Shown: positions 1 through 64,000 of the stretch, piece by piece
How the letters are laid out: every line of letters starts with the position of its first letter
How positions within the stretch are numbered: the first letter of the stretch is position 1
Assembly: GCA_900319035.1 (NCBI GenBank)
Contig: ONMU01000001.1
Location: forward strand, 31,659-95,658
From: an uncultured Bacteroidales bacterium
Lineage (GTDB): Bacteria; Bacteroidota; Bacteroidia; Bacteroidales; Paludibacteraceae
Length of the DNA: 64,000 nt
Direction: 5' to 3'
Notes under the pieces: generated by a model
What the model saw: the letters and a program-made list of their open reading frames with translations, nothing else
What the model was told of the DNA's origin: nothing
Databases searched by the model: none
Made by a program: the position numbers and the translations under genes

Positions 1-1180
1 TGGAGCCGTACTCTTTGCGGATCCAGTTAGCGTTCGGCAGGTTGATGCCGATCGGCGTAGCGGGATAGCAGTCACCGGCAAGGATAGCGGCTGTGATGAC
101 CTTTGCGGTCACACCCTTGACTTCCTCTTTCTTGTACTTGGGGTCGGTGGTGGAATGGTCTTCGAACCACTGGGCGTTGGAGGAGATGAGTTGGGTTCGT
201 TTGGTAGCCGCGAGGTCCTTGAAGTTGACCATGGACTCCCATGTACCGGTGATACCGAGCGGATCGGAATAGGTCTCTGTGAAACCGTTGACGAAGTCCA
301 CACGGCTCTCCAAGTCTTTAACCCAAGCTATGCAGTATTCATTAAAAGTCTTGAGGTCGCCTGTCTCGTTGAAGGAGATCATCTTCTCAAGTACCTCACG
401 CTGCTGGTCATTCTCCGCATACTGAAGTGCCTCTTTGAGCCAATACACCACATGTTCGAGTGCTTCGCCGTAGAGTCCACCGACTTTGTAAACGCGCTCC
501 TCGATCTCGCCTTTCTCGTTCTTGACGAGCTGGGAGTTCAGACCGATCCAGAGGGGTTCGGGCGAGTTGTCCTTATGAGCAGCGTACCATGCTTCGGCTT
601 CCGCTTGGGTGACTCCTTCGCCGTAGTAGTTTCCGGCAGAGTTCAGCACCAGATCCACACCGTCCTGTGCAGTCGTACGTTTGGGCATGACAGCCGGATC
701 GAACATCACCGGCAGGATAGCCGAGTCATACTCGATACCGGCTTCAGCACACGCTGATTCGAACCACTCTTGGCTGAACTCAGGCAGGAACTTATCCTCG
801 GAATAATGATGGTGGATACCATTGGAGAACCAGACGCGTTTGAGATATTTTTCAAATCTCTCAAACTCTTCCGGATTTGAAGATTTGAGGATTTGAAAAT
901 TTGAAGATTCATAGAGCGCCTCGCAGGTACGACGGATGCGGAGGTTATAACGACCGTTTTGGTCAAAGAGGATGTCGCGTCCCCACAGGGCAGCTTCACT
1001 CAAGCAGTACAGCAGTTGTTTCTGCTGCAGGCTCAAGGAATCAAACTCCGGTACATCGTAACGGAGGATTTCCAGATCATAAAACTTATCCACGTTGTAA
1101 ACAAATTTTTGTTGTTTCTGACAAGCCACAAAAAGGGACAAAGTAACGATGTACAATGTACAAAGGATTCCTTTTTTCAT
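1..1180 (-). CDS. Dipeptidyl peptidase III (M49), lipoprotein, 3' end cut by window edge
   Basis: Zinc-dependent dipeptidyl peptidase III, which removes dipeptides from the N-terminus of short peptides. The frame runs off the left edge, so only residues 1-393 are visible; the family is usually 650-700 residues and its zinc-binding HEXXGH helix lies in the missing part. Seen: a lipoprotein signal with lipobox LFVAC (Cys20) and, close to the edge, the conserved block INLPNANWIRKEYG. The ATG shares one base with the TAA of the upstream nucleoside phosphorylase gene (TAATG), which suggests translational coupling. Two short-word repeats are read in frame: TGTACA words in the signal peptide and TTTGAAGAT-like words at residues 91-103. 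The family call is firm. Export as a lipoprotein is inferred from the lipobox. Confidence 0.88.
   Translation of the reverse strand, partial: MKKGILCTLYIVTLSLFVACQKQQKFVYNVDKFYDLEILRYDVPEFDSLSLQQKQLLYCLSEAALWGRDILFDQNGRYNLRIRRTCEALYESSNFQILKSSNPEEFERFEKYLKRVWFSNGIHHHYSEDKFLPEFSQEWFESACAEAGIEYDSAILPVMFDPAVMPKRTTAQDGVDLVLNSAGNYYGEGVTQAEAEAWYAAHKDNSPEPLWIGLNSQLVKNEKGEIEERVYKVGGLYGEALEHVVYWLKEALQYAENDQQREVLEKMISFNETGDLKTFNEYCIAWVKDLESRVDFVNGFTETYSDPLGITGTWESMVNFKDLAATKRTQLISSNAQWFEDHSTTDPKYKKEEVKGVTAKVITAAILAGDCYPATPIGINLPNANWIRKEYGS
874..909. repeat. In-frame short-word repeat (TTTGAAGAT type)
   Basis: Four imperfect copies of a 9-10 base word around GATTTGAA, inside the dipeptidyl peptidase gene. 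They encode a Ser/Asn/Gln/Lys-rich stretch (residues 91-103) without breaking the frame. Confidence 0.7.
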
Positions 1181-2058
1181 TAGATTCTTTCTAATACGGT
1201 TTTTACTAATTCTTTGATACGGGGTTTGTAGTCGGTGTTCGCAGCTTCGATCTTACGCTGTGCGATGACGCAGCAGACGGTCATAGCGCGGTGACCCATA
1301 TGCAGGGCGAGACCGGCGATACAAGAACCTTCCATCTCATAGTTGGTGATACGCTGTCCTTCGTAACGAAAAGCGGTGATCTTCTCGTTGATGTCGGGCA
1401 CCGCGAGATCGACACGGAGCACACGGCCTTGCGGGCCATAGAAACCGTTCGAAGCGATAGTACAACCACGCATCATATCGTCCTTGGCGATGCGATCCAC
1501 GAGTTCGGGATTAGCGGCTACTACGTACGGCACAGCGGCTTTCTTAGGATACCCCACGAAATCCACGAAAGCTTTCTCGAAGCCGAGGTCAGCAATCTTA
1601 TCGCGGTCATGATAGAAAGCGAGTACGCCGTCAAAACCGATGGATTTTTGCGAAACGAGGAAGGTACCCAGAGGGATGTCCTCCTGCATACCGCCACAGG
1701 TACCGATACGAACGATGTCAAGGCTTCGTTTCGTCTCTTTTTCCGTGCGGGTCTCAAAATCGATGTTTGCGAGGGCATCGATCTCATTCATGACGATGTC
1801 GCAGTTATCGGTTCCGATACCGGTGGAGATACAAGAGATACGTTTGCCTTGGAACTTACCGGTGATAGTATGGAACTCACGTGATTGAACGTTACACTCG
1901 ATGGATCCTTCATCAAAGAAAGAAGCCACCATGTTTACGCGGTCTTGGTCACCGACGAGGATCACCTTATCCGCGAGGAACTCCGGTTTGAGATGGAGAT
2001 GAAATGCAGAACCATCATCATTGATGATTAACTGCGAAGCGGGAAAAAATTTACTCAT
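1180..2058 (-). CDS. Nucleoside phosphorylase (uridine phosphorylase-like)
   Basis: Cleaves a nucleoside with phosphate to give base and ribose-1-phosphate (pyrimidine salvage). The 292 residues fit the PNP/UDP family. Visible motifs are the phosphate-binding VGDQDR (35-40), the RIGTCGG loop (117-123) that binds phosphate and base, and YEMEGS (240-245), whose glutamate normally holds the ribose. Uridine is the likeliest substrate, but purine nucleosides cannot be excluded from sequence alone. The stop overlaps the start of the dipeptidyl peptidase gene by one base. Upstream lies a TGTACAA repeat array with no recognisable promoter, so the gene may be co-transcribed with the genes before it. 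Confidence 0.88.
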   Translation of the reverse strand: MSKFFPASQLIINDDGSAFHLHLKPEFLADKVILVGDQDRVNMVASFFDEGSIECNVQSREFHTITGKFQGKRISCISTGIGTDNCDIVMNEIDALANIDFETRTEKETKRSLDIVRIGTCGGMQEDIPLGTFLVSQKSIGFDGVLAFYHDRDKIADLGFEKAFVDFVGYPKKAAVPYVVAANPELVDRIAKDDMMRGCTIASNGFYGPQGRVLRVDLAVPDINEKITAFRYEGQRITNYEMEGSCIAGLALHMGHRAMTVCCVIAQRKIEAANTDYKPRIKELVKTVLERI

Positions 2059-2062
2059 AAAC

Positions 2063-2151
2063 TAATGTACAATTTGACAATGTACAATGTACAATTTGCG
2101 CAGTATATTATTTAATGTACAATTTGACAATGTACAATGTAAAATTGCGTA
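2063..2151. repeat. Short-word repeat array (TGTACAA type), two larger copies
   Basis: Intergenic array of TGTACAA and TTTGACAA words. It is itself a duplication of about 40 bases, with one copy near 2063-2103 and another near 2113-2151. It fills the gap between the four-helix-bundle gene and the nucleoside phosphorylase gene. Confidence 0.8.
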
Positions 2152-2161
2152 GATTAAAAGG

Positions 2162-2521
2162 TTAATTATTTAATGTCTTTTTCATTGATACAATTGAGGC
2201 GACAGTGATACCTAATAACTCGGAACATTCATGGATAATCTCCTTCATTCTATCTTCAGGAAGAATCTGACAATCCACTATTAACTCCAGCCAATGCTGT
2301 GTCTCGTCCAATTCCTCTTCCACCATTTTGAGTTTATTGATAAAATCCTTGTCTGATTTTGCCAGACAGGCAGCTCTGTAATTAGCCGAAGGAGAAGTAC
2401 CGGAACGTATCACTTGGCGAGCGATAGCAGAAGCGGCAATCGTACGAGGCATAGCATCTACCATCCGCACAATACGGATAGCGAATGCTTTATGTCGCTT
2501 TTTCATTTCTTCCTTATCCAT
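2162..2521 (-). CDS. Four-helix bundle protein (23S rRNA intervening-sequence protein family)
   Basis: Small helical protein of 119 residues in the four-helix bundle / S23 family. Family members often lie inside 23S rRNA intervening sequences, but many, like this one, are free-standing and of unknown function. Seen: a helical pattern throughout, with the typical block VIRSGTSPSANYRAA followed by FINKLKMVEEELDETQHWLE. I chose the ATG at 2521 because it follows a purine-rich AAAGGAACAAGGAAA stretch. A possible earlier ATG at 2542 lies inside a TGTACA repeat and would add only repeat-encoded residues. It could be a protein-protein interaction module. Confidence 0.85.
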   Translation of the reverse strand: MDKEEMKKRHKAFAIRIVRMVDAMPRTIAASAIARQVIRSGTSPSANYRAACLAKSDKDFINKLKMVEEELDETQHWLELIVDCQILPEDRMKEIIHECSELLGITVASIVSMKKTLNN

Positions 2522-2532
2522 TTTCCTTGTTC

Positions 2533-2566
2533 CTTTGTACATTGTACATTGTCACCTTGTACATTC
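2533..2566. repeat. Short-word repeat array (TGTACATT type)
   Basis: Three copies of a TTGTACATT word between the DUF3467 gene and the four-helix-bundle gene. It is the same word family as the array at 2063-2151. Confidence 0.7.
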
Positions 2567-2568
2567 CT

Positions 2569-2871
2569 TTAAGCTTCACCACCGGTGAAGGTGAGCGGGA
2601 GCGTACTGCCGTGAGCCGGTCCGACGGGTTCGATGGTACCGAATTTCTGCTCGTACTGACCGATGTTGTTTTGCAAAGCGCCGAGGATCTTCTTTGCCTG
2701 ATCCGGGGTCACTACAATACGGGACACCACGTTTGCCTGCGGGATGCCTGGCATCAGTTGTGCGAAATCGAGAACGAACTCAGTGGGAGTATGCGCAATA
2801 AGCGCGAGGTTTGCAAACACGCCCTGTGCTTTGTCAGGAGCGATGTTGATTTTCAATTGATTTTCTGCCAT
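2569..2871 (-). CDS. DUF3467 domain protein
   Basis: Short (100-residue) cytoplasmic protein of the DUF3467 family, widespread in Bacteroidota and often found near RNA polymerase genes; its function is unknown. Seen: the family pattern GVFANLALIAHTPTEFVLDF (residues 17-36), followed by MPGIPQANVVSRIVVTPDQA and a C-terminal helix ending in NNIGQYEQKFG. The length equals the family norm. It sits in a minus-strand row between the glycosyltransferase and the four-helix-bundle gene, and no promoter box is visible directly upstream. Confidence 0.85.
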   Translation of the reverse strand: MAENQLKINIAPDKAQGVFANLALIAHTPTEFVLDFAQLMPGIPQANVVSRIVVTPDQAKKILGALQNNIGQYEQKFGTIEPVGPAHGSTLPLTFTGGEA

Positions 2872-2891
2872 ATAATTTTAGTTTTAATTGT

Positions 2892-2930
2892 TATTACGGA
2901 ATTACGGTATTACGGTATTACGGTATTACC
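2892..2930. repeat. Short-word repeat array (GGTATTAC), holds the glycosyltransferase stop
   Basis: Three to four copies of the 8-base word GGTATTAC. The TAA of the glycosyltransferase gene (complement of 2926-2928) is part of the last copy. Confidence 0.75.
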
Positions 2931-4146
2931 ATTTGGTCTGTTTCTTGGGAACGACGAGCATCCAGAGGTTGATGAGCGGAAGGACGATGTCGAACCAAAG
3001 GATAGAGAACATATTAAACGACTTGAGTCCCAAACGACGTGCGGAAGTATTGAGGATGACCGTTTGCACGATCCACCGCAAGAGGAAAAGACCCAAGGCG
3101 ATGTACAAAGGTACGATGTACGATGTATAAAGGAAATAATATACAAGCGCACCTATCAGCGCGACATAGAACAAACCACGGGTGAGGGGTTCGAACGCCA
3201 AGCGGCACTTCGTGGACGTACGGTATTGTGGCGAGACGGAGAGATGACGGCGTTTTTGCTGCCACCACTCTTTGAAAGTGCGTTTGGACGGCGACCAAGT
3301 GAGACTTTCGCGAGAGATCACCACCGAGGTATTGGTTCGCGTAGCTACATGGTTGACAAAGAGATCATCGTCTCCGGCACGTGTAGTCATCAGATGCGAG
3401 AAACCGCCGGACTCAAAGAAGAGCGATTTCTTGTACGCCAAGTTACGCCCCACGCCCATATACGGATGTCCGCAGAGCGCGGCTCCGAGGTAATGGAGTC
3501 CGTTGAAGAGGGTGTCAAACTGCACAAGGCGGTTGAGATGACTCTTGTGCATGAAATAAGCACCAAAGCCAAGGACTATGTCAGTTGATAGTTGAGAGTT
3601 GACAGTTGATAGTTGGAACCCGCTCATCATCTCAGAGATCCAGTGGGAGGATTCGGGCACACAATCGGCATCGGTGAGCAAGAGATAATCGTATTTAGCT
3701 GCTTTGGCTGCAAGGGTGATTGCCAGTTTCTTGGTTGAACGAACCCGTGCTCCGTATGGCACGAAAGACATCTTAAGACGCGGATCGGAAGTCATGTATC
3801 TCTCCACCACCTCGCGCGTACTATCCTCCGAACCATCATCCACCACGATCACCTCATAGAGGGGATAGTCCTGCGAAAGCAAAGCCTGCAGGTATTGCGA
3901 GAGATTATAGGACTCGTTATGGGCAGCGAGGATGACGGATACTCCTTCGGAGATTTGAGATTTCTCTGCCGCAAGGGCGCGATTAACTCCGTTTTTCAGA
4001 TTTGAGATTTCAGATTTTTTATCTCTACGCATCTTGCGTGCCGGAGCAGCGAGATAGCGGATATAGAAATACATCTGCAGCACAAAGAGCAGCAGAAGCG
4101 ACCCAAGGAGGATATAATCAACTATATGTAAGGAAGAGAAATCCAT
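2926..4146 (-). CDS. Family 2 glycosyltransferase, membrane-anchored
   Basis: Inner-membrane GT2 glycosyltransferase of 406 residues. Seen: an N-terminal membrane helix (8-33); a GT-A fold with VSVILAAHNE (69-78), VVDDGSEDS (101-109) and the metal-binding LLTDAD (156-161); the acceptor-side QQKRRH (296-301, a QxxRW-like motif); and two or three C-terminal helices (324-400). The acceptor and sugar cannot be named. Three stretches look like inserted repeats: residues 44-67 come from the 44-bp dispersed repeat plus flanking ATTTGAGATTT words, 177-188 from AGTTGATA words, and 339-349 from TGTACGA words. The start ATG overlaps the TAA of the PCMD gene (TAATG), so the two are probably coupled. Confidence 0.88.
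   Translation of the reverse strand: MDFSSLHIVDYILLGSLLLLFVLQMYFYIRYLAAPARKMRRDKKSEISNLKNGVNRALAAEKSQISEGVSVILAAHNESYNLSQYLQALLSQDYPLYEVIVVDDGSEDSTREVVERYMTSDPRLKMSFVPYGARVRSTKKLAITLAAKAAKYDYLLLTDADCVPESSHWISEMMSGFQLSTVNSQLSTDIVLGFGAYFMHKSHLNRLVQFDTLFNGLHYLGAALCGHPYMGVGRNLAYKKSLFFESGGFSHLMTTRAGDDDLFVNHVATRTNTSVVISRESLTWSPSKRTFKEWWQQKRRHLSVSPQYRTSTKCRLAFEPLTRGLFYVALIGALVYYFLYTSYIVPLYIALGLFLLRWIVQTVILNTSARRLGLKSFNMFSILWFDIVLPLINLWMLVVPKKQTKW
3583..3616. repeat. In-frame short-word repeat (AGTTGATA)
   Basis: Four copies of an 8-base word (AGTTGATA, AGTTGAGA, GTTGACAG and similar) inside the glycosyltransferase gene. They encode QLST-NSQLST-like residues 177-188, directly behind the catalytic domain core. 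Confidence 0.75.
3953..3996. repeat. 44-bp dispersed repeat, copy 1
   Basis: Identical over 44 bases to 7136-7179. It lies in the glycosyltransferase gene between the membrane helix and the catalytic domain. On the minus strand it is read as AAA AAC GGA GTT, giving KNGVNRALAAEKSQI. Both ends are flanked by ATTTGAGATTT words. Confidence 0.9.
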
Positions 4147-5243
4147 TACGAAACGATTTTGATTTTATAGACATGCGTAGAAGAGCCATCTTCGGCTTTG
4201 ACGGTGATGACCCAAGGTTTGCCGTTCACCTCACCCGGAACGATCGTCATTTCATTACTATCGAGTCTGCGTCCGTTGAAACGTGCGGTTTGAGCTTTGA
4301 TATTCGTCAGACTGCCGATACCGCGAAGAGCAGTAAGTTTAATCGTTTGCGCTTCGCTGTGTGACAGTTTGAGAGTCTGGAGTTTATCGGTATCGGGGTT
4401 AAAATCCTTCCACTCTTTGCTGTTAACCAGCAGTTTATCAATGCGTGAGGAGTAGATGAGCTCTACGTCATCGACATAGAGTGCATTGCCGTCGAACATA
4501 CCATCGTTGGCGCGGAAAGCGGGATAGTTACCGGCAGAGAAGATGACGTTACACATCGTCGGCTTCGCGTCGTTCATATACAGAATAGGCACTTTGATCA
4601 GCGTCCACTCGTCATACTTAGCCCGCGCACGGTGCCATCCTTCCGCAATCTGTTTGGCATGAGTCTCTACCGTACACTCGTTGCCATCAGTCTTCAGGCG
4701 AATGTCCGACTCCTCATTGATGCGCTCCGTAGCCGTACAACCGCCTTTCTTATTCTTATACTCCGTGCCCTTCGAATTACCGGACCACGCATAATAGAGC
4801 AGATGAAAATCCTCTTTCTCCGGCGCAGGTCCCACACGTTTGATCCATACCGCCAAGGTATCGGGACGATATTTCCAAGGGATACCACCCTCGGTACCGG
4901 CAGTAGCTCCGCTGACATTCAAACCCTTGAGGTATTGCCACGGTGTACCCAACGACAGATAACCGGGACCGATAGCTCCGATACCGAGCTTAGGGATACC
5001 GACTGCACGGTCAGTCACATATGCACTATATCCGGTGCGCCCCGGTTTTTGGTACATAAACGTAAACTTAAATCCCGCTTGATTCACATTAGAACCATGC
5101 CAATCGGTCAGCTGTTTATCGCCGTTGAACTTGTCCCCCCAGTTCTCAAAATGCGGATCCGGTAACTGCTGCGCAGCCATCGGAAGTACCGCCATCATCA
5201 GTAACAAAAGCAATGCTTTTGAATAATTATTATTCATTTTCAT
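4146..5243 (-). CDS. PCMD domain protein, secreted
   Basis: Exported protein of about 365 residues with a PCMD domain (putative carbohydrate metabolism domain), common on the surface of gut Bacteroidota. Seen: a signal peptide with a leucine-rich core ending MAAQQ, the entry motif LPDPHFENWG, and the C-terminal beta-rich part ending DGSSTHVYKIKIVS. A ligand-binding or glycan-processing role is only suggested by the family. Three ATG codons (5252, 5243, 5237) could start it; 5243 is my choice, as it leaves a short leader after the -7 box at 5267-5274. The stop is shared with the start of the glycosyltransferase gene. Confidence 0.85.
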   Translation of the reverse strand: MKMNNNYSKALLLLLMMAVLPMAAQQLPDPHFENWGDKFNGDKQLTDWHGSNVNQAGFKFTFMYQKPGRTGYSAYVTDRAVGIPKLGIGAIGPGYLSLGTPWQYLKGLNVSGATAGTEGGIPWKYRPDTLAVWIKRVGPAPEKEDFHLLYYAWSGNSKGTEYKNKKGGCTATERINEESDIRLKTDGNECTVETHAKQIAEGWHRARAKYDEWTLIKVPILYMNDAKPTMCNVIFSAGNYPAFRANDGMFDGNALYVDDVELIYSSRIDKLLVNSKEWKDFNPDTDKLQTLKLSHSEAQTIKLTALRGIGSLTNIKAQTARFNGRRLDSNEMTIVPGEVNGKPWVITVKAEDGSSTHVYKIKIVS

Positions 5244-5266
5244 ACACATCAATCCAAATTAGGCTG

Positions 5267-5306
5267 CAAAGTTACAAAAAAAAAACGACATACACAATAG
5301 TGTATG
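5267..5306 (-). promoter_or_regulatory. Combined terminator and promoter
   Basis: On the minus strand a hairpin (7-bp arms CATACAC/GTGTATG, 5289-5306, loop of 4) is followed by CG and ten T, a terminator for the redox membrane protein gene. The same bases hold a promoter for the PCMD gene: TTG (complement of 5295-5297) sits in the hairpin loop, the T-tract lies in the 20-base spacer, and TAACTTTG is the complement of 5267-5274. Confidence 0.75.
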
Positions 5307-5319
5307 CCACTTTTTTGTG

Positions 5320-6204
5320 TTATTTTATAAAAATACCGGGTGAAGTGATCATTCCAGACTCTGCATTTCGTATAGAATCCCCCATTATCAGCAATCCAAT
5401 AGGCAATACGTTGGTAATGTTCATCATCTGTTTTTGCGGTATTGTACGGATCTCTATCCGGGGTTGATAGATACGATAAAAACGCTCCTTCGCCTCCTCG
5501 TCTTCTACGGCTATACCGACTACTTTATCGACAGCGTGAAACTGCTGGTATTGCTGCACATTCGCAAATGAATTTTGGCAATACGCGCATGAGAAAGAAA
5601 ACAAATATACCACGTATGACGAATCGGCATCAAAGGGATAAACGGCTTTCAATTTCTCCATTGTTTGTGCCCGATCTTCCTCATTCTCCACCAGAGACTG
5701 TTTCGGCAACTCGAACGAGTCCCTCATAGCCAAACCGCAGATGAAAGAAGCTATAGCAGCTATACAAACGCCCAAGGTCAATTTCTGCCAGACATACGTT
5801 TCCGACTTCGGTTGCTCCATCAAAGCAGGAATAGAAATCAGTCCAAACACCGCATTTCGCACAAACGTCATCCACGGACTCGAAGTATAGTATCTGGAAA
5901 GCGCACCAAAACAACCGCAGTCATGTATTCCTTTCGCGACTACTCCATAGGCAAAAACGACACTAACACTTATCAAGAAGATATCTGCCGCCAATGCGCT
6001 ATAACGAGGCTGCACACGCAGCAATAAAGCCGTTCCCAATACGGCTTCCACACAAATAACAAGCGGAGCACCAATACTAAACCAAGGCTGACCGTACAGC
6101 AATAACATATCGGCAAAAGCTTCCGCATCCCAAGCTTTAGCAAAAGCCGAGAGCAAGAACATCAGTCCAAGGATTGTTGTGCTAATATATGATAATACTT
6201 TCAT
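5320..6204 (-). CDS. MauE/DoxX-like membrane protein with thioredoxin-like C-terminus
   Basis: Inner-membrane redox protein of 294 residues, resembling the BT_3928-type DoxX/MauE proteins of Bacteroidota. Seen: about four or five membrane helices in residues 5-160, a cysteine pair in HDCGCFG (94-100), and a soluble C-terminal half with a thioredoxin-like CAYC motif (206-209) preceded by VVYLFSFS. This arrangement suggests passing electrons or disulphides across the membrane, as MauE and related proteins do; the partner is not known. The gene follows a tiny cysteine-rich lipoprotein gene by 48 bases, so the two may work together. A hairpin with a T-tract after the stop ends the unit. Confidence 0.8.
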   Translation of the reverse strand: MKVLSYISTTILGLMFLLSAFAKAWDAEAFADMLLLYGQPWFSIGAPLVICVEAVLGTALLLRVQPRYSALAADIFLISVSVVFAYGVVAKGIHDCGCFGALSRYYTSSPWMTFVRNAVFGLISIPALMEQPKSETYVWQKLTLGVCIAAIASFICGLAMRDSFELPKQSLVENEEDRAQTMEKLKAVYPFDADSSYVVYLFSFSCAYCQNSFANVQQYQQFHAVDKVVGIAVEDEEAKERFYRIYQPRIEIRTIPQKQMMNITNVLPIGLLIMGDSIRNAESGMITSPGIFIK

Positions 6205-6251
6205 AACTAAAAAAAGGTCACCCTAAAAAGAGTGACCTGTGTTCCACAAGA

Positions 6252-6467
6252 TTACTTCTTGCAGGACCATCTCTGCCAGCTTGCACCCTGACTCTTAGCA
6301 GTTGACTCCAAGAGATCCTCGATGTCACTGCAAGTTTTGTACTGGCTGTCAGTTTTGATTTTCTGCTCAACACCAGTTTTTGCTTCAGTACATGTACAAG
6401 TTTTCTTGCAAGAAGAGAACGAGAGAGCTGCAATAGCAACTGCTGCTACAAAGAATACTTTTTTCAT
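6252..6467 (-). CDS. Small cysteine-rich lipoprotein
   Basis: A 71-residue protein of unknown function. Seen: a lipoprotein signal (MKKVFFVAAVAIAALSFSSC, lipobox Cys20) and five further cysteines in the short mature part (CTC, TCSD, SCKK). It has its own promoter (boxes at 6519-6526 and 6547-6550) and precedes the MauE/DoxX-like gene. The cysteines could be substrates or partners of that redox protein, which is an inference from position only. An overlapping frame (6218-6439) lacks a signal and was not chosen. Confidence 0.8.
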   Translation of the reverse strand: MKKVFFVAAVAIAALSFSSCKKTCTCTEAKTGVEQKIKTDSQYKTCSDIEDLLESTAKSQGASWQRWSCKK

Positions 6468-6518
6468 CGTAATTATAAAATTAAGTTAATAAAAATGTGT
6501 TTGTTATAAAATCGGCTG

Positions 6519-6550
6519 CAAAGGTACAACCTTTTTTTCATATATCCAAA
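6519..6550 (-). promoter_or_regulatory. Promoter of the small lipoprotein gene
   Basis: Bacteroidetes-type promoter on the minus strand: TTTG (complement of 6547-6550), 20-base spacer, TACCTTTG (complement of 6519-6526). It leads into the lipoprotein and MauE/DoxX genes. Confidence 0.8.
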
Positions 6551-6566
6551 TATTTTTGCAAAAATT

Positions 6567-7184
6567 TTATATTTTTTTGCGATTTTTTAACATTTCGTAT
6601 ACTTTTTGCACGGGAAAGCCCATCACATTGAAGTACGAACCGCGTATTTCGGTGCAAGCCACATAGCCGATCCATTCCTGTACTCCATAAGCACCGGCTT
6701 TGTCAAAGGGACGGTATTTGGAGACATAATAGCGGATCTCTTCATCGGAGAGTTCAGCAAAAGTAACATCGGTCTTGTCCACTATTGTCTCCATCTCTCT
6801 CCCCTTTTGGGCAAAGGTGACAGCGGTGAAGACCTGATGCGTTTTGCCGCTCAGGGCACGGAGCATCGCTACCGCTTCGGACTCGTCATGAGGTTTGCCG
6901 AGCATGTGTCCGTCTGCCCAGACGATGGTGTCTGCGGTTATCAGGAGTTGATCGGGTCGGAGGTTCGGCTCGTACGCACGTGCCTTCGCACGCGAGATAT
7001 AATAAGGTATATCACCGCCTTGCAGGTCATTCGGAAAGGACTCGTCGGCATCGATGGAGATAGCTGTGAAGGGGATATCTAAACCTTCAAGCAGCGCACG
7101 CCTTCTTGGCGATGCGCTGCCCAGCAGTATATCATATTTGAGATTTCTCTGCCGCAAGGGCGCGATTAACTCCGTTTTTGACAT
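6567..7184 (-). CDS. maf: Maf-like nucleotide pyrophosphatase
   Basis: House-cleaning nucleoside triphosphate pyrophosphatase (Maf/YhdE type; usual substrates dTTP and UTP), 205 residues, cytoplasmic. Seen: the signature LGSASPRRRALLEGL (21-35), the substrate-specificity block DADESF (45-50), and the later ADTIVWADGHMLGKP and KYRPFDKAGAYGVQEWIG motifs. Residues 1-16 do not belong to the family core; they and the ATG are encoded by the 44-bp dispersed repeat (7136-7179) and its flank. The repeat therefore supplies the start of this gene. The stop of parC lies just upstream in the same repeat tract, so the two are probably coupled. Confidence 0.9.
   Translation of the reverse strand: MSKTELIAPLRQRNLKYDILLGSASPRRRALLEGLDIPFTAISIDADESFPNDLQGGDIPYYISRAKARAYEPNLRPDQLLITADTIVWADGHMLGKPHDESEAVAMLRALSGKTHQVFTAVTFAQKGREMETIVDKTDVTFAELSDEEIRYYVSKYRPFDKAGAYGVQEWIGYVACTEIRGSYFNVMGFPVQKVYEMLKNRKKI
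7136..7179. repeat. 44-bp dispersed repeat, copy 2
   Basis: Identical to 3953-3996. Here it forms the first codons of maf and is read one base out of phase with copy 1 (TCA AAA ACG GAG TTA, giving SKTELIAPLRQRNLK). Flanking ATTTGAGATTT words carry both the parC stop codon and the maf ATG. Confidence 0.9.
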
Positions 7185-7198
7185 TTGAGATTTGAGAT

Positions 7199-9883
7199 TT
7201 AGAAGAGATCTAATTGGGTATCTTTGGGTTTCTCGATCGTCATTGTAACGCCGTCTATGTCCAGAGAGGTCGGTTGGGCTGGTTCGGGAGATGCCGGAGT
7301 GTCCAGAGAATCCGGAGATTCTGGAGATTCTGGAGATTCCGGGGTATCGAAATCGTCATCATTCCCCCTTCCGTCTAAGGTTTCCCCCGGTTCATCGGGG
7401 GACACCTCAGGCTCGGGAGTGATGTCTTCGATGGATGCTATCTCGAGGGTAGAGACACGTTTGCCTTTTGCCTTCGCAGATTTCTCGTCGATGAAGTCCT
7501 CCATAAGGATGTCGAGTACCGGTTTGGACTCATCTGCAAAGTGAATACGGAAAGTAGCCTCAGCCCGATCGGAGAGCACTGCGATACGGGAGTCTTTGTC
7601 CTCGCCAAGCATGGATTGCAGCTTCGCATTCGCATCGTCCAAACGGAACCGTTTACCGTAATAATACTTGAGTTCGCCGTTCCACTGGATAAGACTCCAT
7701 ACTTTCTCGGTATCGAGTTTCTCTATACGGAGGATGTTATCCTCAAAATGGGCGGTGAGATCGAAAGTGGTGGTATAATAGGTACCATCGTTATTGATGA
7801 CGAGGATGCGGTCTTCGTCCCAGAACTCACCCAGATAGACTCCGTGCTCGTCATAATTGACACGCAGCACATCGGGATCGAACCACACCTTACGTCCGCC
7901 GAGGGTCGAATGACCTTTCTGCTTGAGGGTGATGGACTTGACTTCAAATTTCGTGAGGACGTTTCCTCGTGCCGTACGGGACTTGACAGCCAGTTCGGAG
8001 AGATCTTTGCAGACCTCCAGTTTCTTGAGATGCAAAGCCGGTTTGAGTGTCACACGGATGATCTCCGCCTCGCCGTTGGGGTTAGCGGTGAAATAGATGA
8101 TCTTCGAACCCGGGGTACCTTGCGTGAGATCGTATTCCTTGTCGCGCGCTACGCCGGTGACGTTGAAACGCTTCATGAAATACGTGCCTTTCTTACCGTC
8201 ACGATAGACCACATTATAGACCGTGCGGTCATCGCCGCGCTGGAAGACAGCTATATGCAGGATGTCGGTACCGATGAACAGTTTCTCGGCTACCTTGATG
8301 ATCTTGTATTTACCGTCCTTATGGAAGACGATGAGGTCATCGATATCGGAGCAATCGAAAAGGTATTCGTCCTTCTTGAGGCTCGTACCGATGAAGCCTT
8401 CCTCACGGTTGATATAGAGTTTCTCGTTGTTCTCAACGACCGCTTTGACGTTGATAGCGCCGAAGTTACGCACCTCGGTGCGACGCGGCCACGCATCGCC
8501 GTATTTGGCTTTGAGCATCTCAAACCAAGCGATGGTATAATCCGTGAGGTGGTTGAGGTTCTTGACGCAAGCTTTGATCTTCTTCTCCAAGTCCTTCATC
8601 AGTTCGTCCGCCTTCTTGGAGTCGAACTTGGTGATTCGAATCATGCGGATCTCGAAGAGTTTCTCTATATCTTCGGTGCGCACCTCGCGGATGAGTTGCG
8701 GCTTGAAAGGCGTGAGGGCATTGTCCACAAACTCAATGAGTTTCTCCTTGTTCGGCGCGTTCTCGTAACCCTCCTGCTTATAGATGCGGTTCTCGATGAA
8801 GATCTTCTCCAAAGAGGTATAGAAATACTTCTCTTCGAGTTCGGATTTCTCGATCTCGAGTTCCCATTTGAGGAGTGCTTTGGTGTTGTCGCAGGACAGT
8901 TTGAGGAGGTTAGAGACGGATGTAAAGATCGGCTTGCGGTTCTCCACCACACAGCAGTTCGGGGAGATATTTACCTCGCAATCGGTGAAAGCATAGAGCG
9001 CATCGATCGCTTTGTCAGAGGACGAACCCGGTGCGAGCTGCACTACTATACGGGCAGTGTCCGCCGTGAAATCATCGATCTTCTTGATCTTGATCTTCCC
9101 TTTCTGGTTCGCCTTGAGGATCGTCTCGATGATTTTCGAGGTGGTAGTACCGTAAGGTATCTCCGTGATGATCAGGGTCTTGTTGTCGTCCGCCTTTTGA
9201 ATACGGGCACGAATCTTCACTACTCCACCACGCTCACCATCGTTGTAACGGGTGACATCGATGACTCCGCCTGTGGGGAAATCGGGATATAAGGAAAACT
9301 CCTGATTGCGGAGGTACGCCAAAGAGGCGTCGCACAACTCGTTGAAGTTATGAGGCAAGATCTTGGAGTTCAGACCGACCGCGATACCCTCCACACCTTG
9401 GGCAAGGAGCAGCGGGAACTTAACCGGCAGATGAATAGGCTCGTTCTTACGACCGTCGTAGGACTTCATCCACTCGGTGGTCTTGGCATTGAAGACCGTC
9501 TCCAGCGCGAACTTGGAGAGACGCGCCTCAATATAACGAGGAGCCGCAGCTCCATCGCCTGTGAGGACGTTTCCCCAGTTACCTTGACAGTCAATGAGCA
9601 GATCTTTCTGGCCGAGCTGGACGAGTGCGTCTCCGATAGAGGCATCGCCGTGCGGGTGGTATTGCATGGTCTGACCGACGATGTTCGCCACCTTGTTGTA
9701 CTTACCGTCATCCACCTGCTTCATAGCATGCAGAATACGGCGCTGCACGGGTTTGAGGCCATCCTCAACCGCGGGCACAGCACGCTCTAATATCACATAC
9801 GAGGCATAATCGAGGAACCAGTCCTGATACATACCCGTCAAGTGATACTTCACAGCATCATTGAAACCACCCTGACCTGCCAT
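7199..9883 (-). CDS. parC: DNA topoisomerase IV / gyrase-type subunit A
   Basis: DNA-breaking subunit of a type IIA topoisomerase, 894 residues. Seen: the winged-helix start GMYQDWFLDYASYVILERAV, the quinolone-region block HPHGDASIGDALV (76-88), and the catalytic tyrosine in APRYIEARL (Tyr117). The C-terminal part is shorter and less regular than in GyrA, so ParC is the better name. The last 70 residues are acidic and low-complexity, encoded partly by a tandem GATTCTGGA word array (7301-7343) and by a segment resembling the sequence before tRNA-Arg (7364-7411). The stop codon lies in an ATTTGAGATTT repeat shared with the start of maf. Confidence 0.93.
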   Translation of the reverse strand: MAGQGGFNDAVKYHLTGMYQDWFLDYASYVILERAVPAVEDGLKPVQRRILHAMKQVDDGKYNKVANIVGQTMQYHPHGDASIGDALVQLGQKDLLIDCQGNWGNVLTGDGAAAPRYIEARLSKFALETVFNAKTTEWMKSYDGRKNEPIHLPVKFPLLLAQGVEGIAVGLNSKILPHNFNELCDASLAYLRNQEFSLYPDFPTGGVIDVTRYNDGERGGVVKIRARIQKADDNKTLIITEIPYGTTTSKIIETILKANQKGKIKIKKIDDFTADTARIVVQLAPGSSSDKAIDALYAFTDCEVNISPNCCVVENRKPIFTSVSNLLKLSCDNTKALLKWELEIEKSELEEKYFYTSLEKIFIENRIYKQEGYENAPNKEKLIEFVDNALTPFKPQLIREVRTEDIEKLFEIRMIRITKFDSKKADELMKDLEKKIKACVKNLNHLTDYTIAWFEMLKAKYGDAWPRRTEVRNFGAINVKAVVENNEKLYINREEGFIGTSLKKDEYLFDCSDIDDLIVFHKDGKYKIIKVAEKLFIGTDILHIAVFQRGDDRTVYNVVYRDGKKGTYFMKRFNVTGVARDKEYDLTQGTPGSKIIYFTANPNGEAEIIRVTLKPALHLKKLEVCKDLSELAVKSRTARGNVLTKFEVKSITLKQKGHSTLGGRKVWFDPDVLRVNYDEHGVYLGEFWDEDRILVINNDGTYYTTTFDLTAHFEDNILRIEKLDTEKVWSLIQWNGELKYYYGKRFRLDDANAKLQSMLGEDKDSRIAVLSDRAEATFRIHFADESKPVLDILMEDFIDEKSAKAKGKRVSTLEIASIEDITPEPEVSPDEPGETLDGRGNDDDFDTPESPESPESPDSLDTPASPEPAQPTSLDIDGVTMTIEKPKDTQLDLF
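7301..7343. repeat. In-frame tandem repeat in the parC tail (GATTCTGGA)
   Basis: Four near-identical copies of a 9-base word, read on the minus strand as repeated Ser-Pro-Glu units near the ParC C-terminus. Confidence 0.8.
7364..7411. repeat. Dispersed repeat similar to 37431-37478
   Basis: About 48 bases built as CCCCTTCCG, a short variable part, then GGTTTCCCC, a small hairpin loop, CGGGG and GACACCTC. The same order appears before tRNA-Arg at 37431-37478. In parC it encodes PEVSPDEPGET-like residues. Confidence 0.55.
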
Positions 9884-9917
9884 GTGATTCAGTTTGCCTT
9901 ACGAGATCAGGCTTGCG

Positions 9918-10079
9918 TTAAGCCTTTTTGTTAACAAAGATGTACGTAAAAATACCGCCCAGCTCCAATACCATCGAGGCTACCAAAAGCCAGTTCTCCG
10001 GAGCAGCGAATTTGTAAAGCACCAAGCACAAAACGCCCAGCAGCAACAGGATAACTCCCAAATACTTCATTGAATTCAT
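9918..10079 (-). CDS. Small two-helix membrane protein
   Basis: A 53-residue protein of unknown function. Translation gives MNSMKYLGVILLLLGVLCLV, a short link containing APENW, a second hydrophobic helix and the end IFVNKKA. Two membrane helices fill most of it. It has its own promoter (10131-10138 and 10159-10162) and lies 34 bases before parC on the same strand. Small inner-membrane proteins of this build are common in Bacteroidota but have no assigned role. An internal ATG (codon 4) is an alternative start. Confidence 0.75.
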   Translation of the reverse strand: MNSMKYLGVILLLLGVLCLVLYKFAAPENWLLVASMVLELGGIFTYIFVNKKA

Positions 10080-10130
10080 GATTATTTATGATTAAACGAT
10101 TTACGATAGTTGTTTTTTCAAAATCGGCTG

Positions 10131-10162
10131 CAAAGTTACTAAAAATTTTGCATATATGCAAA
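10131..10162 (-). promoter_or_regulatory. Promoter of the small membrane protein gene
   Basis: TTTG (complement of 10159-10162), 20-base spacer, TAACTTTG (complement of 10131-10138). The -33 box is one half of a TTTGCATATATGCAAA palindrome (10147-10162), but no -7 box follows on the plus strand. Confidence 0.75.
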
Positions 10163-10197
10163 TAAAAGCGCGTTTTTTTTAGGAATTGTCCCAAAAA

Positions 10198-11286
10198 TCA
10201 CCGAACGAGGCGGTATATACCGCCCGGCAGGGATCGGATGAGACCTTGCAGCTCGAGAGAAACCAGATCGGAAGAGACATCCGAATACGCTCGTTCGGTC
10301 TCCATGACGAGGAGGTTGATATGCAGTCCTTCTTCGGCTTCGTTGAGTTTGGCGAGAAGGATCTGCTGATCCGGCGTGAGGTCGTCTGCCAAAAGGCCTA
10401 CGATGGATGTTTGAAGATTGTTTGAGGTGGTTTGATGTTGTTTGAGGTGGTTGGTGGTCCACTGCATGGTCTCAATAAGATCATCGGCAGAAGTGATGAG
10501 TTGCGCCTTGGAGGACTGAATGAGTTGATTACATCCCGCCGAAGAGATGTCATCGGGTCTGCCGGGGAAAGCAAAGAGTTCGCGGTTATAATCCGACGCC
10601 ATGCGTGCAGTGATAAGACTGCCGCCTTTGTCCCGCGACTCCACTACCACTACTGCGTCCGCCAAACCTGCCACGATGCGGTTGCGTTGCACAAAATTAG
10701 AGGCGATGGGTTCGGTACCGGACGGAAACTCCGTGAGGATGCCTCCTCGTTCGAGGGAAGCTATAGCTTCGGGACGATGCCGAAACGGATAGATGCGATC
10801 CAGACCGTGCGCCGGAATGATGATCGTCGGGACACCGTATTGTAGCGCTGCGCGATGAGCAGCTATGTCAATGCCATACGCACCTCCGGACACTATCGTG
10901 AGGGAGTCCAGGCGGGAAGCCAGATCACGCACGAAAGCGTTGGTCAGTTCCTTGCCGCGTTCCGTGGGACGGCGCGTGCCGACGATGGACACTACATGAC
11001 CCTCCGAAGGATGTACATTGCCTTTAGAATAGAGGACAAGCGGTCTGTCGGGACATTGACGCAGACGATACGGGTAATCCTCATCGGTAAGCGTCCACAC
11101 ACGAATCCCGTGCGCATTGATCCAATTCCATTCGCGCTCGGCTTGCTCCAAAGCCTCGTTCATACCCGGTTCGTCCAGATGACGCCATGCCTCTTCGGCA
11201 GAACCATAATGATCCACCAAAGCCAACGACCGCCGTAAGCGTGAACGGAAGAGCAGACTCAATGCTATATCAAAACATTTGTTCAT
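10198..11286 (-). CDS. dprA: DNA processing protein DprA
   Basis: Single-strand DNA-binding protein that loads RecA in natural transformation, 362 residues. Seen: the Rossmann-fold DprA core with VGTRRPTERG (102-111), VSGGAYGIDIAAHRAAL (132-148), the QRNRIVAGLADAVVVVES block (200-217) and GSLITARMA (222-230), then a C-terminal winged-helix region (300-362). Residues 276-294 between the two parts are Thr/Asn/Gln-rich and come from an in-frame short-word repeat. The gene follows VanZ across a CATTTTCTC repeat array. No competence genes are nearby. Confidence 0.92.
   Translation of the reverse strand: MNKCFDIALSLLFRSRLRRSLALVDHYGSAEEAWRHLDEPGMNEALEQAEREWNWINAHGIRVWTLTDEDYPYRLRQCPDRPLVLYSKGNVHPSEGHVVSIVGTRRPTERGKELTNAFVRDLASRLDSLTIVSGGAYGIDIAAHRAALQYGVPTIIIPAHGLDRIYPFRHRPEAIASLERGGILTEFPSGTEPIASNFVQRNRIVAGLADAVVVVESRDKGGSLITARMASDYNRELFAFPGRPDDISSAGCNQLIQSSKAQLITSADDLIETMQWTTNHLKQHQTTSNNLQTSIVGLLADDLTPDQQILLAKLNEAEEGLHINLLVMETERAYSDVSSDLVSLELQGLIRSLPGGIYRLVR
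10408..10457. repeat. In-frame short-word repeat in the dprA linker
   Basis: Four imperfect copies of GTTTGAGGTGG-like words. They encode a polar linker of about 18 residues between the DprA Rossmann fold and its C-terminal domain. Confidence 0.75.
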
Positions 11287-11346
11287 TTACACATTTTCGC
11301 ATTTTCTCATTTTCTCATTTACCATTTATTTTCGCATTTTCTCATG
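11284..11346. repeat. Short-word repeat array (CATTTTCTC / CATTTACC)
   Basis: Seven or so copies of an 8-10 base word between dprA and the VanZ gene. On the coding strand it repeats AAATGAGAA, so it offers several ATG and TGA/TAA codons. The last residues and stop of the VanZ gene are inside it. Confidence 0.8.
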
Positions 11347-11661
11347 TAACCGTTGGAAAAGGATCATGGAAAGGACGCCGATAAGAGCACCGAGGAAATC
11401 CGCTAACAGATCGAGCCATTCGCCCGAACGGGTGAGCGTACAGGCATACTGAAGGAGTTCCAACAACCCGCCGTATAGCGTCACTGCCACACAAACCCAG
11501 ACCGGACGGCGAACGGGAATCATCCATGAGACCGCCAAGAGCAGGTACATCACACCATGCATCAGTTTGTCACTGACAGAGACGGCGGGCATATGGGTGC
11601 TCTCCGTCAGGCTGAGAATAGCAATGCCTGCCGTTAGAAGCACGGCAGGCATGACAGTCAT
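11326..11661 (-). CDS. VanZ-like membrane protein
   Basis: Inner-membrane protein of 111 residues in the VanZ-like family, whose biochemical role is not settled. Seen: four hydrophobic helices, the family residues SDKLMHGVMYLLLAV (30-44) and a later GGLLELLQYACTLTRSGEWLDLLADFLGALIG block. The C-terminal EKMRK and the stop are encoded by the CATTTTCTC repeat array. It lies 7 bases after upp, so it is probably co-transcribed from the upp promoter. Confidence 0.83.
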   Translation of the reverse strand: MTVMPAVLLTAGIAILSLTESTHMPAVSVSDKLMHGVMYLLLAVSWMIPVRRPVWVCVAVTLYGGLLELLQYACTLTRSGEWLDLLADFLGALIGVLSMILFQRLHEKMRK

Positions 11662-11668
11662 ATACGAT

Positions 11669-12343
11669 TTACGGACGCTCAGAGAGGTGGATTTTTACTC
11701 CGTAACACAGATCTCCGGCATCGCCCAGACCGGGAACGATATATTTCTTCTCATTGAGAATCGGATCAACGGCAGCGCACCAGAGGGTAACATCGGGACT
11801 GTCGTTGAGCTCCTTACGCACCGCTTCAATCGCCTGCGGCGTAGCAATCGCGCAACAGAGGTGGGCATGAGAAGGATGACCGTGCTTGAGCAGCGCCTGA
11901 TAACCGACCTCCATAGACATACCGGTAGCCAACATCGGATCCGCTACAATCAGCGTCTTGCCATCTATTGCCGGAGCTGCCATGTACTCTGCAACGATCT
12001 CCAGTTCACCGGCGGCATTGAGACGACGGTACGCACTGAGGAACGCATTCTCCGCCCGGTCAAAGACATTCAGAAAACCATGGTGCAGAGGCATACCTGC
12101 ACGCAGGATAGTAGCCAATACCAGCTGGTCAGAGATCACATTCACCGGCGCAACGCCAAGGGGCGTCTGTACTTCCGTCGGCTCATAATGAAGCTTCTTG
12201 CTGACCTCGATAGCCATGAATTCACCGATTCGCTCAATATTACGACGGAAACGGAGAGGATCCTTCTGAATATTCACATCACGGATTTCACGAAGATAGT
12301 GGTTGAGCACGCTGTTTTGCTCGGAGAGATTGATAACATCCAT
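11669..12343 (-). CDS. upp: Uracil phosphoribosyltransferase
   Basis: Makes UMP from uracil and PRPP (pyrimidine salvage), cytoplasmic. The 224 residues match the family. Seen: LATILRAGMPL (76-86), the PRPP-binding LIVADPMLATGMSM (131-144) and the uracil-binding GLGDAGDLCYG near the C-terminus. It is transcribed from a promoter that overlaps the divergent DUF5063 promoter; an ATTTACGATTT repeat array fills the leader. With the nucleoside phosphorylase at 1180-2058 it would complete uridine salvage. Confidence 0.94.
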   Translation of the reverse strand: MDVINLSEQNSVLNHYLREIRDVNIQKDPLRFRRNIERIGEFMAIEVSKKLHYEPTEVQTPLGVAPVNVISDQLVLATILRAGMPLHHGFLNVFDRAENAFLSAYRRLNAAGELEIVAEYMAAPAIDGKTLIVADPMLATGMSMEVGYQALLKHGHPSHAHLCCAIATPQAIEAVRKELNDSPDVTLWCAAVDPILNEKKYIVPGLGDAGDLCYGVKIHLSERP

Positions 12344-12346
12344 ATA

Positions 12347-12380
12347 TATTTACGATTTAACGATTTACGATTTACGATTG
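12347..12380. repeat. Short-word repeat array (ATTTACG) in the upp leader
   Basis: Three to four copies of an 8-base word (GATTTACG) between the upp start and its promoter, so probably transcribed. Confidence 0.7.
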
Positions 12381-12400
12381 ATGGTCTCAAAAAAATCGTG

Positions 12401-12448
12401 CAAAGTTACGCATTTTTTTGCATATATGCAAATTTTTTTGTACCTTTG
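12401..12448. promoter_or_regulatory. Overlapping divergent promoters (upp / DUF5063)
   Basis: Minus strand: TTTG (complement of 12429-12432), 20 bases, TAACTTTG (complement of 12401-12408), towards upp. Plus strand: TTTG (12417-12420), 20 bases, TACCTTTG (12441-12448), towards the DUF5063 gene. The two -33 boxes form the palindrome TTTGCATATATGCAAA (12417-12432), so RNA polymerase probably cannot occupy both at once. Confidence 0.8.
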
Positions 12449-12468
12449 CGCTGTTTTTTGAAATAATT

Positions 12469-12975
12469 ATGGAAAGTTTAGTATATAAAGAGTCCACAAT
12501 TGCTTTTGTGACCGCAGCTGCGCAGACCTGTCTGCTGGTAGAAAAAGCCAATGAGTACACGCGCGAAGAATGGCGTGAACAGTTATTACGTCTGCTGCCG
12601 ATATTGTATCTGCGTACGCGATTAGTAGAAGAGGAAGAGCCGATGATGGAGGACGAGCCGCAGCGGTTCGTGACCGAAGAGGACTACAACTATGTGTTGG
12701 TCGGGATGCGTGAGTTATTGGGTTCCGACGATGCCTATTTGGACGTGTTCGTAGATCAAGGCATCTACACCGATGAGGTGCAGACAGCGTATATTTCGGA
12801 AGGCTTGGCGGATATCTACCAAGAGTTGAAAGACTTAGCGGCAGCCTTCCAGACCGGAGAGGAGCCGATCATGCACGATGCGGTGGTGGTTTGCAAAGAG
12901 GCGTTTGAGGCGCACTGGGGACTGAAAGTACTCGCTGTGATGAGAGCGCTGCACGAAGTGAGAGTTGAGAGTTGA
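12469..12975 (+). CDS. DUF5063 domain protein
   Basis: Cytoplasmic acidic protein of 168 residues in the DUF5063 family; function unknown. Seen: a helical fold rich in Glu and Leu, with YTREEWREQLLRLLPILYLR near residues 30-50 and a C-terminal block DAVVVCKEAFEAHWGLKVLA. I chose the ATG at 12469; an upstream in-frame ATG at 12418 lies in the promoter itself. The C-terminal EVRVES and the TGA come from the AGAGTTGAG repeat that follows. It heads a plus-strand unit with the exonuclease and alkaline phosphatase genes. Confidence 0.82.
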   Translation: MESLVYKESTIAFVTAAAQTCLLVEKANEYTREEWREQLLRLLPILYLRTRLVEEEEPMMEDEPQRFVTEEDYNYVLVGMRELLGSDDAYLDVFVDQGIYTDEVQTAYISEGLADIYQELKDLAAAFQTGEEPIMHDAVVVCKEAFEAHWGLKVLAVMRALHEVRVES

Positions 12976-13020
12976 GTGTTTAGTGTTTAGAGTTTAGTGT
13001 TTAGTGTTTAGCGTTTAGAG
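12958..13020. repeat. Short-word repeat array (GTTTAGTG / AGAGTTGAG)
   Basis: Eight copies of a 7-9 base word between the DUF5063 gene and the exonuclease gene. The array contains TAG or TGA in nearly every copy and holds the DUF5063 stop. Confidence 0.85.
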
Positions 13021-13026
13021 ATACAC

Positions 13027-13899
13027 GTGGAAGAAAATCATTATATACATAGAATCAATAAGGATCTGTTGCAATGGATGCCGGTAGCAGCCTTTGAGGG
13101 TGAGGTGATTGTAGTGGATCGCGAGGAACAGGTGGCGGACGCTGTAGCTTACCTCAAGCAACAACGCGTCATTGGGGTGGACACAGAGGCTCGTCCGAGT
13201 TTCCAAAGAGGGATACACTACCCCACGGCGTTGGTGCAGATCGCTACGCATGAGCGGTGCTACCTCTTCAGGCTTACCCATATTGGTATGCCCGAAGCCT
13301 TAGCGCAGGTATTCGCCGACCCGAAGATCTGCAAGGTGGGATTGGCGTTCAAGGATGACATCAACGGCCTAAGACGCAGGCATGATTTCACCCCTGCCAA
13401 TTGTGTGGACATACAATCGATGGTAGCGCAATACGGCATCCTCGATATGGGTTTGCAGAAGATCTTCGCTATCTGTTTCAACAAGAAGATCTCCAAAGCC
13501 CAACAGTTGACCAACTGGGAGAACAGCCATCTGACACCCGAGCAAGCACGGTACGCCAGTACGGACGCTTGGGCTACGCTGCTGATTTACGAAGATTTGT
13601 TGGCTCATGAGCCGCTGCGCCAAGACGAGGTGATTGCCCTCAAACGCCAAGACAAAGAGCAGATGATAGAGCACCAGTTAGAGATACAGGACCAACGTCT
13701 GCGCGAACAAGGCATTGAACCACCGCCCCACCTCACTTTAGAGGAACGCGAGGCCAAACAGGCGGAGAAACGCCGAGAAGCCAGAAAGCGGAAGAGACAC
13801 AATAAGAAGGCGAAAGAACTAAAGACAAAAGATAATAATGAAAAGAATTCTATTAGCAGTACTGCTCATCGTAGCAGTAGCAGCAAACGCAGAGATTAA
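13027..13899 (+). CDS. 3'-5' exonuclease (RNase D-like)
   Basis: DEDD-family 3'-5' exonuclease of 290 residues, acting on RNA or DNA ends. Seen: GVDTEARP (50-57, Asp52 and Glu54 of the first catalytic motif), KVGLAFKDDINGLRR in the middle, and YASTDAWATLLIYEDL with the last catalytic Asp. The C-terminal 60 residues are highly charged (many Lys, Arg, Glu) and may bind nucleic acid. The start is a GTG at 13027, just after a repeat array. The last 62 bases overlap the alkaline phosphatase gene in another frame, so the Ser-rich C-terminus is constrained by that gene's signal peptide. Confidence 0.86.
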   Translation: MEENHYIHRINKDLLQWMPVAAFEGEVIVVDREEQVADAVAYLKQQRVIGVDTEARPSFQRGIHYPTALVQIATHERCYLFRLTHIGMPEALAQVFADPKICKVGLAFKDDINGLRRRHDFTPANCVDIQSMVAQYGILDMGLQKIFAICFNKKISKAQQLTNWENSHLTPEQARYASTDAWATLLIYEDLLAHEPLRQDEVIALKRQDKEQMIEHQLEIQDQRLREQGIEPPPHLTLEEREAKQAEKRREARKRKRHNKKAKELKTKDNNEKNSISSTAHRSSSSKRRD

Positions 13900-15259
13900 G
13901 TACGTCTTTTACTTCATTGGAGATGGTATGGGTTCCAACCAAGTATTAGGCGCAGAGATGTACCGCTCGGCGATACAGGGTGTGCCGTTGGGAAGGGTGC
14001 AGAGTTTGATGAGCACTTTCCCGTATTCTGGAAGTGCCTCAACGTACTCCAAGAGCAACGGCATCACCGATAGTGCGGCGGCAGGAACGTGTCTGGCAAC
14101 AGGTAGCAAGACCACGAACGGCACGTTGGGTCTGGACGAGAACGGCAAACAGCTGAGTACGATTGCCGAAGAGTTGAAACAAAAAAATTGGGGAATCGGT
14201 ATCATGACGACGGTAGCGATTGATCATGCTACTCCGGGTGCTTTCTACGCGCACGTACACGAGCGCAATCATTATTATACTATAGGTCAGCAGCTGAGTG
14301 AGAGCGGTTTTGATTTCTTCGGCGGCGCAGGTTTTCATCATCCAGAGGGAAAGAATGACGATGAGGCAGTGAACCTCTACCGTTTGGCAGAGCAGAAAGG
14401 CTACACCATCGCACACGGTTACGAAGAGGCACAGAAAGTGCTGCTGAACGATCAGCCGCAGAGCACCATGCCGGTACAAGAGACCAAGCTGATCATGGTG
14501 CAGAAAGACGATGACCAAGGTGCGAAGCACGGTTCTAATCTCCCTTACGCCATCGACCGCAAAGAGGGCGACTTGACCTTAGCGCAGATAGTAAGCACCG
14601 CTATACCGTTTTTGGACAACCGTTACGAGCGTTTCTTTATGATGGTAGAGGGCGGCATGATCGATTATGCGTGTCACGCGGACGATGCTGCTACGGCTTT
14701 TGGTGAGTTTTGGGACATGAACGAAGCGATGGAAGTGGCTTATAAGTTCTACCAAGCGCACCCCGATGAGACGCTTATCCTTGTGACAGCAGACCATGAG
14801 ACAGGCGGTTTGGCACTCGGTAACAGCGACTACACGCTGAAACTGGATATACTCCAAAACCAGCAATGCTCGGCTTGGTTCTTGAGCGATCTCTTCACGC
14901 AGTTATTCAAAGAGAACAAGAAACCGAGTTGGGAGGCAGTAAAGAAGATTTACAAAGAGCAGTTGGGTTTCTGGGAAAAAGTGGAGATCAGCGCAGACGA
15001 AGAGAAAGAGCTGAAGGAGATCTACAAGAAAGCGTGTCACGGCAAAGCCAAAGACGCCAAGAATATGTATAAGTCGGTAAACGCCTTAGGCAATGAGGGT
15101 ATCGCGTTGCTGAACAAGAAAGCACATATAGGATGGACCACCCGCGCTCACAGCGCACATGCAGTGCCTATTTTTGCAATCGGCAAGAAGGCTCATCTGT
15201 TCAGCGGATGGCACGATAATACGGAGATTGTTCCGCTGCTTCGCAAAGCGCTGAAATAG
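13838..15259 (+). CDS. Alkaline phosphatase
   Basis: Secreted zinc-dependent phosphomonoesterase of the PhoA family, 473 residues, releasing phosphate in the periplasm. Seen: a signal peptide (1-18, ending ANA), the metal site FIGDGMG (27-32), the nucleophile motif TDSAAAGT (Ser79), DHATPGAFYAHV, and ADHETGGL in the C-terminal half. The start overlaps the exonuclease gene by 62 bases; the ATG at 13838 is required to include the signal peptide. A strong two-way hairpin at 15369-15399 separates it from the convergent secreted-protein gene. Confidence 0.92.
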   Translation: MKRILLAVLLIVAVAANAEIKYVFYFIGDGMGSNQVLGAEMYRSAIQGVPLGRVQSLMSTFPYSGSASTYSKSNGITDSAAAGTCLATGSKTTNGTLGLDENGKQLSTIAEELKQKNWGIGIMTTVAIDHATPGAFYAHVHERNHYYTIGQQLSESGFDFFGGAGFHHPEGKNDDEAVNLYRLAEQKGYTIAHGYEEAQKVLLNDQPQSTMPVQETKLIMVQKDDDQGAKHGSNLPYAIDRKEGDLTLAQIVSTAIPFLDNRYERFFMMVEGGMIDYACHADDAATAFGEFWDMNEAMEVAYKFYQAHPDETLILVTADHETGGLALGNSDYTLKLDILQNQQCSAWFLSDLFTQLFKENKKPSWEAVKKIYKEQLGFWEKVEISADEEKELKEIYKKACHGKAKDAKNMYKSVNALGNEGIALLNKKAHIGWTTRAHSAHAVPIFAIGKKAHLFSGWHDNTEIVPLLRKALK

Positions 15260-15278
15260 TAGCTATTAACGAGAACTA

Positions 15279-15319
15279 AACGGAGGCGGAACGGACTCGG
15301 AACGGAGGCGGAACGGAGG
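15279..15319. repeat. Short-word repeat array (GGAACGGAGGC)
   Basis: Four copies of an 11-12 base word after the alkaline phosphatase stop. Confidence 0.8.
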
Positions 15320-15368
15320 CAAGTGCTATCTAAAAGCCGAATTAAGGGTTCTCTGCACCACAAAAAAA

Positions 15369-15399
15369 ATGAGTGTGTCAAACGGATTGACACACTCAT
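15369..15399. terminator. Bidirectional terminator
   Basis: Perfect 13-bp stem (ATGAGTGTGTCAA and its complement) with a 5-base loop, flanked by A and T runs, between convergent genes. Confidence 0.9.
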
Positions 15400-15420
15400 T
15401 TCATTATAGAGATTGTTTGG

Positions 15421-17418
15421 TTATTTCACCATCTGACCCATTACGTTATAGGTCTTGTTGTTCTTCTCGATGACGAGGATACCATTCTTGAGGACTTTAA
15501 CAGCCTTTGCGTCCGCAGCGGTGTTCTCGAAGCCCACAGTGCTGGTCGGAACGAGGTAGAAGTAGCCGCCAAATGCGCTCCAATCCGAGTAGTACTCCGG
15601 ACGGAAGTACATGGTGGTTGGTCCATTGTGGTGGTCATCCACAATATAGTTACCCTCTTTCGGATACCAAGTAGTGATCTCATCTTCTGCTACGTAAACC
15701 ACCTTGATCTCATCGTCAACAGCGAGGTCGATAGAGAGTTGATACTCACCCTCGGTGTCCGGATTTGCAGCAAAGAGTTTCTCTGCAGACAAATCTTCAA
15801 CGCTCCAAGCGTCAACGCCACTGAATTTACCAACGAGGTAGTAACCGTTGGTAAGTACAGGTTCCGGTTTCTCAGGATAAATGATAGCCAGTGAGTCGTT
15901 AGCGAAGTACCATTTGAAGGTATAAGCACCCTCTACGTCGATTACAACAGTCATGTTTGCATCCGTATTGCCGGTAATACCTGCACAACCCGGGAAGCCA
16001 CGATGGAACTCATAGCCGTTCGAACGCCAAGCACCATTGATAATCATCTTGAAGGCATAGGTACCTTTCTTGATATTGTCGTTGTAGAGCGTAGCAAACG
16101 TGCTATCCTCAGAGAGTTCAAACGGAATAGGCTCACCCCACTCTGTCATGTCACCTGTAACAGCAGCCGTCGGAACAACCGGAGTCGGATCTACGTAGAA
16201 GTTACCGGCAATCTTGAAGATCGGGGTCTCGCCTGCGATGTAGATCACTTGTACAGCACCTGCTTCTGCGAGGGAGAAGATGATGTTCTCATCATTGTCC
16301 GTCGTTACGCCTTCCGGTTTCTCGGTGAGGTTGTTGAAGCCCTTAGCGGTATTCCAAGTACCATCGAGGGATACTTTGAGTTTGTAGTACTGCTCTGCTT
16401 TGAGGTTCAGAACGAGTGTGTCAGCCTCAGCCTTGATAGCATCCGGATTCCAAGCCTTGCCTGCGAAACCAGCGTCAGTAACGAGAGCAGAGTCACCGGT
16501 TACGTAGAACTTAGCGGCTACAGGAGGAACCGGAGTAGATGCTTTCGGATAGATGGTGATAGAAGTGAGGAAGAAACGACCTTTGTTTGCTTTATTCTGC
16601 ACGATATCGATGGTCGAAACTTCGCCTGTCGGTTTCCAAATCTTATCCTCAAATATAAGTTTACCAGCACTGAGAGTAAAGTTTTCACCATTTACTGTGA
16701 AACCCTCACCTCCTTCATTATTGGCGTACATAGCAGCACGGAAGACGATCGAGTCCACTTCCGTCGGATTAGCCAATTCGAATTTCAATTCGCCAGCAGC
16801 AGAAGACGAACCTAATTTCAAGTTCGAGAAGATGGAGTCATTACCCTCTTTGTACTTACGACCAGCGTACACTTGTGTACCAACCAGTACAGAATCCACG
16901 TACTTCTGGCACGCAGCATCAAAGATAGCAGCAACGGTACTTAGTTTTGCACTACCGTCACCATCTGTTTTGTCGTAATAGGTAAAGGTCAGCTTGATAG
17001 CCCCACTCGGATCTCCCCCATAGGTTGACCAGACACCTTCAGCGCCCGGATCACCCCAAACACCTGTTTCAGAAGTGATGGTGAAGAGGTTTTTACCATC
17101 GGTCGGGAGAGACAAGTCAGCGGTTTTAGCACCCCAGTAGGCGATGTCACCCGTTGCGTTTACGCGGGTAAAGATAAACTTGTTATACACTGCGAAGTCG
17201 ATGTCCGCTTTCCATAGTCCTTCTTCACCGGCAACAGCTTCCATACGAACGCCCGGCCAATCCGCATTCTTAACATCGTCATTAAGGAATGCGTAAACAC
17301 CGACAGCTGCGTCGTCTTGAGTCCACCAGCTTTGGGTCACTTTACAATACACTGTTGTTGCGAAAGCCGTTGAGATGCTTAGGACAGCAGCCATCAATAA
17401 AGAAAAAATCTTTCTCAT
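15421..17418 (-). CDS. Large secreted protein with starch-binding-like modules and C-terminal tail
   Basis: Exported protein of 665 residues; not identified beyond domain style. Seen: a signal peptide (1-20, ending FA), an N-terminal module with paired Trp (SWWTQDD and DWPGVRMEA) that resembles carbohydrate-binding family 26-like starch-binding modules, several beta-rich SusE/SusF-like segments (for example GMTEW and EFHRGFPGC areas), and the end KVLKNGILVIEKNNKTYNVM followed by GQMVK. That ending is shared with three other secreted proteins here and may be a secretion or anchoring tail. Starch or glucan binding at the cell surface is plausible. The gene follows the 998-residue protein after a strong terminator, and no clear promoter was found for it. 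Confidence 0.75.
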   Translation of the reverse strand: MRKIFSLLMAAVLSISTAFATTVYCKVTQSWWTQDDAAVGVYAFLNDDVKNADWPGVRMEAVAGEEGLWKADIDFAVYNKFIFTRVNATGDIAYWGAKTADLSLPTDGKNLFTITSETGVWGDPGAEGVWSTYGGDPSGAIKLTFTYYDKTDGDGSAKLSTVAAIFDAACQKYVDSVLVGTQVYAGRKYKEGNDSIFSNLKLGSSSAAGELKFELANPTEVDSIVFRAAMYANNEGGEGFTVNGENFTLSAGKLIFEDKIWKPTGEVSTIDIVQNKANKGRFFLTSITIYPKASTPVPPVAAKFYVTGDSALVTDAGFAGKAWNPDAIKAEADTLVLNLKAEQYYKLKVSLDGTWNTAKGFNNLTEKPEGVTTDNDENIIFSLAEAGAVQVIYIAGETPIFKIAGNFYVDPTPVVPTAAVTGDMTEWGEPIPFELSEDSTFATLYNDNIKKGTYAFKMIINGAWRSNGYEFHRGFPGCAGITGNTDANMTVVIDVEGAYTFKWYFANDSLAIIYPEKPEPVLTNGYYLVGKFSGVDAWSVEDLSAEKLFAANPDTEGEYQLSIDLAVDDEIKVVYVAEDEITTWYPKEGNYIVDDHHNGPTTMYFRPEYYSDWSAFGGYFYLVPTSTVGFENTAADAKAVKVLKNGILVIEKNNKTYNVMGQMVK

Positions 17419-17476
17419 GATAAAATGATTTTGGTTAATAAATGTGAATTAATAAAAATGTTTTCCTATAAAATAA

Positions 17477-17502
17477 GAGAGGGAGCGATCAGACTCCCTC
17501 TC
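17477..17502 (-). terminator. Terminator after the 998-residue secreted protein gene
   Basis: 9-bp stem GAGAGGGAG/CTCCCTCTC with an 8-base loop, followed on the minus strand by TTATTTT. Confidence 0.85.
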
Positions 17503-17519
17503 CTGATAAGTGAATCGTA

Positions 17520-20516
17520 TTAACGAATCACAGCACCATTGATGTTGTAATGAACGCCGTTCTTGATGATCACTACTTGACCGTTCTGGATCATCTTCAC
17601 AGCCTTCTGAGCAGCCTCTACAGCGTTGATACCCTCACCAATGTGGGTAGTAACGTGATAGAGCGTGTTGTTGAGACAGAGGATGTCCATCGTAACGATA
17701 GCACGCGTAGCATCGCTTACGTTTACAGTAACGTCCATCGAGTAGATAGCCTTGTATTCACCACCCACTTCGATACCGGTACCAGTGGGTAACATATCAT
17801 CGTACGTGAAGGTACCAATCGGGTTGTTACCAAGCACTACGAACTGGATATAGGTGCTATCTGCAGCTTCACCATAGAAGACTGTACCGGTGTAACCATA
17901 AATCTCAGCAGCGTCTGCAACTCCCCATTCCGGGATCTCTACGTTTACAGTAGTTGCAGGAGTCGGGATACTGAAGACGAGCTTGATGCTATAGATATTA
18001 TCATCGTCGCCGGTTACAACACCCTCGATGGAACGAGAACCATCTTCGCCTTCGGTCAGAACGAACGAACCATCTACGAAGTGAATTTCTGTCTCAGTAG
18101 CCTTGATCTCGATATAGGTGTAGTCTGCATCGAGGTCAGCTATGGTGTAAACACCAGCAGCCTGAGTAGTCGAGATATTGGAGATCGAGATCGAGTACAC
18201 ATCGGTCTCAGCCATGAACTGCCACCAACCAGCTTGAGCTACGTAGTCAGTGTACTGAACTTCTTGCTCAATGTCAATAACGATGGTGTCACCAACAACC
18301 GGAGCCTCCGGATAAACTACTTCAAGAACCTGAGTCTCATAGGTATAGGTAAATACATAGTCACCAGCTACGTCAGCAGCGATATGCATGTTACCCGAAC
18401 CTTCAGCAAGGTTAGTAGTGTTTGCCTCGCGAGTGAGATTAGCGCCGTTAGCAGTCCAGTTGCCAGAACCACCGATACGCATACCGAACTCATAGTTACC
18501 TTCAGCCAACGTGAGTGTAAGAGAAGCAGATGCATTATCCTGAGCGATAGCAAAGTTCTCAGTATCAGCCCAGCTACCCAAGAAGTTACCGTGCATAGCT
18601 ACAGTCGGGATAACAACAGCCTCACCGGTCTTGGTAGCGTTAGCAGCTACCTCTTTAGTCTCTTCGTTGAAGGTGATGGTAATAGTGTAGATACCAGCCT
18701 CAGGGATATTCAACTCATAGTTGTCAGAAGGCCAGCAGTTGGTCCAAGCGTGGTCCTCACAAACCTTGAACTCAATGTTACCGGCAGCCAAAGTGAGGTC
18801 AGCTTTCTCCCATGTATAGAGACCCTCAACGAGCGTCATGTCGTTAGCTTCGTTGGAAGGAGCCCAAGTAGTGCCGAATGCTACATCCGAACCACCAGCA
18901 ACGGTATAGGTATGCTCCGGAGTCGGAGGAACAACTTCACCACCGCGAACTACCTTGAGAAGGGTAACGAACATACTAGTGTTACCATAACGACCGAGGA
19001 GGAGAGAATCCTGATCAGATGCGAGGGTATAGGTCTGCACGATCGGCTCACCTGCGTTGCGGCCATTGAGGGTAGAGAGAGAATCAGACATCCAAATTCT
19101 TGTATCGCCATCAGCAGCACGTAAATCTACCATACAATACTTGGTAACATCGGAGTTATTGAATACAACGGATACGCTGAGTACATCACCAGCCTTGAAG
19201 CCACCCTCAGCCGGCTTGATAGCGATGTATTTGCCTTCAGCATATACATAGGAGCTACCGAACTTGATACCGCTCACCTCATCGGAGTTTTCGTGAATCT
19301 TAACAGTACCGGTGGTGATATTGGAGTTTCCGCCAAAGATGGTAGTACCGATCTCACCTGCCCAATCGTAGATTACATCGTCTTCCTCAACCGGAGCGTC
19401 TCCCGGGTGCTTGATTTCGGTCAGATAGCAACCGGTATTGAGCTCATGAGTCTCATTGTACAGTTTGTACTTACCGAAAGCGATAACTGTATCACCTACG
19501 TGAATTGCGTTGCCGTTCTCGTCAGCTACTTCTTCGAACTCAGCCCAAGCAGTGCTTTCTGCATCGTAAGCCGGATCAGAAGTACGGAAGGTATCTGCAT
19601 TGAGCGAGTAGCAGTTATAGAACTCAAACGCACCCTCTGCACCTGTTGCATCAGCAACGTAGATGTTTACAGAACCGAATTTAGCGAAGTTCTTACCCTT
19701 GAACTCCATCTTGGTGATGACACCGCGAACGAGGATCTCATCGTTCTCAGCTAAGCCAGCAGCGATAGCCTCAGCTACTTCGTACTGCGGGATCACTTTC
19801 TTAACAGCTTCAGCAGCTACAGCCTCGGTAGTCGGATCGAAAGTGATCGTGAGGGTGTATTCGCCTGCCTCAGCGATGTTTACAACATAGTTCTGAGCCG
19901 GATAAGCGATATCCCAGCTGTGGTTCTTAACGACCTTGAACTGGATTTCTGTACCAGCGGTCAGGTTCAAGTTAGCCTTTGTCCAGGTATAAACACCGTT
20001 AGCCAAGATCATGTCGTTAGCAGCAAGAGCAGGATTCCAAGCCTCACCGAAGATAGCGGCATCGTTACCTGCTACAGTGTAGGTGTCCACTACAACCGGC
20101 TCTCCACCCTCAAGGGTAACTACGATTTGGGAAGCACGAACTTGGTTTGCAGAAGCCTCAAAAGATACGCTGGTAGCAGAACCGGTCCATGTACCGGTAA
20201 AGCCATCCTCCTCAAAGGTGTAACCTTCCTGAGCAGTAAAGCAACCAGGACCATACTTAGCAGCGCCCTTAGCAAGGCAAGTGAAAACAATGCTCGTAAT
20301 GTTCGACTCAGCCGAAATAGTAATCGTCTGATTCTTAAAAATACGAATCTGGTCAGCAGTAACAGTACCCTGAGTAATGTTCAGCGATACGCCCTCGATA
20401 GTAGCGTTGATCTCGGTGCTTTCAGCAGCTGTAATCGCACTCGGGGTAATCGTTACCTGAGCCATCATGCTGCCTGCGAAGAGCAGAGCAGCCAACAAAG
20501 AAAAGAATTTTCTCAT
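17520..20516 (-). CDS. Large multidomain secreted protein with C-terminal tail
   Basis: Exported protein of 998 residues, function unknown. Seen: a signal peptide (ending SMMAQ), an N-terminal beta-rich domain, two copies of a module of about 95 residues that starts YTVAGxxxxxFGxxWxP (near residues 145 and 540), an OB-fold-like domain between them (LVRGVITKMEFKG), further beta sandwiches, and the tail KMIQNGQVVIIKNGVHYNIN followed by GAVIR. The duplicated module recalls the surface starch-binding domains of SusE/SusF. The protein is unusually poor in charged clusters and rich in Thr and Ala. Its transcript starts near 20613 and carries a hairpin element in the leader. Confidence 0.72.
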   Translation of the reverse strand: MRKFFSLLAALLFAGSMMAQVTITPSAITAAESTEINATIEGVSLNITQGTVTADQIRIFKNQTITISAESNITSIVFTCLAKGAAKYGPGCFTAQEGYTFEEDGFTGTWTGSATSVSFEASANQVRASQIVVTLEGGEPVVVDTYTVAGNDAAIFGEAWNPALAANDMILANGVYTWTKANLNLTAGTEIQFKVVKNHSWDIAYPAQNYVVNIAEAGEYTLTITFDPTTEAVAAEAVKKVIPQYEVAEAIAAGLAENDEILVRGVITKMEFKGKNFAKFGSVNIYVADATGAEGAFEFYNCYSLNADTFRTSDPAYDAESTAWAEFEEVADENGNAIHVGDTVIAFGKYKLYNETHELNTGCYLTEIKHPGDAPVEEDDVIYDWAGEIGTTIFGGNSNITTGTVKIHENSDEVSGIKFGSSYVYAEGKYIAIKPAEGGFKAGDVLSVSVVFNNSDVTKYCMVDLRAADGDTRIWMSDSLSTLNGRNAGEPIVQTYTLASDQDSLLLGRYGNTSMFVTLLKVVRGGEVVPPTPEHTYTVAGGSDVAFGTTWAPSNEANDMTLVEGLYTWEKADLTLAAGNIEFKVCEDHAWTNCWPSDNYELNIPEAGIYTITITFNEETKEVAANATKTGEAVVIPTVAMHGNFLGSWADTENFAIAQDNASASLTLTLAEGNYEFGMRIGGSGNWTANGANLTREANTTNLAEGSGNMHIAADVAGDYVFTYTYETQVLEVVYPEAPVVGDTIVIDIEQEVQYTDYVAQAGWWQFMAETDVYSISISNISTTQAAGVYTIADLDADYTYIEIKATETEIHFVDGSFVLTEGEDGSRSIEGVVTGDDDNIYSIKLVFSIPTPATTVNVEIPEWGVADAAEIYGYTGTVFYGEAADSTYIQFVVLGNNPIGTFTYDDMLPTGTGIEVGGEYKAIYSMDVTVNVSDATRAIVTMDILCLNNTLYHVTTHIGEGINAVEAAQKAVKMIQNGQVVIIKNGVHYNINGAVIR

Positions 20517-20575
20517 GTTTTAATGATTTTAAGTTAAACAAAAAGTTAATTGGTTGATATTGTTGTCTATTTAAG

Positions 20576-20604
20576 ATCGCCCAAAATATTGGTCGATACT
20601 ATTT
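20576..20604 (-). repeat. Hairpin element, copy 1
   Basis: Imperfect palindrome ATCGCCCA / TGGTCGAT with a variable loop (AAATAT), followed by ACTATTT. Related copies are at 21881-21906 and 22891-22918. This copy is in the leader of the secreted protein gene. Confidence 0.7.
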
Positions 20605-20620
20605 TCACAAAAATCCGGTG

Positions 20621-20652
20621 CAAAGTTACAAAGAAATTTTGATATATGCAAA
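20621..20652 (-). promoter_or_regulatory. Promoter of the 998-residue secreted protein gene
   Basis: TTTG (complement of 20649-20652), 20-base spacer, TAACTTTG (complement of 20621-20628). Predicted leader about 95 bases. Confidence 0.8.
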
Positions 20653-20840
20653 TAAAAAATGCATTTTTTTTATTTTAGTGCTAAAGAGCATAAAAAAGAC
20701 ATATAAACAGCCATTCTCTAAAATCACGGGATATATACATAAATGTATATATAGGGTGCAGTAGGATACGAGATACCCTCGAGGTTCTAACGAGGTTGTC
20801 CTTTAGGCGTCCGCAAGATTCAGAGAGGTAGGGACAGTTG

Positions 20841-21857
20841 CTATTTTTTTCGTGCGGCAAAGAAGAGTTGAGCGGAGTTGAAGACATTTTGCCAGATGAT
20901 ATACGCCGCTGCTCCGAGTGATGCCATGGGATCGAGATACGTATTCGCCATCCAGACTCCGAGAGAGGTGTTTTTTTGTCCGAAAGCCTGTCCGGCTGTG
21001 ATGGAAGAGACTCCTGCCATCGTCTTGGGTGCAGCCGCAGGATTGATGAGCACATCCTGGTAGTCACGACCCTTGGAAGGCGCCGGTAACCAATATCCGA
21101 TCAACTTACCGAGACCGAACTGAATCAGGCAAATGAAGAACGAACATACTAATAAAATTAGTATAGTTGAAAGGTGAAAGGTGAAAGTTGAAAGGACTGT
21201 TTCGGTGACGACCGACGACAATACAGTAATCGAGCAGACCCACAAATAGAAGGGGATGACGGCGAGTTTTACCGGCAGTACAAACTCTTTTTTAGTACGC
21301 CATTTAAAGGCGATCCGGACGAGCCAAGCTAAACAGAAAGGACCTAATAATAGTGGGGCAATTCTTTGCAGAATCATTAAAAATTCACTCCAGAAACTCA
21401 TGTCTGCCGCCGGATAGATGAGGGGGAAAGTAGCGGGGACGATGATGGCGGTAGCGAAGTTAGAGAGGAGGGTGAAGGTAGTGAGGTTTTGGATGGACCC
21501 GCCCATCTTACCGGCGATGATAGGTGCGGCGGTGGCGGTAGGCATGATGAAGCACATGAGCAGCCCCTGGGCGAGGACGGGGTTGGCGGTAAAATACAGT
21601 ACCCCTGCGTACGTCGCAAAGGAGAAAACCATCTGCGTGATGAGCAGCACCCAATGCCATTTGTGTAACCGCAGATCGAGCGGATTAACCTTGCAGAACG
21701 TAAAAAAGAGCATAAAGAATATCCACCACGGAAGGGTAGGCTTCAGCGGCAAAAAGAGCTTGTAACCGAGGGCGCCGATGAGCATAGAGAGCCAAAGGGC
21801 GGAAGAATCAAAGAATGTACGAAGGGACAATGTACGATGTACAAAGGATTTTTTCAT
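20841..21857 (-). CDS. BASS-family (bile acid:sodium symporter-like) transporter
   Basis: Inner-membrane sodium-coupled transporter of the BASS superfamily, 338 residues with about nine or ten hydrophobic helices. Seen: MPTATAAPIIAGKMGGSIQN in the first half and NPAAAPKTMAGVSSITAGQA plus DPMASLGAAAYI near the end, the two inverted-repeat halves of the fold. The substrate is unknown; bile acids, pantoate or other organic anions are all transported by relatives. Residues 4-16 are encoded by TGTACAT-like repeat words and 221-231 by GTTGAAAG words, both in frame. The hairpin element at 21881-21906 lies directly upstream. Confidence 0.83.
   Translation of the reverse strand: MKKSFVHRTLSLRTFFDSSALWLSMLIGALGYKLFLPLKPTLPWWIFFMLFFTFCKVNPLDLRLHKWHWVLLITQMVFSFATYAGVLYFTANPVLAQGLLMCFIMPTATAAPIIAGKMGGSIQNLTTFTLLSNFATAIIVPATFPLIYPAADMSFWSEFLMILQRIAPLLLGPFCLAWLVRIAFKWRTKKEFVLPVKLAVIPFYLWVCSITVLSSVVTETVLSTFTFHLSTILILLVCSFFICLIQFGLGKLIGYWLPAPSKGRDYQDVLINPAAAPKTMAGVSSITAGQAFGQKNTSLGVWMANTYLDPMASLGAAAYIIWQNVFNSAQLFFAARKK
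21165..21195. repeat. In-frame short-word repeat (GTTGAAAG) in the BASS gene
   Basis: Four copies of GTTGAAAG or GGTGAAAG, read as STFTFHLST-like residues in a loop or helix end of the transporter. Confidence 0.7.
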
Positions 21858-21880
21858 TTTCTCATTTACTCATTTATTTA
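21814..21880. repeat. Short-word repeat array (TGTACGA then CATTTACTC)
   Basis: Two word types side by side. TGTACGA words form codons 4-16 of the BASS gene; CATTTTCTC/CATTTACTC words form its leader. Confidence 0.75.
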
Positions 21881-21906
21881 ATCGCCCAATATTGGTCGAT
21901 ACTATG
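21881..21906 (-). repeat. Hairpin element, copy 2
   Basis: ATCGCCCA / TGGTCGAT with loop ATAT, then ACTATG. Located between the end of dus and the start of the BASS gene. Confidence 0.7.
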
Positions 21907-21907
21907 T

Positions 21908-22870
21908 TTACCCCCATTTTTCTACAATCTCATCCATGATCCGGAAAACCTCCTCCACCGTTTCGGCACGAAGGAGGGCAATGCGGGTTTGCTTGAAATC
22001 AAAGAGCCCTTTAAAAACAGGCGACGCCGCAAAATGACGACGCGAATGGACGATACCTTTGCGTTCGTCACCTCCGCACCACTTTATGGAGGCAAGGACA
22101 TGTTCTTTGAGCACAGCGACCTTGTCGACCATCGTCTGCGGCGCCGGAAGTCCTTTCATCTCCGCGAAGAGCCACGGGGCACCAAAGGTGGCACGGCCGA
22201 CCATGATGGCATCAACGCCGTAACGATCGAAGCATTCCTTCGCGCGCTCAGGCGTACACACGTCCCCGTTACCTATAATAGGTATATGCATACGAGGATT
22301 GTTCTTCACTTCTCCGATGAGGGTCCAATCCGCCTCTCCACGGTACATCTGCGAACGAGTGCGTCCATGGATAGCGAGTTCGGAGATGCCGCAGTCCTGT
22401 AACCGCTCCGCTAAGTCCACGATAAAAGGCGTGCCGTTCTCAAGATAAAGAGAAGGTTCATCCCAGCCCAGACGAGTCTTGGCGGTAACGGGTGTATGGA
22501 CAGCATTGACGACTGCACGCGTTATTTCGAGCATTTTAGGCACATCGCGAAGGAGACCAGCTCCTGCTCCTTTGCCTGCTACTTTCTTGACCGGACAGCC
22601 GAAATTGATGTCGATGAAGTCGGGTTTGGCTTGCTCAACGATGAGGGCAGCATCACGCATCGCTTCGGGTTCGCGACCGTAGATCTGTATAGCCACGGGT
22701 CGTTCGGCATCGGAGATGGTCAGTTTGCGGGTCGTAGAAGCGATGTCCCGAACGAGCGCGTCGGCATTGACGAACTCGGTATAGACGCGATCAGCTCCGT
22801 AGCGTTTGCAAAGCGCACGGAAAGCCGGATCGGTAACATCCTCCATGGGAGCCAAGTATAATTTATTCAT
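21908..22870 (-). CDS. dusB: tRNA-dihydrouridine synthase
   Basis: FMN enzyme that reduces uridines in the tRNA D-loop, 320 residues. Seen: the TIM-barrel start LAPMEDVTDPAFRALCKRYG, the catalytic cysteine in DINFGCPVKKV (near residue 95), AKTRLGWDEP, the FMN phosphate site GNGDV and the GRATFGAPW block. DusB is the closest bacterial type, though the exact target uridine is not determinable. The hairpin elements flank both ends of the gene. It is followed by the BASS gene and preceded by the PgpH-like gene on the same strand. Confidence 0.9.
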   Translation of the reverse strand: MNKLYLAPMEDVTDPAFRALCKRYGADRVYTEFVNADALVRDIASTTRKLTISDAERPVAIQIYGREPEAMRDAALIVEQAKPDFIDINFGCPVKKVAGKGAGAGLLRDVPKMLEITRAVVNAVHTPVTAKTRLGWDEPSLYLENGTPFIVDLAERLQDCGISELAIHGRTRSQMYRGEADWTLIGEVKNNPRMHIPIIGNGDVCTPERAKECFDRYGVDAIMVGRATFGAPWLFAEMKGLPAPQTMVDKVAVLKEHVLASIKWCGGDERKGIVHSRRHFAASPVFKGLFDFKQTRIALLRAETVEEVFRIMDEIVEKWG

Positions 22871-22890
22871 TTTCTTATTTTCTCATTTGG

Positions 22891-22918
22891 ATCGCCCATG
22901 CATGGTCGATGCTATTTG
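22891..22918 (-). repeat. Hairpin element, copy 3
   Basis: ATCGCCCA / TGGTCGAT with loop TGCA, then GCTATTTG. It overlaps the TAG stop of the PgpH-like gene. Loop changes relative to copy 2 keep the palindrome. Confidence 0.7.
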
Positions 22919-24846
22919 TTCAAGGTGGGGTACGAAATACGATGATGGTTCATGGCGGTGAGGCGAGCGACGAAGACACGGCGGATGTCCTCTACATCCT
23001 TGAAAGAGAGAGGCGTCTCGGAGAACTGTCCGTCGGCTATCTGTGCATCGATCATCTGATTCACCGCTGCTGCAATCGACTCCTCGGAAAAATCCGAGAG
23101 GCTGCGCGAACGCGCTTCGACCGCATCTGCCATCATGAGGATAGCTGCCTCTTTGGTAGTGGGTTTGGGTCCCGGATAGCGGAAGAGCGACTCATCGACG
23201 TTCTCTTTCGGATGCGCGTTACACCATGTGTTATAGAAATAACGAACCAGCGAGTTGCCATGATGAGAGGTGATGAAATTGATAACCACCTCGGGCAGAT
23301 GATGCTTACGCGCCAGTTTCTCTCCTTCGGTCACATGCGAGATGACGACTTTAGCCGCTTCACGCGGATCCATCTCCAAGAGCGGGTTCTCCACTCCGAC
23401 TTGGTTCTCCACGAAGAAGAAGGGGTTTGCCATCTTGCCTATATCGTGATAGAGGGCACCTGTGCGGACAAGGAGCGAATGTGCGCCAATGACTTTCGCA
23501 GCTTCGGCAGCCAAGTTAGAGACTTGCATGGAGTGCTGGAACGTACCCGGGGCTTTCTCCGCCAAGGCGTGCAAGAGCTCGGAGTTGATATCCGTGAGTT
23601 CAACAAGGGTCAGCGAAGAGATGAAACGGAACATTTTCTCAAAGGCGAAGATGAGTCCGTAGCAACCGATGGTGAGCAGACCCGTGACGAAGAAATAGAA
23701 ATACGTCCAAGGCTCGATAGCGTGCCAAGTACCGGTTTGGGCAATGATGAGCGCGGTGTACATGAGTGCTTGGATCCAGAAATTCCAAGTTGCTGTACGG
23801 AGCAGTTGTGCCCGGCGGGTCATGTCATTCAAGACGGAAATAGTAGCGAAGCCGACACCTAATTCGATGAAGAGGAACTCCATAGGCACCGGAACGACAA
23901 TCGAGGTGATGAAGATCGTGATGAGATGCATGACTACCGCTGTACGGGAGTCGATGAAGACACGCGTAAGGATCGGAATCCACACAAAAGGCACGAGATA
24001 AACCGACAATCCGAAATGCAAGCAGAGGCACGCCAAACCGATGACGAGGAACATCTGCAAGCAGAAGAACAGGACTTTCGATAGCGAAGCGAAGTACTGC
24101 GGACGGAAGACTACGAGATAGAGCACAAAAAGAGCAAGGAAAAGAAGTACCAAGAGGGTCTTGCCAAAGAGCGCCCAACTACGTTGGCTATGTCCGAGCG
24201 CCTCACTCTCGTACGCCCGGCGAAGCGATTGAAGGGTTTGGTAATCGCTCTCGGAGACAATCTCACCTTTCTCTATGATTTTCTCCCCTTTCTGGACAAG
24301 CCCTTGTGTGGGCGAGAGAGAAGAGAGGAGTTGGGTTCGCATCTGGTCGGTCAGAAGGGTATCGCGTACGAGGTTCTGAGCGCAGTCATAGCCGAAATGA
24401 TCGTACGCCGATTTGAGCGTATAGACCGACGAGAGGGGGTATGTCTTCTGTACTTTGCCCTGCGTGACAGCAATGCGGCTGTACTCGTTTTCCTGCAACC
24501 ATTCCATCTCTTGCAGCGAGACGACGAGGACTTGGCGTTGTACCTGCGGGATGTATTTATAGCAAGGTACGAAGACGGAGAGGAGCTGTTTCTGCTCCTT
24601 GGCGAGTTGGTCGTCAGTTTTGTAGATGGGGAAATCAAAATCCGCTTCAAGCGTAGCGTACCCCCATGGTTTGCCGACCTCAAAATGGTAACGGAAGGTG
24701 TTGTCGTAGCGCGGGAAGAGGAGGACAATCACTGCCGCAAGCACCGCAAAAATGCCTAATCGTAAGAAGACTGAGGCATATTTGGCATTTACCATTTTCT
24801 CATTTACCATTTGGTCATTTATTAGACCATTTAGCCATTTTATCAT
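22912..24846 (-). CDS. 7TM HD-domain phosphodiesterase (PgpH-like)
   Basis: Membrane c-di-AMP phosphodiesterase of the PgpH type (7TMR-HDED plus HD), 644 residues. Seen: an N-terminal membrane helix, an extracytoplasmic domain (about 50-230), seven membrane helices (about 240-440), and a cytoplasmic HD domain with TFQHSMQVSNLA, the metal pair in LYHDIGKM, VISHVTEGEKLARKHHLP and FITSHHGNS. Residues 1-20 (IKWLNGLINDQMVNEKMVN) are encoded by a CATTTACC repeat array and are unlike the family. The start overlaps the stop of the GGGP synthase-TadA gene by four bases (ATGA), so expression is probably coupled. In other bacteria c-di-AMP controls potassium and osmotic balance. Confidence 0.88.
   Translation of the reverse strand: MIKWLNGLINDQMVNEKMVNAKYASVFLRLGIFAVLAAVIVLLFPRYDNTFRYHFEVGKPWGYATLEADFDFPIYKTDDQLAKEQKQLLSVFVPCYKYIPQVQRQVLVVSLQEMEWLQENEYSRIAVTQGKVQKTYPLSSVYTLKSAYDHFGYDCAQNLVRDTLLTDQMRTQLLSSLSPTQGLVQKGEKIIEKGEIVSESDYQTLQSLRRAYESEALGHSQRSWALFGKTLLVLLFLALFVLYLVVFRPQYFASLSKVLFFCLQMFLVIGLACLCLHFGLSVYLVPFVWIPILTRVFIDSRTAVVMHLITIFITSIVVPVPMEFLFIELGVGFATISVLNDMTRRAQLLRTATWNFWIQALMYTALIIAQTGTWHAIEPWTYFYFFVTGLLTIGCYGLIFAFEKMFRFISSLTLVELTDINSELLHALAEKAPGTFQHSMQVSNLAAEAAKVIGAHSLLVRTGALYHDIGKMANPFFFVENQVGVENPLLEMDPREAAKVVISHVTEGEKLARKHHLPEVVINFITSHHGNSLVRYFYNTWCNAHPKENVDESLFRYPGPKPTTKEAAILMMADAVEARSRSLSDFSEESIAAAVNQMIDAQIADGQFSETPLSFKDVEDIRRVFVARLTAMNHHRISYPTLNK
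24787..24846. repeat. Short-word repeat array (CATTTACC / ATTTGGT) forming the PgpH-like N-terminus
   Basis: Seven 8-base words forming codons 1-20 of the PgpH-like gene. The start codon and the upstream stop are at its edge. The same words form the GGGP synthase-TadA linker at 25277-25340. Confidence 0.85.
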
Positions 24847-26045
24847 GATCTTTTGGATTTAAAAAATTCTTGTATTAAGGACCGGCATTCGTCTTCGAGG
24901 ACGCCGGAAGTGACAGTAGCTTTGGGATGAAAGACCCGTGGTGCGTACGTGGCGTAGCCTCTCTTGGGATCCGGTGCGCCGTACACGATGCGGCTTATCT
25001 GCGCCCATCCGATAGCACCACCGCACATGGGGCAGGGTTCGACGGTGACGTAGAGGGTTGCGTCCGGCAGATATTTGCCGCCAAGGGTCTGTGCAGCGGC
25101 TGTGATCGCTTGTATCTCGGCGTGCGCGGTAACATCCGAAAGGGTCTCGGTGAGGTTGTGTCCGCGTCCGATGATCTGATTATTGGAGACGATGACGCAT
25201 CCGATGGGGATCTCGTCGGCTTCGAGTGCCTTTTGCGCCTCTATGAGGGCGAGGCGCATGAAGCGCTCATCGGCTTCATTTACCATTTGGTCATTTACCA
25301 TTTTCTCATTTATTGGACCATTTAGCGATTTAGCCATTTGGCAGAAGGATTTGAGTGCTTCGGGATGCGACTCGAAATGGTTGCCAATGACGACGATGTC
25401 CGCACCGGAGTCATAAGCGGCTTTCATCGCTTCGGGCGTACGGATTCCTCCACCGACGATGAGAGTGATAGAGGTGTTTTGTCGCACCGCGCGGATGATG
25501 TCCGGAGAGACGGGCACTTTGGCTCCGGAACCTGCCTCCAGATAGATCGCTTTCTTGCCCATCAGTTCGGCTGCTATACAGGTGTCGATGATGGTTTGCA
25601 GGTCGGAAGGGTTGAGGGGTTTGGTTCCCGTTACGCGCATGGTGGAGGTCTCTACTCCACCGTCGATGAGGATATAAGCCGTGGGGATCACCTCGACCGA
25701 TGAGTTATGAATACGCCGCGCAGAGCGAATCTGCTGAGTAACAAGATATTCGGGGTTGTCTCCGGAAAGCAAAGAGAGGTAAAGGATAGCGTCCGCTTCG
25801 GGCGTAAACTGTGCGGCGTTGCCGGGGAAGAGGATGATGGGCGGACGCCCATCTTGACCGGCTTCGCCTGACAGACTTAGTTTCTCTTTGAGGGCGCGAA
25901 CGAAAGGCGTAGTGTCACCGCCGGTGGAGCCACCGACGAAGATGTAGTCGGGGCAACAATCCGCTGAGAGCGGAAGGGCGGAGAGATCGGCTTTCTCGGG
26001 ATCGAGGAGAAGCGCAAGGGCTCTATGTTTATTGACGATTGACAA
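24843..26045 (-). CDS. Fusion: GGGP synthase (PcrB/GGGPS family) + tRNA adenosine deaminase TadA
   Basis: One 400-residue frame joins two enzymes normally made separately. Residues 1-237 are a geranylgeranylglyceryl phosphate synthase-like prenyltransferase: LLDPEKAD (13-20), DYIFVGGST, then YLEAGSGA and IVGGGIRTPEAM near the C-terminal end of the barrel. Residues 258-400 are TadA, which makes inosine at the tRNA wobble position: HAEIQA (catalytic Glu310) and PCPMCGGAI (zinc Cys338, Cys341). Residues 238-257 between them are translated CATTTACC repeat words. In-frame ATG codons in the linker (for example codon 254, near 25286) could also start TadA alone. The 21-bp element at 25856-25876 encodes part of the synthase domain. 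The first codons lie in another repeat array shared with the end of gldD. Confidence 0.88.
   Translation of the reverse strand: MSIVNKHRALALLLDPEKADLSALPLSADCCPDYIFVGGSTGGDTTPFVRALKEKLSLSGEAGQDGRPPIILFPGNAAQFTPEADAILYLSLLSGDNPEYLVTQQIRSARRIHNSSVEVIPTAYILIDGGVETSTMRVTGTKPLNPSDLQTIIDTCIAAELMGKKAIYLEAGSGAKVPVSPDIIRAVRQNTSITLIVGGGIRTPEAMKAAYDSGADIVVIGNHFESHPEALKSFCQMAKSLNGPINEKMVNDQMVNEADERFMRLALIEAQKALEADEIPIGCVIVSNNQIIGRGHNLTETLSDVTAHAEIQAITAAAQTLGGKYLPDATLYVTVEPCPMCGGAIGWAQISRIVYGAPDPKRGYATYAPRVFHPKATVTSGVLEDECRSLIQEFFKSKRS
25277..25340. repeat. Short-word repeat array acting as the fusion linker
   Basis: Seven words (CATTTACC, ATTTGGT, CATTTTCT and similar) lying exactly between the two enzyme domains and translated without a stop. 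It is nearly the same array as 24787-24846. Confidence 0.85.
25856..25876. repeat. 21-bp dispersed element, copy 1
   Basis: Identical to 40440-40460. Read on the minus strand it gives LSGEAG in the GGGP synthase domain. Core sequence GGCTTCGCCTGACAGAC. Confidence 0.75.
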
Positions 26046-26110
26046 ATTTACGATGTACGATTTATTGACGATTTATATTATTGACGATTTATATTATTGA
26101 CGATTTATTT
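26031..26110. repeat. Repeat array (TTGACGATTTATATTA, 16-base unit)
   Basis: Three copies of a 16-base unit plus shorter TTGACGATT and TTACGATG words, spanning the gap between gldD and the fusion gene. It includes the gldD stop and the first codons of the fusion gene. Confidence 0.85.
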
Positions 26111-26671
26111 CCATTTAAAGGTCTCTACCATTTTGACGATATCCGTGCGGAGATAGTTATATACAGGCGCTAAGGAATCAGCATTCGGACGACAGTTACA
26201 ATAGACCGAAGCACGGAAGAAATGATGCGTGGAATCGGTAATAAAGAACTGACAGGAGGACGCCGTATTTCCCTCTAAATCAAATAGTAAGCCATATACT
26301 TTTGCTTCGGGATGCGCGTATTCTCGTTCGGGTATCGCATTCGCAAAAGAGGCGTTGCGATAGACAAACTCAAGGGCATCTTCGGTGAGCTCGCGAAGGT
26401 TATTACGAACAGGTTTGTAGGAGCAATGGATAGTAGCATCCAACGCCGGATAATAGATATTGATCCAATAGGGTTCATCGGTTCTCTCTTTCACCTGCGC
26501 ATTGCACGACAGATCGAACGTATAGGGATAGTGCGGATAGTTCGCCTCAAAAGGCAGATATGCTGTATCCGGCATTGAGATACGATAATAGCCATACGGT
26601 TTGGGAGCACCGACTCTGTTAGAGCAAGCACACCACCCAATTATTATGCAAAAAAATATCAATTTGCGCAT
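26105..26671 (-). CDS. gldD: Gliding-motility lipoprotein GldD
   Basis: Outer- or inner-membrane lipoprotein of 188 residues. GldD is needed for gliding and linked to type IX secretion in Flavobacterium; in non-gliding Bacteroidales its role is unclear. Seen: a lipoprotein signal (lipobox GWCAC), the family entry KPYGYYRISMPD, and a C-terminal FFRASVYCNCRPNADSLAPV region followed by VKMVETFKW. I start at 26671 because the TACCTTTG box at 26691-26698 lies inside any longer frame. Its presence fits with the tailed secreted proteins in this window. Confidence 0.85.
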   Translation of the reverse strand: MRKLIFFCIIIGWCACSNRVGAPKPYGYYRISMPDTAYLPFEANYPHYPYTFDLSCNAQVKERTDEPYWINIYYPALDATIHCSYKPVRNNLRELTEDALEFVYRNASFANAIPEREYAHPEAKVYGLLFDLEGNTASSCQFFITDSTHHFFRASVYCNCRPNADSLAPVYNYLRTDIVKMVETFKWK

Positions 26672-26690
26672 TTTACACCAAATTAGGGTA

Positions 26691-26698
26691 CAAAGGTA
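26691..26698 (-). promoter_or_regulatory. -7 box of the gldD promoter
   Basis: TACCTTTG (complement of 26691-26698). The place where the -33 TTG should be is taken by GTTGAAA repeat words. Confidence 0.6.
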
Positions 26699-26707
26699 CA
26701 AAAAAAA

Positions 26708-26737
26708 GTTGAAAGTTGAAAGTTGAAAGTTGAAAGA
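26708..26737. repeat. Short-word repeat array (GTTGAAA) upstream of gldD
   Basis: Four exact copies of the 7-base word GTTGAAA, starting in the -33 region of the gldD promoter. Confidence 0.85.
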
Positions 26738-26790
26738 TTTCACTTTTTTGCATAAAAATGCACTTTTTTATAAAAAAAGTACGTGCGCGC

Positions 26791-26821
26791 TTGTGTATAT
26801 GAAAAAAAAGTTGTAACTTTG
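26791..26821 (+). promoter_or_regulatory. Promoter of the mannose-1-phosphate guanylyltransferase gene
   Basis: TTG (26791-26793), 20-base spacer, TAACTTTG (26814-26821). Confidence 0.8.
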
Positions 26822-26888
26822 TGCGCTTTTAGAGAACGAGTGTTCTGAAACAAGGAATAAAACCATAAAAAACACACCCAATATTATT

Positions 26889-28118
26889 ATGACAAAAAAA
26901 GAAAATAACTATTGTGTAATCATGGCTGGCGGCATAGGAAGCCGTTTCTGGCCGTTCAGCCGAGAAGAAAAACCGAAACAGTTCTTGGACTTTTTCGGCA
27001 CAGGTAAGAGTTTATTGCAGATGACGGTGGATCGTTTTCGTCCCATCGTTCCTATCGAGAATATGTTCATTGTGACGAACGTAGCATACAAGCAGATCAT
27101 CATGGAGCAGATACCGGATTTGGCAGAAGTGCAGATCTTATGCGAACCGGCAAGAAGAAACACGGCTCCGTGTATTGCTTACGCAACGGCACATATCCGT
27201 GCGTTGTGTTTGCAGAAAGCCTATAAATGGACGAAGGACGAATGTACGATGTACGAAGGATATACGAAGGAAGGTAGCTTGAAAGGAAACAAGGATCTTC
27301 CGAAGTATCAGGATATCGATTGGAGCAAGCCGGAGATGCAGGCGAATATCGTAGTAGCAGCAAGTGACCATTTGATTTTGGAGGAAGAGAAATTCCGTGA
27401 CACTATCTGCAAAGCGTTTGATTTCGTAAGCCAAAACAAGGCGATTGCTACTTTGGGCATGCAGCCGACAAGACCGGAGACAGGATATGGATATATTCAG
27501 TATCTTAATGTACAAGGGGACAATGTACAATGTACAAAGGGGATTTATCCGGTGAAGACGTTTACGGAGAAGCCGAATTTGGAGATGGCGAAAGTATTCT
27601 TGGAGAGCGGTGATTTTCTGTGGAACTCGGGTATCTTCATTTGGAACTTACAGACCATCAGTGAGGCATTCCGTTATTTGCTCCCGGAAGTAGCAGACCG
27701 TTTCCGTGAAGGCGAGTTGCTGATGGGCACAGAGAAAGAGGAAGCGTTCATCGAAGAGATCTTCCCGAAATGTCCGAATATCTCGATTGACTACGGCATC
27801 ATGGAGAAAGCGGAGAACGTGTTCGTGCTGCCGAGCAGTTTCGGATGGAGCGATTTGGGCACTTGGGGCAGTTTGTATGAGTTGAGCGAGAAAGACGAGG
27901 CAGGCAATGTGAGCCTGCACAGCGAGGCTCTGTTCTACGAGGCAAACGGTAATGTGGTGACCTTGGAGCCGGGTAAGTTAGCGGTAGTACAAGGTGTGGA
28001 CGACATGATCATCGCTGAGCAGAAAGGTGTGCTGTTGGTTTGCAAGAAAGCCGAGGAGCAGCGCATCAAACAGTTTGTGGCAGATGCCAAAGACAAATTT
28101 GCTGGACAATTTAATTAA
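26889..28118 (+). CDS. manC: Mannose-1-phosphate guanylyltransferase
   Basis: Makes GDP-mannose from mannose-1-phosphate and GTP, for surface polysaccharides and fucose supply. Seen: the nucleotide-binding MAGGIGSRFWPFSREEKPKQ (14-33), the ASDHLI block, GYIQY, VKTFTEKPN and the NSGIFIW motif. The 409 residues are about 40-50 longer than typical single-domain family members. The excess is an inserted, charged region of residues 110-148, which includes TGTACGA-type repeat words (115-133), and a second short insert at 207-219. It lacks the isomerase domain of bifunctional ManC. The gene heads a plus-strand run into the glycogen genes. Confidence 0.92.
   Translation: MTKKENNYCVIMAGGIGSRFWPFSREEKPKQFLDFFGTGKSLLQMTVDRFRPIVPIENMFIVTNVAYKQIIMEQIPDLAEVQILCEPARRNTAPCIAYATAHIRALCLQKAYKWTKDECTMYEGYTKEGSLKGNKDLPKYQDIDWSKPEMQANIVVAASDHLILEEEKFRDTICKAFDFVSQNKAIATLGMQPTRPETGYGYIQYLNVQGDNVQCTKGIYPVKTFTEKPNLEMAKVFLESGDFLWNSGIFIWNLQTISEAFRYLLPEVADRFREGELLMGTEKEEAFIEEIFPKCPNISIDYGIMEKAENVFVLPSSFGWSDLGTWGSLYELSEKDEAGNVSLHSEALFYEANGNVVTLEPGKLAVVQGVDDMIIAEQKGVLLVCKKAEEQRIKQFVADAKDKFAGQFN
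27231..27285. repeat. In-frame short-word repeat (GTACGA / GACGAAGG) in manC
   Basis: GACGAAGG and TGTACGA words in alternation, encoding residues 115-133 within an insertion of the enzyme. Confidence 0.7.
27508..27545. repeat. In-frame short-word repeat (ATGTACAA) in manC
   Basis: Three copies of ATGTACAA words encoding NVQGDNVQCTKG, between two conserved enzyme motifs. Confidence 0.75.
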
Positions 28119-28150
28119 AAATAATCTTACTTAATACTTAATCAAACATC

Positions 28151-30115
28151 ATGAGTTATCTTAATTTTGACAAGACAGTGCTTGTTAATCTGGAGCGATC
28201 GCTTCAGAAAGAGATGATTCGAACGAACCGTGCAGGCGTGTACAACTCGACCACGTTGGTTGACTGTAACACGCGTAAGTACCACGGTCAGTTGGTGATG
28301 CCGTTGCCTCATATCAGCGACGACAACTATGTGTTGCTCAGTTCGCTGGACGAGACGGTGATCCAACATGGCGCGGAGTTCAACTTAGGTCTGCACGAGT
28401 ATGACGAGAACCATTTCAGTCCGAACGGACACAAGTACATCCGTGAGTTCGATTGCGAGTTGATCTCGCGCACAACGTACCGTGTCGGCGCTGTGGTACT
28501 ACAGAAAGAGCGCATGTTGGTTAGTTTCGAGCCTCGCGTGCTGATCCGCTACACGTTATTAGAGAGCGGCAGTCCGACGACTCTTCGTTTCCGTCCGTTC
28601 CTGGCATTCCGCAGCGTGAACGAGTTGACGCACGAGAACCCGTTAGCGAACGCGAACATGGAGGATTGTGAGAACGGTCGTTACAACCGCATGTATCCGG
28701 GTTTCCCGAATCTGTACATGCAGTTCAGCAAGGCGGTAGAGTACCACCATGACCCACAATGGTACAAAGACATCGAGTACCGCAAGGAGCGTGAGCGTGG
28801 TTATGCCCACAAGGAGGACTTGCTCGTACCGGGTTATTTCGAGTTGCCGATGAAGAAAGGCGAGAGTATCATCTTCGCAGCCGGCGTAACGGAAGTGAAG
28901 ACCGATACGCTGAAGGCGACTTGGAAGAAAGAGTTGGTACGTCGAATCCGTCGTGAAGACATGTTCTCCACGCTGAAGAACAGCGCAAGCCAGTTCTACA
29001 AACGCGAGGATGACAAGTGCTATCTGCTTGCCGGTTTCCCGTGGTTCAAGGCAGATGCGCGTTCGACTTTCTTCTCGGTAGCCAGCTGTACGCTGGATAT
29101 CGATCGTCCGGAGTACTGGGATGCTATCATCAACAAGACGGCTGTTGGAGAGATCTTGAACTTCATGAACGGTCGTGGTAACGAGAACAAGATGACGGGC
29201 ATGGACGAGCCGGATGTACTGCTTTGGTTCATTCGCGCATGTCAGAAATATGCCCATAAATATACCGTTCGTGAGGCAGCGGATTTATATGGTCAGCTCT
29301 GTCAGGATATCATCGTATGGTATCGCAAGCAGAACCATCCGCGTGCCAAACTGCATCAGAACGGTCTGCTTTGGGTAGAGGGTACTCAACGTCCGGCTAC
29401 ATGGATGAACGCTACCAACTGCGGATGGCCGATAGTACCGCGTACAGGCTACGTGGTAGAGATCAACGCATTGTGGTACAACGCCATGCGTTTCACGGCA
29501 GAGATGCTTCGTGAGATGGGCAAAGAGACGAGTGCCGACCTGATGGAGTATCAAGCAGAGATCACCAAGGATGCGTTTGTGAAGACGTTCTGGAATGGTC
29601 TGTATCTGAACGATTATGTCATTGACGGTTATGCCGACAGAGAGGTACGTCCGAACATGATCTGGGCAGCGGGTCTGCCGTACAGTCCGCTGGATAAGAA
29701 ACAGCAGAAAGCAGTAGTGGATATCTGCACGAAAGAGCTGTTGACGCCGAAAGGTCTGCGCAGTCTGAGTCCGAAGAGCGGTTTATATCATCCGTACTAC
29801 GGCAGCAACGTGCAAGAACGTGAACGTGCGTTGTACAACGGTATCGTTTGGCCGTCCACCATCACCGCTTACTCGCGCGCATATATGAACATATACAAAT
29901 ACAGCGGCGCAAGCTTCATGGAACGTCTGTTGGTCGGTTTCGAAGCCGAGATGGACGAGCTGTGTATCGGTACGCTGAATGAGTTCTACGAGCCAAACCC
30001 GCCTTACAGAGGACGCGGCGGCATGAGTAGCGCACCGAGCGTAGCAGCTGTCATCAGTCTGTTAGATACACTGAAGAAGTATCAGAATTCAGAAGAAAAG
30101 GAGGCACAACAATGA
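28151..30115 (+). CDS. Glycogen debranching enzyme (amylo-alpha-1,6-glucosidase)
   Basis: Hydrolyses alpha-1,6 branch points of glycogen, 654 residues, cytoplasmic. Seen: the N-terminal GDE domain (NRAGVYNSTTLVDCNTRKYH, 25-44) and the C-terminal (alpha/alpha)6 barrel with LLWFIRACQKYAHKY, LLWVEGTQRPATWMNA and PYYGSNVQERERALYNGIVW. Its stop overlaps the start of the GT4 gene by four bases (ATGA), and a GH57 gene follows. This is the known bacteroidete glycogen arrangement, so the three act together in glycogen turnover. Confidence 0.92.
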   Translation: MSYLNFDKTVLVNLERSLQKEMIRTNRAGVYNSTTLVDCNTRKYHGQLVMPLPHISDDNYVLLSSLDETVIQHGAEFNLGLHEYDENHFSPNGHKYIREFDCELISRTTYRVGAVVLQKERMLVSFEPRVLIRYTLLESGSPTTLRFRPFLAFRSVNELTHENPLANANMEDCENGRYNRMYPGFPNLYMQFSKAVEYHHDPQWYKDIEYRKERERGYAHKEDLLVPGYFELPMKKGESIIFAAGVTEVKTDTLKATWKKELVRRIRREDMFSTLKNSASQFYKREDDKCYLLAGFPWFKADARSTFFSVASCTLDIDRPEYWDAIINKTAVGEILNFMNGRGNENKMTGMDEPDVLLWFIRACQKYAHKYTVREAADLYGQLCQDIIVWYRKQNHPRAKLHQNGLLWVEGTQRPATWMNATNCGWPIVPRTGYVVEINALWYNAMRFTAEMLREMGKETSADLMEYQAEITKDAFVKTFWNGLYLNDYVIDGYADREVRPNMIWAAGLPYSPLDKKQQKAVVDICTKELLTPKGLRSLSPKSGLYHPYYGSNVQERERALYNGIVWPSTITAYSRAYMNIYKYSGASFMERLLVGFEAEMDELCIGTLNEFYEPNPPYRGRGGMSSAPSVAAVISLLDTLKKYQNSEEKEAQQ

Positions 30116-31374
30116 AAGCGTTAATGTTCGGTTGGGAGTTTCCCCCTCATATCTTAGGCGGTTTAGGAACAGCCAGCTATGGTCTGACCCGTGGCATGGC
30201 TCAACAGCCAGACATGGAGATCACCTTCGTCATTCCCAAACCATGGGGCGACGAGGATCAGTCTTTCCTGCGTATCATTGGCGCCAACAGCGTGCCGGTC
30301 GTTTGGAAAGATGTAGATTACAACTACGTTAAACAGCGCATGGAAGGCAGGATGAGTCCTGAGGACTACTACCGTTTCCGTGACGGTATCCGCTATGACT
30401 ACCGCCGCATCGGCACAGACGACCTCGGTTGCATCGGTTTCTCGGGTCGCTATCCCGATAACTTGATCGAAGAGATCAGTAACTACGAGGCTGTAGCATC
30501 CGTGTTGGCGCACACCTTGGATTTCGATATCATCCACAGCCATGATTGGTTGACGTATCCTGCGGGCGTCTTCGCCAAGCAGATCAGCGGCAAGCCACTG
30601 GTGATACACGTACACGCTACGGATTTCGACAGAAGTCGCGGTAACGTCAATCCGACGGTTTTCTCGATTGAGAAACGCGGCATGGAGATGGCGGATCACA
30701 TCATGTGCGTAAGTAACCTGACGCGTAACACGGTCATTGAGAAATACGGCATTGACCCGCGTAAGGTAAGCACCGTACACAATGCCGTAGAGCCGTTGGC
30801 TCATCCGGAAGAGTTCACCAAGCCTGAGCGCAAAGACAAACTCGTCACTTTCTTGGGTCGTATCACGATGCAGAAAGGACCGGAGTATTTCGTAGAGGCA
30901 GCGGCACGCGTGTTGAGCAAGACCAACGGCGTACGCTTCGTCATGGCGGGTAGCGGCGACAAGATGGCAGAGATGATTGATCTCGTAGCCAAACGCGGTA
31001 TCGCCGATAAGTTCCACTTCCCGGGCTTCATGCGCGGCAAGCAGGTACAAGAGATGCTCGCTATGAGTGATGTCTATATCATGCCGAGTGTGAGTGAGCC
31101 GTTCGGTATCAGTCCGTTGGAGGCTATGCAGGTCGGCTGTCCGTCGATCATCTCCCATCAGTCGGGTTGCGCAGAGATTCTCCAGCACGCGATCAAGACC
31201 GATTACTGGGACATCGACGCGATGGCAGATGCTATCTATGCGATCGTCAAGTATCCGGCGCTGTACAAGAGCTTGCATGAACTCGGTATCGCTGAGGTGA
31301 ACAACATCAAGTGGTCCGACGCAGGATTGAAAGTACGCAGGATCTACGACGGGGTGATCAATCATACGTTGTAA
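30112..31374 (+). CDS. GT4 glycosyltransferase, glycogen synthase-like
   Basis: Family 4 glycosyltransferase of 420 residues, probably the glucan chain-elongating enzyme because of its place between the debranching enzyme and GH57 genes. Seen: the N-terminal sugar-nucleotide fold with GWEFPPHILGGLGTASYGL (7-25), FDIIHSHDWLTYPAG, VHATDFDRSRGN, then VTFLGRITMQKGPEYFVEAA and the nucleotide-sugar motif SEPFGISPLEAMQVGCPSI (about 326-344). UDP- or ADP-glucose use cannot be told apart here. Its ATG overlaps the upstream stop (ATGA). Confidence 0.87.
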   Translation: MKALMFGWEFPPHILGGLGTASYGLTRGMAQQPDMEITFVIPKPWGDEDQSFLRIIGANSVPVVWKDVDYNYVKQRMEGRMSPEDYYRFRDGIRYDYRRIGTDDLGCIGFSGRYPDNLIEEISNYEAVASVLAHTLDFDIIHSHDWLTYPAGVFAKQISGKPLVIHVHATDFDRSRGNVNPTVFSIEKRGMEMADHIMCVSNLTRNTVIEKYGIDPRKVSTVHNAVEPLAHPEEFTKPERKDKLVTFLGRITMQKGPEYFVEAAARVLSKTNGVRFVMAGSGDKMAEMIDLVAKRGIADKFHFPGFMRGKQVQEMLAMSDVYIMPSVSEPFGISPLEAMQVGCPSIISHQSGCAEILQHAIKTDYWDIDAMADAIYAIVKYPALYKSLHELGIAEVNNIKWSDAGLKVRRIYDGVINHTL

Positions 31375-31438
31375 TTTACCATTTGGTCATTTACCATTTG
31401 GTCATTTATTTAGTTATTTAACCATTTAGTAATTTATA
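31374..31438. repeat. Short-word repeat array (CATTTACC / ATTTGGT)
   Basis: Eight 7-8 base words between the GT4 and GH57 genes. Same word type as 24787-24846 and 25277-25340, here on the other side relative to the genes. Confidence 0.85.
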
Positions 31439-31443
31439 GAATT

Positions 31444-32721
31444 ATGAAAAATATATGTTTTTGCTTCCAGATGCACAGTCCTTACCGTCTGAAGCGATAT
31501 CGTTTCTTTGAAATCGGTCATGATCATTACTACTACGATGATTTGGCTACGGAGGAACATGTTAACTGGCTTGTACAGACTTCGTATCTGCCGCTTTGCC
31601 AAACCATCCGCGACATGATCAACCTGAGTAAGGGTAAGTTCCATTGCTCTATCAGCATCAGCGGAACGATGATTGAGATGTTCGAGCAGTTCAACCCTGA
31701 GATGATCGACATCCTTAAGGAGTTGGCAGGTACCAAGTGCGTGGAGTTCCTCGCTACTCCGTACAGCTACACTTTGGCATCGGAGTACGACCAAGACGAG
31801 TTCAAGAAACAGCTCAAGCTGCAAGGCGAGTTATTAGAGAGCATCTTCGGGGTAAAAGCTCAGACCGTTTGGAACACCGAGTTGCTGTACACCGACGAGG
31901 AGGCATATAACCTGAACAAGATGGGTTACAAAGTGATGATGACCGAAGGAGCCAAGCATGTGATCAGTTGGAAGAGCCCGAACCGCGTATTCCAGTCGGG
32001 CGGTGCTCCGAAGATGAAAGTGCTGCTGCGTAACACGAACCTGAGCGATGAACTCAGCTTCCATTTCTCGGATCCGAACTGGGCTAATTTCCCGATGGAC
32101 GCAGAGAAATATGCAAACCAGCTTCAGGCTCTGCCGGAAGGTGAGGACATCATCAACATCTGGGTTGGCGCCGAGACATTCGGTATTCGTCAGAACGCCG
32201 GAACCGGTATCTTCGACTTCCTTAAGGCACTGCCGTACTACGCTATGGAGCGCGAGATCGGCTTTATGACACCTTCGGAGGCTGCGAAGAAATTGTCAGC
32301 TGAGGATGTACTGTCGAGCCCGTATCCGTTGACTTGGAGCGGCGAGGCAAAAGACCTGAGCATCTACACCGGTAATGATTTGCAGCAAGAGGCTATCCAT
32401 AAGCTGTTTGCTGTAGCAGAGCGTGTGCATCTTTGCCAAGACAAAGCGCTGAAGACCAACTGGCTGCGTCTGCAGGATGCTAACTACCTGCATAACATGA
32501 ACCACATCGACCAAGGCGAGACACAGTACGAATCGGCTTACGATGCGTTCATCAATTATATGAATATCCTGTCCGACTTCCTGCAGACCGTAGAAGAGCA
32601 GTATCCGACGACCATCGAGAACGAGGAGTTGAACGAACTGCTCAAGACGATCCGCAACCAAGAAGAGGAGATTCAGGAACTTCAGGCTAAACTGAAGAAG
32701 AAAGCGGAGAAGAAAGATTAA
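31444..32721 (+). CDS. Glycoside hydrolase family 57 (alpha-amylase/glucanotransferase-like)
   Basis: Cytoplasmic GH57 enzyme of 425 residues acting on alpha-glucans. Seen: the family start CFCFQMHSPYRLKRYRFFEI (5-24), catalytic nucleophile Glu146 in TVWNTELLY, and the later GAETFGI block. The C-terminal 40 residues form a Glu/Lys-rich coiled coil (EELNELLKTIRNQEEEIQEL and onward). GH57 members include amylases, branching enzymes and 4-alpha-glucanotransferases; the activity here is open. It is the third gene of the glycogen cluster. Confidence 0.9.
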   Translation: MKNICFCFQMHSPYRLKRYRFFEIGHDHYYYDDLATEEHVNWLVQTSYLPLCQTIRDMINLSKGKFHCSISISGTMIEMFEQFNPEMIDILKELAGTKCVEFLATPYSYTLASEYDQDEFKKQLKLQGELLESIFGVKAQTVWNTELLYTDEEAYNLNKMGYKVMMTEGAKHVISWKSPNRVFQSGGAPKMKVLLRNTNLSDELSFHFSDPNWANFPMDAEKYANQLQALPEGEDIINIWVGAETFGIRQNAGTGIFDFLKALPYYAMEREIGFMTPSEAAKKLSAEDVLSSPYPLTWSGEAKDLSIYTGNDLQQEAIHKLFAVAERVHLCQDKALKTNWLRLQDANYLHNMNHIDQGETQYESAYDAFINYMNILSDFLQTVEEQYPTTIENEELNELLKTIRNQEEEIQELQAKLKKKAEKKD

Positions 32722-32722
32722 A

Positions 32723-34678
32723 TTGCAGATTAAAAGGTATCTCATAGTATTAGTGCTGTTGGCAGCGACCCTTGTGGCCGCTGCCAAAGCTCCGCGTACC
32801 AAGACCGTCATACGGACTTGGAACATGCCTTCGTTCAGCGCCGTCGCGGACACCATTCCCTTTGGCACGGATACAGTAAGGCTCAATTATTTCGATATCG
32901 ACATACAGACACGGTACTCGACGAGCAGTGTCTTCAACGGCAACGTGCTCGTTTCGCCTATCGAGAGCCGTATCGTACAAGAGCGGTTGACGACGATTGA
33001 TGATCCGCTTGCCTCCTGCTGGCAGGCATATGTGGTGACACCGCAGCAACAACGGTATTTCAATACCACTACACCTTTCTCCACCATCTCCTACAAGCGA
33101 GGATTTACCAACGGGCACGAGGAGAACGATGTCAGTTTTCTGTTCACCGGAAATATCAACAGGCGTCTGAACTTAGGCACGGAGATGGAGTATCTGAATT
33201 CAGCCGGTCACTATGCCAACACAGCAGGTAAGCTGTTTAGAGGAAGCGTTTGGGGCAGTTATGACGGCAATCACTATAGTATGCACGCCGCATTGAGTTG
33301 GAGTCAACTCAGTTCGTTTGACAATGGTGGTGTACAAGACGTAAATGAGTTGAGCGGTAAACTGTCACCGGGCGATATACCGGTACGACTGAACGCTATG
33401 ACACGGTACCGGTACATCAGCGGATACCTGCATAACCAATATGCTATCACTCGCGAACGAGAGTATATCGATTCGATAGAGGTCAAGGTGGACGGCAAAC
33501 GTGTGAAGCGGGATACAGTGAAGATACAACATATACCGCTGATTACCTTCTCGCACATCTTCGAGACCAACAACTCCAACAGGCGCTATATAGAGAAAGA
33601 GACGGACACCACGTTCTATCCCGTGACGTACTACGACTCGATCAGTACGCATGACACGACGGACGTGCTGACGATACGAAATACCGTTGCTGTCACGTTC
33701 TGTGAGGCATACAACACCAAGCTCAAGTTCGGTGCTACGGTCTTTGCCATGAACGAGTGTCAGCGGTTCTTACATGACTCCGAGCCGTACGACAGTGCAG
33801 GGGTCTATGACTACCGATGGAAGAACAACACGTTTGTGGGAGGATCGATCCACAAGCACAGCGGAGCCAATGTGCTCTACACCATCGAGGGACAAGTATG
33901 TCTGCTGGGTTACAAGATAGGTGAGTTCGATGTACATGGCAAATTAGATACGAAATTCAATGTGGGTGGTAACACCTTATATATAGGCGCGCGTGCATAC
34001 GCGAAGAGCATAGCTCCGAGTCCGTATTGGCAACGTTTCCGCTCAAACCATGTATGTTGGGATAATAACTTCGGGTTCACTTACCGCTTCCTTGGAGGAG
34101 CCACTATCGCTTACCCCACTAAATGGATCAAGCCCAGCATCGATTTCAGTTTTGAGAATCAGACTCATCCGATTTACACTTCCGCAGAGGACTGGAAACC
34201 AAGGCAATACGGCGGAAGTGTACAACTTATCACAGGCGATATAGGTCTTGATCTGACCACACCTTGGATTAACTTGGAGAACCGCGTGGTGATCCAACAT
34301 AGTACCAACGACAGCGTGATGCCGGTACCTCTGGTCATCCTGCAAAACCGCCTCTATTACCACGGCGTATGGTTTAGACGTGCGATGGAGGCACAAATAG
34401 GTGTGGATCTGCGTTATTTCACGCGTTACCACTCGCCGGTTCTATGTCCTGCAACGGGTCTTTTTGCTACCCAGCAGGAAGTGAAGACCGGTAATTACCC
34501 GTGGATGAGCGTATATGCCAATTTCTACGTACGCTCTATCCGTCTGCGTTTCTTTGCGCAGTATCAACATCTTAACCATCTCTTCATGAAGAAGAGTAAT
34601 GAGTATCAGGCAATGCCGGGCTACCCCACTAACCACGATGTCTTTAGAGCCGGATTGGCTTGGCACTTTTATAATTAA
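32723..34678 (+). CDS. Putative porin (Porin_10 type), TTG start
   Basis: Outer-membrane beta-barrel of 651 residues, like the putative porins of Bacteroidota. Seen: a signal peptide (QIKRYLIVLVLLAATLVAAA), then alternating aromatic beta strands throughout (for example GNHYSMHAALSWSQL, FRAGLAWHF) and a C-terminal strand ending WHFYN. The only start that keeps the signal peptide is the TTG at 32723, one base after the GH57 stop. It may serve in uptake for the neighbouring glucan pathway, but this is only positional. The stop lies in an AATTAAT repeat array. Confidence 0.8.
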   Translation: MQIKRYLIVLVLLAATLVAAAKAPRTKTVIRTWNMPSFSAVADTIPFGTDTVRLNYFDIDIQTRYSTSSVFNGNVLVSPIESRIVQERLTTIDDPLASCWQAYVVTPQQQRYFNTTTPFSTISYKRGFTNGHEENDVSFLFTGNINRRLNLGTEMEYLNSAGHYANTAGKLFRGSVWGSYDGNHYSMHAALSWSQLSSFDNGGVQDVNELSGKLSPGDIPVRLNAMTRYRYISGYLHNQYAITREREYIDSIEVKVDGKRVKRDTVKIQHIPLITFSHIFETNNSNRRYIEKETDTTFYPVTYYDSISTHDTTDVLTIRNTVAVTFCEAYNTKLKFGATVFAMNECQRFLHDSEPYDSAGVYDYRWKNNTFVGGSIHKHSGANVLYTIEGQVCLLGYKIGEFDVHGKLDTKFNVGGNTLYIGARAYAKSIAPSPYWQRFRSNHVCWDNNFGFTYRFLGGATIAYPTKWIKPSIDFSFENQTHPIYTSAEDWKPRQYGGSVQLITGDIGLDLTTPWINLENRVVIQHSTNDSVMPVPLVILQNRLYYHGVWFRRAMEAQIGVDLRYFTRYHSPVLCPATGLFATQQEVKTGNYPWMSVYANFYVRSIRLRFFAQYQHLNHLFMKKSNEYQAMPGYPTNHDVFRAGLAWHFYN

Positions 34679-34707
34679 TAATTAATAATTAAGAATTAAG
34701 AATTACG
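34673..34707. repeat. Short-word repeat array (AATTAAT / AATTAAG)
   Basis: Five copies of a 7-base word with TAA in each copy. It includes the porin stop codon and lies before clpC. Confidence 0.8.
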
Positions 34708-34725
34708 TATTAGTCTATAGATATA

Positions 34726-36999
34726 ATGATTGTTACACAGAATTTAAATAAGGTTCTCATATATATGCAGGAGGAGGCAGAGCGGTTATGCAGTTCTGCT
34801 ATCGAACCGGAGCATATGCTGCTGGCTATCATCCGTTTGGGTGAAGGCTCGGCGTATGACTTGCTGCTCCGTGCCGATTTCCGAGCAGAAGAGGCGAAAG
34901 CATCTATTGAGAACAGTATCCGAGGAGAAGAACATCCGGAGAAACTGCTTCGTAACGCACAAGTAGACCGGATTTTACGAATTGCGGAGTCTATCAGCCG
35001 CGAATACAAGGCAGAGGTGGTTTGTACCGCTCATGTGCTGTTGGCTATTTTGCGCGAACAGATCAACAAGGCAGCTTCGTATTTAGAAGATGTATGGGGT
35101 ATCAGTTATGAGCAGTTAGTGGAGATATATGGTCAGCCGCACTATACCTTCCAGACGCCGACTAACGGAGCAAACCCAATGGGAGATGTCAATGATGCTC
35201 CTTGGCAACCGCAACAACCGCAACAGAAAGGAAAGAAAAACAGCACTTCCGCACTGGACAAGTACGGAAGGGACTTGACGAAGTTGGCTGAAAACGGCAA
35301 ACTGGATCCTGTAGTGGGACGCGAAGATGAGATTGAACGCGTGCTACAGATCCTGAGCCGACGCAAGAAGAACAACCCTATCCTCATCGGCGAACCCGGT
35401 GTGGGCAAGTCTGCTATAGTGGAAGGCTTAGCGCTGCGGATCATGGCGGATAAGACCGGAGCTCTGCAGGGTAAACGTATCGTGACCCTCGACATTGCCT
35501 CTATGGTAGCCGGTACGACGTACCGCGGTCAGTTCGAAGAGCGCATGAAAAACGTCCTTACCGAACTGCGTGAGCACCCGGAGATCATCCTTTTCATCGA
35601 TGAGATACATACGATCATCGGTGCCGGAAACGCGTCGGGTTCGTTGGATGCAGCTAACATCCTCAAGCCTGCTTTGGCGCGAGGCGAAGTACAGTGCATC
35701 GGCGCTACCACCACGGCTGAGTACGCTAAGTCGATAGAGAAAGATGGGGCACTCGAACGCCGATTCCAGAAAGTGACCGTAAGACCGACCACAGGCGATG
35801 AGACCTTTAAGATCCTCACGAGGCTTAGCGAACACTATGCGCACTATCATCATGTGATCTACACGCGCGAAGTGCTCAAGGCTTGTGTGGGACTGAGCGA
35901 ACGATACCTCACCGACCGTTCTTTCCCGGACAAAGCAATCGATGTCATGGACGAAGTAGGCGCACGCAGTCATGCACAACTGAGCAGTCCCAAAGAGACT
36001 GACCCTGCATATACTATCACCACCGAAGATGTAGCAGGCGTAGTGAGCATGATGTCCGGTGTACCGGTTCAACGGGTAGCGACCGCCGAGAACGAACGAC
36101 TCCGTACGATGGGCGATACCTTGAGAAGACGCATCATCGGACAGGACAAAGCCGTGGAGACCGTCGTCAAAGCTATTCAGCGAAGCCGTCTCGGGCTGAG
36201 AGACCCCAAACGACCGATAGGCACGTTCTTCTTCTTGGGACAAACGGGTGTCGGTAAGACCTATCTGGCACAATGTCTGGCAGAAGAGCTGTTCGGGAGC
36301 AAAGATGCGCTCATACGGTTCGATATGTCCGAATATATGGAGAAACATACGGTGAGTCTGCTCGTGGGTGCTCCTCCGGGATACGTAGCGCACGAAGAAG
36401 GGGGTAAACTGACCGAAGCAGTACGGCGCAAACCCTACTCCATCGTGCTCTTTGATGAGATCGAGAAAGCGCATCCGGATATCTTCAATATCCTGCTGCA
36501 GGTATTGGACGAAGGCCGTCTTACCGATCGTCAGGGACATATCGTCGATTTCCGCAATACGATCATCGTGCTCACCAGCAACGTCGGAACGAGACAGGTC
36601 TTGGAGTTCGGAGGAGGTGTCGGATTCAACTCCGGAGCGATGGATCAGAAAGAGACGAACCGCATGCTGCTCAAAGCGCTGCAGAAACAGTTCCCGCCGG
36701 AGTTCGTCAACCGTATCGATAATGTGGTGACTTTTGAGCCGCTCAATAAAGAGACCATCGGTCAAATCGTCCGCATCGAGATCGGTCTGCTGCAACAACG
36801 CCTGAAGACGCACGGTCATCAGCTCAGCGTCACACCGGAGGCTGTAGGCGAGATCGTGGAGAAGAGTTACGATACCAAAAACGGTGCACGCCCCGTCAAA
36901 CGTGCTGTGCAGACCTATCTCGAAGACCCGCTCACAGAGATATTACTGCGCAAACCAAATCAAAAACGTATAACCATAAAAAAAATAGAACAAGTATGA
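34726..36999 (+). CDS. clpC: ATP-dependent Clp protease ATPase subunit (ClpC type)
   Basis: Hsp100 unfoldase that feeds proteins to ClpP, 757 residues. Seen: two N-terminal Clp repeats (1-140), a Gln/Pro linker (155-175), AAA domain 1 with Walker A GEPGVGKS (222-229) and LFIDEIHT, and AAA domain 2 with GQTGVGKT (505-512) and LFDEIEKAHPD. A clear UVR motif is not seen in the middle region, so the protein is shorter than many ClpC and near ClpA in layout. It overlaps trxA by four bases (ATGA). Confidence 0.9.
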   Translation: MIVTQNLNKVLIYMQEEAERLCSSAIEPEHMLLAIIRLGEGSAYDLLLRADFRAEEAKASIENSIRGEEHPEKLLRNAQVDRILRIAESISREYKAEVVCTAHVLLAILREQINKAASYLEDVWGISYEQLVEIYGQPHYTFQTPTNGANPMGDVNDAPWQPQQPQQKGKKNSTSALDKYGRDLTKLAENGKLDPVVGREDEIERVLQILSRRKKNNPILIGEPGVGKSAIVEGLALRIMADKTGALQGKRIVTLDIASMVAGTTYRGQFEERMKNVLTELREHPEIILFIDEIHTIIGAGNASGSLDAANILKPALARGEVQCIGATTTAEYAKSIEKDGALERRFQKVTVRPTTGDETFKILTRLSEHYAHYHHVIYTREVLKACVGLSERYLTDRSFPDKAIDVMDEVGARSHAQLSSPKETDPAYTITTEDVAGVVSMMSGVPVQRVATAENERLRTMGDTLRRRIIGQDKAVETVVKAIQRSRLGLRDPKRPIGTFFFLGQTGVGKTYLAQCLAEELFGSKDALIRFDMSEYMEKHTVSLLVGAPPGYVAHEEGGKLTEAVRRKPYSIVLFDEIEKAHPDIFNILLQVLDEGRLTDRQGHIVDFRNTIIVLTSNVGTRQVLEFGGGVGFNSGAMDQKETNRMLLKALQKQFPPEFVNRIDNVVTFEPLNKETIGQIVRIEIGLLQQRLKTHGHQLSVTPEAVGEIVEKSYDTKNGARPVKRAVQTYLEDPLTEILLRKPNQKRITIKKIEQV

Positions 37000-37310
37000 C
37001 AGTAGAAATTACAGACGCTAACATCAAGGATGTGATTGCGTCAGGCAAACCGGTAGTAGTCGATTTTTGGGCAGCATGGTGCGGTCCATGCAAAATGATG
37101 CTGCCTATTTTAGAGGAACTGAGCAACGAGTATGAAGGTAAAGTGGTAGTAGGTAAACTGAATGTAGATGATAACCCTGATACTTGCGAAGAGTACGGTA
37201 TCATGAATATCCCGACGATGCTCTTCTTCCAGAATGGTGAATTGGTAAATCGCCACGTTGGAGCATGCAGAAAACAGGATTTAGCACAACTTTTTGACAG
37301 TTTATTGTAA
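36996..37310 (+). CDS. trxA: Thioredoxin
   Basis: Cytoplasmic disulphide reductase of 104 residues. Seen: the active site FWAAWCGPCK (24-33) and the cis-proline loop NIPTMLFF. The start overlaps clpC (ATGA), implying joint translation of a protein-quality-control unit. A hairpin at 37309-37336 ends the transcript immediately after the stop. Confidence 0.93.
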   Translation: MTVEITDANIKDVIASGKPVVVDFWAAWCGPCKMMLPILEELSNEYEGKVVVGKLNVDDNPDTCEEYGIMNIPTMLFFQNGELVNRHVGACRKQDLAQLFDSLL

Positions 37311-37336
37311 AAAAACGCAGAAAAATGCGTTTTTAT
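37309..37336 (+). terminator. Terminator after trxA
   Basis: 9-bp stem AAAAACGCA/TGCGTTTTT with a 6-base A-rich loop. Its last T abuts the -33 box of the next promoter. Confidence 0.8.
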
Positions 37337-37367
37337 TTGCACATGTCAAAAAAAAGCAGTACCTTTG
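37336..37367 (+). promoter_or_regulatory. Promoter of tRNA-Arg / rpoD (shared-spacer class)
   Basis: TTTG (37336-37339), spacer containing ATGTCAAAAAAAAGCAG, TACCTTTG (37360-37367). The spacer is shared with the panD, typA and LRR gene promoters. Confidence 0.85.
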
Positions 37368-37430
37368 CACCCTAATTTGCCTATTTGGGCACGTTTTTTG
37401 TGTGCTAATAGGCACAGGGAGGGAGTTTAA

Positions 37431-37478
37431 GCCCCTTCCGGCGGAGGCCGGTTTCCCCGTTTAACGGGGACACCTCCG
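37431..37478. repeat. Dispersed repeat similar to 7364-7411
   Basis: GC-rich segment between the promoter and tRNA-Arg, with a small hairpin CCCCGTTTAACGGGG. It resembles the parC tail segment in order and spacing of its parts. Confidence 0.55.
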
Positions 37479-37552
37479 GGTCCGGTAGCTCAGCTGGATA
37501 GAGCAACAGCCTTCTAAGCTGTGGGTCTCGGGTTCGAATCCCGACCGGATCA
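37479..37552 (+). tRNA. tRNA-Arg (anticodon UCU)
   Basis: 74 bases with a full cloverleaf: acceptor GGTCCGG/CCGGATC plus A73, D-arm GCTC/GAGC, anticodon arm ACAGC/GCTGT around CTTCTAA (anticodon TCT), T-arm TCGGG/CCCGA with TTCGAAT. CCA is not encoded. It reads AGA/AGG codons. It is probably transcribed together with rpoD, 42 bases downstream. Confidence 0.97.
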
Positions 37553-37594
37553 CTTCGCCGAAAGGCGAAAATAGATAAATAGCTAAGTTTATAC

Positions 37595-38455
37595 ATGCGT
37601 CAATTAAAGATTACAAAATCAATCACCAACCGTGAGTCAGCAAGTCTGGACAAGTATCTGCAAGAGATAGGTCGTGAGGAGCTGATAACTGTTGACCGTG
37701 AGGTAGAATTGGCAGGTCGTATCCGTAATGGAGACCGCGCAGCACTGGAGGAACTTGTCCGGAGTAACCTACGCTTTGTAGTGTCTGTAGCCAAGCAATA
37801 CCAGAACCAAGGATTGAGTCTGCCCGATTTGATTAACGAGGGCAACCTTGGACTGATTAAGGCTGCAGAGAAATTCGACGAGACCCGTGGATTCAAGTTC
37901 ATCTCCTATGCCGTATGGTGGATTCGTCAATCTATTCTCCAAGCACTCGCCGAGCAAAGCCGTATCGTGCGTCTGCCGCTCAACCAGGTCGGTTCGCTTA
38001 ACAAGATCAACAAGGCTTATCAGCGTTTCGAGCAAGAACACGAGCGCAAGCCGAGTGCTGAAGAGTTAGCGGAAGAGCTGGACATGCCGGTAGATAAGAT
38101 CGCGGACACGCTTAAGATGTCGGGTCGTCACGTGAGTGTCGATGCGCCGTTCGTAGAAGGCGAGGACAACAGCCTGATCGATGTGATGGTCAACGAAGAT
38201 TCTCCGAATGCGGACCGTGGTCTGATTAACGAATCGCTCTCTACCGAGATCAGCCGTGCTTTGGCTACGCTTACTCCGCGTGAAGCGGACATCCTGCGTA
38301 AGTTCTTCGGCATCGGCACTCCCGAGAAAACGCTCGAAGAGATCGGCGATGAACTGCACCTCACCCGTGAGCGTGTACGTCAGATCAAAGAGAAAGCAAT
38401 TCGCAAACTCAATCAAGGCCAACGCAGCCACATTCTCATGACTTACTTAGGTTGA
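37595..38455 (+). CDS. rpoD: Primary RNA polymerase sigma factor
   Basis: Housekeeping sigma-70 factor of the short Bacteroidetes type (286 residues, lacking region 1.1 and the large non-conserved insert). Seen: region 1.2 ([17 protein letters not shown]), region 2 with [20 protein letters not shown] and [20 protein letters not shown], region 3, and region 4 with [23 protein letters not shown]. It would read the TTG-N20-TAnnTTTG promoters found across this window. It is preceded by tRNA-Arg under one promoter and followed by a strong terminator. Confidence 0.95.
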
Positions 38456-38465
38456 TGAAAATGGT

Positions 38466-38492
38466 AACGCCTCCTTTCCGGAGGCGTTTTTG
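38466..38492 (+). terminator. Terminator after rpoD
   Basis: 9-bp stem AACGCCTCC/GGAGGCGTT with a 5-base loop, followed by a T run. Confidence 0.9.
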
Positions 38493-38504
38493 CTTCTTAT
38501 AAAG

Positions 38505-38562
38505 GGTTAGAGGATTAGTGGGTTAGTGGGTTAGTGGGTTAGAGGTTAGAGGTTAGGGGTTA
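38505..38562. repeat. Short-word repeat array (GTTAGTGG / GTTAGAG)
   Basis: Seven copies of a 7-8 base word between rpoD and the RHH gene. On the minus strand each copy offers CTAA, and the RHH stop codon is in the array. Confidence 0.85.
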
Positions 38563-38736
38563 ATCGAATAAAGTGGGTTCATCGGATTCGATTTTTCGGA
38601 GTATTGCCCGCATCAAGGACTCACGCACCAGACGACTGCGGTTCGTGACGTTATACCGTTCGCAGAAACGCTCCAATGCCCGTTGTTCCTTCTCATTGAG
38701 CAAGATCGTGATTCTATTGTTGCGGGGAGCTTTCAT
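38560..38736 (-). CDS. Small ribbon-helix-helix-like protein
   Basis: A 58-residue protein with the pattern of an RHH (CopG/Arc-like) DNA-binding fold: a short strand NNRITILLNEKEQRAL (6-21), then two helices with TNRSRLVRESLMRAIL. It probably binds DNA as a dimer and may repress its own operon, which is an inference. No toxin gene is adjacent. The start lies two bases after the stop of the upstream outer-membrane-like protein gene, so they share a transcript. Confidence 0.78.
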   Translation of the reverse strand: MKAPRNNRITILLNEKEQRALERFCERYNVTNRSRLVRESLMRAILRKIESDEPTLFD

Positions 38737-38738
38737 CG

Positions 38739-39479
38739 TTAGAAATAGAGGGTGAACTTAGCACCAAAAGAAATAAAGTTACGACCCGTCTTGTGGGTAT
38801 AATCATGTCCTTCCACCGTTTCTACGACTTCCACTTTCGCCTGCTGAAAACGAGCGAAGAATACGGCTCCGATTGCAGTCTTGGGATTCAGTTGGTAGCG
38901 ATACCCCAAATCGAGTCCGGCATAGAGACCACCGGTGATATTAGACTTAGGCACACCGATACCATAACCGATAGAAGCGCCGAAGACCGGTGCATGCTTC
39001 TGCTCCAAGATCGGCATACGCAATGCAGCCTGAATAGGCACGAAATGGTATTTATTAGCGCCCATATACATCCCATGATAACCTATTCCACCGCCAATGA
39101 AAATATGACGTTCGCCGATATGATGCGAACCTACCATAAAATCAACACTGGCAAAGGCACCCGATTTTTCGTGAGGAAGATAAACGGTACCGGCTCCCAC
39201 TTCGAGTAGGACGGAGGCTTTCTTGGTAGTCGTTTTCTCCTGCTCTTCGGGCTGTGCCTCCTGCGCAGCTTCTTGCGCATCGTCCGTCAGGATATTTTCG
39301 ACATCGGCACGCGGATACTGAAAACGCGCACCTCCTTCATCGCGAACAATGACCACTTCTTCGTTCTGAAAGACGATGGTTCCTCGCACGCGTGCGCCTG
39401 TACGCAATACTATAGTTTCCGCGTATACGCACGTACACGCAATGAGCAATAAAGCTATGAGGACTATACGATTTTTCAT
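38739..39479 (-). CDS. Outer-membrane beta-barrel-like protein
   Basis: Exported protein of 246 residues, function unknown. Seen: a signal peptide (KNRIVLIALLLIACTCVYAE), an N-terminal module (ETIVLRTGARVRGTIVFQNE) like small SH3/Sm-type sensor folds, a Gln/Glu-rich linker, and a C-terminal half of amphipathic strands ending FGAKFTLYF, a typical barrel signature. I start at 39479; a longer frame would run through the promoter. A lipoprotein signal is possible but weaker than a normal signal. Confidence 0.75.
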   Translation of the reverse strand: MKNRIVLIALLLIACTCVYAETIVLRTGARVRGTIVFQNEEVVIVRDEGGARFQYPRADVENILTDDAQEAAQEAQPEEQEKTTTKKASVLLEVGAGTVYLPHEKSGAFASVDFMVGSHHIGERHIFIGGGIGYHGMYMGANKYHFVPIQAALRMPILEQKHAPVFGASIGYGIGVPKSNITGGLYAGLDLGYRYQLNPKTAIGAVFFARFQQAKVEVVETVEGHDYTHKTGRNFISFGAKFTLYF

Positions 39480-39498
39480 GACGCTATGAATTTGGGTG

Positions 39499-39530
39499 CA
39501 AAGGTACGAAAAAAAATTGATATATGCAAA
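39499..39530 (-). promoter_or_regulatory. Promoter of the outer-membrane-like / RHH operon
   Basis: TTTG (complement of 39527-39530), 20-base spacer, TACCTTTG (complement of 39499-39506), immediately after the RNase R stop. Confidence 0.8.
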
Positions 39531-39531
39531 T

Positions 39532-40989
39532 TTATGCGAACTCAAAATCAATTTGTGCGCGATTTACATCTGCGCGCACCACTTTTACGGTAACCGGATC
39601 GCCCAAGGTATAAGACTTCGGGCTTTCGGGAGAAGTATGGTTTTTGTTTTCGCAGACGAGTCGGAAATTCTTCTCATCGTACTGCCAATACTCACCCTGT
39701 TCGCCGATGTTGGAGACATGAATCAGTCCTTCGCAGCGCGACTCGTCCAGCTGCACAAACAATCCAAAATCGGTTACGCCGGAGATATGTCCGGACAAGA
39801 CCTCACCTATATGGTCAGACATCCACATGGCTTGAAAGAGTTTGATGGAGTCCCGTTCGGCTTGTGCTGCTTCCTGCTCGCAAGCGGAGCAATGTTCGCA
39901 TTTCTCTTCCAGTTCTTCTCGGGTCAAGGTCTCTTTCTTGCCTGTCAGGATATATTTCTCCACGAGCCGATGCACCATCAGGTCGGGGTAACGACGGATC
40001 GGCGAGGTGAAATGGGTATAGTGGGTAAAGGCGAGACCGTAGTGACCGATGTTATAGGTCGAATAGACGGCTTTGGCTTGCGCACGGATGGTAAGCAGGT
40101 CTATAGCACGCTGCAGGTTCGGGAAGCGTTTTCGGAAGGAAGACACCGCCTCTAATTTCTCTCCATCAGGCAGGTCATGTACGCGATAGACAAACGGTCT
40201 GCCGGATCCCACCGCTTTAGCGACCGTGCGGTTAGCTAAGAGCATGAACTCCTCAATGAGATGATGAGCCTCGTTGGGGTGCTCGAAGTAGATCTCCGTC
40301 GGATGCCCCTGTTCGTCCAGACGAAAACGCATCTCGTCCTGCTCAATAGTGAGTGCGCCGTTGGCGATACGCTCGGCACGAAGCTTGGATGCGAGGGAGT
40401 TAAGAGTACAGACCGCTTCCAGGTGTGACCCAGAGCACAGACCGGCTTCGCCTGACAGACCGGATTTGACTCCAGAGGATAGATTTGCATTCTCGATGAT
40501 CTGCTGCGCTTCGTCATAGTTGAGACGGGCATTGGAGCGAATGACGGTACGACATATCTTATATTTAAGTACGCGCGCGTCCGCGTCCATGGTAAAGATG
40601 ACAGACATACAGAGTTTGTCTTCGTTCGGGCGAAGCGAACATTTGTCGTTACACAGTTCCTCGGGCAACATCGGCAGCACGCGATCGACGAGATAGACGG
40701 ACGTACCGCGTTTATAGGCGTCCTCATCCGTTTTGGTACCCGGGCGGACATAGAAAGAGACATCGGCAATGTGGACACCGATTTGATAGACAGCAGGGCT
40801 GTCTGTTTGAAGGTTTGAGACTTCGTCTTTGTTTGAGGCTTCGCCAGTTTGAAGGTTTGAGGCTTCGCCTTGGTTTATTATCTCAAACGAAAGGGCATCA
40901 TCAAAGTCCTTGGCATCTGCCGGATCGATGGTAAAAGTGAAGACATCTCGCATGTCCCGACGACGTAGTATTTCCGATTGTTCTATCAT
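39532..40989 (-). CDS. Minimal RNase R/RNase II-type exoribonuclease lacking N-terminal domains
   Basis: Processive 3'-5' exoribonuclease reduced to the catalytic RNB domain and a C-terminal S1 domain, 485 residues against about 700 in usual RNase R. Seen: the catalytic Asp cluster in TIDPADAKDFDDA (Asp22, 28, 30, 31), YVRPGT, HFTSPIRRYPDLMVHRLV, and an S1 fold (VLSGHISGVTDFGLFVQL). The helix-turn-helix and two cold-shock domains are absent, and a good promoter sits only 41 bases upstream, so this is not a truncated reading. Two in-frame repeats (residues 37-64 and about 170-186) interrupt the RNB domain. Confidence 0.85.
   Translation of the reverse strand: MIEQSEILRRRDMRDVFTFTIDPADAKDFDDALSFEIINQGEASNLQTGEASNKDEVSNLQTDSPAVYQIGVHIADVSFYVRPGTKTDEDAYKRGTSVYLVDRVLPMLPEELCNDKCSLRPNEDKLCMSVIFTMDADARVLKYKICRTVIRSNARLNYDEAQQIIENANLSSGVKSGLSGEAGLCSGSHLEAVCTLNSLASKLRAERIANGALTIEQDEMRFRLDEQGHPTEIYFEHPNEAHHLIEEFMLLANRTVAKAVGSGRPFVYRVHDLPDGEKLEAVSSFRKRFPNLQRAIDLLTIRAQAKAVYSTYNIGHYGLAFTHYTHFTSPIRRYPDLMVHRLVEKYILTGKKETLTREELEEKCEHCSACEQEAAQAERDSIKLFQAMWMSDHIGEVLSGHISGVTDFGLFVQLDESRCEGLIHVSNIGEQGEYWQYDEKNFRLVCENKNHTSPESPKSYTLGDPVTVKVVRADVNRAQIDFEFA
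40440..40460. repeat. 21-bp dispersed element, copy 2
   Basis: Identical to 25856-25876 and read in the same frame (LSGEAG), within an apparent insertion in the RNB domain. Confidence 0.75.
40804..40873. repeat. In-frame short-word repeat (TTTGAAGG / TTTGAGGCTTCGCC)
   Basis: Alternating TTTGAAGG and TTTGAGGCTTCG words. They encode a polar stretch with three near copies of EASNLQT between the catalytic Asp cluster and the next conserved strand. Confidence 0.8.
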
Positions 40990-41029
40990 TTTCTGCTAAT
41001 TTTAGTAAACAAAATCATAAAATCCGGTG

Positions 41030-41077
41030 CAAAATTACAAAAATTCTTGCATATGTGCAAAAAAAGTTGTAACTTTG
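41030..41077. promoter_or_regulatory. Overlapping divergent promoters (RNase R / glgP)
   Basis: Minus: TTTG (complement of 41058-41061), 20 bases, TAATTTTG (complement of 41030-41037). Plus: TTG (41047-41049), 20 bases, TAACTTTG (41070-41077). The -33 boxes form TTGCATATGTGCAA. Confidence 0.8.
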
Positions 41078-41148
41078 CACGCTTTTTTTCTGAAAATCAA
41101 GAAAAGAAAATAAATTAGGAAATAATAAAAATAAAATAATATAGTGTT

Positions 41149-43713
41149 ATGAAAATTAAAGTAAGTCAAGTTAATCAGCCTAACTTCAAAGAGTGCAATA
41201 TCCATGCGACTCTTCCTGCTGAGCTGAGCAAACTGCAAGAGATTGCCTACAATCTTTGGTGGTGCTGGAATGGAGATGCTAAAGATCTGTTCCGCTACAT
41301 TGACCTTGATGCATGGCATCGCGCAGGTTCGAACCCGATTATGATGGTCAATACGATCAGTTATGACCGCATGATTGAACTCACGAAGGACAAGAAGTTC
41401 CTCAATAAGCTGAATGAGATCTACCTCGATTTCCGCGCCTATATGGATGCTCCGAAGGACAAGAGCAAACCATCTATCGCTTATTTCTCGATGGAGTACG
41501 GTCTGACTCATATTCTGAAGATCTATTCGGGTGGTCTGGGTATTCTTGCCGGTGACTATATCAAAGAGGCTTCGGATTGCAACGTTGATATGACGGCTAT
41601 CGGTTTCCTCTATCGTTACGGTTATTTCACACAGACCCTGAGTCCGGAAGGTCAGCAGATCGCTAACTACGAGGCACAGAACTTCGCTAACCTGCCTATT
41701 ACGCAGGTGAAAGAGAAGGACGGAAGCAACATGGTTATCGAGGTGCCGTATCCGGATCGTACGGTGAAAGCATACCTCTGGAAGGTAGCCGTAGGACGTA
41801 TGGATCTGTACCTCTTGGATACTGATAATGAGCTCAATAGCGAGTGGGATCGTCAGATCACCCACCAGCTCTACGGTGGAGACTGGGAGAACCGTATCAA
41901 GCAGGAGATTCTGCTCGGTATCGGTGGTATGTTGGCTCTGAAGAAACTCGGTATCAAGAAGGATGTATATCATTGCAACGAGGGTCACGCAGCGCTCATG
42001 GGATTGCAGCGTCTGGTGGATCTGGTACAGGAGGAAGGATTGTCGTTCAACGAGGCAAAAGAGGTGGTACGCGCAAGCGGTCTCTATACCTGCCACACGC
42101 CGGTTCCTGCCGGTCACGACTATTTCGAGGAGGGTCTGTTCTACAAATACATGAGTTCGTATGCAGAGAAACTCGGTATCGAGTGGAATGACCTGATCGG
42201 TATGGGTCGTACGAACCCCGATGATCATAACGAGAAGTTCTCGATGTCTGTCTTTGCCCTCAACACCTGCCAAGAGGCAAACGGTGTATCGTGGTTGCAC
42301 GGCGAGGTATCGAGGAAGATGTTCGCTCCCGTTTGGCCGGGTTACTATCCGGAGGAGCTGCATGTGGGCTATGTCACCAACGGTGTGCATATGCCGACAT
42401 GGGCTGCATCGGAGTGGAAGGATATCTACCGCAAGTACCTGCCCGAAGGATGGTATAACGATCAGTCCAATATGGATATGTGGAAGCCGTATGCAGATAT
42501 TCCGGATGAGATCATCTGGGGTGCACGTATGAGCTTGAAACGCAAGATGATGCAATATATCAAGGAGCAGTTCCGTGAGGACTGGATGAAGAACCAAGGA
42601 GACCCGGGACGTATCATCGAGGCGCTGAACGAGATGAACCCGAACCACCTTGTGATCGGTTTCGGTCGTCGTTTTGCTACCTACAAACGTGCTCACCTGC
42701 TCTTCACCGATCTGGAGCGTCTGGATAAGTTGGTAAACAACCCGAACTACCCTGTTCTGTTCCTGTTCACCGGTAAGGCACACCCTGCTGACGGTGGTGG
42801 TCAAGGTCTGATCAAGCGTATCGTCGAGATCAGCCGTATGCCGCAGTTCCTCGGTAAGATCATCTTCTTGGAGAACTACGATATGCGTCTGGCTAAGCGT
42901 CTGATCTCCGGTGTGGATATCTGGCTGAACACGCCTACTCGTCCGCTGGAGGCTTCCGGTACGTCGGGTGAGAAAGCGCAGATGAACGGTGTGCTCAACT
43001 TCTCCGTTAAGGACGGTTGGTGGTACGAGGGTTACGTAGAGAAAGCAGGTTGGTATCTGACCGAGAAACGCACCTACGAGAACCAAGCTCACCAAGATCA
43101 GCTCGATGCAGCTACTATCTACTCGCTCTTGGAGCGTGAGATCATCCCGCTGTATTACGCTAAGAACAGCAAGGGTTACAGCCCTGAGTGGATCCAGTAT
43201 ATCAAGAACTCCGTAACGAAGATCACTCCGCGTTTCACCATGAAACGTATGATCGATGACTACTTCGCTAAGTTCTATAACAAGCTCGCTAAACGTCATG
43301 CCCTCCTTGAGGCAGACCACTACAAGATCGCTAAATCCATCGCTCATTGGAAAGAGAATGTAGCTGCGCACTGGGATGAGATTGAGGTAGTCAAGATCCA
43401 AGGCGCGGAGAACAACTTCATGAACCTCAACGTAGGTGACAAGTTCAAAGTAGCCGTAGAGCTTGATACGAAAGGTCTGAACGACAAGGGTATCGGCGTA
43501 GAGCTCGTAGCTATCCGTACTTCGACCCACAACAACGACAAGCTCTATGAGGTTGAGCCGCTGAAGTTGGTGAAGAGCGAAGGAAGCCACTTGTTCTTCG
43601 AACTGACCTACCAGCTCGACTATGCCGGAGGAATGAAGTTCGGTCTGCGTATGTATCCGCAGCATGAGCTCCTTCCGCACAGAATGGACTTCTGCTACGT
43701 TCGCTGGCTCTAA
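41149..43713 (+). CDS. glgP: Alpha-glucan phosphorylase
   Basis: Releases glucose-1-phosphate from glycogen or maltodextrin, 854 residues, a PLP enzyme. Seen: an N-terminal DUF3417-like part ([20 protein letters not shown]), then YFSMEYGL, the phosphorylase fold with [33 protein letters not shown], and the PLP/glucan-site stretch [20 protein letters not shown]. It has its own promoter, divergent from RNase R, and a strong terminator. It complements the debranching and GH57 enzymes encoded 10 kb away. Codon use is strongly biased, suggesting high expression. Confidence 0.93.
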
Positions 43714-43736
43714 TGAAACAAAATATAGTTAACTTT

Positions 43737-43770
43737 AGTACCGGTACGAGATGTGCCGGTACTATTTTTT
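43737..43770 (+). terminator. Terminator after glgP
   Basis: Stem AGTACCGG/CCGGTACT extended towards the loop, followed by ATTTTTT. It falls inside the first codons of the longest possible frame of the next gene. Confidence 0.85.
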
Positions 43771-43799
43771 CGCCTTTTAGTGACCAAACACCCTCGGAT

Positions 43800-45662
43800 A
43801 TGAGCAGTATCGGTTCCAGTATGAACTCCGCCTCCGTCCGCCGTGCGCCTATCGCTTCCGGAGGGTCAGGTTGGACTTCCAAACCGGACGCCGGAGGCAC
43901 TTCCTTATCTCGTAATAGCACTCCTATCGGCGAACCATGGGTGCTTTTCCTCTTGGCTTTACTGTTCGGGGCATGGAGAGGATCTCACCGTAAAAAAGCC
44001 TTAGCGGCTGTTCTCTTTTGCGCTACGGGCTTGCAGGCAGGCCTTAGCTCCTTGTCTATCCGTCCTGCCGCAGCGGGGCAGACAGTGTCCGTGCTGCCCA
44101 CTGTCGCTTCCTTGCCGGACGGGATGGTGTCCATCTGCTGGAGTGCGTACTACGACGCCGAAGCAGAAAACGCAATAGAGGATATCCGTTTCCAAGCGGA
44201 TGCAGAGACAGGCATCAATGCAGTGCGTTTTACGGCGCCATCTGCTCCCGGGACGTATTATATCAAGGCACTCATGCAGACCGGTCGTTTCTGCGGTGGG
44301 TCGATGGACAGCTACGTCATTTGCCCCTTCACCGTCTATCCCGCGGATGCGGATATCGTCCTCAGACGCGATGCGCAAGAGAGCGGTACACGCATCGACA
44401 TCCGTGACGGAGGAGCTATGCAGGCATATGGCGCCATGCGCTTCAACCGCGAAACGCTGAACGATGAGGACCTGAGCGAATACGAGCGGTATAACTACTT
44501 CATTTCCTTTCCTTTCGATGTGCAGGTGGCGGATATCTACGGCATCGGCGAAGTGGGCACGCATTGGCGCATCTTCTTCTACGACGGCAAAGGGCGCGCA
44601 GAGGAAGGCTATTTTGCCGAACGAACGGACAACTGGGTCATGATCGACGACACGGACTCGATCCTTCATGCCGGGCAAGGCTATCTGCTCCAACTGAACG
44701 CCCTGCAGATGGCGGAGACGAATGAAGCCATCTGGAGCAACCACACCGATGTAGCCACGCTCTATTTTCCGGCACTGTCGAAGATCACTGGCGTGACCCT
44801 TACCAACGAGACTATTCCTGCGCTCAGCGATGCCTATCAATGTACCATCGACCTCTCTTCAAGCCTCGGCAGCGAAGCAGACCGACGGACGAAAGACAGC
44901 TATTGGCGGTGCATCGGTGTGCCGGGTTTTGACACTCCTGCAGGCATCAGCGGTCTGCCCTATCTGTACGAATGGAATATGTCCGACAACTCGCTCAAAG
45001 TCGTCTCCTGCGAAGCATACACGTTCCTGCCGACACACGCTTATCTTGTGCAGAACGGCGGCGAGATCGTTTGGACGAACATCTCCAAACCCGTCCGCGG
45101 CATCGTAGCGCAACATGAGAACCGACACCGAGAATTTCGTTTGGAGTTGCTGCAAGACGGCGAGACAGCCGACCACACCTATGTGCGGCTGACGGAAAAC
45201 GAACAGGTCACCAATGCTTTCGATTTCGGACATGACCTCAGCAAGGAACTCAATGCCGGACAGCCGAATATCTATACGCTAATCGGCTACGAACGTTTGG
45301 CTGCCAACTGTCTGCCGGACAGCAGCAAAAGTGTGACGATCCCTCTTGGTGTTGAGATCCCTGTGGACGGAACGTACATCTTTGCCTTGCCCGATGGAAA
45401 CCAAGATAGGCAGGTGGTATTGTCCGATACCCGGACAGGCACACGAACCCACCTGACTTCCAACAGCAGCTATTCCGTGACCATGACCGCAGGAACGCAT
45501 GACGATCGTTTTGTCTTGGAGATCTCCGTCCCCTCCTCCACTCCGACCGCACTTATCCCTCTCGCAACTCCTGACCAACCCACCAAGATCCTCCAAAACG
45601 GTCAGATCTTCATCCTTCGCGGAGACAAGACTTACACCTTCACGGGACAAGAGGTAAAATAA
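43800..45662 (+). CDS. Secreted or membrane-anchored protein with C-terminal tail
   Basis: About 620 residues, function unknown. Seen: a low-complexity start, a hydrophobic segment preceded by PIGEPW (43-48), a basic turn RGSHRKK, a second hydrophobic segment (67-80) that could be the export signal, then beta-rich extracellular modules and the end KILQNGQIFILRGDKTYTFT followed by GQEVK, the tail shared with three other proteins. The frame is open from an ATG at 43713 that overlaps the glgP stop (TAATG), but the glgP terminator lies in that part, so I favour the ATG at 43800. No promoter is visible for it; read-through from glgP is possible. Confidence 0.68.
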   Translation: MSSIGSSMNSASVRRAPIASGGSGWTSKPDAGGTSLSRNSTPIGEPWVLFLLALLFGAWRGSHRKKALAAVLFCATGLQAGLSSLSIRPAAAGQTVSVLPTVASLPDGMVSICWSAYYDAEAENAIEDIRFQADAETGINAVRFTAPSAPGTYYIKALMQTGRFCGGSMDSYVICPFTVYPADADIVLRRDAQESGTRIDIRDGGAMQAYGAMRFNRETLNDEDLSEYERYNYFISFPFDVQVADIYGIGEVGTHWRIFFYDGKGRAEEGYFAERTDNWVMIDDTDSILHAGQGYLLQLNALQMAETNEAIWSNHTDVATLYFPALSKITGVTLTNETIPALSDAYQCTIDLSSSLGSEADRRTKDSYWRCIGVPGFDTPAGISGLPYLYEWNMSDNSLKVVSCEAYTFLPTHAYLVQNGGEIVWTNISKPVRGIVAQHENRHREFRLELLQDGETADHTYVRLTENEQVTNAFDFGHDLSKELNAGQPNIYTLIGYERLAANCLPDSSKSVTIPLGVEIPVDGTYIFALPDGNQDRQVVLSDTRTGTRTHLTSNSSYSVTMTAGTHDDRFVLEISVPSSTPTALIPLATPDQPTKILQNGQIFILRGDKTYTFTGQEVK

Positions 45663-45791
45663 TATTCAAACTGTACGTGCACGTCCGCAATGGTAACGAG
45701 ATGGTAACGACATGCGAACGGGAATGACTGCTAAATAGAGGCTTAATACCTGCAAAATTTGCGCAAAAAAGCAACAAAAAAGCCTCTTTTC

Positions 45792-45822
45792 TTGCATATG
45801 TCAAAAAAAAGCAGTAATTTTG
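45792..45822 (+). promoter_or_regulatory. Promoter of panD-tgt-lptF/G (shared-spacer class)
   Basis: TTG (45792-45794), spacer with ATGTCAAAAAAAAGCAG, TAATTTTG (45815-45822). Confidence 0.85.
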
Positions 45823-45841
45823 TGCGCTAATTTGGTATATT

Positions 45842-46192
45842 ATGCTTTTAAACATACTAAAATCGAAGATTCATCGGGTGCAAGTGACAGAGGCGAACTT
45901 GGAGTATATCGGTTCGATCACGATTGACGAGGCACTGATGGAAGCGGCGAACATCTACGCCGGTGAACGCGTGCAGGTGGTGGATAACACCAACGGCGCA
46001 CGGTTGGAGACCTATGTCATCCCGGGTAAACGAGGAAGCGGATGCATCTGCATCAACGGGGCAGCCGCCCATCTGGTGAAGGTGGGAGACACCGTCATCA
46101 TCATGGCGTATGCGCTGATGGACGAAAACGAAGCACGTTCGTTTAAGCCGAGTATAGTGTTTCCGGGAGAGGGAAACACGTTAAAGAGTTAA
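45842..46192 (+). CDS. panD: Aspartate 1-decarboxylase
   Basis: Makes beta-alanine for pantothenate and coenzyme A, 116 residues. It is a pyruvoyl enzyme that cuts itself between Gly24 and Ser25, visible in YIGSITID. Other motifs are [15 protein letters not shown] at the N-terminus, [17 protein letters not shown] and [12 protein letters not shown]. The TAA lies in the first copy of a 30-base tandem repeat whose third copy carries the tgt start. Confidence 0.95.
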
Positions 46193-46255
46193 AATGGTTG
46201 CTGCGCAACGTTAAAGAGTTAAAATGGTCGCTATGCGACGTTAAAGAGTTAGATG
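46178..46255. repeat. 30-bp tandem repeat joining panD and tgt
   Basis: 2.6 copies of an exact 30-base period. Each copy holds TTAAAGAGTTA, a possible ATGG start and a small hairpin. Hairpin 1 is GTTGC-TGC-GCAAC, hairpin 2 is GTCGC-TAT-GCGAC, a compensatory change. The panD stop is in copy 1 and the tgt ATG in copy 3. Confidence 0.9.
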
Positions 46256-47386
46256 GCATTTTTTGAATTACATAGCGAAGCGAAGGGTGTCGGCGCACGA
46301 GCAGGTGTGCTGCACACGGATCATGGGGATATACTGACCCCTATTTTCATGCCGGTAGGTACTGTGGGCACCGTGAAAGGTGTGCAGCGTAAGGAGTTGG
46401 AAGACGACATCAAAGCGCAGATCATCCTTGGCAACACGTACCATCTCTTCCTTCGTCCGGGCACCGAGATCCTCCGCAAAGCCGGTGGTTTGCATCGTTT
46501 TGAGGGCTGGAACAGACCCATCTTAACGGACTCCGGCGGTTTTCAGGTCTTCAGTCTGACCGACATCCGCAAGATGAACGAAGAGGGTGTGCGTTTCAGC
46601 AGTCACATCGACGGACGCAAACTGCTCTTCACGCCGGAGAGCGTGATGGACATAGAGCGTGAGATAGGCGCAGACATCATGATGGCTTTTGACGAGTGCT
46701 GTCCGGGTACGGCGGACAAGAAATACGCCAAGGACTCGATGGATAGGACGCATAGATGGTTAGACCGTTGCATCGCTCGCTTTGACGGGACGGAAGACTT
46801 ATACGGCTACAAGCAACACCTGTTCCCTATCGTGCAGGGCTGCACGTATTCAGATCTGCGCCAAGAGGCATGCAAGCGGCTAAGGGACTTGGATCGCGAC
46901 GGTTACGCTATCGGCGGTTTGGCTGTGGGCGAACCGACCGAAGTCATGTACGACATGATTGAGGTATGCAACGACATCCTGCCGCAGGACAAACCGCGTT
47001 ACCTGATGGGTGTGGGCACGCCTTGGAACATCCTCGAAGCTATCGAACGAGGCGTGGACATGTTCGATTGCGTGATGCCGACGAGGAACGGTCGTAACGG
47101 CATGATCTTCACATGGCAGGGTGTGATGAACCTGCGCAATAAGAAATGGGAGGACGACTTCACGGAACTCGATCCTTGCGGCACCTCGTATGTCGATCAC
47201 GCATACACACGTGCGTACGCAAGACATTTAATACACGCGCAAGAGATGCTCGGTCTGGAGATCCTCTCGATCCACAACCTCGCTTTCTACCTCGATCTCG
47301 TGACGAAAGCACGGGAACATATTTTGGCAGGGGATTTTAGTAGTTGGAAGGCTTCTGTTTTGCCGAACATCATGCAACGACTGTGA
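46253..47386 (+). CDS. tgt: Queuine tRNA-ribosyltransferase
   Basis: Exchanges guanine for preQ1 at the tRNA wobble position, 377 residues. Seen: MPVGTVGTVKGV, the catalytic Asp region ILTDSGGFQVFSL, DECCPG, GYAIGGLAVGEP, and DCVMPTRNGRNGM with the nucleophilic Asp. The zinc-binding Cys region at the C-terminus is degenerate or short here: the tail NLAFYLDLVTKAREHI is present, but a full CxCxxC cluster is not obvious. Its stop overlaps the GTG start of the permease gene (GTGA). Confidence 0.92.
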   Translation: MAFFELHSEAKGVGARAGVLHTDHGDILTPIFMPVGTVGTVKGVQRKELEDDIKAQIILGNTYHLFLRPGTEILRKAGGLHRFEGWNRPILTDSGGFQVFSLTDIRKMNEEGVRFSSHIDGRKLLFTPESVMDIEREIGADIMMAFDECCPGTADKKYAKDSMDRTHRWLDRCIARFDGTEDLYGYKQHLFPIVQGCTYSDLRQEACKRLRDLDRDGYAIGGLAVGEPTEVMYDMIEVCNDILPQDKPRYLMGVGTPWNILEAIERGVDMFDCVMPTRNGRNGMIFTWQGVMNLRNKKWEDDFTELDPCGTSYVDHAYTRAYARHLIHAQEMLGLEILSIHNLAFYLDLVTKAREHILAGDFSSWKASVLPNIMQRL

Positions 47387-48456
47387 AACGGTTAGATTGG
47401 TACATAGTAAAGAAGTTCTTGGGAACGTTTTTCTTCTCCATCGTGTTGGTGCTATCCATCGCGATTGTCTTTGATTTGACGGAGAAGATGGACGATTTCT
47501 TCGAGGAACAAGTGCCCTTCCGCGAGATTATCCTCGATTACTATCTGCCTTTTCTACCCTATTATATGAACATGTTCAGTTCGCTGTTCATCTTCATTTA
47601 CGTCATTTTCTTTACCAGTAAGTTAGCCGGTAACTCGGAGATCATCGCCATGCATGCCACGGGTATGAGTTACCACCGGATGATGCGTCCCTATGCGTTC
47701 TCTGCGGCAGTGCTTTTTCTGCTCGGCATCTATTTAGGAGGCTGGGTGATCCCCAAGAGCTCGGAACGAATGCTCAACTTCACGGACAAGTACATCGACC
47801 ATTTCACAAGCGATCATGCCCGTAACATGCAGTTGGAGGTCGAACCCGGCACGGTGCTCTTCATCGAGTCTTTCCAACGCCGCAGTAACATCGGTTACCG
47901 TTGCTCCATCGAGCATTTCAACGGAAAGAGCCTCAGCTCGCGAACGATCGCAGACCGCATCTATTACGACTCGCTCTATAACTGGCATCTGGACAACTAC
48001 ACGCAGCGTACGTTCACGGGTCTGAAAGAGGAGATGACGCAAGGCGAACGAATGGATATCGTCATGCCCATCACGCCGGATGAGATGTTCGTGACGGCGA
48101 TGCAGGCACAACAGATGACGACGCCGGAGTTGCGTCATTACATGGAGAGGCAGCGCGAACGTGGTAGCGGTAACGTCAAAGCCTTCGAAGTGGAGTACCA
48201 CAAGCGTTGGGCAAGTCCTGTCGGTGCGTTTATCATGACGCTCTTAGGAGTGACGATGTCGAGCCGCAAAGTGCGCGGAGGTATGGGTAAAAACCTCGGT
48301 ATGGGTATCGTCCTGACGGCAGGATATATACTCTTCTCCACCGTCAGTACGACTTTCTCTGTCAACAACGTCATGTCGTCCTTCTCGGCAGCATGGCTCC
48401 CGAACTTCGTCTTCCTCGCTATCTCTATCCCTCTATACATCCGAGCAAGCAAGTAA
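47383..48456 (+). CDS. LptF/LptG-family LPS export permease
   Basis: Inner-membrane permease of the lipopolysaccharide transport ABC complex, 357 residues. Seen: membrane helices near residues 10-30, 50-75 and 90-115, a periplasmic jellyroll (about 120-260), and three C-terminal helices (WASPVGAFIMTLLGVTMSSR and following). The GTG at 47383 gives a four-base overlap with tgt, the usual spacing for coupled genes; a longer frame from 47344 adds residues unlike the family. tgt followed by such a permease is a common order in Bacteroidota. Confidence 0.9.
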   Translation: MKRLDWYIVKKFLGTFFFSIVLVLSIAIVFDLTEKMDDFFEEQVPFREIILDYYLPFLPYYMNMFSSLFIFIYVIFFTSKLAGNSEIIAMHATGMSYHRMMRPYAFSAAVLFLLGIYLGGWVIPKSSERMLNFTDKYIDHFTSDHARNMQLEVEPGTVLFIESFQRRSNIGYRCSIEHFNGKSLSSRTIADRIYYDSLYNWHLDNYTQRTFTGLKEEMTQGERMDIVMPITPDEMFVTAMQAQQMTTPELRHYMERQRERGSGNVKAFEVEYHKRWASPVGAFIMTLLGVTMSSRKVRGGMGKNLGMGIVLTAGYILFSTVSTTFSVNNVMSSFSAAWLPNFVFLAISIPLYIRASK

Positions 48457-48474
48457 ATTGCTAAGTCGAAATAG

Positions 48475-48512
48475 CAAAATGTCAGAAATCGGGGACGGTT
48501 TCTGATATTTTG
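48475..48512 (+). terminator. Terminator after the LptF/G gene
   Basis: 14-bp AT-rich stem (CAAAATGTCAGAAA and its complement with one G-T pair) with a 10-base loop. Confidence 0.75.
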
Positions 48513-48562
48513 TAAAATGGAGTGCTCATTTTGAAGAAATTTATCATTTTATGTTCCATTTA

Positions 48563-48594
48563 TTTGCAGGTTTCCCAAAAAGGCAGTACCTTTG
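48563..48594 (+). promoter_or_regulatory. Promoter of the small secreted protein gene
   Basis: TTTG (48563-48566), 20 bases ending GGCAG, TACCTTTG (48587-48594). Leader of about 155 bases. Confidence 0.8.
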
Positions 48595-48620
48595 CACCGT
48601 TTTTCGATGACACCTGATAC

Positions 48621-48695
48621 GAATGTACGAAGGAACAATGTATGATGTAAGATGTACAATGTACAATTTACAATGTACAAAGGACGAAGTACAAC
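48621..48695. repeat. Short-word repeat array (ATGTACAA) in a transcribed leader
   Basis: Eight copies of ATGTACAA, ATGTACGA or related words within the leader of the small secreted protein gene. Confidence 0.85.
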
Positions 48696-48753
48696 GTATT
48701 ATTGATGCGAACGAAAAACAGGTATTATCTGTTTAAAAAAGAAAGGACTAACT

Positions 48754-49050
48754 ATGAAAAAGATGTTGAACAAAGTTAGTTTGGTATTGGTACTCGTTTG
48801 CAGCCTGTTCGCAGGCGTAAACATGGCGGACGCCGCAAAGAACGATGATGAATTGCGTGTACGTTTCCGCGAGAACACATTAGTAGTAACCTCAACTGAG
48901 ATGGAAGAAGCCCGGCTCTACTCTATGCAGGGCAAACTGCTTCAGAAAGAAAAAGGCCACTTCGTCGAATTTGAATTAGACCGTGGTACATACCGTTTGT
49001 ATGCAAAGGTCAAAGGTCAAACAGTGAGCCGCAAGATTGAGTTGCGGTAA
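48754..49050 (+). CDS. Small secreted protein resembling a free-standing type IX sorting domain
   Basis: A 98-residue exported protein. Seen: a signal peptide (1-27, ending ADA) and then only one small beta domain with the order NTLVVTSTEMEEARLYSMQG, LLQKEKGHFVEFELDRGTYR, VSRKIELR. This follows the type IX secretion sorting-domain pattern (IYxxxG, then GxYxxxI, ending in a basic strand) but without any cargo domain. It could instead be a DUF3244-like small protein. It has its own promoter, a long leader filled with TGTACAA repeats, and a strong terminator. Confidence 0.72.
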   Translation: MKKMLNKVSLVLVLVCSLFAGVNMADAAKNDDELRVRFRENTLVVTSTEMEEARLYSMQGKLLQKEKGHFVEFELDRGTYRLYAKVKGQTVSRKIELR

Positions 49051-49055
49051 AAGCA

Positions 49056-49088
49056 AGAAGGACTCCTATTCGGGAGTCCTTCTCTTTT
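49056..49088 (+). terminator. Terminator after the small secreted protein gene
   Basis: 11-bp stem AGAAGGACTCC/GGAGTCCTTCT followed by CTTTTA. Confidence 0.9.
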
Positions 49089-49158
49089 ATGTCTCCCGAT
49101 GCAAAACGAACAAAAAGCACTCAAAAAAGACAAATTTAGCAGAAAATTGTCCAAAAAC

Positions 49159-49189
49159 TTGCGTATGTCAAAAAAAAGCAGTACCTTTG
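49159..49189 (+). promoter_or_regulatory. Promoter of typA (shared-spacer class)
   Basis: TTG (49159-49161), spacer with ATGTCAAAAAAAAGCAG, TACCTTTG (49182-49189). Confidence 0.85.
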
Positions 49190-49209
49190 CGCGATAATTT
49201 TGTGAATAT

Positions 49210-49226
49210 GTGCGCGGGATGCGCAC
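49210..49226 (+). promoter_or_regulatory. Hairpin in the typA leader
   Basis: Perfect 6-bp stem GTGCGC/GCGCAC with loop GGGAT, between the predicted transcript start and the typA ATG. It may affect translation or be cold-sensitive. Confidence 0.45.
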
Positions 49227-49245
49227 GCAATACGATATTTAAAGT

Positions 49246-51057
49246 ATGCAAAACATTCGAAATATAGCAATCATTGCGCATGTGGACCACGGAAAAACGA
49301 CCTTGGTCGATAAGATGCTTTATACGGCTAATGTGGTAAAGCAGCAGTCCGCCTTCAGCGAGCAGCCGAAGGAGTTGATCTTGGACAACAACGACCTCGA
49401 GCGTGAGCGTGGAATCACTATTCTTGCCAAGAACGTAGCCATCGACTACAAAGGCACTAAAATCAATATTATTGACACTCCGGGGCACGCGGACTTCGGC
49501 GGCGAGGTAGAGCGTGTGTTGAACATGGCGGACGGCGTACTGCTGCTCGTTGATGCGTTCGAGGGCGCGATGCCGCAGACCCGTTTTGTGCTGCAAAAAG
49601 CACTGGAACTCGGACTCAAACCGATCGTGGTGATCAATAAAGTGGACAAACTGAACTGCCGTCCGGACGAGGTACAAGAAGAGGTGTTCGACCTCATGTG
49701 TAACCTCAACGCTACCGATGACCAGTTGGATTTCCAGACGCTGTACGGCTCGGCTAAACAGGGATGGATGTCGCGGGACTGGAGGAAGCCGACGACGGAC
49801 TTGACCGACCTCATGGACGCTATCATCGAGTATATCCCTGCTCCGGAGGACAACCCGGGTACACCGCAGATGCTCGTCACCTCGCTGGACTACAACAGCT
49901 ACGTCGGACGAATATGTATCGGTCGTGTACACCGCGGTGAGTTCAAGGACGGACAGGCAGTCACGCTGGCTAAGAAAGACGGTACGATGGTCAAGACGAA
50001 GATCAAAGAGCTGCATACGTTCTCGGGTATGGGACACGTGAAGACCGATGTGGTCAAGAACGGTGACATCTGCGCCATGATCGGTATTGACGGCTTTGAG
50101 ATCGGCGACACGATCTGCGATGCAGAGAACCCCGAACCGCTTAAACCGATTGCTATCGACGAGCCGACGATGAGCATGACCTTCTGCATCAACGACAGTC
50201 CTTTCTTCGGACAGGACGGTAAGTTCGTTACCTCCCGTCATATCCAAGACCGTCTGAACAAAGAGCTGGAGAAGAACCTCGCTCTGCGTGTAGAGAAAGG
50301 TGCTGAAGAGAGCAGTTGGCGCGTGTTCGGACGTGGTGTGCTGCATCTGTCGGTGCTCATCGAGACCATGCGTCGTGAGGGATACGAGCTGCAAGTGGGT
50401 CAGCCGCAAGTGATCATCAAAGAGATTGACGGCGTCAAGTGCGAGCCGGTAGAGTCTCTGACGGTCAACACGCCCGAAGAGTGCTCGGGTAAGATCATCG
50501 AGTTCGTCTCTACCCACAAAGGTGAGATGACGAAGATGGAGATGGTCAACGACCGTGTACACCTTGAGTTCACGATCCCGAGCCGCGGCATCATGGGTAT
50601 GCGTACCTATGTGATGAACGTCTCTGCCGGAGAAGCCATCATGGCACACCGTTTCCTCGAGTATCAGCCGTGGAAAGGCGAGATCGTGAAGCGTAACAAC
50701 GGTTCGCTCATCGCTATGGAAGCCGGAACAGCTTATGCGTACGCGCTGGACAAACTGCAAGACCGCGGTAAGTTCTTCATCGACCCGCAGGAAGAGGTCT
50801 ATGCCGGACAGGTAGTGGGTGAGAATGCCAAAGAAGGCGACATCGTCATCAACGTGACCAAATCCAAGAAACTGACGAACATGCGTTCCAAATCCGCGGA
50901 TGACAAAGCCGTGCTGCCGCCTCCTGTACGCATGAGCCTCGAAGAGGCACTCGAATACATCAAAGAGGATGAGTACGTAGAGGTTACTCCGCACGCTATG
51001 CGAATCCGTAAGATCATCCTCGACGAACTCGAGCGCAAACGCGCTGGAAGAGCGTGA
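49246..51057 (+). CDS. typA: Ribosome-associated GTPase TypA/BipA
   Basis: Translational GTPase that aids ribosome assembly, notably in the cold, 603 residues. Seen: G1 AHVDHGKTTL (10-19), switch I with ERERGITILAKN, G3 DTPGHADFGGE, G4 NKVDK, then domain II and the BipA-specific C-terminus including PSRGIMGMRTYVMN. It has its own shared-spacer promoter. Trigger factor follows after a CTAGACGCA repeat array, so the two may form one transcript. Confidence 0.95.
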   Translation: MQNIRNIAIIAHVDHGKTTLVDKMLYTANVVKQQSAFSEQPKELILDNNDLERERGITILAKNVAIDYKGTKINIIDTPGHADFGGEVERVLNMADGVLLLVDAFEGAMPQTRFVLQKALELGLKPIVVINKVDKLNCRPDEVQEEVFDLMCNLNATDDQLDFQTLYGSAKQGWMSRDWRKPTTDLTDLMDAIIEYIPAPEDNPGTPQMLVTSLDYNSYVGRICIGRVHRGEFKDGQAVTLAKKDGTMVKTKIKELHTFSGMGHVKTDVVKNGDICAMIGIDGFEIGDTICDAENPEPLKPIAIDEPTMSMTFCINDSPFFGQDGKFVTSRHIQDRLNKELEKNLALRVEKGAEESSWRVFGRGVLHLSVLIETMRREGYELQVGQPQVIIKEIDGVKCEPVESLTVNTPEECSGKIIEFVSTHKGEMTKMEMVNDRVHLEFTIPSRGIMGMRTYVMNVSAGEAIMAHRFLEYQPWKGEIVKRNNGSLIAMEAGTAYAYALDKLQDRGKFFIDPQEEVYAGQVVGENAKEGDIVINVTKSKKLTNMRSKSADDKAVLPPPVRMSLEEALEYIKEDEYVEVTPHAMRIRKIILDELERKRAGRA

Positions 51058-51071
51058 GCGAACTATATACA

Positions 51072-51150
51072 CTAGACGCACTAGACGCTCTAGATCGACT
51101 AGACGCACTAGACGCACTAGATCAACTAGACAGACTAGATAAACTAGATA
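51072..51150. repeat. Short-word repeat array (CTAGACGCA)
   Basis: Nine copies of a 9-base word (CTAGACGCA, CTAGATCGA, CTAGATAAA) filling the gap between typA and tig. Each holds a TAG codon. Confidence 0.88.
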
Positions 51151-51163
51151 AAACAAATATATT

Positions 51164-52246
51164 ATGAAAATTGAACAATCTGAATTGAAAGACCTGAAGG
51201 CAGTAGTAACGCTGACTATTGAGCCTGCTGACTATCAGGAAGAAGTAGCAAAACAACTGAAAGAAGTACGCCACAAAGCACAGATGCCGGGCTTCCGTCC
51301 GGGTATGGTGCCTGCCGGTTTGGTAAAGAAGATGTACGGTAAGGGCATCTTAGCTGATGTGCTGAACAAGAAAGTGGGCGAAGGCCTGCAGAAGCACATC
51401 GAGGACAACAAACTGGCTATCTTAGGCGATCCTCTGCCCAACGCAGAGCAGGGTCACGTAGATCTCGATCACGAGGAGACCTTCACCTTCGCTTTCGACA
51501 TCGCTGTAGCACCGGAGTTCGACGCTAAGCTGAACGGTAAGAACAAACTGCCGGAGTACACCATCGAGGCAACCAAAGAGATGGTGGACAAGCAGGTAGA
51601 GGCGTATGCTAACCGCTTTGGAGAGTACATCCCCGAGGACAAAGAGAAAGGTACGAAAGCCGAAGTAAAACCCTGCGCAGTGGACGCTGAGTTGTTCGCA
51701 AAAGTATATGGTGCAGATGCTCCGAAGGACGAGAAAGCTTTCCGTGCACGCATCAAAGAGGATATCGAGCGCAGCTTAGCTGAGGAGTCCAAATACCGCT
51801 TCGGTGTGGATGTCAAAGCCGCTGTGATGAAGAAGATGGAGAAGATCGAGTTCCCGGTTGATTTCCTCAAACGTTGGGTATTGGAGACCAACGAGAAAAT
51901 GACGCAGGAGGAGCTGGACAAAGACTTCGATAAGATGCTCGACGAGCTCAAATGGCACCTCGCGAAAGATCAACTCATGAAAGAGTACAAGATCGACGTG
52001 CAGAAAGAGGAAGTAGAAGCATTTGCAAAACGTATTGCCCAGATGCAGTTCATGCAGTACGGTCTGATGAACGTACAGGAGGATATGCTCGCTAACTACG
52101 CTCAGGAGATGCTCAAGAACGAAGACCAACTGCGTAACATCGTTGAGCGCGTCGTTGAAGACAAGATCTTCGCTGCTATCAAGGGCATCGTGAAGGTTGA
52201 GCCGAAGACGGTTAGCCAAGAGGAGTTTGATAAACTGTTTAAGTAA
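51164..52246 (+). CDS. tig: Trigger factor without PPIase domain
   Basis: Ribosome-bound chaperone for nascent proteins, 360 residues against about 430-450 normally. Seen: the ribosome-docking signature MPGFRPGMVP (residues 41-50) in a full N-terminal domain, then at residue 152 the sequence passes through a short Lys/Glu link (EDKEKGTKAEVKPCA) straight into the C-terminal substrate-cradle domain (VYGADAPKDEKAFRARIKED and onward). The FKBP-like prolyl isomerase domain of about 90 residues is missing. The single frame is intact, so this looks like a real domain loss. PPIase-free trigger factors remain active chaperones in experiments on other species. Confidence 0.88.
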   Translation: MKIEQSELKDLKAVVTLTIEPADYQEEVAKQLKEVRHKAQMPGFRPGMVPAGLVKKMYGKGILADVLNKKVGEGLQKHIEDNKLAILGDPLPNAEQGHVDLDHEETFTFAFDIAVAPEFDAKLNGKNKLPEYTIEATKEMVDKQVEAYANRFGEYIPEDKEKGTKAEVKPCAVDAELFAKVYGADAPKDEKAFRARIKEDIERSLAEESKYRFGVDVKAAVMKKMEKIEFPVDFLKRWVLETNEKMTQEELDKDFDKMLDELKWHLAKDQLMKEYKIDVQKEEVEAFAKRIAQMQFMQYGLMNVQEDMLANYAQEMLKNEDQLRNIVERVVEDKIFAAIKGIVKVEPKTVSQEEFDKLFK

Positions 52247-52280
52247 CTAGGACATTCTAGGTCAACCTAGGTCTACCTAT
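52246..52280. repeat. Short-word repeat array (CTAGG)
   Basis: Three to four CTAGGxxxxx words right after the tig stop. The last one runs into the mpl ATG. Confidence 0.75.
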
Positions 52281-53613
52281 GACTAAGATTCATTTCATAG
52301 CTATCGGTGGCGCGGCAATGCATAATTTGGCATTGGCCGTTGCCTCCAAAGCGGGATACCAAGTGACGGGTTCGGATGACGAGATCTTCGATCCGGCGCT
52401 TACTCACCTGCGCGATGCAGGTCTGCTGCCGGACAAGATGGGCTGGTATCCGGAGCGTATCACACCGGATATAGATGCTATCATCTTAGGCATGCATGCC
52501 CGTGAGGACAATCCGGAATTGGTGCGTGCACGAGAGTTAGGAATCAAGATATACTCGTTCCCCGAGTACCTCTACGAGCAAACGAAAGACAAGATTCGCA
52601 TCGTAGTGGGCGGCTCGCACGGCAAGACCACTACTACCTCGATGATCCTCTATGTCCTCAACCGTCTCGGCATCGAAGCCGACTACATGGTAGGTGCACA
52701 GATAGAGGGTTTTGAGCGAATGGTTCGCCTGTCGGACACCGCCAAATACGCGGTCTTTGAGGGCGATGAGTACCTCACTTCCCCGCTTGACCTGCGCTCT
52801 AAATTCCTGTGGTATCACCCGCATGTAGCTATCCTGACGGGTATAGCGTGGGATCATATCAATGTTTTCCCCACTTTCCCGCAATACGTGGACACTTTCC
52901 GTAAGTTCGTCCACACCATCGAGCCCGACGGCTCATTCATCTATTTCAAAGGCGATGAGAACCTCTGCCTCCTAGCAGAGGAATTAAAAATTAAAAATTT
53001 AAAATTAAAAATTGTTCCTTACGACGCATACGATGGAAATGTAGCGATGCAGGTCTTCGGCAAACATAACATGCAGAACCTGCAGGCAGCTATGTTAGCC
53101 TGTCATTGCATCGGCGTAACGCCGGATGATTTCTACCGCGAGATCAGTACGTTCACCGGCGCTTCTAACCGTCTGGAGAAGATTTGCGAGACCGGCAACT
53201 CAGTGGCATACAAAGATTTTGCGCACAGTCCCTCCAAACTGAAAGCGACTATCAATGCCGTTCGTGAGCGTTACCCCGAGAAGAAACTCATCGCTTGCAT
53301 GGAACTGCATACCTTCAGCAGTCTGATGGCGGATTTTCTGCCGCAATACAAAGATTGCATGAAGGAAGCTGACATCGCCTATGTCTATTTTAACCCGAAA
53401 GTCATTGAGCACAAGCGTCTGACCCCGATCACCGCCGAAGAGGTAAGAAATGCGTTTGGCACGAAAAATGTGGAGGTATTCACGGAGTCCGAAGCGCTGC
53501 AGAAACAATTACGCAACCTCGAGTATAAGAATACGGCGCTATTAATGATGTCCTCTGGTACTTTTGATGGCGTGAATATTAAGGAGTTTGCAAACGAATT
53601 ACTACATGGATAA
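52279..53613 (+). CDS. mpl: UDP-MurNAc:tripeptide ligase (Mpl)
   Basis: Recycles the murein tripeptide by joining it to UDP-MurNAc, 444 residues, Mur ligase fold. Seen: the N-terminal Rossmann domain HFIAIGGAAMHNLAL (5-19), ATP-binding GGSHGKTTTTS (111-121), the central domain with NVFPTF, and the C-terminal domain YKDFAHSPSKLKATINAV. The stretch at residues 235-245 (AEELKIKNLKLK) is encoded by AAAATTAA repeat words. Its stop overlaps the start of the dCMP deaminase gene by eight bases. Confidence 0.92.
   Translation: MTKIHFIAIGGAAMHNLALAVASKAGYQVTGSDDEIFDPALTHLRDAGLLPDKMGWYPERITPDIDAIILGMHAREDNPELVRARELGIKIYSFPEYLYEQTKDKIRIVVGGSHGKTTTTSMILYVLNRLGIEADYMVGAQIEGFERMVRLSDTAKYAVFEGDEYLTSPLDLRSKFLWYHPHVAILTGIAWDHINVFPTFPQYVDTFRKFVHTIEPDGSFIYFKGDENLCLLAEELKIKNLKLKIVPYDAYDGNVAMQVFGKHNMQNLQAAMLACHCIGVTPDDFYREISTFTGASNRLEKICETGNSVAYKDFAHSPSKLKATINAVRERYPEKKLIACMELHTFSSLMADFLPQYKDCMKEADIAYVYFNPKVIEHKRLTPITAEEVRNAFGTKNVEVFTESEALQKQLRNLEYKNTALLMMSSGTFDGVNIKEFANELLHG
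52982..53013. repeat. In-frame short-word repeat (ATTAAAA) in mpl
   Basis: Four copies of a 7-8 base AAATTAAA word encoding alternating Lys, Ile and Leu at a surface position of the central domain. Confidence 0.7.
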
Positions 53614-54031
53614 GCAACAAAGACGCGATTATTTGTATATGCGCATGGCGCGGACGTGGGCGGAGAATAGTTACTGCGTGCGTCGCAAGGTAGGTGCGCT
53701 GCTGGTGAAGAACCAGATGATCATTTCAGACGGGTATAACGGTACACCGTCCGGATTTGAGAACATCTGCGAGGACGAGAACAACGTCTCCAAACCGTAC
53801 GTACTGCACGCCGAGGCCAACGCGCTGACCAAGGTAGCACGATCCAACAACTCCTCCGATGGAGCTACCCTCTATGTCACCGCCTCACCTTGCCTCGAAT
53901 GCTCCAAACTGATCATTCAGTCGGGTATCAAACGGGTCGTGTACGGCGAAGAGTACCGTATCATGGACGGCGTGGAACTGCTCAAAAGAGCCGGTATCGA
54001 AGTGCAGTTCCTCAATGACAAAAACGAATAA
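53606..54031 (+). CDS. dCMP deaminase family protein
   Basis: Zinc deaminase of 141 residues, converting dCMP to dUMP for thymidylate synthesis (ComEB-like). Seen: the N-terminal helix RRDYLYMRMARTWAENSYC, the zinc site HAEANAL and SPCLECSKLI. The ATG at 53606 overlaps the mpl stop; an upstream TTG would add only six residues. Confidence 0.9.
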   Translation: MDKQQRRDYLYMRMARTWAENSYCVRRKVGALLVKNQMIISDGYNGTPSGFENICEDENNVSKPYVLHAEANALTKVARSNNSSDGATLYVTASPCLECSKLIIQSGIKRVVYGEEYRIMDGVELLKRAGIEVQFLNDKNE

Positions 54032-54060
54032 CGTGATCACGTCATAACGAAAGGATTAGT

Positions 54061-55671
54061 ATGAAAAAGTATATTCTTCCTACTCTGACCGTTATAGCGG
54101 TTGCGCTGGGTATCTTCATTGGCTCTGCCTTGACCCAGAAAGCGAACGCACAACGTATCATCTATCAGAACGGTCAGTGGTCTATCGAACCCACCAAAGT
54201 GGACCGTTTGCTGGAACTCATGGAGTCTGCCTATGTGGACGAGATCAACGTGGACAGCATCACCGATGAGGTGATGTCCGAACTCGTGCAGAAACTCGAC
54301 CCGCATAGCTCCTATATCCCCAAAGAAGATCTGGAGATGGTCAACTCCGAGTTAGCCGGTTCGTTCTCCGGCATCGGCGTTCAGTTCACTATCCAGCAGG
54401 ACACCGTACGCATCGTAGCGGTGATAGCAGGCGGACCGAGTGAAGGCGTCGGCGTGTTAGCCGGAGACAAACTGGTCGAAGTGGATGACAGTACGTTCAC
54501 AGGTAAGAAGATGAACAACGAGAAGGTGATGAAGACCCTGCGCGGACCGAAAGGCACAAAAGTCAAATTAGGCATCCTGCGTGCAGGCACGTCCGAAATG
54601 CTCCATTTCACTATCACCCGTGGAGACATACCCGTGAACTCCGTGGATGCGAAGTTCATCATCGAGAGCAAGGGACAGAAGATCGGTTTCGTACGCGTCA
54701 ATAAGTTCGGAGAGACCACCTATCGCGAGTTTCTGACGGCTTTAGCCGAACTCAAAGTACAAGGTGCTACACGCTATATCGTGGATCTGCGCGAGAACAG
54801 CGGCGGTTATATGGATCAAGCAATCCGTATGGCAAACGAGTTCCTCCAACGCGGAGAGATGATCGTCTATGCCGAAGGCCGTGCGTACCCGCGTTACGAA
54901 GCGAAAGCCGATGGTAGCGGACGCTTCAAAGACGTGCCGCTCACCGTCCTTATCGATGATTTCTCGGCATCTGCATCGGAGATCTTCTCCGGCGCTATGC
55001 AGGATAACGACCGTGCTACGATCATCGGTCGCCGTTCGTTCGGTAAGGGTCTCGTGCAGCAACAGATGCCGTTTAGCGACGGCAGTGCCGTACGGCTCAC
55101 GGTGGCGCGGTACTACACCCCTTCGGGTCGCTGCATTCAGAAACCCTATACGCTCGGAGAGCAGAAAGACTATGAGAAAGAGCTCCTTGAGCGTTTCGAG
55201 CACGGCGAGCAGTTCTCGGCGGATAGCATCCACCTCAACGACACCACCACTTATCGCACCAAGAAAGGACGTATCGTTCATGGCGGCGGAGGTATCATGC
55301 CGGACATCTTCGTCGGACGCGACACCACGCTCAACACCCCTTGGTACAACAAGTGCGTCAATCTCGCTTTCACCTACCAGTTTGCGTACCAATATACGGA
55401 CAAACACCGCAAGGAGTTAGCGAAATACAAAGACTGGCAGTCCCTTGAGCAATACCTCAATAGCCGGAATATCCTGCGCGAGTTCGTGGCTTTTGCTGCC
55501 GAGAAAGATGTAGCGCCGAACGAGGAACAGATCGCCAAATCGAAGCCGCTCATCACGCGTCTTCTGAACGCCTATATCGTTCGGGATGTCTTGGGTGATG
55601 AGGGTTTCTTCCCGCTCTTCGAGCGAGACGACGAAATCACCAAGAAAGCAATAGAGGTTCTCAGCAAATGA
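54061..55671 (+). CDS. S41 C-terminal processing peptidase
   Basis: Periplasmic serine protease of 536 residues (CtpA/Prc type) that trims or degrades envelope proteins. Seen: a signal or anchor helix (4-26), a PDZ domain (about 95-185, SGIGVQFTIQQD), and the catalytic core with Ser in DDFSASASEIFSGAM and Lys in RSFGKGLVQQQMPF. The C-terminal extension resembles other Bacteroidota enzymes. A terminator hairpin overlaps the last codons and the TGA. Confidence 0.92.
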   Translation: MKKYILPTLTVIAVALGIFIGSALTQKANAQRIIYQNGQWSIEPTKVDRLLELMESAYVDEINVDSITDEVMSELVQKLDPHSSYIPKEDLEMVNSELAGSFSGIGVQFTIQQDTVRIVAVIAGGPSEGVGVLAGDKLVEVDDSTFTGKKMNNEKVMKTLRGPKGTKVKLGILRAGTSEMLHFTITRGDIPVNSVDAKFIIESKGQKIGFVRVNKFGETTYREFLTALAELKVQGATRYIVDLRENSGGYMDQAIRMANEFLQRGEMIVYAEGRAYPRYEAKADGSGRFKDVPLTVLIDDFSASASEIFSGAMQDNDRATIIGRRSFGKGLVQQQMPFSDGSAVRLTVARYYTPSGRCIQKPYTLGEQKDYEKELLERFEHGEQFSADSIHLNDTTTYRTKKGRIVHGGGGIMPDIFVGRDTTLNTPWYNKCVNLAFTYQFAYQYTDKHRKELAKYKDWQSLEQYLNSRNILREFVAFAAEKDVAPNEEQIAKSKPLITRLLNAYIVRDVLGDEGFFPLFERDDEITKKAIEVLSK

Positions 55672-55687
55672 GAACCTCTATTTTTTC
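55653..55687 (+). terminator. Terminator overlapping the end of the S41 peptidase gene
   Basis: 10-bp stem AGAGGTTCTC/GAGAACCTCT followed by ATTTTTT. The stop codon is in the loop region. Confidence 0.9.
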
Positions 55688-55709
55688 AATCCGCCAATAT
55701 TGGCGGATT
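55688..55709. terminator. Palindrome between convergent genes
   Basis: Perfect 22-base palindrome with core CCGCCAATATTGGCGG, at the end of pepD. It probably acts as a hairpin stop for pepD transcripts, though no T-tract follows on that strand. The CCAATATTGG core also appears in the hairpin element at 21881. Confidence 0.6.
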
Positions 55710-55710
55710 A

Positions 55711-57156
55711 TCACAGTGCCTTCAGCGCTGCTTGTACGTAGCGGTAGAACTTCTGCACGGTGGCGATGTTCACACGCTCATCAGGGCTGTGCGGATGCTC
55801 GATAGTCGGACCGAACGAGATCATCTCCATGCCCTCGTATTTGGAACCGATGATACCGCACTCCAAACCGGCATGAATAGTGACGATACGCGGCTCGGTG
55901 CCAAACTCCTTCTCATACGTCTCTTTCATCGTCTTGAGCAGACCGCTCTTGAAGTTCGGTTTCCAACCCGGATAAGCACCGTCAAACTTCACCTCTGCGC
56001 CTGCTAACGAGAACGCCGACTGAATGACGGAAGCCAACTCTTCCTTGCGGCTCTCTACGCTCGAACGAGCGAGACAAATGACCTTGACGGTATTCTCTTT
56101 GGTCTCGATGATAGCGAGGTTATTACTGGTCTCTACGATGTCCGGCATCTCGGGAATGACGCGATAGACGCCATGCGGACAGAGCGTGATAGCATGGATC
56201 AGGAAATCCTGTACATCCTCCGGCATCTCCATCTTCGGGCACTCTACCTCCTCAGCCGTGAAATGCAGATCGGTCTCCACACCGTCGTACTCACGCAGCC
56301 AGAGATCCTCGTAACGATCAACCAGATCTTGTACGTCCTGATAACTCTCTTCAGGAATAGTGATGACTGCCGATGCCTCACGCGGGATAGCATTACGCAT
56401 GTTACCGCCTTCCACACACGCCAAACGTGCCTCGAAATTAGCGACCGCATCCTTGAGGAAACGGAACAGCAACTTGATCGCATTCGCTCTCTGCAGATGG
56501 ATATCGCAACCCGAGTGACCGCCTTTGCAACCTTTCAGCGTCACTTTCAGCGCTATATCACCCTCTTCGGTCTCTACCGGCTGATACGCGAACGTAGCCT
56601 CCGCATCGATACCTCCGGCGCAACCCACGTATAACTCACCTTCCGTCTCGGAATCCAAGTTCAGCAGGTATTTGCCTTTCAACCAACCGCTCTTCAGATC
56701 ATTAGCGCCGTACATACCGGTCTCCTCATCGATCGTGAAGAATGCCTCCAAAGGCGGATGAACGGCGTTCTTGTCCGCAAGGATTGCCATCGCGGTAGCT
56801 ACACCGATACCATTGTCCGCACCAAGGGTCGTGCCATCAGCCGTAACCCACTGTCCGTTGTCCTCGATATATGCCTCAATCGGGTCTTTCTCAAAATCGA
56901 ACTGCTTATCGCTGTTCTTCTGTGGTACCATATCCATGTGTCCCTGCAGGATGACACCCGGGTGATTCTCATACCCTGCCGAAGCCGGTTTACGAATCAG
57001 CACATTGCCGATCTCGTCCTGAAGGGTCTCCAAACCGAGACTCTTTCCGTAATTCACTAAGAAATCCGCAATCTCTTTGCGTTTACCGCTCGGACGCGGA
57101 ATCTGCGTAAGGCTGTAGAAACTGCTCCACAAACCTTTGGGTTCTAAGTTTTTCAT
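55711..57156 (-). CDS. pepD: Aminoacyl-histidine dipeptidase
   Basis: Metallo-dipeptidase of family M20 (PepD), 481 residues, cleaving Xaa-His and other dipeptides. Seen: LQGHMDMVPQ (first zinc ligand), the bridging Asp in GADNGIGVATAMA, DEETGMYGA with the catalytic Glu, DSETEGELYVGC, and the C-terminal zinc-ligand His in FGPTIEHPHSPDERV. A CTAGTTGCT repeat array lies upstream, and ansA precedes it on the same strand. Confidence 0.94.
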   Translation of the reverse strand: MKNLEPKGLWSSFYSLTQIPRPSGKRKEIADFLVNYGKSLGLETLQDEIGNVLIRKPASAGYENHPGVILQGHMDMVPQKNSDKQFDFEKDPIEAYIEDNGQWVTADGTTLGADNGIGVATAMAILADKNAVHPPLEAFFTIDEETGMYGANDLKSGWLKGKYLLNLDSETEGELYVGCAGGIDAEATFAYQPVETEEGDIALKVTLKGCKGGHSGCDIHLQRANAIKLLFRFLKDAVANFEARLACVEGGNMRNAIPREASAVITIPEESYQDVQDLVDRYEDLWLREYDGVETDLHFTAEEVECPKMEMPEDVQDFLIHAITLCPHGVYRVIPEMPDIVETSNNLAIIETKENTVKVICLARSSVESRKEELASVIQSAFSLAGAEVKFDGAYPGWKPNFKSGLLKTMKETYEKEFGTEPRIVTIHAGLECGIIGSKYEGMEMISFGPTIEHPHSPDERVNIATVQKFYRYVQAALKAL

Positions 57157-57180
57157 ATTATTCGCTTTTTTGATTATTTT

Positions 57181-57240
57181 CTAGTTGCTCTAGTCTCTCT
57201 AGTTGCTCTAGATGCTCTAGTTGCTCTAGTCTCTCTAGTC
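57181..57240. repeat. Short-word repeat array (CTCTAGTTG)
   Basis: Seven copies of a 9-base word between ansA and pepD. The TAG stop of ansA is part of the array. Confidence 0.88.
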
Positions 57241-58257
57241 CACCGTCATCTCTCCGCATAGATCTTTGCCCAACAGCTCTCGTGCCTGCTCGGGACGTTC
57301 GCCAAGGAGCAGCATCATCTTCGTCAGCAGAGCTTCGGTGGTGATATCGTATCCCGAGAGCACACCGGCTTTCATCAGATTGAGCGACACCGCATATAGT
57401 CCCATCTCCACAGAACCGGTGTTGCATTGCGTCTTATTGACGATGATGATACCTCTGTCCACAGCCGCTTTCAGCTCACGGTAGAGCCATTTATCGGTCG
57501 GGGCATTACCGGCTCCGAAAGTCTCCAAGACCACACCTTTCAATCCGCGCGTACGCAGTAGCGCACGTACTACCGACTGCTGAATACCCGGAAACAGCTT
57601 AAGCACCGCTACGTTGGTATCAAACGAATCATGGAGTTTCAGCGGCAGTCGCGGATCGTTATAATGCACTAAATGAGGCTGGTACGTGATATGCACACCT
57701 GCCTTAGCCAACGCCGGATAGTTATAACTGTTAAACGCCGAGAAATGCTCTGCATTGCGTTTGGTCGTACGGTTAGCGCGGAACAGACGATCCTCGAAAT
57801 AGATAGTCACCTCGGGTACGATGGCATTGCCGTCCTCATCTTTGGCAGCAGCGATCTCTATTGCTGTCAGCAGGTTCTCTTTCGCATCGCTGCGCAGCAC
57901 ACCCACCGGCAACTGACTACCCGTGAACACCACCGGCTTGCCTAAGTTCTCCAACATAAACGACAGTGCCGAAGCCGAATAACTCATGGTATCCGTTCCG
58001 TGCAGTACGACAAATCCGTCGTATTCATCGTAATGCGCAACCACCATCTGCGCCATCTTTCGCCAACTGTCAGGACCTATATCTGACGAATCGATAAGCG
58101 GCGTAAAGGCCTGAATATCAACCTTTACATCGCTGGCAAACAGTTCCGGCATAAAGGCCTTGAACGTCTCTATGTCAGCCGGTACCAACGCGTTCGTCCC
58201 TTTCTGACGAACCATCGTAATCGTACCACCGGTAGATATCAAAAGTACTTTGCTCAT
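57235..58257 (-). CDS. ansA: L-asparaginase, type I
   Basis: Cytoplasmic asparaginase of 340 residues. Seen: the first catalytic Thr in ISTGGTITM and the second in LHGTDTMSYSASAL, with GSQLPVGVLRSDA following. The start is the ATG at 58257; a longer frame would run through the promoter and is not credible. Its C-terminal stop lies in the CTCTAGTTG repeat. It is divergent from the aldo/keto reductase gene. Confidence 0.93.
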   Translation of the reverse strand: MSKVLLISTGGTITMVRQKGTNALVPADIETFKAFMPELFASDVKVDIQAFTPLIDSSDIGPDSWRKMAQMVVAHYDEYDGFVVLHGTDTMSYSASALSFMLENLGKPVVFTGSQLPVGVLRSDAKENLLTAIEIAAAKDEDGNAIVPEVTIYFEDRLFRANRTTKRNAEHFSAFNSYNYPALAKAGVHITYQPHLVHYNDPRLPLKLHDSFDTNVAVLKLFPGIQQSVVRALLRTRGLKGVVLETFGAGNAPTDKWLYRELKAAVDRGIIIVNKTQCNTGSVEMGLYAVSLNLMKAGVLSGYDITTEALLTKMMLLLGERPEQARELLGKDLCGEMTVD

Positions 58258-58281
58258 TGCTTTCACTTCATTTTGCAGCTG

Positions 58282-58313
58282 CAAAGGTACAAAAATATTT
58301 TGACATATGCAAA
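58282..58313 (-). promoter_or_regulatory. Promoter of ansA-pepD
   Basis: TTTG (complement of 58310-58313), 20 bases, TACCTTTG (complement of 58282-58289). Confidence 0.8.
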
Positions 58314-58357
58314 TTTTGACGTTTTTTTTTATGTATTTCCGTAAAAAGAGAGGATTA

Positions 58358-58389
58358 TTTGCGTATATGCAAAAAAAGTCGTACCTTTG
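58358..58389 (+). promoter_or_regulatory. Promoter of the aldo/keto reductase gene
   Basis: TTTG (58358-58361), 20 bases, TACCTTTG (58382-58389). Confidence 0.8.
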
Positions 58390-58409
58390 CACCATAAATT
58401 TTTACGACT

Positions 58410-59258
58410 ATGCAAACGATCAAACTGAACAACGGCGTGGAGATGCCGCTTTTGGGTTACGGAGTGTTTCAAGTACCGCCTCAAGAGGCGGAGCGTTGCG
58501 TGAGCGATGCGCTGCAAGTGGGCTATCGGCTGATTGATACCGCACAAGCGTACGGCAACGAAGAAGGTGTCGGACAAGCCATCATTCAATCCGGTATTCC
58601 GCGCGACGAGATCTTCATCGTCACCAAAGTATGGATCACCAATGCCGGAGAAGAGCGTGCCGTCAAGAGTATTGAAGCTTCGCTTCGTCGACTCCAAACG
58701 GACTACGTGGACTTGCTCCTTATTCACCAAGCGTACGGAGATGTCTTCGGCTCGTGGCGGGCTATGGAGAAAGCCTATCAGGACGGCAAAACCCGTGCTA
58801 TCGGTATCAGCAATTTTCAGTCTTGCCGGTTCTATGATTTTGCATCGTCGGTAACGGTCAAACCGGCGGTTAACCAACTCCAGTGCTGCGTCTTGTCCCA
58901 GCAAAACGGCATCCTGCCGGAGATGGAGCGCTACGACACCAAGATGATGGCGTGGGGTCCTCTCGGTCAAGGCACGCAGGACTTGCTCACGAACCCCGTT
59001 CTGACTCGCATAGGTGCGCAGTATGGCAAGTCAGCCGCGCAAGTGGCACTCCGCTGGCTCATCCAGCGCGGCATCGTAGCGATACCCAAATCGTCCCGCA
59101 AAGAGCGTATGGCGGAGAACTTCGACATCTTTGACTTCACCCTATCCGATGCCGACATGTCCTCTATCACGCCGCTCAATCAGTCCGACACCGGTTTCCG
59201 TGATTTCGGTGATCCCGACTACCTCCGCCGCATCATCGCCATGTTCCCCAATGTGTGA
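58410..59258 (+). CDS. Aldo/keto reductase
   Basis: NADPH-dependent reductase of carbonyl compounds, 282 residues, TIM barrel. Seen: RLIDTAQAYGNEEGVGQAI (Asp and Tyr of the catalytic tetrad), TKVWI (Lys), LLIHQAYGD (His), and the NADPH site AIPKSSRKERMAEN. The substrate is unknown; 2,5-diketogluconate reductase-like enzymes are close relatives. Single-gene unit with its own promoter and terminator. Confidence 0.93.
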   Translation: MQTIKLNNGVEMPLLGYGVFQVPPQEAERCVSDALQVGYRLIDTAQAYGNEEGVGQAIIQSGIPRDEIFIVTKVWITNAGEERAVKSIEASLRRLQTDYVDLLLIHQAYGDVFGSWRAMEKAYQDGKTRAIGISNFQSCRFYDFASSVTVKPAVNQLQCCVLSQQNGILPEMERYDTKMMAWGPLGQGTQDLLTNPVLTRIGAQYGKSAAQVALRWLIQRGIVAIPKSSRKERMAENFDIFDFTLSDADMSSITPLNQSDTGFRDFGDPDYLRRIIAMFPNV

Positions 59259-59292
59259 TAGTATTCACAAATCCCATAGGCTCAAACCAATG

Positions 59293-59320
59293 AAAATCGC
59301 TCCCACCGAGCGATTTTTCT
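59293..59320 (+). terminator. Terminator after the aldo/keto reductase gene
   Basis: Stem AAAATCGCTC/GAGCGATTTT with loop CCACC and a T run. Confidence 0.9.
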
Positions 59321-59393
59321 TGTTAATGTGCATAAAAATTCATAAAATTTTAAAATTTTTGCCAAAATGTTTCTGTATATGGAAACTTTTTTG

Positions 59394-59401
59394 TACCTTT
59401 G
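59394..59401 (+). promoter_or_regulatory. -7 box of the toxin-antitoxin promoter
   Basis: TACCTTTG at 59394-59401. The expected -33 position has TTC instead of TTG, so the promoter may be weak or need help. Confidence 0.6.
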
Positions 59402-59416
59402 CACCCGATTTCGAAA

Positions 59417-59776
59417 ATGAATAACCTCATGGTAGAGCAAAAGCCAAAATTTGAAGTACTATATTCCGAAGAAGCGGATGCCTTTTTGGATGCGCAAACA
59501 AGTAAGGTGCGCGCAAAGATATTGTATAATATCCAGAAAGCATCCTATACCAATGATCCAAAGTTATTTAAGAAATTAGAAAACACGGAAATATGGGAGT
59601 TTCGGACACTATTTGATAATATACAATATCGTTTATTGGCATTCTGGGATAAAAGAAACGGACAAAATACCTTAGTCATTGCTACGCATGGTTTTGTTAA
59701 GAAATCCCAGAAAACACCACTGCAGGAGATTCATCATGCAGAGAGTATAAAAGAAATATATTTTAATCAGAAATAA
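59417..59776 (+). CDS. higB: RelE/HigB-like toxin
   Basis: Probable ribosome-dependent mRNA endonuclease toxin of about 119 residues. Seen: the fold pattern FEVLYSEEADAFLDAQTSKV, LENTEIWEFRTLFDNIQYRL and IATHGFVKKSQKTPLQEI, typical of the phage-derived Gp49/HigB family. The toxin gene comes first and the antitoxin follows 15 bases later, the HigBA order. The first ATG after the promoter (59417) is taken; 59429 is possible. Base composition is AT-richer than the neighbours, suggesting acquisition by transfer. Confidence 0.85.
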   Translation: MNNLMVEQKPKFEVLYSEEADAFLDAQTSKVRAKILYNIQKASYTNDPKLFKKLENTEIWEFRTLFDNIQYRLLAFWDKRNGQNTLVIATHGFVKKSQKTPLQEIHHAESIKEIYFNQK

Positions 59777-59791
59777 TCAGGAGGACGTAAT

Positions 59792-60097
59792 ATGAAATTC
59801 TACACACAAGAGCAAATGGTAAACAAGCATGTTGGAGCCAAAGGAACTCCGGCACGCGAGGAGTATGATGAGCAGGTAGAGTTAATGCTCGTTGGCGAAG
59901 CTATTCGTAAAGCGCGCCAAGCTAAATCGTTGTCTCAGGAGCAATTAGGTGAGATTGTGGGCGTTCAAAAGGCACAAATCTCCCGTCTTGAAAATGGAAA
60001 GAACCTTACGTTGGCTTCTATCTGCAAACTCTTTAAGGCCTTAGGTCAACAAGTGTCCTTGGAAATCCCGTCTATTGGCAGAGTAGCGCTTTGTTAA
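59792..60097 (+). CDS. higA: XRE-family antitoxin
   Basis: Helix-turn-helix antitoxin of 101 residues, partner of the preceding toxin and probable repressor of the operon. Seen: an N-terminal toxin-binding part and an HTH domain with KSLSQEQLGEIVGVQKAQIS (about 45-64), then RLENGKNLTLASICKLFKALG. An AGGAGG-like sequence precedes the ATG. Confidence 0.87.
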   Translation: MKFYTQEQMVNKHVGAKGTPAREEYDEQVELMLVGEAIRKARQAKSLSQEQLGEIVGVQKAQISRLENGKNLTLASICKLFKALGQQVSLEIPSIGRVALC

Positions 60098-60189
60098 AAC
60101 GGCGTTGTCGCTATTCTCCTTTAAACGCTCAAACATACGGACAAAACACCATCAAAACACATTGGAAAAGTAAAATAATATATAATCTA

Positions 60190-60471
60190 ATGAGGGCGAT
60201 GAATAAAACAATTTTTAAATCCTGCATTTCTTTGATGTTAGGAATCCTATTTTATTACTATTCAGCAAATGGATTGGACTATCTTCCGCCCCTGTTGTAT
60301 TGGATATTAGTTGCATTACAGTTATCAGCTTATTTCGAGATTATGAGTATACTTTGGACCAATACAAGTTCATTCTGTAAATCTAACTATGGCTGGTATT
60401 ATCCCCTGTTTCTAACTATATTGTATCTTGTTCCATCATTATTTGTTATTATTAAACATTTTCTGGAGTAA
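60190..60471 (+). CDS. Small membrane protein of unknown function
   Basis: About 93 residues with three hydrophobic segments (ISLMLGILFYYYSANG, LLYWILVALQLSAYFEIMSI, PLFLTILYLVPSLFVIIKHF). No known family recognised. The frame is open from 60091, overlapping the antitoxin gene, but the hydrophobic protein probably starts at the ATG at 60190 or 60199. It is very AT-rich. It could belong to the toxin-antitoxin unit or be a separate orphan. Confidence 0.5.
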   Translation: MRAMNKTIFKSCISLMLGILFYYYSANGLDYLPPLLYWILVALQLSAYFEIMSILWTNTSSFCKSNYGWYYPLFLTILYLVPSLFVIIKHFLE

Positions 60472-60513
60472 TACTAATTCCATGAAGAAATTAAAAGAAA
60501 GTGACAACTTGAG

Positions 60514-60560
60514 GTGACCCCAAAAAAGAGATTAATGCACTCTATTGAGTGAACTTAAGT
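60514..60560. other. Fragment resembling the start of the small gene at 63470
   Basis: About 50 bases similar to 63470-63520, including ACC, an A run, TTAATGCACTC and GAGTG. In frame it would read DPKKEINALY and stop. It may be a gene remnant or a shared hairpin (CACTC-AATA-GAGTG on the minus strand) that helps end the ATPase transcript. Confidence 0.4.
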
Positions 60561-60562
60561 CA

Positions 60563-61747
60563 TTACCGAAAAAGAAGACGCAAGTCCGTTTGTAGGAAAT
60601 CAGCAAGAGGAATACCCTCGTTCCCTACAACGAAAGCTTGCAACGGCTTGTATTTGTTATTAAAGAGATGAAGTCCGGCATTGGTGCGGGCGTTATTACT
60701 TTTCACCTCAATCGCGACGATAGACAGCCCACGCTGAAGAATAAAATCCACCTCAGCGTTATTCTCCCGCCAGTAATAAACTTGCATGCGGTGTTTTTCT
60801 GCCTGCGAAAGCAGATAACTGCCTACTGCCGATTCTACTTGGCGCCCCCATAAGGCAGCATCGGTTCGGACGGTAGCAAAAGTAGTTTGGTTATATACAT
60901 TCATTAGGGCGTTATCAAACACCTGCAGTTTCGGCGTGCTGCTATATTTACGTGCCTTATCGCGAGCATATTTCTGCAATCCTGATACCAAGTTGGCTTC
61001 CGAGAGCAGTTGCAAATAGTTGGCTAACGTGGTGGCGTTGCCTGCCTCCTGCAGGTTGCCTAACATTTTCCGGAACGATAATTCTTCTCCGGAATAGGCA
61101 CAGCATATCGTGAATAACTGACGCAGCAAGGCGGGTTTATAGATATTGCTGGTTTGCAGAACATCTTTATTGATGGATGCCTCTAAAATGGCATTCTCAA
61201 CATAGTTCCGCCATCTGTCTTCATCTGTTATCATCTCCGCAGCTCCGGGGTAGCCGCCATAATAGATATAGGTGTCGAGATCCCAACCGAACGCCTCGTG
61301 CATCTCGGAGTAGGTCCAATGAGTCATTCGAATGAGCTCAAATCGTCCGGCTAAGGACTCTGTAAGACCATTCATAATCATTAGACGGGAAGAACCTAAG
61401 AGCACAAGTTTAATAGGTAGATGATTAAATGTATCGAGATCCCATTCTTTTTTGACTCGTTCAGACCAATTGGGAATTTTCTGAACCTCATCAATGACTA
61501 CGATCAGTTGGGCCAGCCCTTGAGACTGCACCATCAGTCTGGCTGACTGCCATTTTTCCGCCAGCCATTCATCGGAAGCAAAGATATTATCTGCCGAAAA
61601 GAACAGATGAGGAATGTCAATCTGCTCCATAGCTTGGGATACCATCGTTGTTTTTCCTACCTGACGAGGTCCAACGATCACTTGAATGAACTTTCTCGGC
61701 TCTTTTAGCCTTTCTATAAGTTCCTTAATTTCAGCTCTTTGTATCAT
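60563..61747 (-). CDS. AAA ATPase with DUF4143 domain
   Basis: Protein of 394 residues: an N-terminal AAA domain (Walker A VGPRQVGKTTM, about 25-35; Walker B LIVVIDEVQKI) and a C-terminal DUF4143 part that ends with a nuclease-like core (YYWRENNAEVDFILQRG with IVAIEVKS). Such proteins are common, mobile and of unknown role; the C-terminal PD-(D/E)xK-like motif suggests DNA processing or defence. The ATG at 61747 follows a promoter at 61816-61847. Its AT content matches the accessory stretch around it. Confidence 0.88.
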   Translation of the reverse strand: MIQRAEIKELIERLKEPRKFIQVIVGPRQVGKTTMVSQAMEQIDIPHLFFSADNIFASDEWLAEKWQSARLMVQSQGLAQLIVVIDEVQKIPNWSERVKKEWDLDTFNHLPIKLVLLGSSRLMIMNGLTESLAGRFELIRMTHWTYSEMHEAFGWDLDTYIYYGGYPGAAEMITDEDRWRNYVENAILEASINKDVLQTSNIYKPALLRQLFTICCAYSGEELSFRKMLGNLQEAGNATTLANYLQLLSEANLVSGLQKYARDKARKYSSTPKLQVFDNALMNVYNQTTFATVRTDAALWGRQVESAVGSYLLSQAEKHRMQVYYWRENNAEVDFILQRGLSIVAIEVKSNNARTNAGLHLFNNKYKPLQAFVVGNEGIPLADFLQTDLRLLFR

Positions 61748-61815
61748 ATTAACCAAAAATGTTCAAAAGTCGGACAAAAAATGTTCAGTTGGTGAATCAT
61801 TTAATATTTCGGCTG

Positions 61816-61847
61816 CAAAGGTACAACTTTTTTCGCAAATATGCAAA
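61816..61847 (-). promoter_or_regulatory. Promoter of the ATPase gene
   Basis: TTTG (complement of 61844-61847), 20 bases, TACCTTTG (complement of 61816-61823). Confidence 0.8.
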
Positions 61848-62262
61848 TAAATTTGAAGAAAAATCACTCAATGAGGGATATTTAGCTATTTTATCTATTA
61901 ACCCAATAAAACAAAGTTGTGTGACTTTTATTAGATTTCGTTATCTAATTAGACCATTTTACGAAAAACACAGAAAAAATGCGATTTTTTGCATTTTATT
62001 TGCACAAGTCAAAAAAAAGCAGTAATTTTGTTGCCGATTTTCTATTGCATCGCTCTGAGAAATGAGCGCATACATAGAATAAAAAAGGTGCAAACGTGCA
62101 CTTATTAAAATATACAAAGGGTTTTGCTCTTATTCCCGCCTTTTAGACATCTGGTAAAATTATCGTCCAAGAATTGTATAACTCTTTAAGTGATGTGCAA
62201 AAAATGCGTGCCCTAATGAGGAATATGTTTATTGGTTAATATCATTAAAATATAATTAAATA
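61848..62262. other. Intergenic region and long leader before the LRR gene
   Basis: 61848-61998 is AT-rich, with a possible hairpin (AAAATGC/GCATTTT, 61978-61997) abutting the next promoter. 62037-62262 is a predicted leader of about 225 bases holding a small hairpin GTGCA-AACG-TGCAC and a 7-codon frame near 62195 (MCKKCVP). No conserved RNA was recognised. Confidence 0.45.
61999..62030 (+). promoter_or_regulatory. Promoter of the LRR gene (shared-spacer class)
   Basis: TTTG (61999-62002), spacer with AAGTCAAAAAAAAGCAG, TAATTTTG (62023-62030). Confidence 0.82.
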
Positions 62263-63228
62263 ATGAAAAGAATTATTTTGAGTTTGAGCATCGCTTTGGC
62301 AGGAGTGCTGAACATGCAAGCGGAGAAGAAAGATTTTCCGGTTGATTTTAGTATTGACGGATTCGATTATCAGATTGTTAAGGATCACGGTGGCAATCTG
62401 TTGTCGGTTTGGGTAGCAGATGACGAAGAACCGTACAAAACAGGAACTGTGACGATTCCTACTTCCTTTTTACACAATGGTAAGAACTGTGTGGTCACGG
62501 CAATCAACTATTATTGGCCCACGGAAAACGGAATCACCAAACTGATTGTTCCTATTGGTATTGATTCTATCCTAAATTCAGCGTTTTTTTATTGTTCTGC
62601 GTTGCAAGAGGTTGATATTCAGTATGTAAAGTATATTGGTGATTATGCTTTCTATGGCACGTCTATCAAACAATTGGATCTGTCCGGCGCGTATTTGAAA
62701 CAGCTGGGGCAAGGAGCTTTCGACCAGAATAAGCAGATGACCAAACTGACCATTTCGGCGCCACAATTGAAGGAACTACCGGATTTTGCTTTCGCTATGT
62801 GTGAGAAGCTGTCAGACATCTCTCTCGGTTTATATATCACGAAACTCGGCAGACAGGCTTTTGCAATCAATCCTGCTCTTACTACCATCACACTTCCTGC
62901 TTCCATCATATCGTTAGGCGATGAGGTGTTCTACAATGATGAGAATCTCAAAGAAATAAAGGTCTTGGCACTGAACCCTCCGACCTGTACTACCAAGACC
63001 TTTGACGGCTTGGATAAGTCTAAAATCAAAGTGATTGTTCCTATTGGCAGGGCATCGGCTTACAAGAACGCCACCGGTTGGAAGGATATGAATATCTCAG
63101 ACGGCACGCAAGCAGTGGAACAAGTAGAAGCTTCTCAAGATCCATCTTCCAAAACCATCGAGAACGGCCAGATACTTATCCGCAAAGACGATAAAATCTA
63201 TACTTTAACGGGAAATGAAGTACGATAA
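62263..63228 (+). CDS. BspA-like leucine-rich repeat protein, secreted
   Basis: Exported protein of 321 residues. Seen: a signal peptide (1-20, ending MQA), an N-terminal part containing YKTGTVTIPTSFLHNGKNCV, then five or six LRR_5 repeats of about 23 residues (for example LQEVDIQYVKYIGDYAFYGT, LTTITLPASIISLGDEVFYN), and the tail KTIENGQILIRKDDKIYTLT followed by GNEVR. BspA-type repeats mediate binding to host or other bacterial surfaces. The tail is shared with three other proteins in the window. Confidence 0.88.
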   Translation: MKRIILSLSIALAGVLNMQAEKKDFPVDFSIDGFDYQIVKDHGGNLLSVWVADDEEPYKTGTVTIPTSFLHNGKNCVVTAINYYWPTENGITKLIVPIGIDSILNSAFFYCSALQEVDIQYVKYIGDYAFYGTSIKQLDLSGAYLKQLGQGAFDQNKQMTKLTISAPQLKELPDFAFAMCEKLSDISLGLYITKLGRQAFAINPALTTITLPASIISLGDEVFYNDENLKEIKVLALNPPTCTTKTFDGLDKSKIKVIVPIGRASAYKNATGWKDMNISDGTQAVEQVEASQDPSSKTIENGQILIRKDDKIYTLTGNEVR

Positions 63229-63245
63229 ACAACATATTTATTAGA

Positions 63246-63293
63246 AAAAAATCGGCATACATTTGCGTATGTCGATTTTTTGTTGTACCTTTG
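63246..63293 (+). promoter_or_regulatory. Combined terminator and promoter
   Basis: A 15-bp hairpin (5' arm 63246-63260, loop ATTTGC, 3' arm 63267-63281 ending in six T) ends the LRR transcript. Its loop contains the -33 TTTG (63262-63265), and TACCTTTG (63286-63293) follows with the standard 20-base spacing. The next transcript therefore starts from the terminator of the previous one. Confidence 0.85.
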
Positions 63294-63297
63294 CAGC

Positions 63298-63434
63298 CAC
63301 AATTAAGAAAGAAGGAAGGAGATAGACAGAAAAACAACGCAGATTAGTAGAGCCGTAACATTCTACTTTCTCAGTAATCCCCCAATAATACATTCAATCG
63401 AGCAGTCTCGCTGGAATGCGAGGCTGCTCTTTTT
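63298..63434 (+). ncRNA. Candidate small RNA or transcription attenuator
   Basis: About 137 bases between the promoter above and a strong intrinsic terminator (12-bp stem, 63400-63429, then T run). No start codon with a useful frame is inside. A second hairpin, GTAGA/TCTAC, lies around 63348-63367, and a purine-rich stretch (AAGAAGGAAGGAGATAGA) is near the 5' end. It is either a free small RNA or the attenuator leader of the small gene at 63470. No known RNA family recognised. Confidence 0.6.
63400..63434 (+). terminator. Terminator of the candidate small RNA
   Basis: Stem GAGCAGTCTCGC/GCGAGGCTGCTC (one G-T pair), loop TGGAAT, then five T. Confidence 0.9.
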
Positions 63435-63469
63435 CTATATAAAACCCAATTATTCAACATCAAACAACA

Positions 63470-63735
63470 ATGACCAAAAAAAAGATTTTAATGCACTCTT
63501 TATCGAGTGGTTCAAGTGCCTGTTAGACGAAGCTTGCACAAGTACTGAAGTAGAGGAAATCCTTGATTGGATTGATCACAATCATTTCTTTATGGACGAC
63601 GCCCAGAAGGACGCCGTCCGTATTTTCTATGATCGGCTCAATGGACTTCCAAAACAAACGAAGCGTACATCCGATTTTTTCGGTATAGACTCGAAAACAG
63701 TATATAATTATACCAAAAAAATGAGGACTAAATGA
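63470..63735 (+). CDS. Small gene needing a -1 frameshift (or a pseudogene)
   Basis: From ATG 63470 the zero frame (MTKKKILMHS and so on) stops after 18 codons. A -1 shift at the slippery sequence A-AAA-AAG inside the eight-A run leads into an open frame of about 85 residues: DFNALFIEWFKCLLDEACTS, then WIDHNHFFMDDAQKDAVRIF and a C-terminal part ending DFFGIDSKTVYNYTKKMRTK that looks like a helix-turn-helix. The coding quality of the -1 frame is good. Alternatives are translation from the internal ATG at 63592 (47 residues), a sequencing error in the A run, or decay. Family not recognised. Confidence 0.5.
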
Positions 63736-63776
63736 CGATTGTGGAAAATTTCCCGAGTTTCTATTTTAAAAAGCAG

Positions 63777-63784
63777 TACCTTTG
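63777..63784 (+). promoter_or_regulatory. -7 box before the last gene
   Basis: TACCTTTG preceded by AAAAAGCAG as in the shared-spacer class, but without a TTG at -33. Confidence 0.55.
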
Positions 63785-63803
63785 CACCGGATTTCCAAAA
63801 CAA

Positions 63804-63817
63804 GGCTGGCGCCAGCC
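63804..63817. other. 14-base perfect palindrome in a leader
   Basis: GGCTGGCGCCAGCC, just after the expected transcript start of the last gene. It could be an operator or a leader hairpin. Confidence 0.45.
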
Positions 63818-63840
63818 ATAATTTATAAACCCGCGATGAC

Positions 63841-63901
63841 GAATCGTACATGGACTCAATCGTCCATCAATCGTACCTCGTCAATCGTCAAATCGTCAAT
63901 T
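63841..63901. repeat. Short-word repeat array (CAATCGTC)
   Basis: Six copies of CAATCGTC or CAATCGTAC words directly before the start of the last gene. Confidence 0.8.
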
Positions 63902-63907
63902 AAAATT

Positions 63908-64000
63908 ATGGCAACTAAAAAGAACTTGACCCTCTCCCAGCACGAAGGTCAACCCCATCTCAAACCGTACTGCCAAGCAGCCAAAGAGGCGGCAGAACGC
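63908..64000 (+). CDS. Partial gene at the right edge, unknown
   Basis: ATG at 63908 opens a frame that runs off the window. The 31 visible residues (MATKKNLTLSQHEGQPHLKP, then YCQAAKEAAER) are polar and basic and match nothing I recognise. The start is preceded by a CAATCGTC repeat array and a -7 box. Confidence 0.5.
   Translation, partial: MATKKNLTLSQHEGQPHLKPYCQAAKEAAER

What the first reader, a model, noticed from the sequence alone, without database searches (positions are those of the whole stretch)
3953..7179. A 44-bp repeat sits in two genes and is translated in two different frames
3953-3996 (glycosyltransferase) and 7136-7179 (maf) are identical. In the first it reads KNGVNRALAAEKSQI; in the second it is shifted by one base, reads SKTELIAPLRQRNLK, and supplies the gene's first codons. 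Both are flanked by ATTTGAGATTT words. This is the behaviour of a gene-invading mobile mini-element, as known for Rickettsia palindromic elements, but I know of no such family in Bacteroidales.
Basis: partly seen in the sequence, partly recalled or inferred. Interest (0 to 1): 0.85.

Follow-up and report, generated by a model that had tools for sequence, protein, structure and literature searches.

The report
Hairpin mini-elements invading gene starts
A tiny DNA hairpin, a few dozen bases long, has spread through the genes of one genus of gut bacteria, often landing right after the start codon and adding a few amino acids; its ends are fixed but the hairpin's own sequence is almost free to vary.

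Summary
The repeat is real and not local. The identical 44 bp are a 33-bp core (3964-3996, 7147-7179, minus strand) plus part of a flanking heptamer array. The window's genome holds five near-copies. The core is one lineage of a larger family, TAATCGT-[stem-loop of almost free sequence]-TAAGAA: 27 matches in this genome against 1 control match, 25 of 27 with a flush stem against 1.7 in shuffles; 2320 against 276 control matches in 178 genus genomes, 320 against 795 in 180 genomes of 32 other genera. Three occupied/empty site pairs link the window to a close relative; in methylmalonyl-CoA mutase a clean 33-bp in-frame insertion leaves GAA on both sides. One subfamily sits directly after start codons (59 of 87 independent sites). 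Stems covary. Most likely a REP-like hairpin element moved in trans as single-stranded DNA, perhaps by an RAYT-type HUH enzyme; that link is only correlative, and no element was found beside 30 RAYT loci.

The parts
3964..3996 (-). 33-bp core, copy 1 (class a): AAAAACGGAGTTAATCGCGCCCTTGCGGCAGAG on the minus strand, in frame inside the glycosyltransferase gene
   Evidence: core absent at this site in relative G126/L179
7147..7179 (-). 33-bp core, copy 2, identical, other reading frame, codons 2-13 of maf (parts of codons 2 and 13)
   Evidence: core absent at this site in G126/L179; of 30 maf loci printed, the window's own included, only the window's own has it
3968..3978 (-). hairpin 2 of copy 1, GCC-CTTGC-GGC
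   Evidence: covariation over 128 distinct elements
7151..7161 (-). hairpin 2 of copy 2
3985..3993 (-). hairpin 1 of copy 1, AAC-GGA-GTT (GNA triloop)
   Evidence: weaker support than hairpin 2, a competing stem is predicted for other copies
7168..7176 (-). hairpin 1 of copy 2
   Evidence: same reservation
3950..3963 (-). heptamer array on one side of copy 1 (GAGATTTGAGATTT on +)
3997..4017 (-). heptamer array on the other side of copy 1
   Evidence: in G126 the same site holds an array of another heptamer (AAATGAC/AAATGGT) and no core
7136..7146 (-). heptamer array on one side of copy 2
7180..7200 (-). heptamer array on the other side of copy 2; its variant unit CAAATGT supplies the ATG of maf
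3578..3615 (-). heptamer array (AACTATC type) in the same glycosyltransferase gene without a core; G126 carries a core here
2926..4146 (-). host gene 1, glycosyltransferase family 2
6567..7184 (-). host gene 2, maf

Best explanation
The repeat is a copy of a non-autonomous hairpin mini-element found in one genus (Paludibacteraceae by the titles of related records). General form: conserved feet TAATCGT and TAAGAA around a stem-loop whose sequence is nearly free, sometimes with a second stem-loop just 5' of TAATCGT. The element enters at a GAA and leaves GAA on both sides; tandem arrays look like re-insertion at the terminal GAA. The abundant 33-bp lineage (AAAAACGnAGTTAATCGYGCC-N5-GGCnnAG) keeps reading frame and is open in two sense and two antisense frames (read from the sequence), so it can be tolerated in proteins; its class b is found mostly directly after ATG. 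The window's two copies belong to class a (GCGCC..GGCAGAG), most of whose sites lie in heptamer arrays. Shown: dispersal, occupied/empty sites, net 33 bp in the mutase pair, fixed feet, free but paired stem, genus restriction in what was searched. Inferred: that the form recognised is folded single-stranded DNA, cut and joined by an enzyme supplied in trans (an RAYT-type Y1 HUH protein is the leading candidate), and that class a also spreads by recombination between arrays. I put the mobile hairpin element at about 0.9 and the ssDNA HUH route at about 0.45.
For: Copies: 5 in own genome; 40 of 358 family genomes, 1 of 33 genera; 100 of 178 genus genomes; 138 of 178; 12 in own, up to 25; 3 of 393 order genomes, all own genus, 1 of 206 genera. 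General form; 25 of 27 own-genome matches have a flush stem of 3 or more pairs against shuffle mean 1.7, maximum 6 in 1000 shuffles; 0 of 15 listed matches in three other genera; 2320 matches against 276 control in 178 genus genomes; 320 against 795 in 180 genomes of other genera. Occupied/empty: three pairs with G126; methylmalonyl-CoA mutase, GTAGAG-GAA-[element]-GAA-GTC against GTAGAG-GAA-GTC, 11 extra residues, antisense, in frame. Covariation: (97.5% of cells paired, 31 double-change cells against 6.5 in shuffles; 0 of 500 shuffles reach any of the five measures). In-situ maintenance: carA loci L258/L259/L266 with three loops and one stem, L005/L184/L254 with GCC/GGC and ACC/GGT stems. 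HUH candidate: 46 of 50 genomes with 20 or more matches carry a long RAYT-like protein against 10 of 20 with 0 or 1 (Fisher p 2.4e-4).
Against: No element beside the RAYT gene in 30 loci with flanks of up to 1.5 kb (one stemless lax match). G075, with 22 matches and 96% completeness, has no RAYT hit; G098, G169 and G173 have 6-10 RAYT hits and at most one element match. Genome completeness and phylogeny confound the association, and RAYT-like hits also occur, weakly except one, in 8 of 10 genomes outside the genus. Class b clusters at start codons far more than a bare GAA target predicts, which points to function or selection. Class a in arrays is mostly flanked by AAA or AAT rather than GAA, and GAA(R) stands directly before only 42 of 254 units. 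The shuffles do not preserve relatedness.
Confidence: 0.6

Rival explanations
1. Functional 5' RNA element: a hairpin near the 5' end of mRNAs and some tRNA precursors that affects initiation, translation or stability; copies spread because they are useful.
For: 59 of 87 independent class b sites directly follow a start codon (31 of 670 GAAA sites in the window are ATGAAA opening an ORF) and 10 lie just after a TAnnTTTG-type promoter. Two copies, L148 and L263, lie just upstream of tRNA-Gln and tRNA-Ser genes on the same strand. Stem kept at orthologous sites while loops change. The stem begins 22 nt from the A of the ATG.
Against: Antisense in-frame copies in methylmalonyl-CoA mutase and in another ORF by a simple ORF test (L210); antisense copies in tRNA/tmRNA 3'-end duplicates; many units outside coding starts and in heptamer arrays; the ten host proteins tested share no obvious theme. 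Does not explain copying.
Confidence: 0.3
2. Class a copies, including the window's two, moved by ectopic recombination or gene conversion between heptamer arrays, not by insertion.
For: 27 of 43 class a sites lie in heptamer arrays, in the same phase in the array cases inspected by eye. In G000 all four array copies have AAATCTC-type flanks and in G075 the 13 contexts printed have CCAATCA-type flanks. G075 lacks a RAYT hit.
Against: Class a also occurs outside arrays, e.g. polA and a C-terminal site, and flanking heptamers differ between genomes and even within one gene.
Confidence: 0.35
3. Single local duplication between two neighbouring genes.
For: Both copies lie within 3.2 kb and are identical.
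Against: A third exact copy on contig C4 and a fourth with one mismatch on C26; genus-wide family.
Confidence: 0.01
4. Sequence-templated repair at hairpins (quasi-palindrome correction) keeps stems perfect without selection for structure.
For: Perfect stems with unrelated sequences and short loops are what templated correction yields (established knowledge, not tested here).
Against: Does not explain fixed feet, copy number or genus restriction; many stems keep a TCGA..GAGA form with tandem G.A mismatches.
Confidence: 0.15

Closest known systems
REP elements with RAYT/TnpAREP (GTAG type; REPINs, BIMEs)
   Same: Small hairpin with a conserved unpaired foot, tens of copies, clusters and tandem arrays, occasional in-gene copies; RAYT-like proteins occur in the genus.
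   Different: Feet are TAATCGT and TAAGAA, not GTAG; stem sequence nearly free within one genome; no element found beside 30 RAYT loci; strong start-codon preference of one lineage.
CGTC-tagged REPs (including Rickettsia RPE-4/RPE-6, per PMC3733652)
   Same: Small tagged hairpins, no dedicated transposase known, found inside ORFs, reported from Bacteroidetes among other phyla.
   Different: Tag, stem length of 8-9 bp and CCA-like tail do not fit; here many stems have only 3-5 pairs and the tail is AAGAA.
Rickettsia palindromic elements (RPE)
   Same: In-frame insertions into conserved proteins; also found in RNA genes such as tmRNA per PMC2229807.
   Different: 105-146 bp with terminal inverted repeats; here 33 bp, no terminal inverted repeat, many at the N-terminus.
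IS200/IS605 ends and palindrome-associated derivatives
   Same: Foot sequence next to a hairpin that can guide cleavage (PMC8266576 passages); insertion beside a short fixed target (recalled).
   Different: No left/right pair of subterminal hairpins seen, no tnpA within the element.
TAACTGA heptamer direct repeats (PMC4679880)
   Same: Heptamer arrays, some in Bacteroidetes, many near start codons in one genome.
   Different: A parallel for the flanking arrays only; no hairpin core.

Membership tests
RAYT-associated REP (GTAG) | Small hairpin with conserved unpaired foot, many copies | tested here: met
RAYT-associated REP (GTAG) | GTAG tetranucleotide at the foot of the stem | tested here: not met
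   foot is TAATCGT
RAYT-associated REP (GTAG) | Elements flank the RAYT gene | tested here: not met
   0 of 30 RAYT loci with up to 1.5 kb flanks, one stemless lax match
RAYT-associated REP (GTAG) | Genome encodes an RAYT | tested here: inconclusive
   46 of 50 high-copy, 10 of 20 low-copy genomes; 4 high-copy genomes without
RAYT-associated REP (GTAG) | Enzyme binds and cleaves the ssDNA hairpin | not testable with these tools
   needs biochemistry
CGTC REP | CGTC tag, 8-9 bp stem, CCA-like tail | tested here: not met
   feature list from PMC3733652 passages; own feet and stems
Rickettsia palindromic element (RPE) | In-frame insertions in conserved protein genes | tested here: met
Rickettsia palindromic element (RPE) | 105-146 bp with terminal inverted repeats | tested here: not met
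   net insertion 33 bp, ends not inverted repeats; feature from PMC2229807
IS200/IS605-like non-autonomous element | Insertion next to a fixed short target without long target duplication | tested here: inconclusive
   GAA on both sides in the mutase pair; GAA(R) directly before 42 of 254 units, many of the others have hairpin 1 letters there
Known Rfam RNA family | Match to a curated model at its gathering score | tested here: not met
   15 loci: only five tRNAs reached their gathering score; sub-threshold matches near the element are chance-level

The most novel reading that the evidence does not exclude
A mobile element recognised by shape, not sequence: only the two feet are fixed while the stem drifts freely under pairing, and one lineage has specialised to land directly after start codons, giving dozens of unrelated genes, housekeeping ones included, an 11-residue leader and an mRNA hairpin that is then maintained in place.
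Probability: 0.35. Interest if true: 0.92.

Novelty: new variant of a known kind. Interest (0 to 1): 0.78.

Why it matters
It adds a genus-wide case of very small DNA elements written into proteins, housekeeping ones included, outside the Rickettsiales. Because feet are fixed and stems vary, and because occupied and empty sites exist at short evolutionary distance, it makes a long-standing question testable: how REP-like elements without their own transposase move, and whether the hairpin is recognised as DNA or kept as RNA. It also shows N-termini that gene callers would take as native.

Tried and rejected
Single local duplication: rejected. Y1 transposase by Pfam PF01797: 48 of 178 genus genomes over the cut-off, 68 with any match; weak link with copy number (medians 15 and 9, p 0.008) and 23 of 50 high-copy genomes without a match; profile A2 lowered that to 4 of 50. 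Long internal variant GTGCCCAANATGGGCAAAG as a possible parent: 5 of 178 genomes. Rfam: nothing at gathering score but tRNAs. Viral carrier: only one 51.5-kb IMG/VR contig matched two exact patterns, not pursued. Folding of single sequences gives weak energies, and for the window's class a sequence no better than shuffles as DNA or RNA, so structure rests on covariation, not on energy. RNAalifold returned hairpin 2 only; hairpin 1 as AAC-GNA-GTT competes with ACGA..TCGT, and its 23 double changes may be largely one inherited subfamily. In the slid-structure control the number of pairs with a double change ties with one slide (5 and 5); cells paired (97.5% against at most 46.4%) and double-change cells (31 against at most 11) do not. 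Literature: the titles and abstract openings listed by five searches of the held open-access library (one search returned no paper) showed no description of this family; a letter search for the two feet listed unrelated papers. Subscription literature is not covered.

Limits on counts: the 130 sites come from fixed-pattern searches and from the listed part, so class frequencies are not a random sample, and labels come from a simple ORF, promoter and periodicity test. One search dropped 3 of 195 elements for short flanks (L098, L100, L148), at a stricter filter, dropped 11. One search used the 128 distinct sequences among 175 33-bp forms; 20 forms with other loop lengths were left out. Twenty regions were chosen because their 5' stem letters were unusual, which raises the number of compensatory cases; the 3' half was not part of the search. 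The start-codon yardstick (31 of 670) comes from the window only. In one search the 83 genus strings and 15 outside strings were copied by hand from the capped listing (outside: genera g2-g4 only); the counts summed were copied by hand from its table.
Full report
1. Check. The 44-bp identity is exact and maximal. Reading the two places together with three further copies in the same genome splits it into a 33-bp core and 11 bp of heptamer array. Over a 30-bp pattern three copies are exact, one has one mismatch and one has three. They lie in the glycosyltransferase, at the start of maf, between the end of a murE-like and the start of an mraY-like gene (named from the sequence, not tested), inside an array on contig C26, and at an N-terminus MKNGVNRALAAKK on C39. 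A local duplication is excluded.

2. Occupied and empty sites. In the close relative G126 (its contig C37 has the length of L179's contig from isolate RUG715 and the same core place) the glycosyltransferase site carries a heptamer array of another motif and no core, the maf site carries an array and no core, and a third site in the glycosyltransferase carries a core where the window has only array (first seen). The G126 reading frames stay open across these places. Of 61 genus genomes searched, 57 have maf; of the 30 loci printed (the window's own included) only the window's own has the core, 11 start maf at an ATG overlapping the upstream stop codon, and L212, L220 and L228 hold other repeat arrays there by eye. 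A cleaner case is methylmalonyl-CoA mutase: L110 has GTAGAGGAAGTC, L067 and L309 have GTAGAG-GAA-[30 nt]-GAA-GTC, in frame and antisense to the gene; an occupied copy (L206) matches the C-terminal domain model TIGR00640 at 122 bits with about 11 extra residues.

3. Distribution. The core pattern occurs in 40 of 358 family genomes, all in one of 33 genera; the half-pattern in 100 of 178 genus genomes, with three matches in the control columns that I saw; a covariance model in 138 of 178 and, in a sample of 393 genomes of the order, in three, all of that genus.

4. What is conserved. In 128 distinct 33-bp forms the stem GCC-N5-GGC is paired in 99.5% of cells, with double changes at all three pairs (ACC/GGT, GGC/GCC, GCT/AGC); the two-helix structure as a whole exceeds all 500 shuffles on all five measures (the shuffles do not keep relatedness). 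Forms with other loop lengths show TCC/GGA, GCCC/GGGC and GCCCC/GGGGC. At orthologous sites the stem stays while the loop changes: carA (L258, L259, L266; loops AAAGT, ACATT, CAAGT), and L005/L184/L254 where one has ACC/GGT. The encoded residues change with it (A..A to T..V), so the constraint is on nucleic acid.

5. The wider family. Weak model matches showed that the stem can be almost anything. The pattern TAATCGT-N(6-22)-TAAGAA occurs 27 times in the window's genome against one control match and up to 53 times in a genus genome. Summed from that table: 2320 matches against 276 control matches in 178 genus genomes, and 320 against 795 in 180 genomes of the 32 other genera, none above 8. 25 of 27 own-genome matches have a flush stem of at least 3 pairs (shuffle mean 1.7, maximum 6 in 1000), as do 61 of 83 distinct genus strings copied from the listing (72 with at least 2), and 0 of 15 listed matches from genera g2-g4. 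Many stems have the form TCGA..GAGA with tandem G.A mismatches and a three-base loop. A second stem-loop of 4 or more exact pairs abuts TAATCGT in 13 of 27 (159 of 1080 random places). Tandem arrays hp-TAAGAAATAATCGT-hp occur. A scan of the window for looser forms of the feet found, as stem-loop members, only the two cores.

6. Where it sits. Of 192 elements of the 33-bp lineage with flanks, 130 sites are independent. Class b (GGC-TAAG, AAAG and others): 59 of 87 directly after a start codon, 10 just after a promoter-like sequence. Class a (GGC-AGAG), to which the window belongs: 27 of 43 in heptamer arrays, 22 inside ORFs in sense. Two copies stand just upstream of tRNA genes. Hosts confirmed by Pfam: carbamoyl-phosphate synthase small chain, AIR carboxylase, adenylosuccinate synthetase, DNA polymerase I, dihydrodipicolinate reductase, rubrerythrin, a cytidylyltransferase; one tested host had no match. 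In the window's genome five tRNA genes and tmRNA are followed by a partial second copy of their 3' end with an element of the wider family at the T-loop, antisense.

7. Mechanism. Fixed feet, free paired stem, insertion beside GAA, arrays that look like re-insertion, and no coding capacity fit a hairpin moved as single-stranded DNA by an enzyme in trans. The genus encodes long RAYT-like proteins (PF01797 21.4 and NF047646 32.2 bits, both below cut-off for the window genome's copy; HUH and tyrosine motifs recognised from memory). They occur in 46 of 50 genomes with 20 or more matches, in 10 of 20 with none or one, and, weakly except one, in 8 of 10 outside the genus (Fisher p 2.4e-4). Against this, none of the 30 RAYT loci fetched has an element nearby and G075 has no RAYT hit. 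I therefore name the RAYT route as leading but unproved.

8. Comparison. Papers seen in passages only: PMC3733652 (GTAG and CGTC REPs), PMC8266576 (TnpAREP recognition), PMC2229807 (RPE), PMC4679880 (heptamers); search listings otherwise. The element works like a REP and like an RPE but fails a defining feature of each.

Noticed in passing
L426, L437, L439, L441, L443, L447 (own genome): tRNA-Glu, -Thr, -Ser, -Gln, -Lys and tmRNA are each followed by a partial second copy of their own 3' end with a hairpin element at the T-loop; in several an inverted partial copy seems to precede it. Origin unexplained.
   Followed up: partly
3950-4017, 3578-3615, 7136-7200 and L179, L066, L101: Heptamer arrays stay at the same gene position between species while the heptamer itself changes, as if turned over by concerted evolution.
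   Followed up: partly
L455:1065-2096, L457:1050-2297, L462:1054-2121: RAYT-like proteins of about 340-420 aa with a conserved C-terminal extension of unknown function; up to 10 hits in one genome (G098).
   Followed up: partly
L453, L454 (IMGVR_UViG_3300038345_000065): A 51.5-kb putative viral contig carries several units in near-identical repeats beside ORFs that look like methyltransferases (from the sequence, not tested).
   Followed up: no
L068, L100, L104, L122, L129, L133 (G075): One genome has 13 class a matches, those printed in CCAATCA-type arrays, and no detected RAYT.
   Followed up: partly
L016, L185, L203, L205: A longer N-terminal variant with a second hairpin AAAGAAA..TTTCTTT; its left part occurs in 5 of 178 genomes.
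   Followed up: partly
706-999: A minus-strand ORF reads NLQIFKSSNLQIRKS, another coding repeat like those around the cores.
   Followed up: no
L084, L067, L011: The mutase fragment with the element occurs twice in one contig and near contig ends, suggesting a repeated locus.
   Followed up: no
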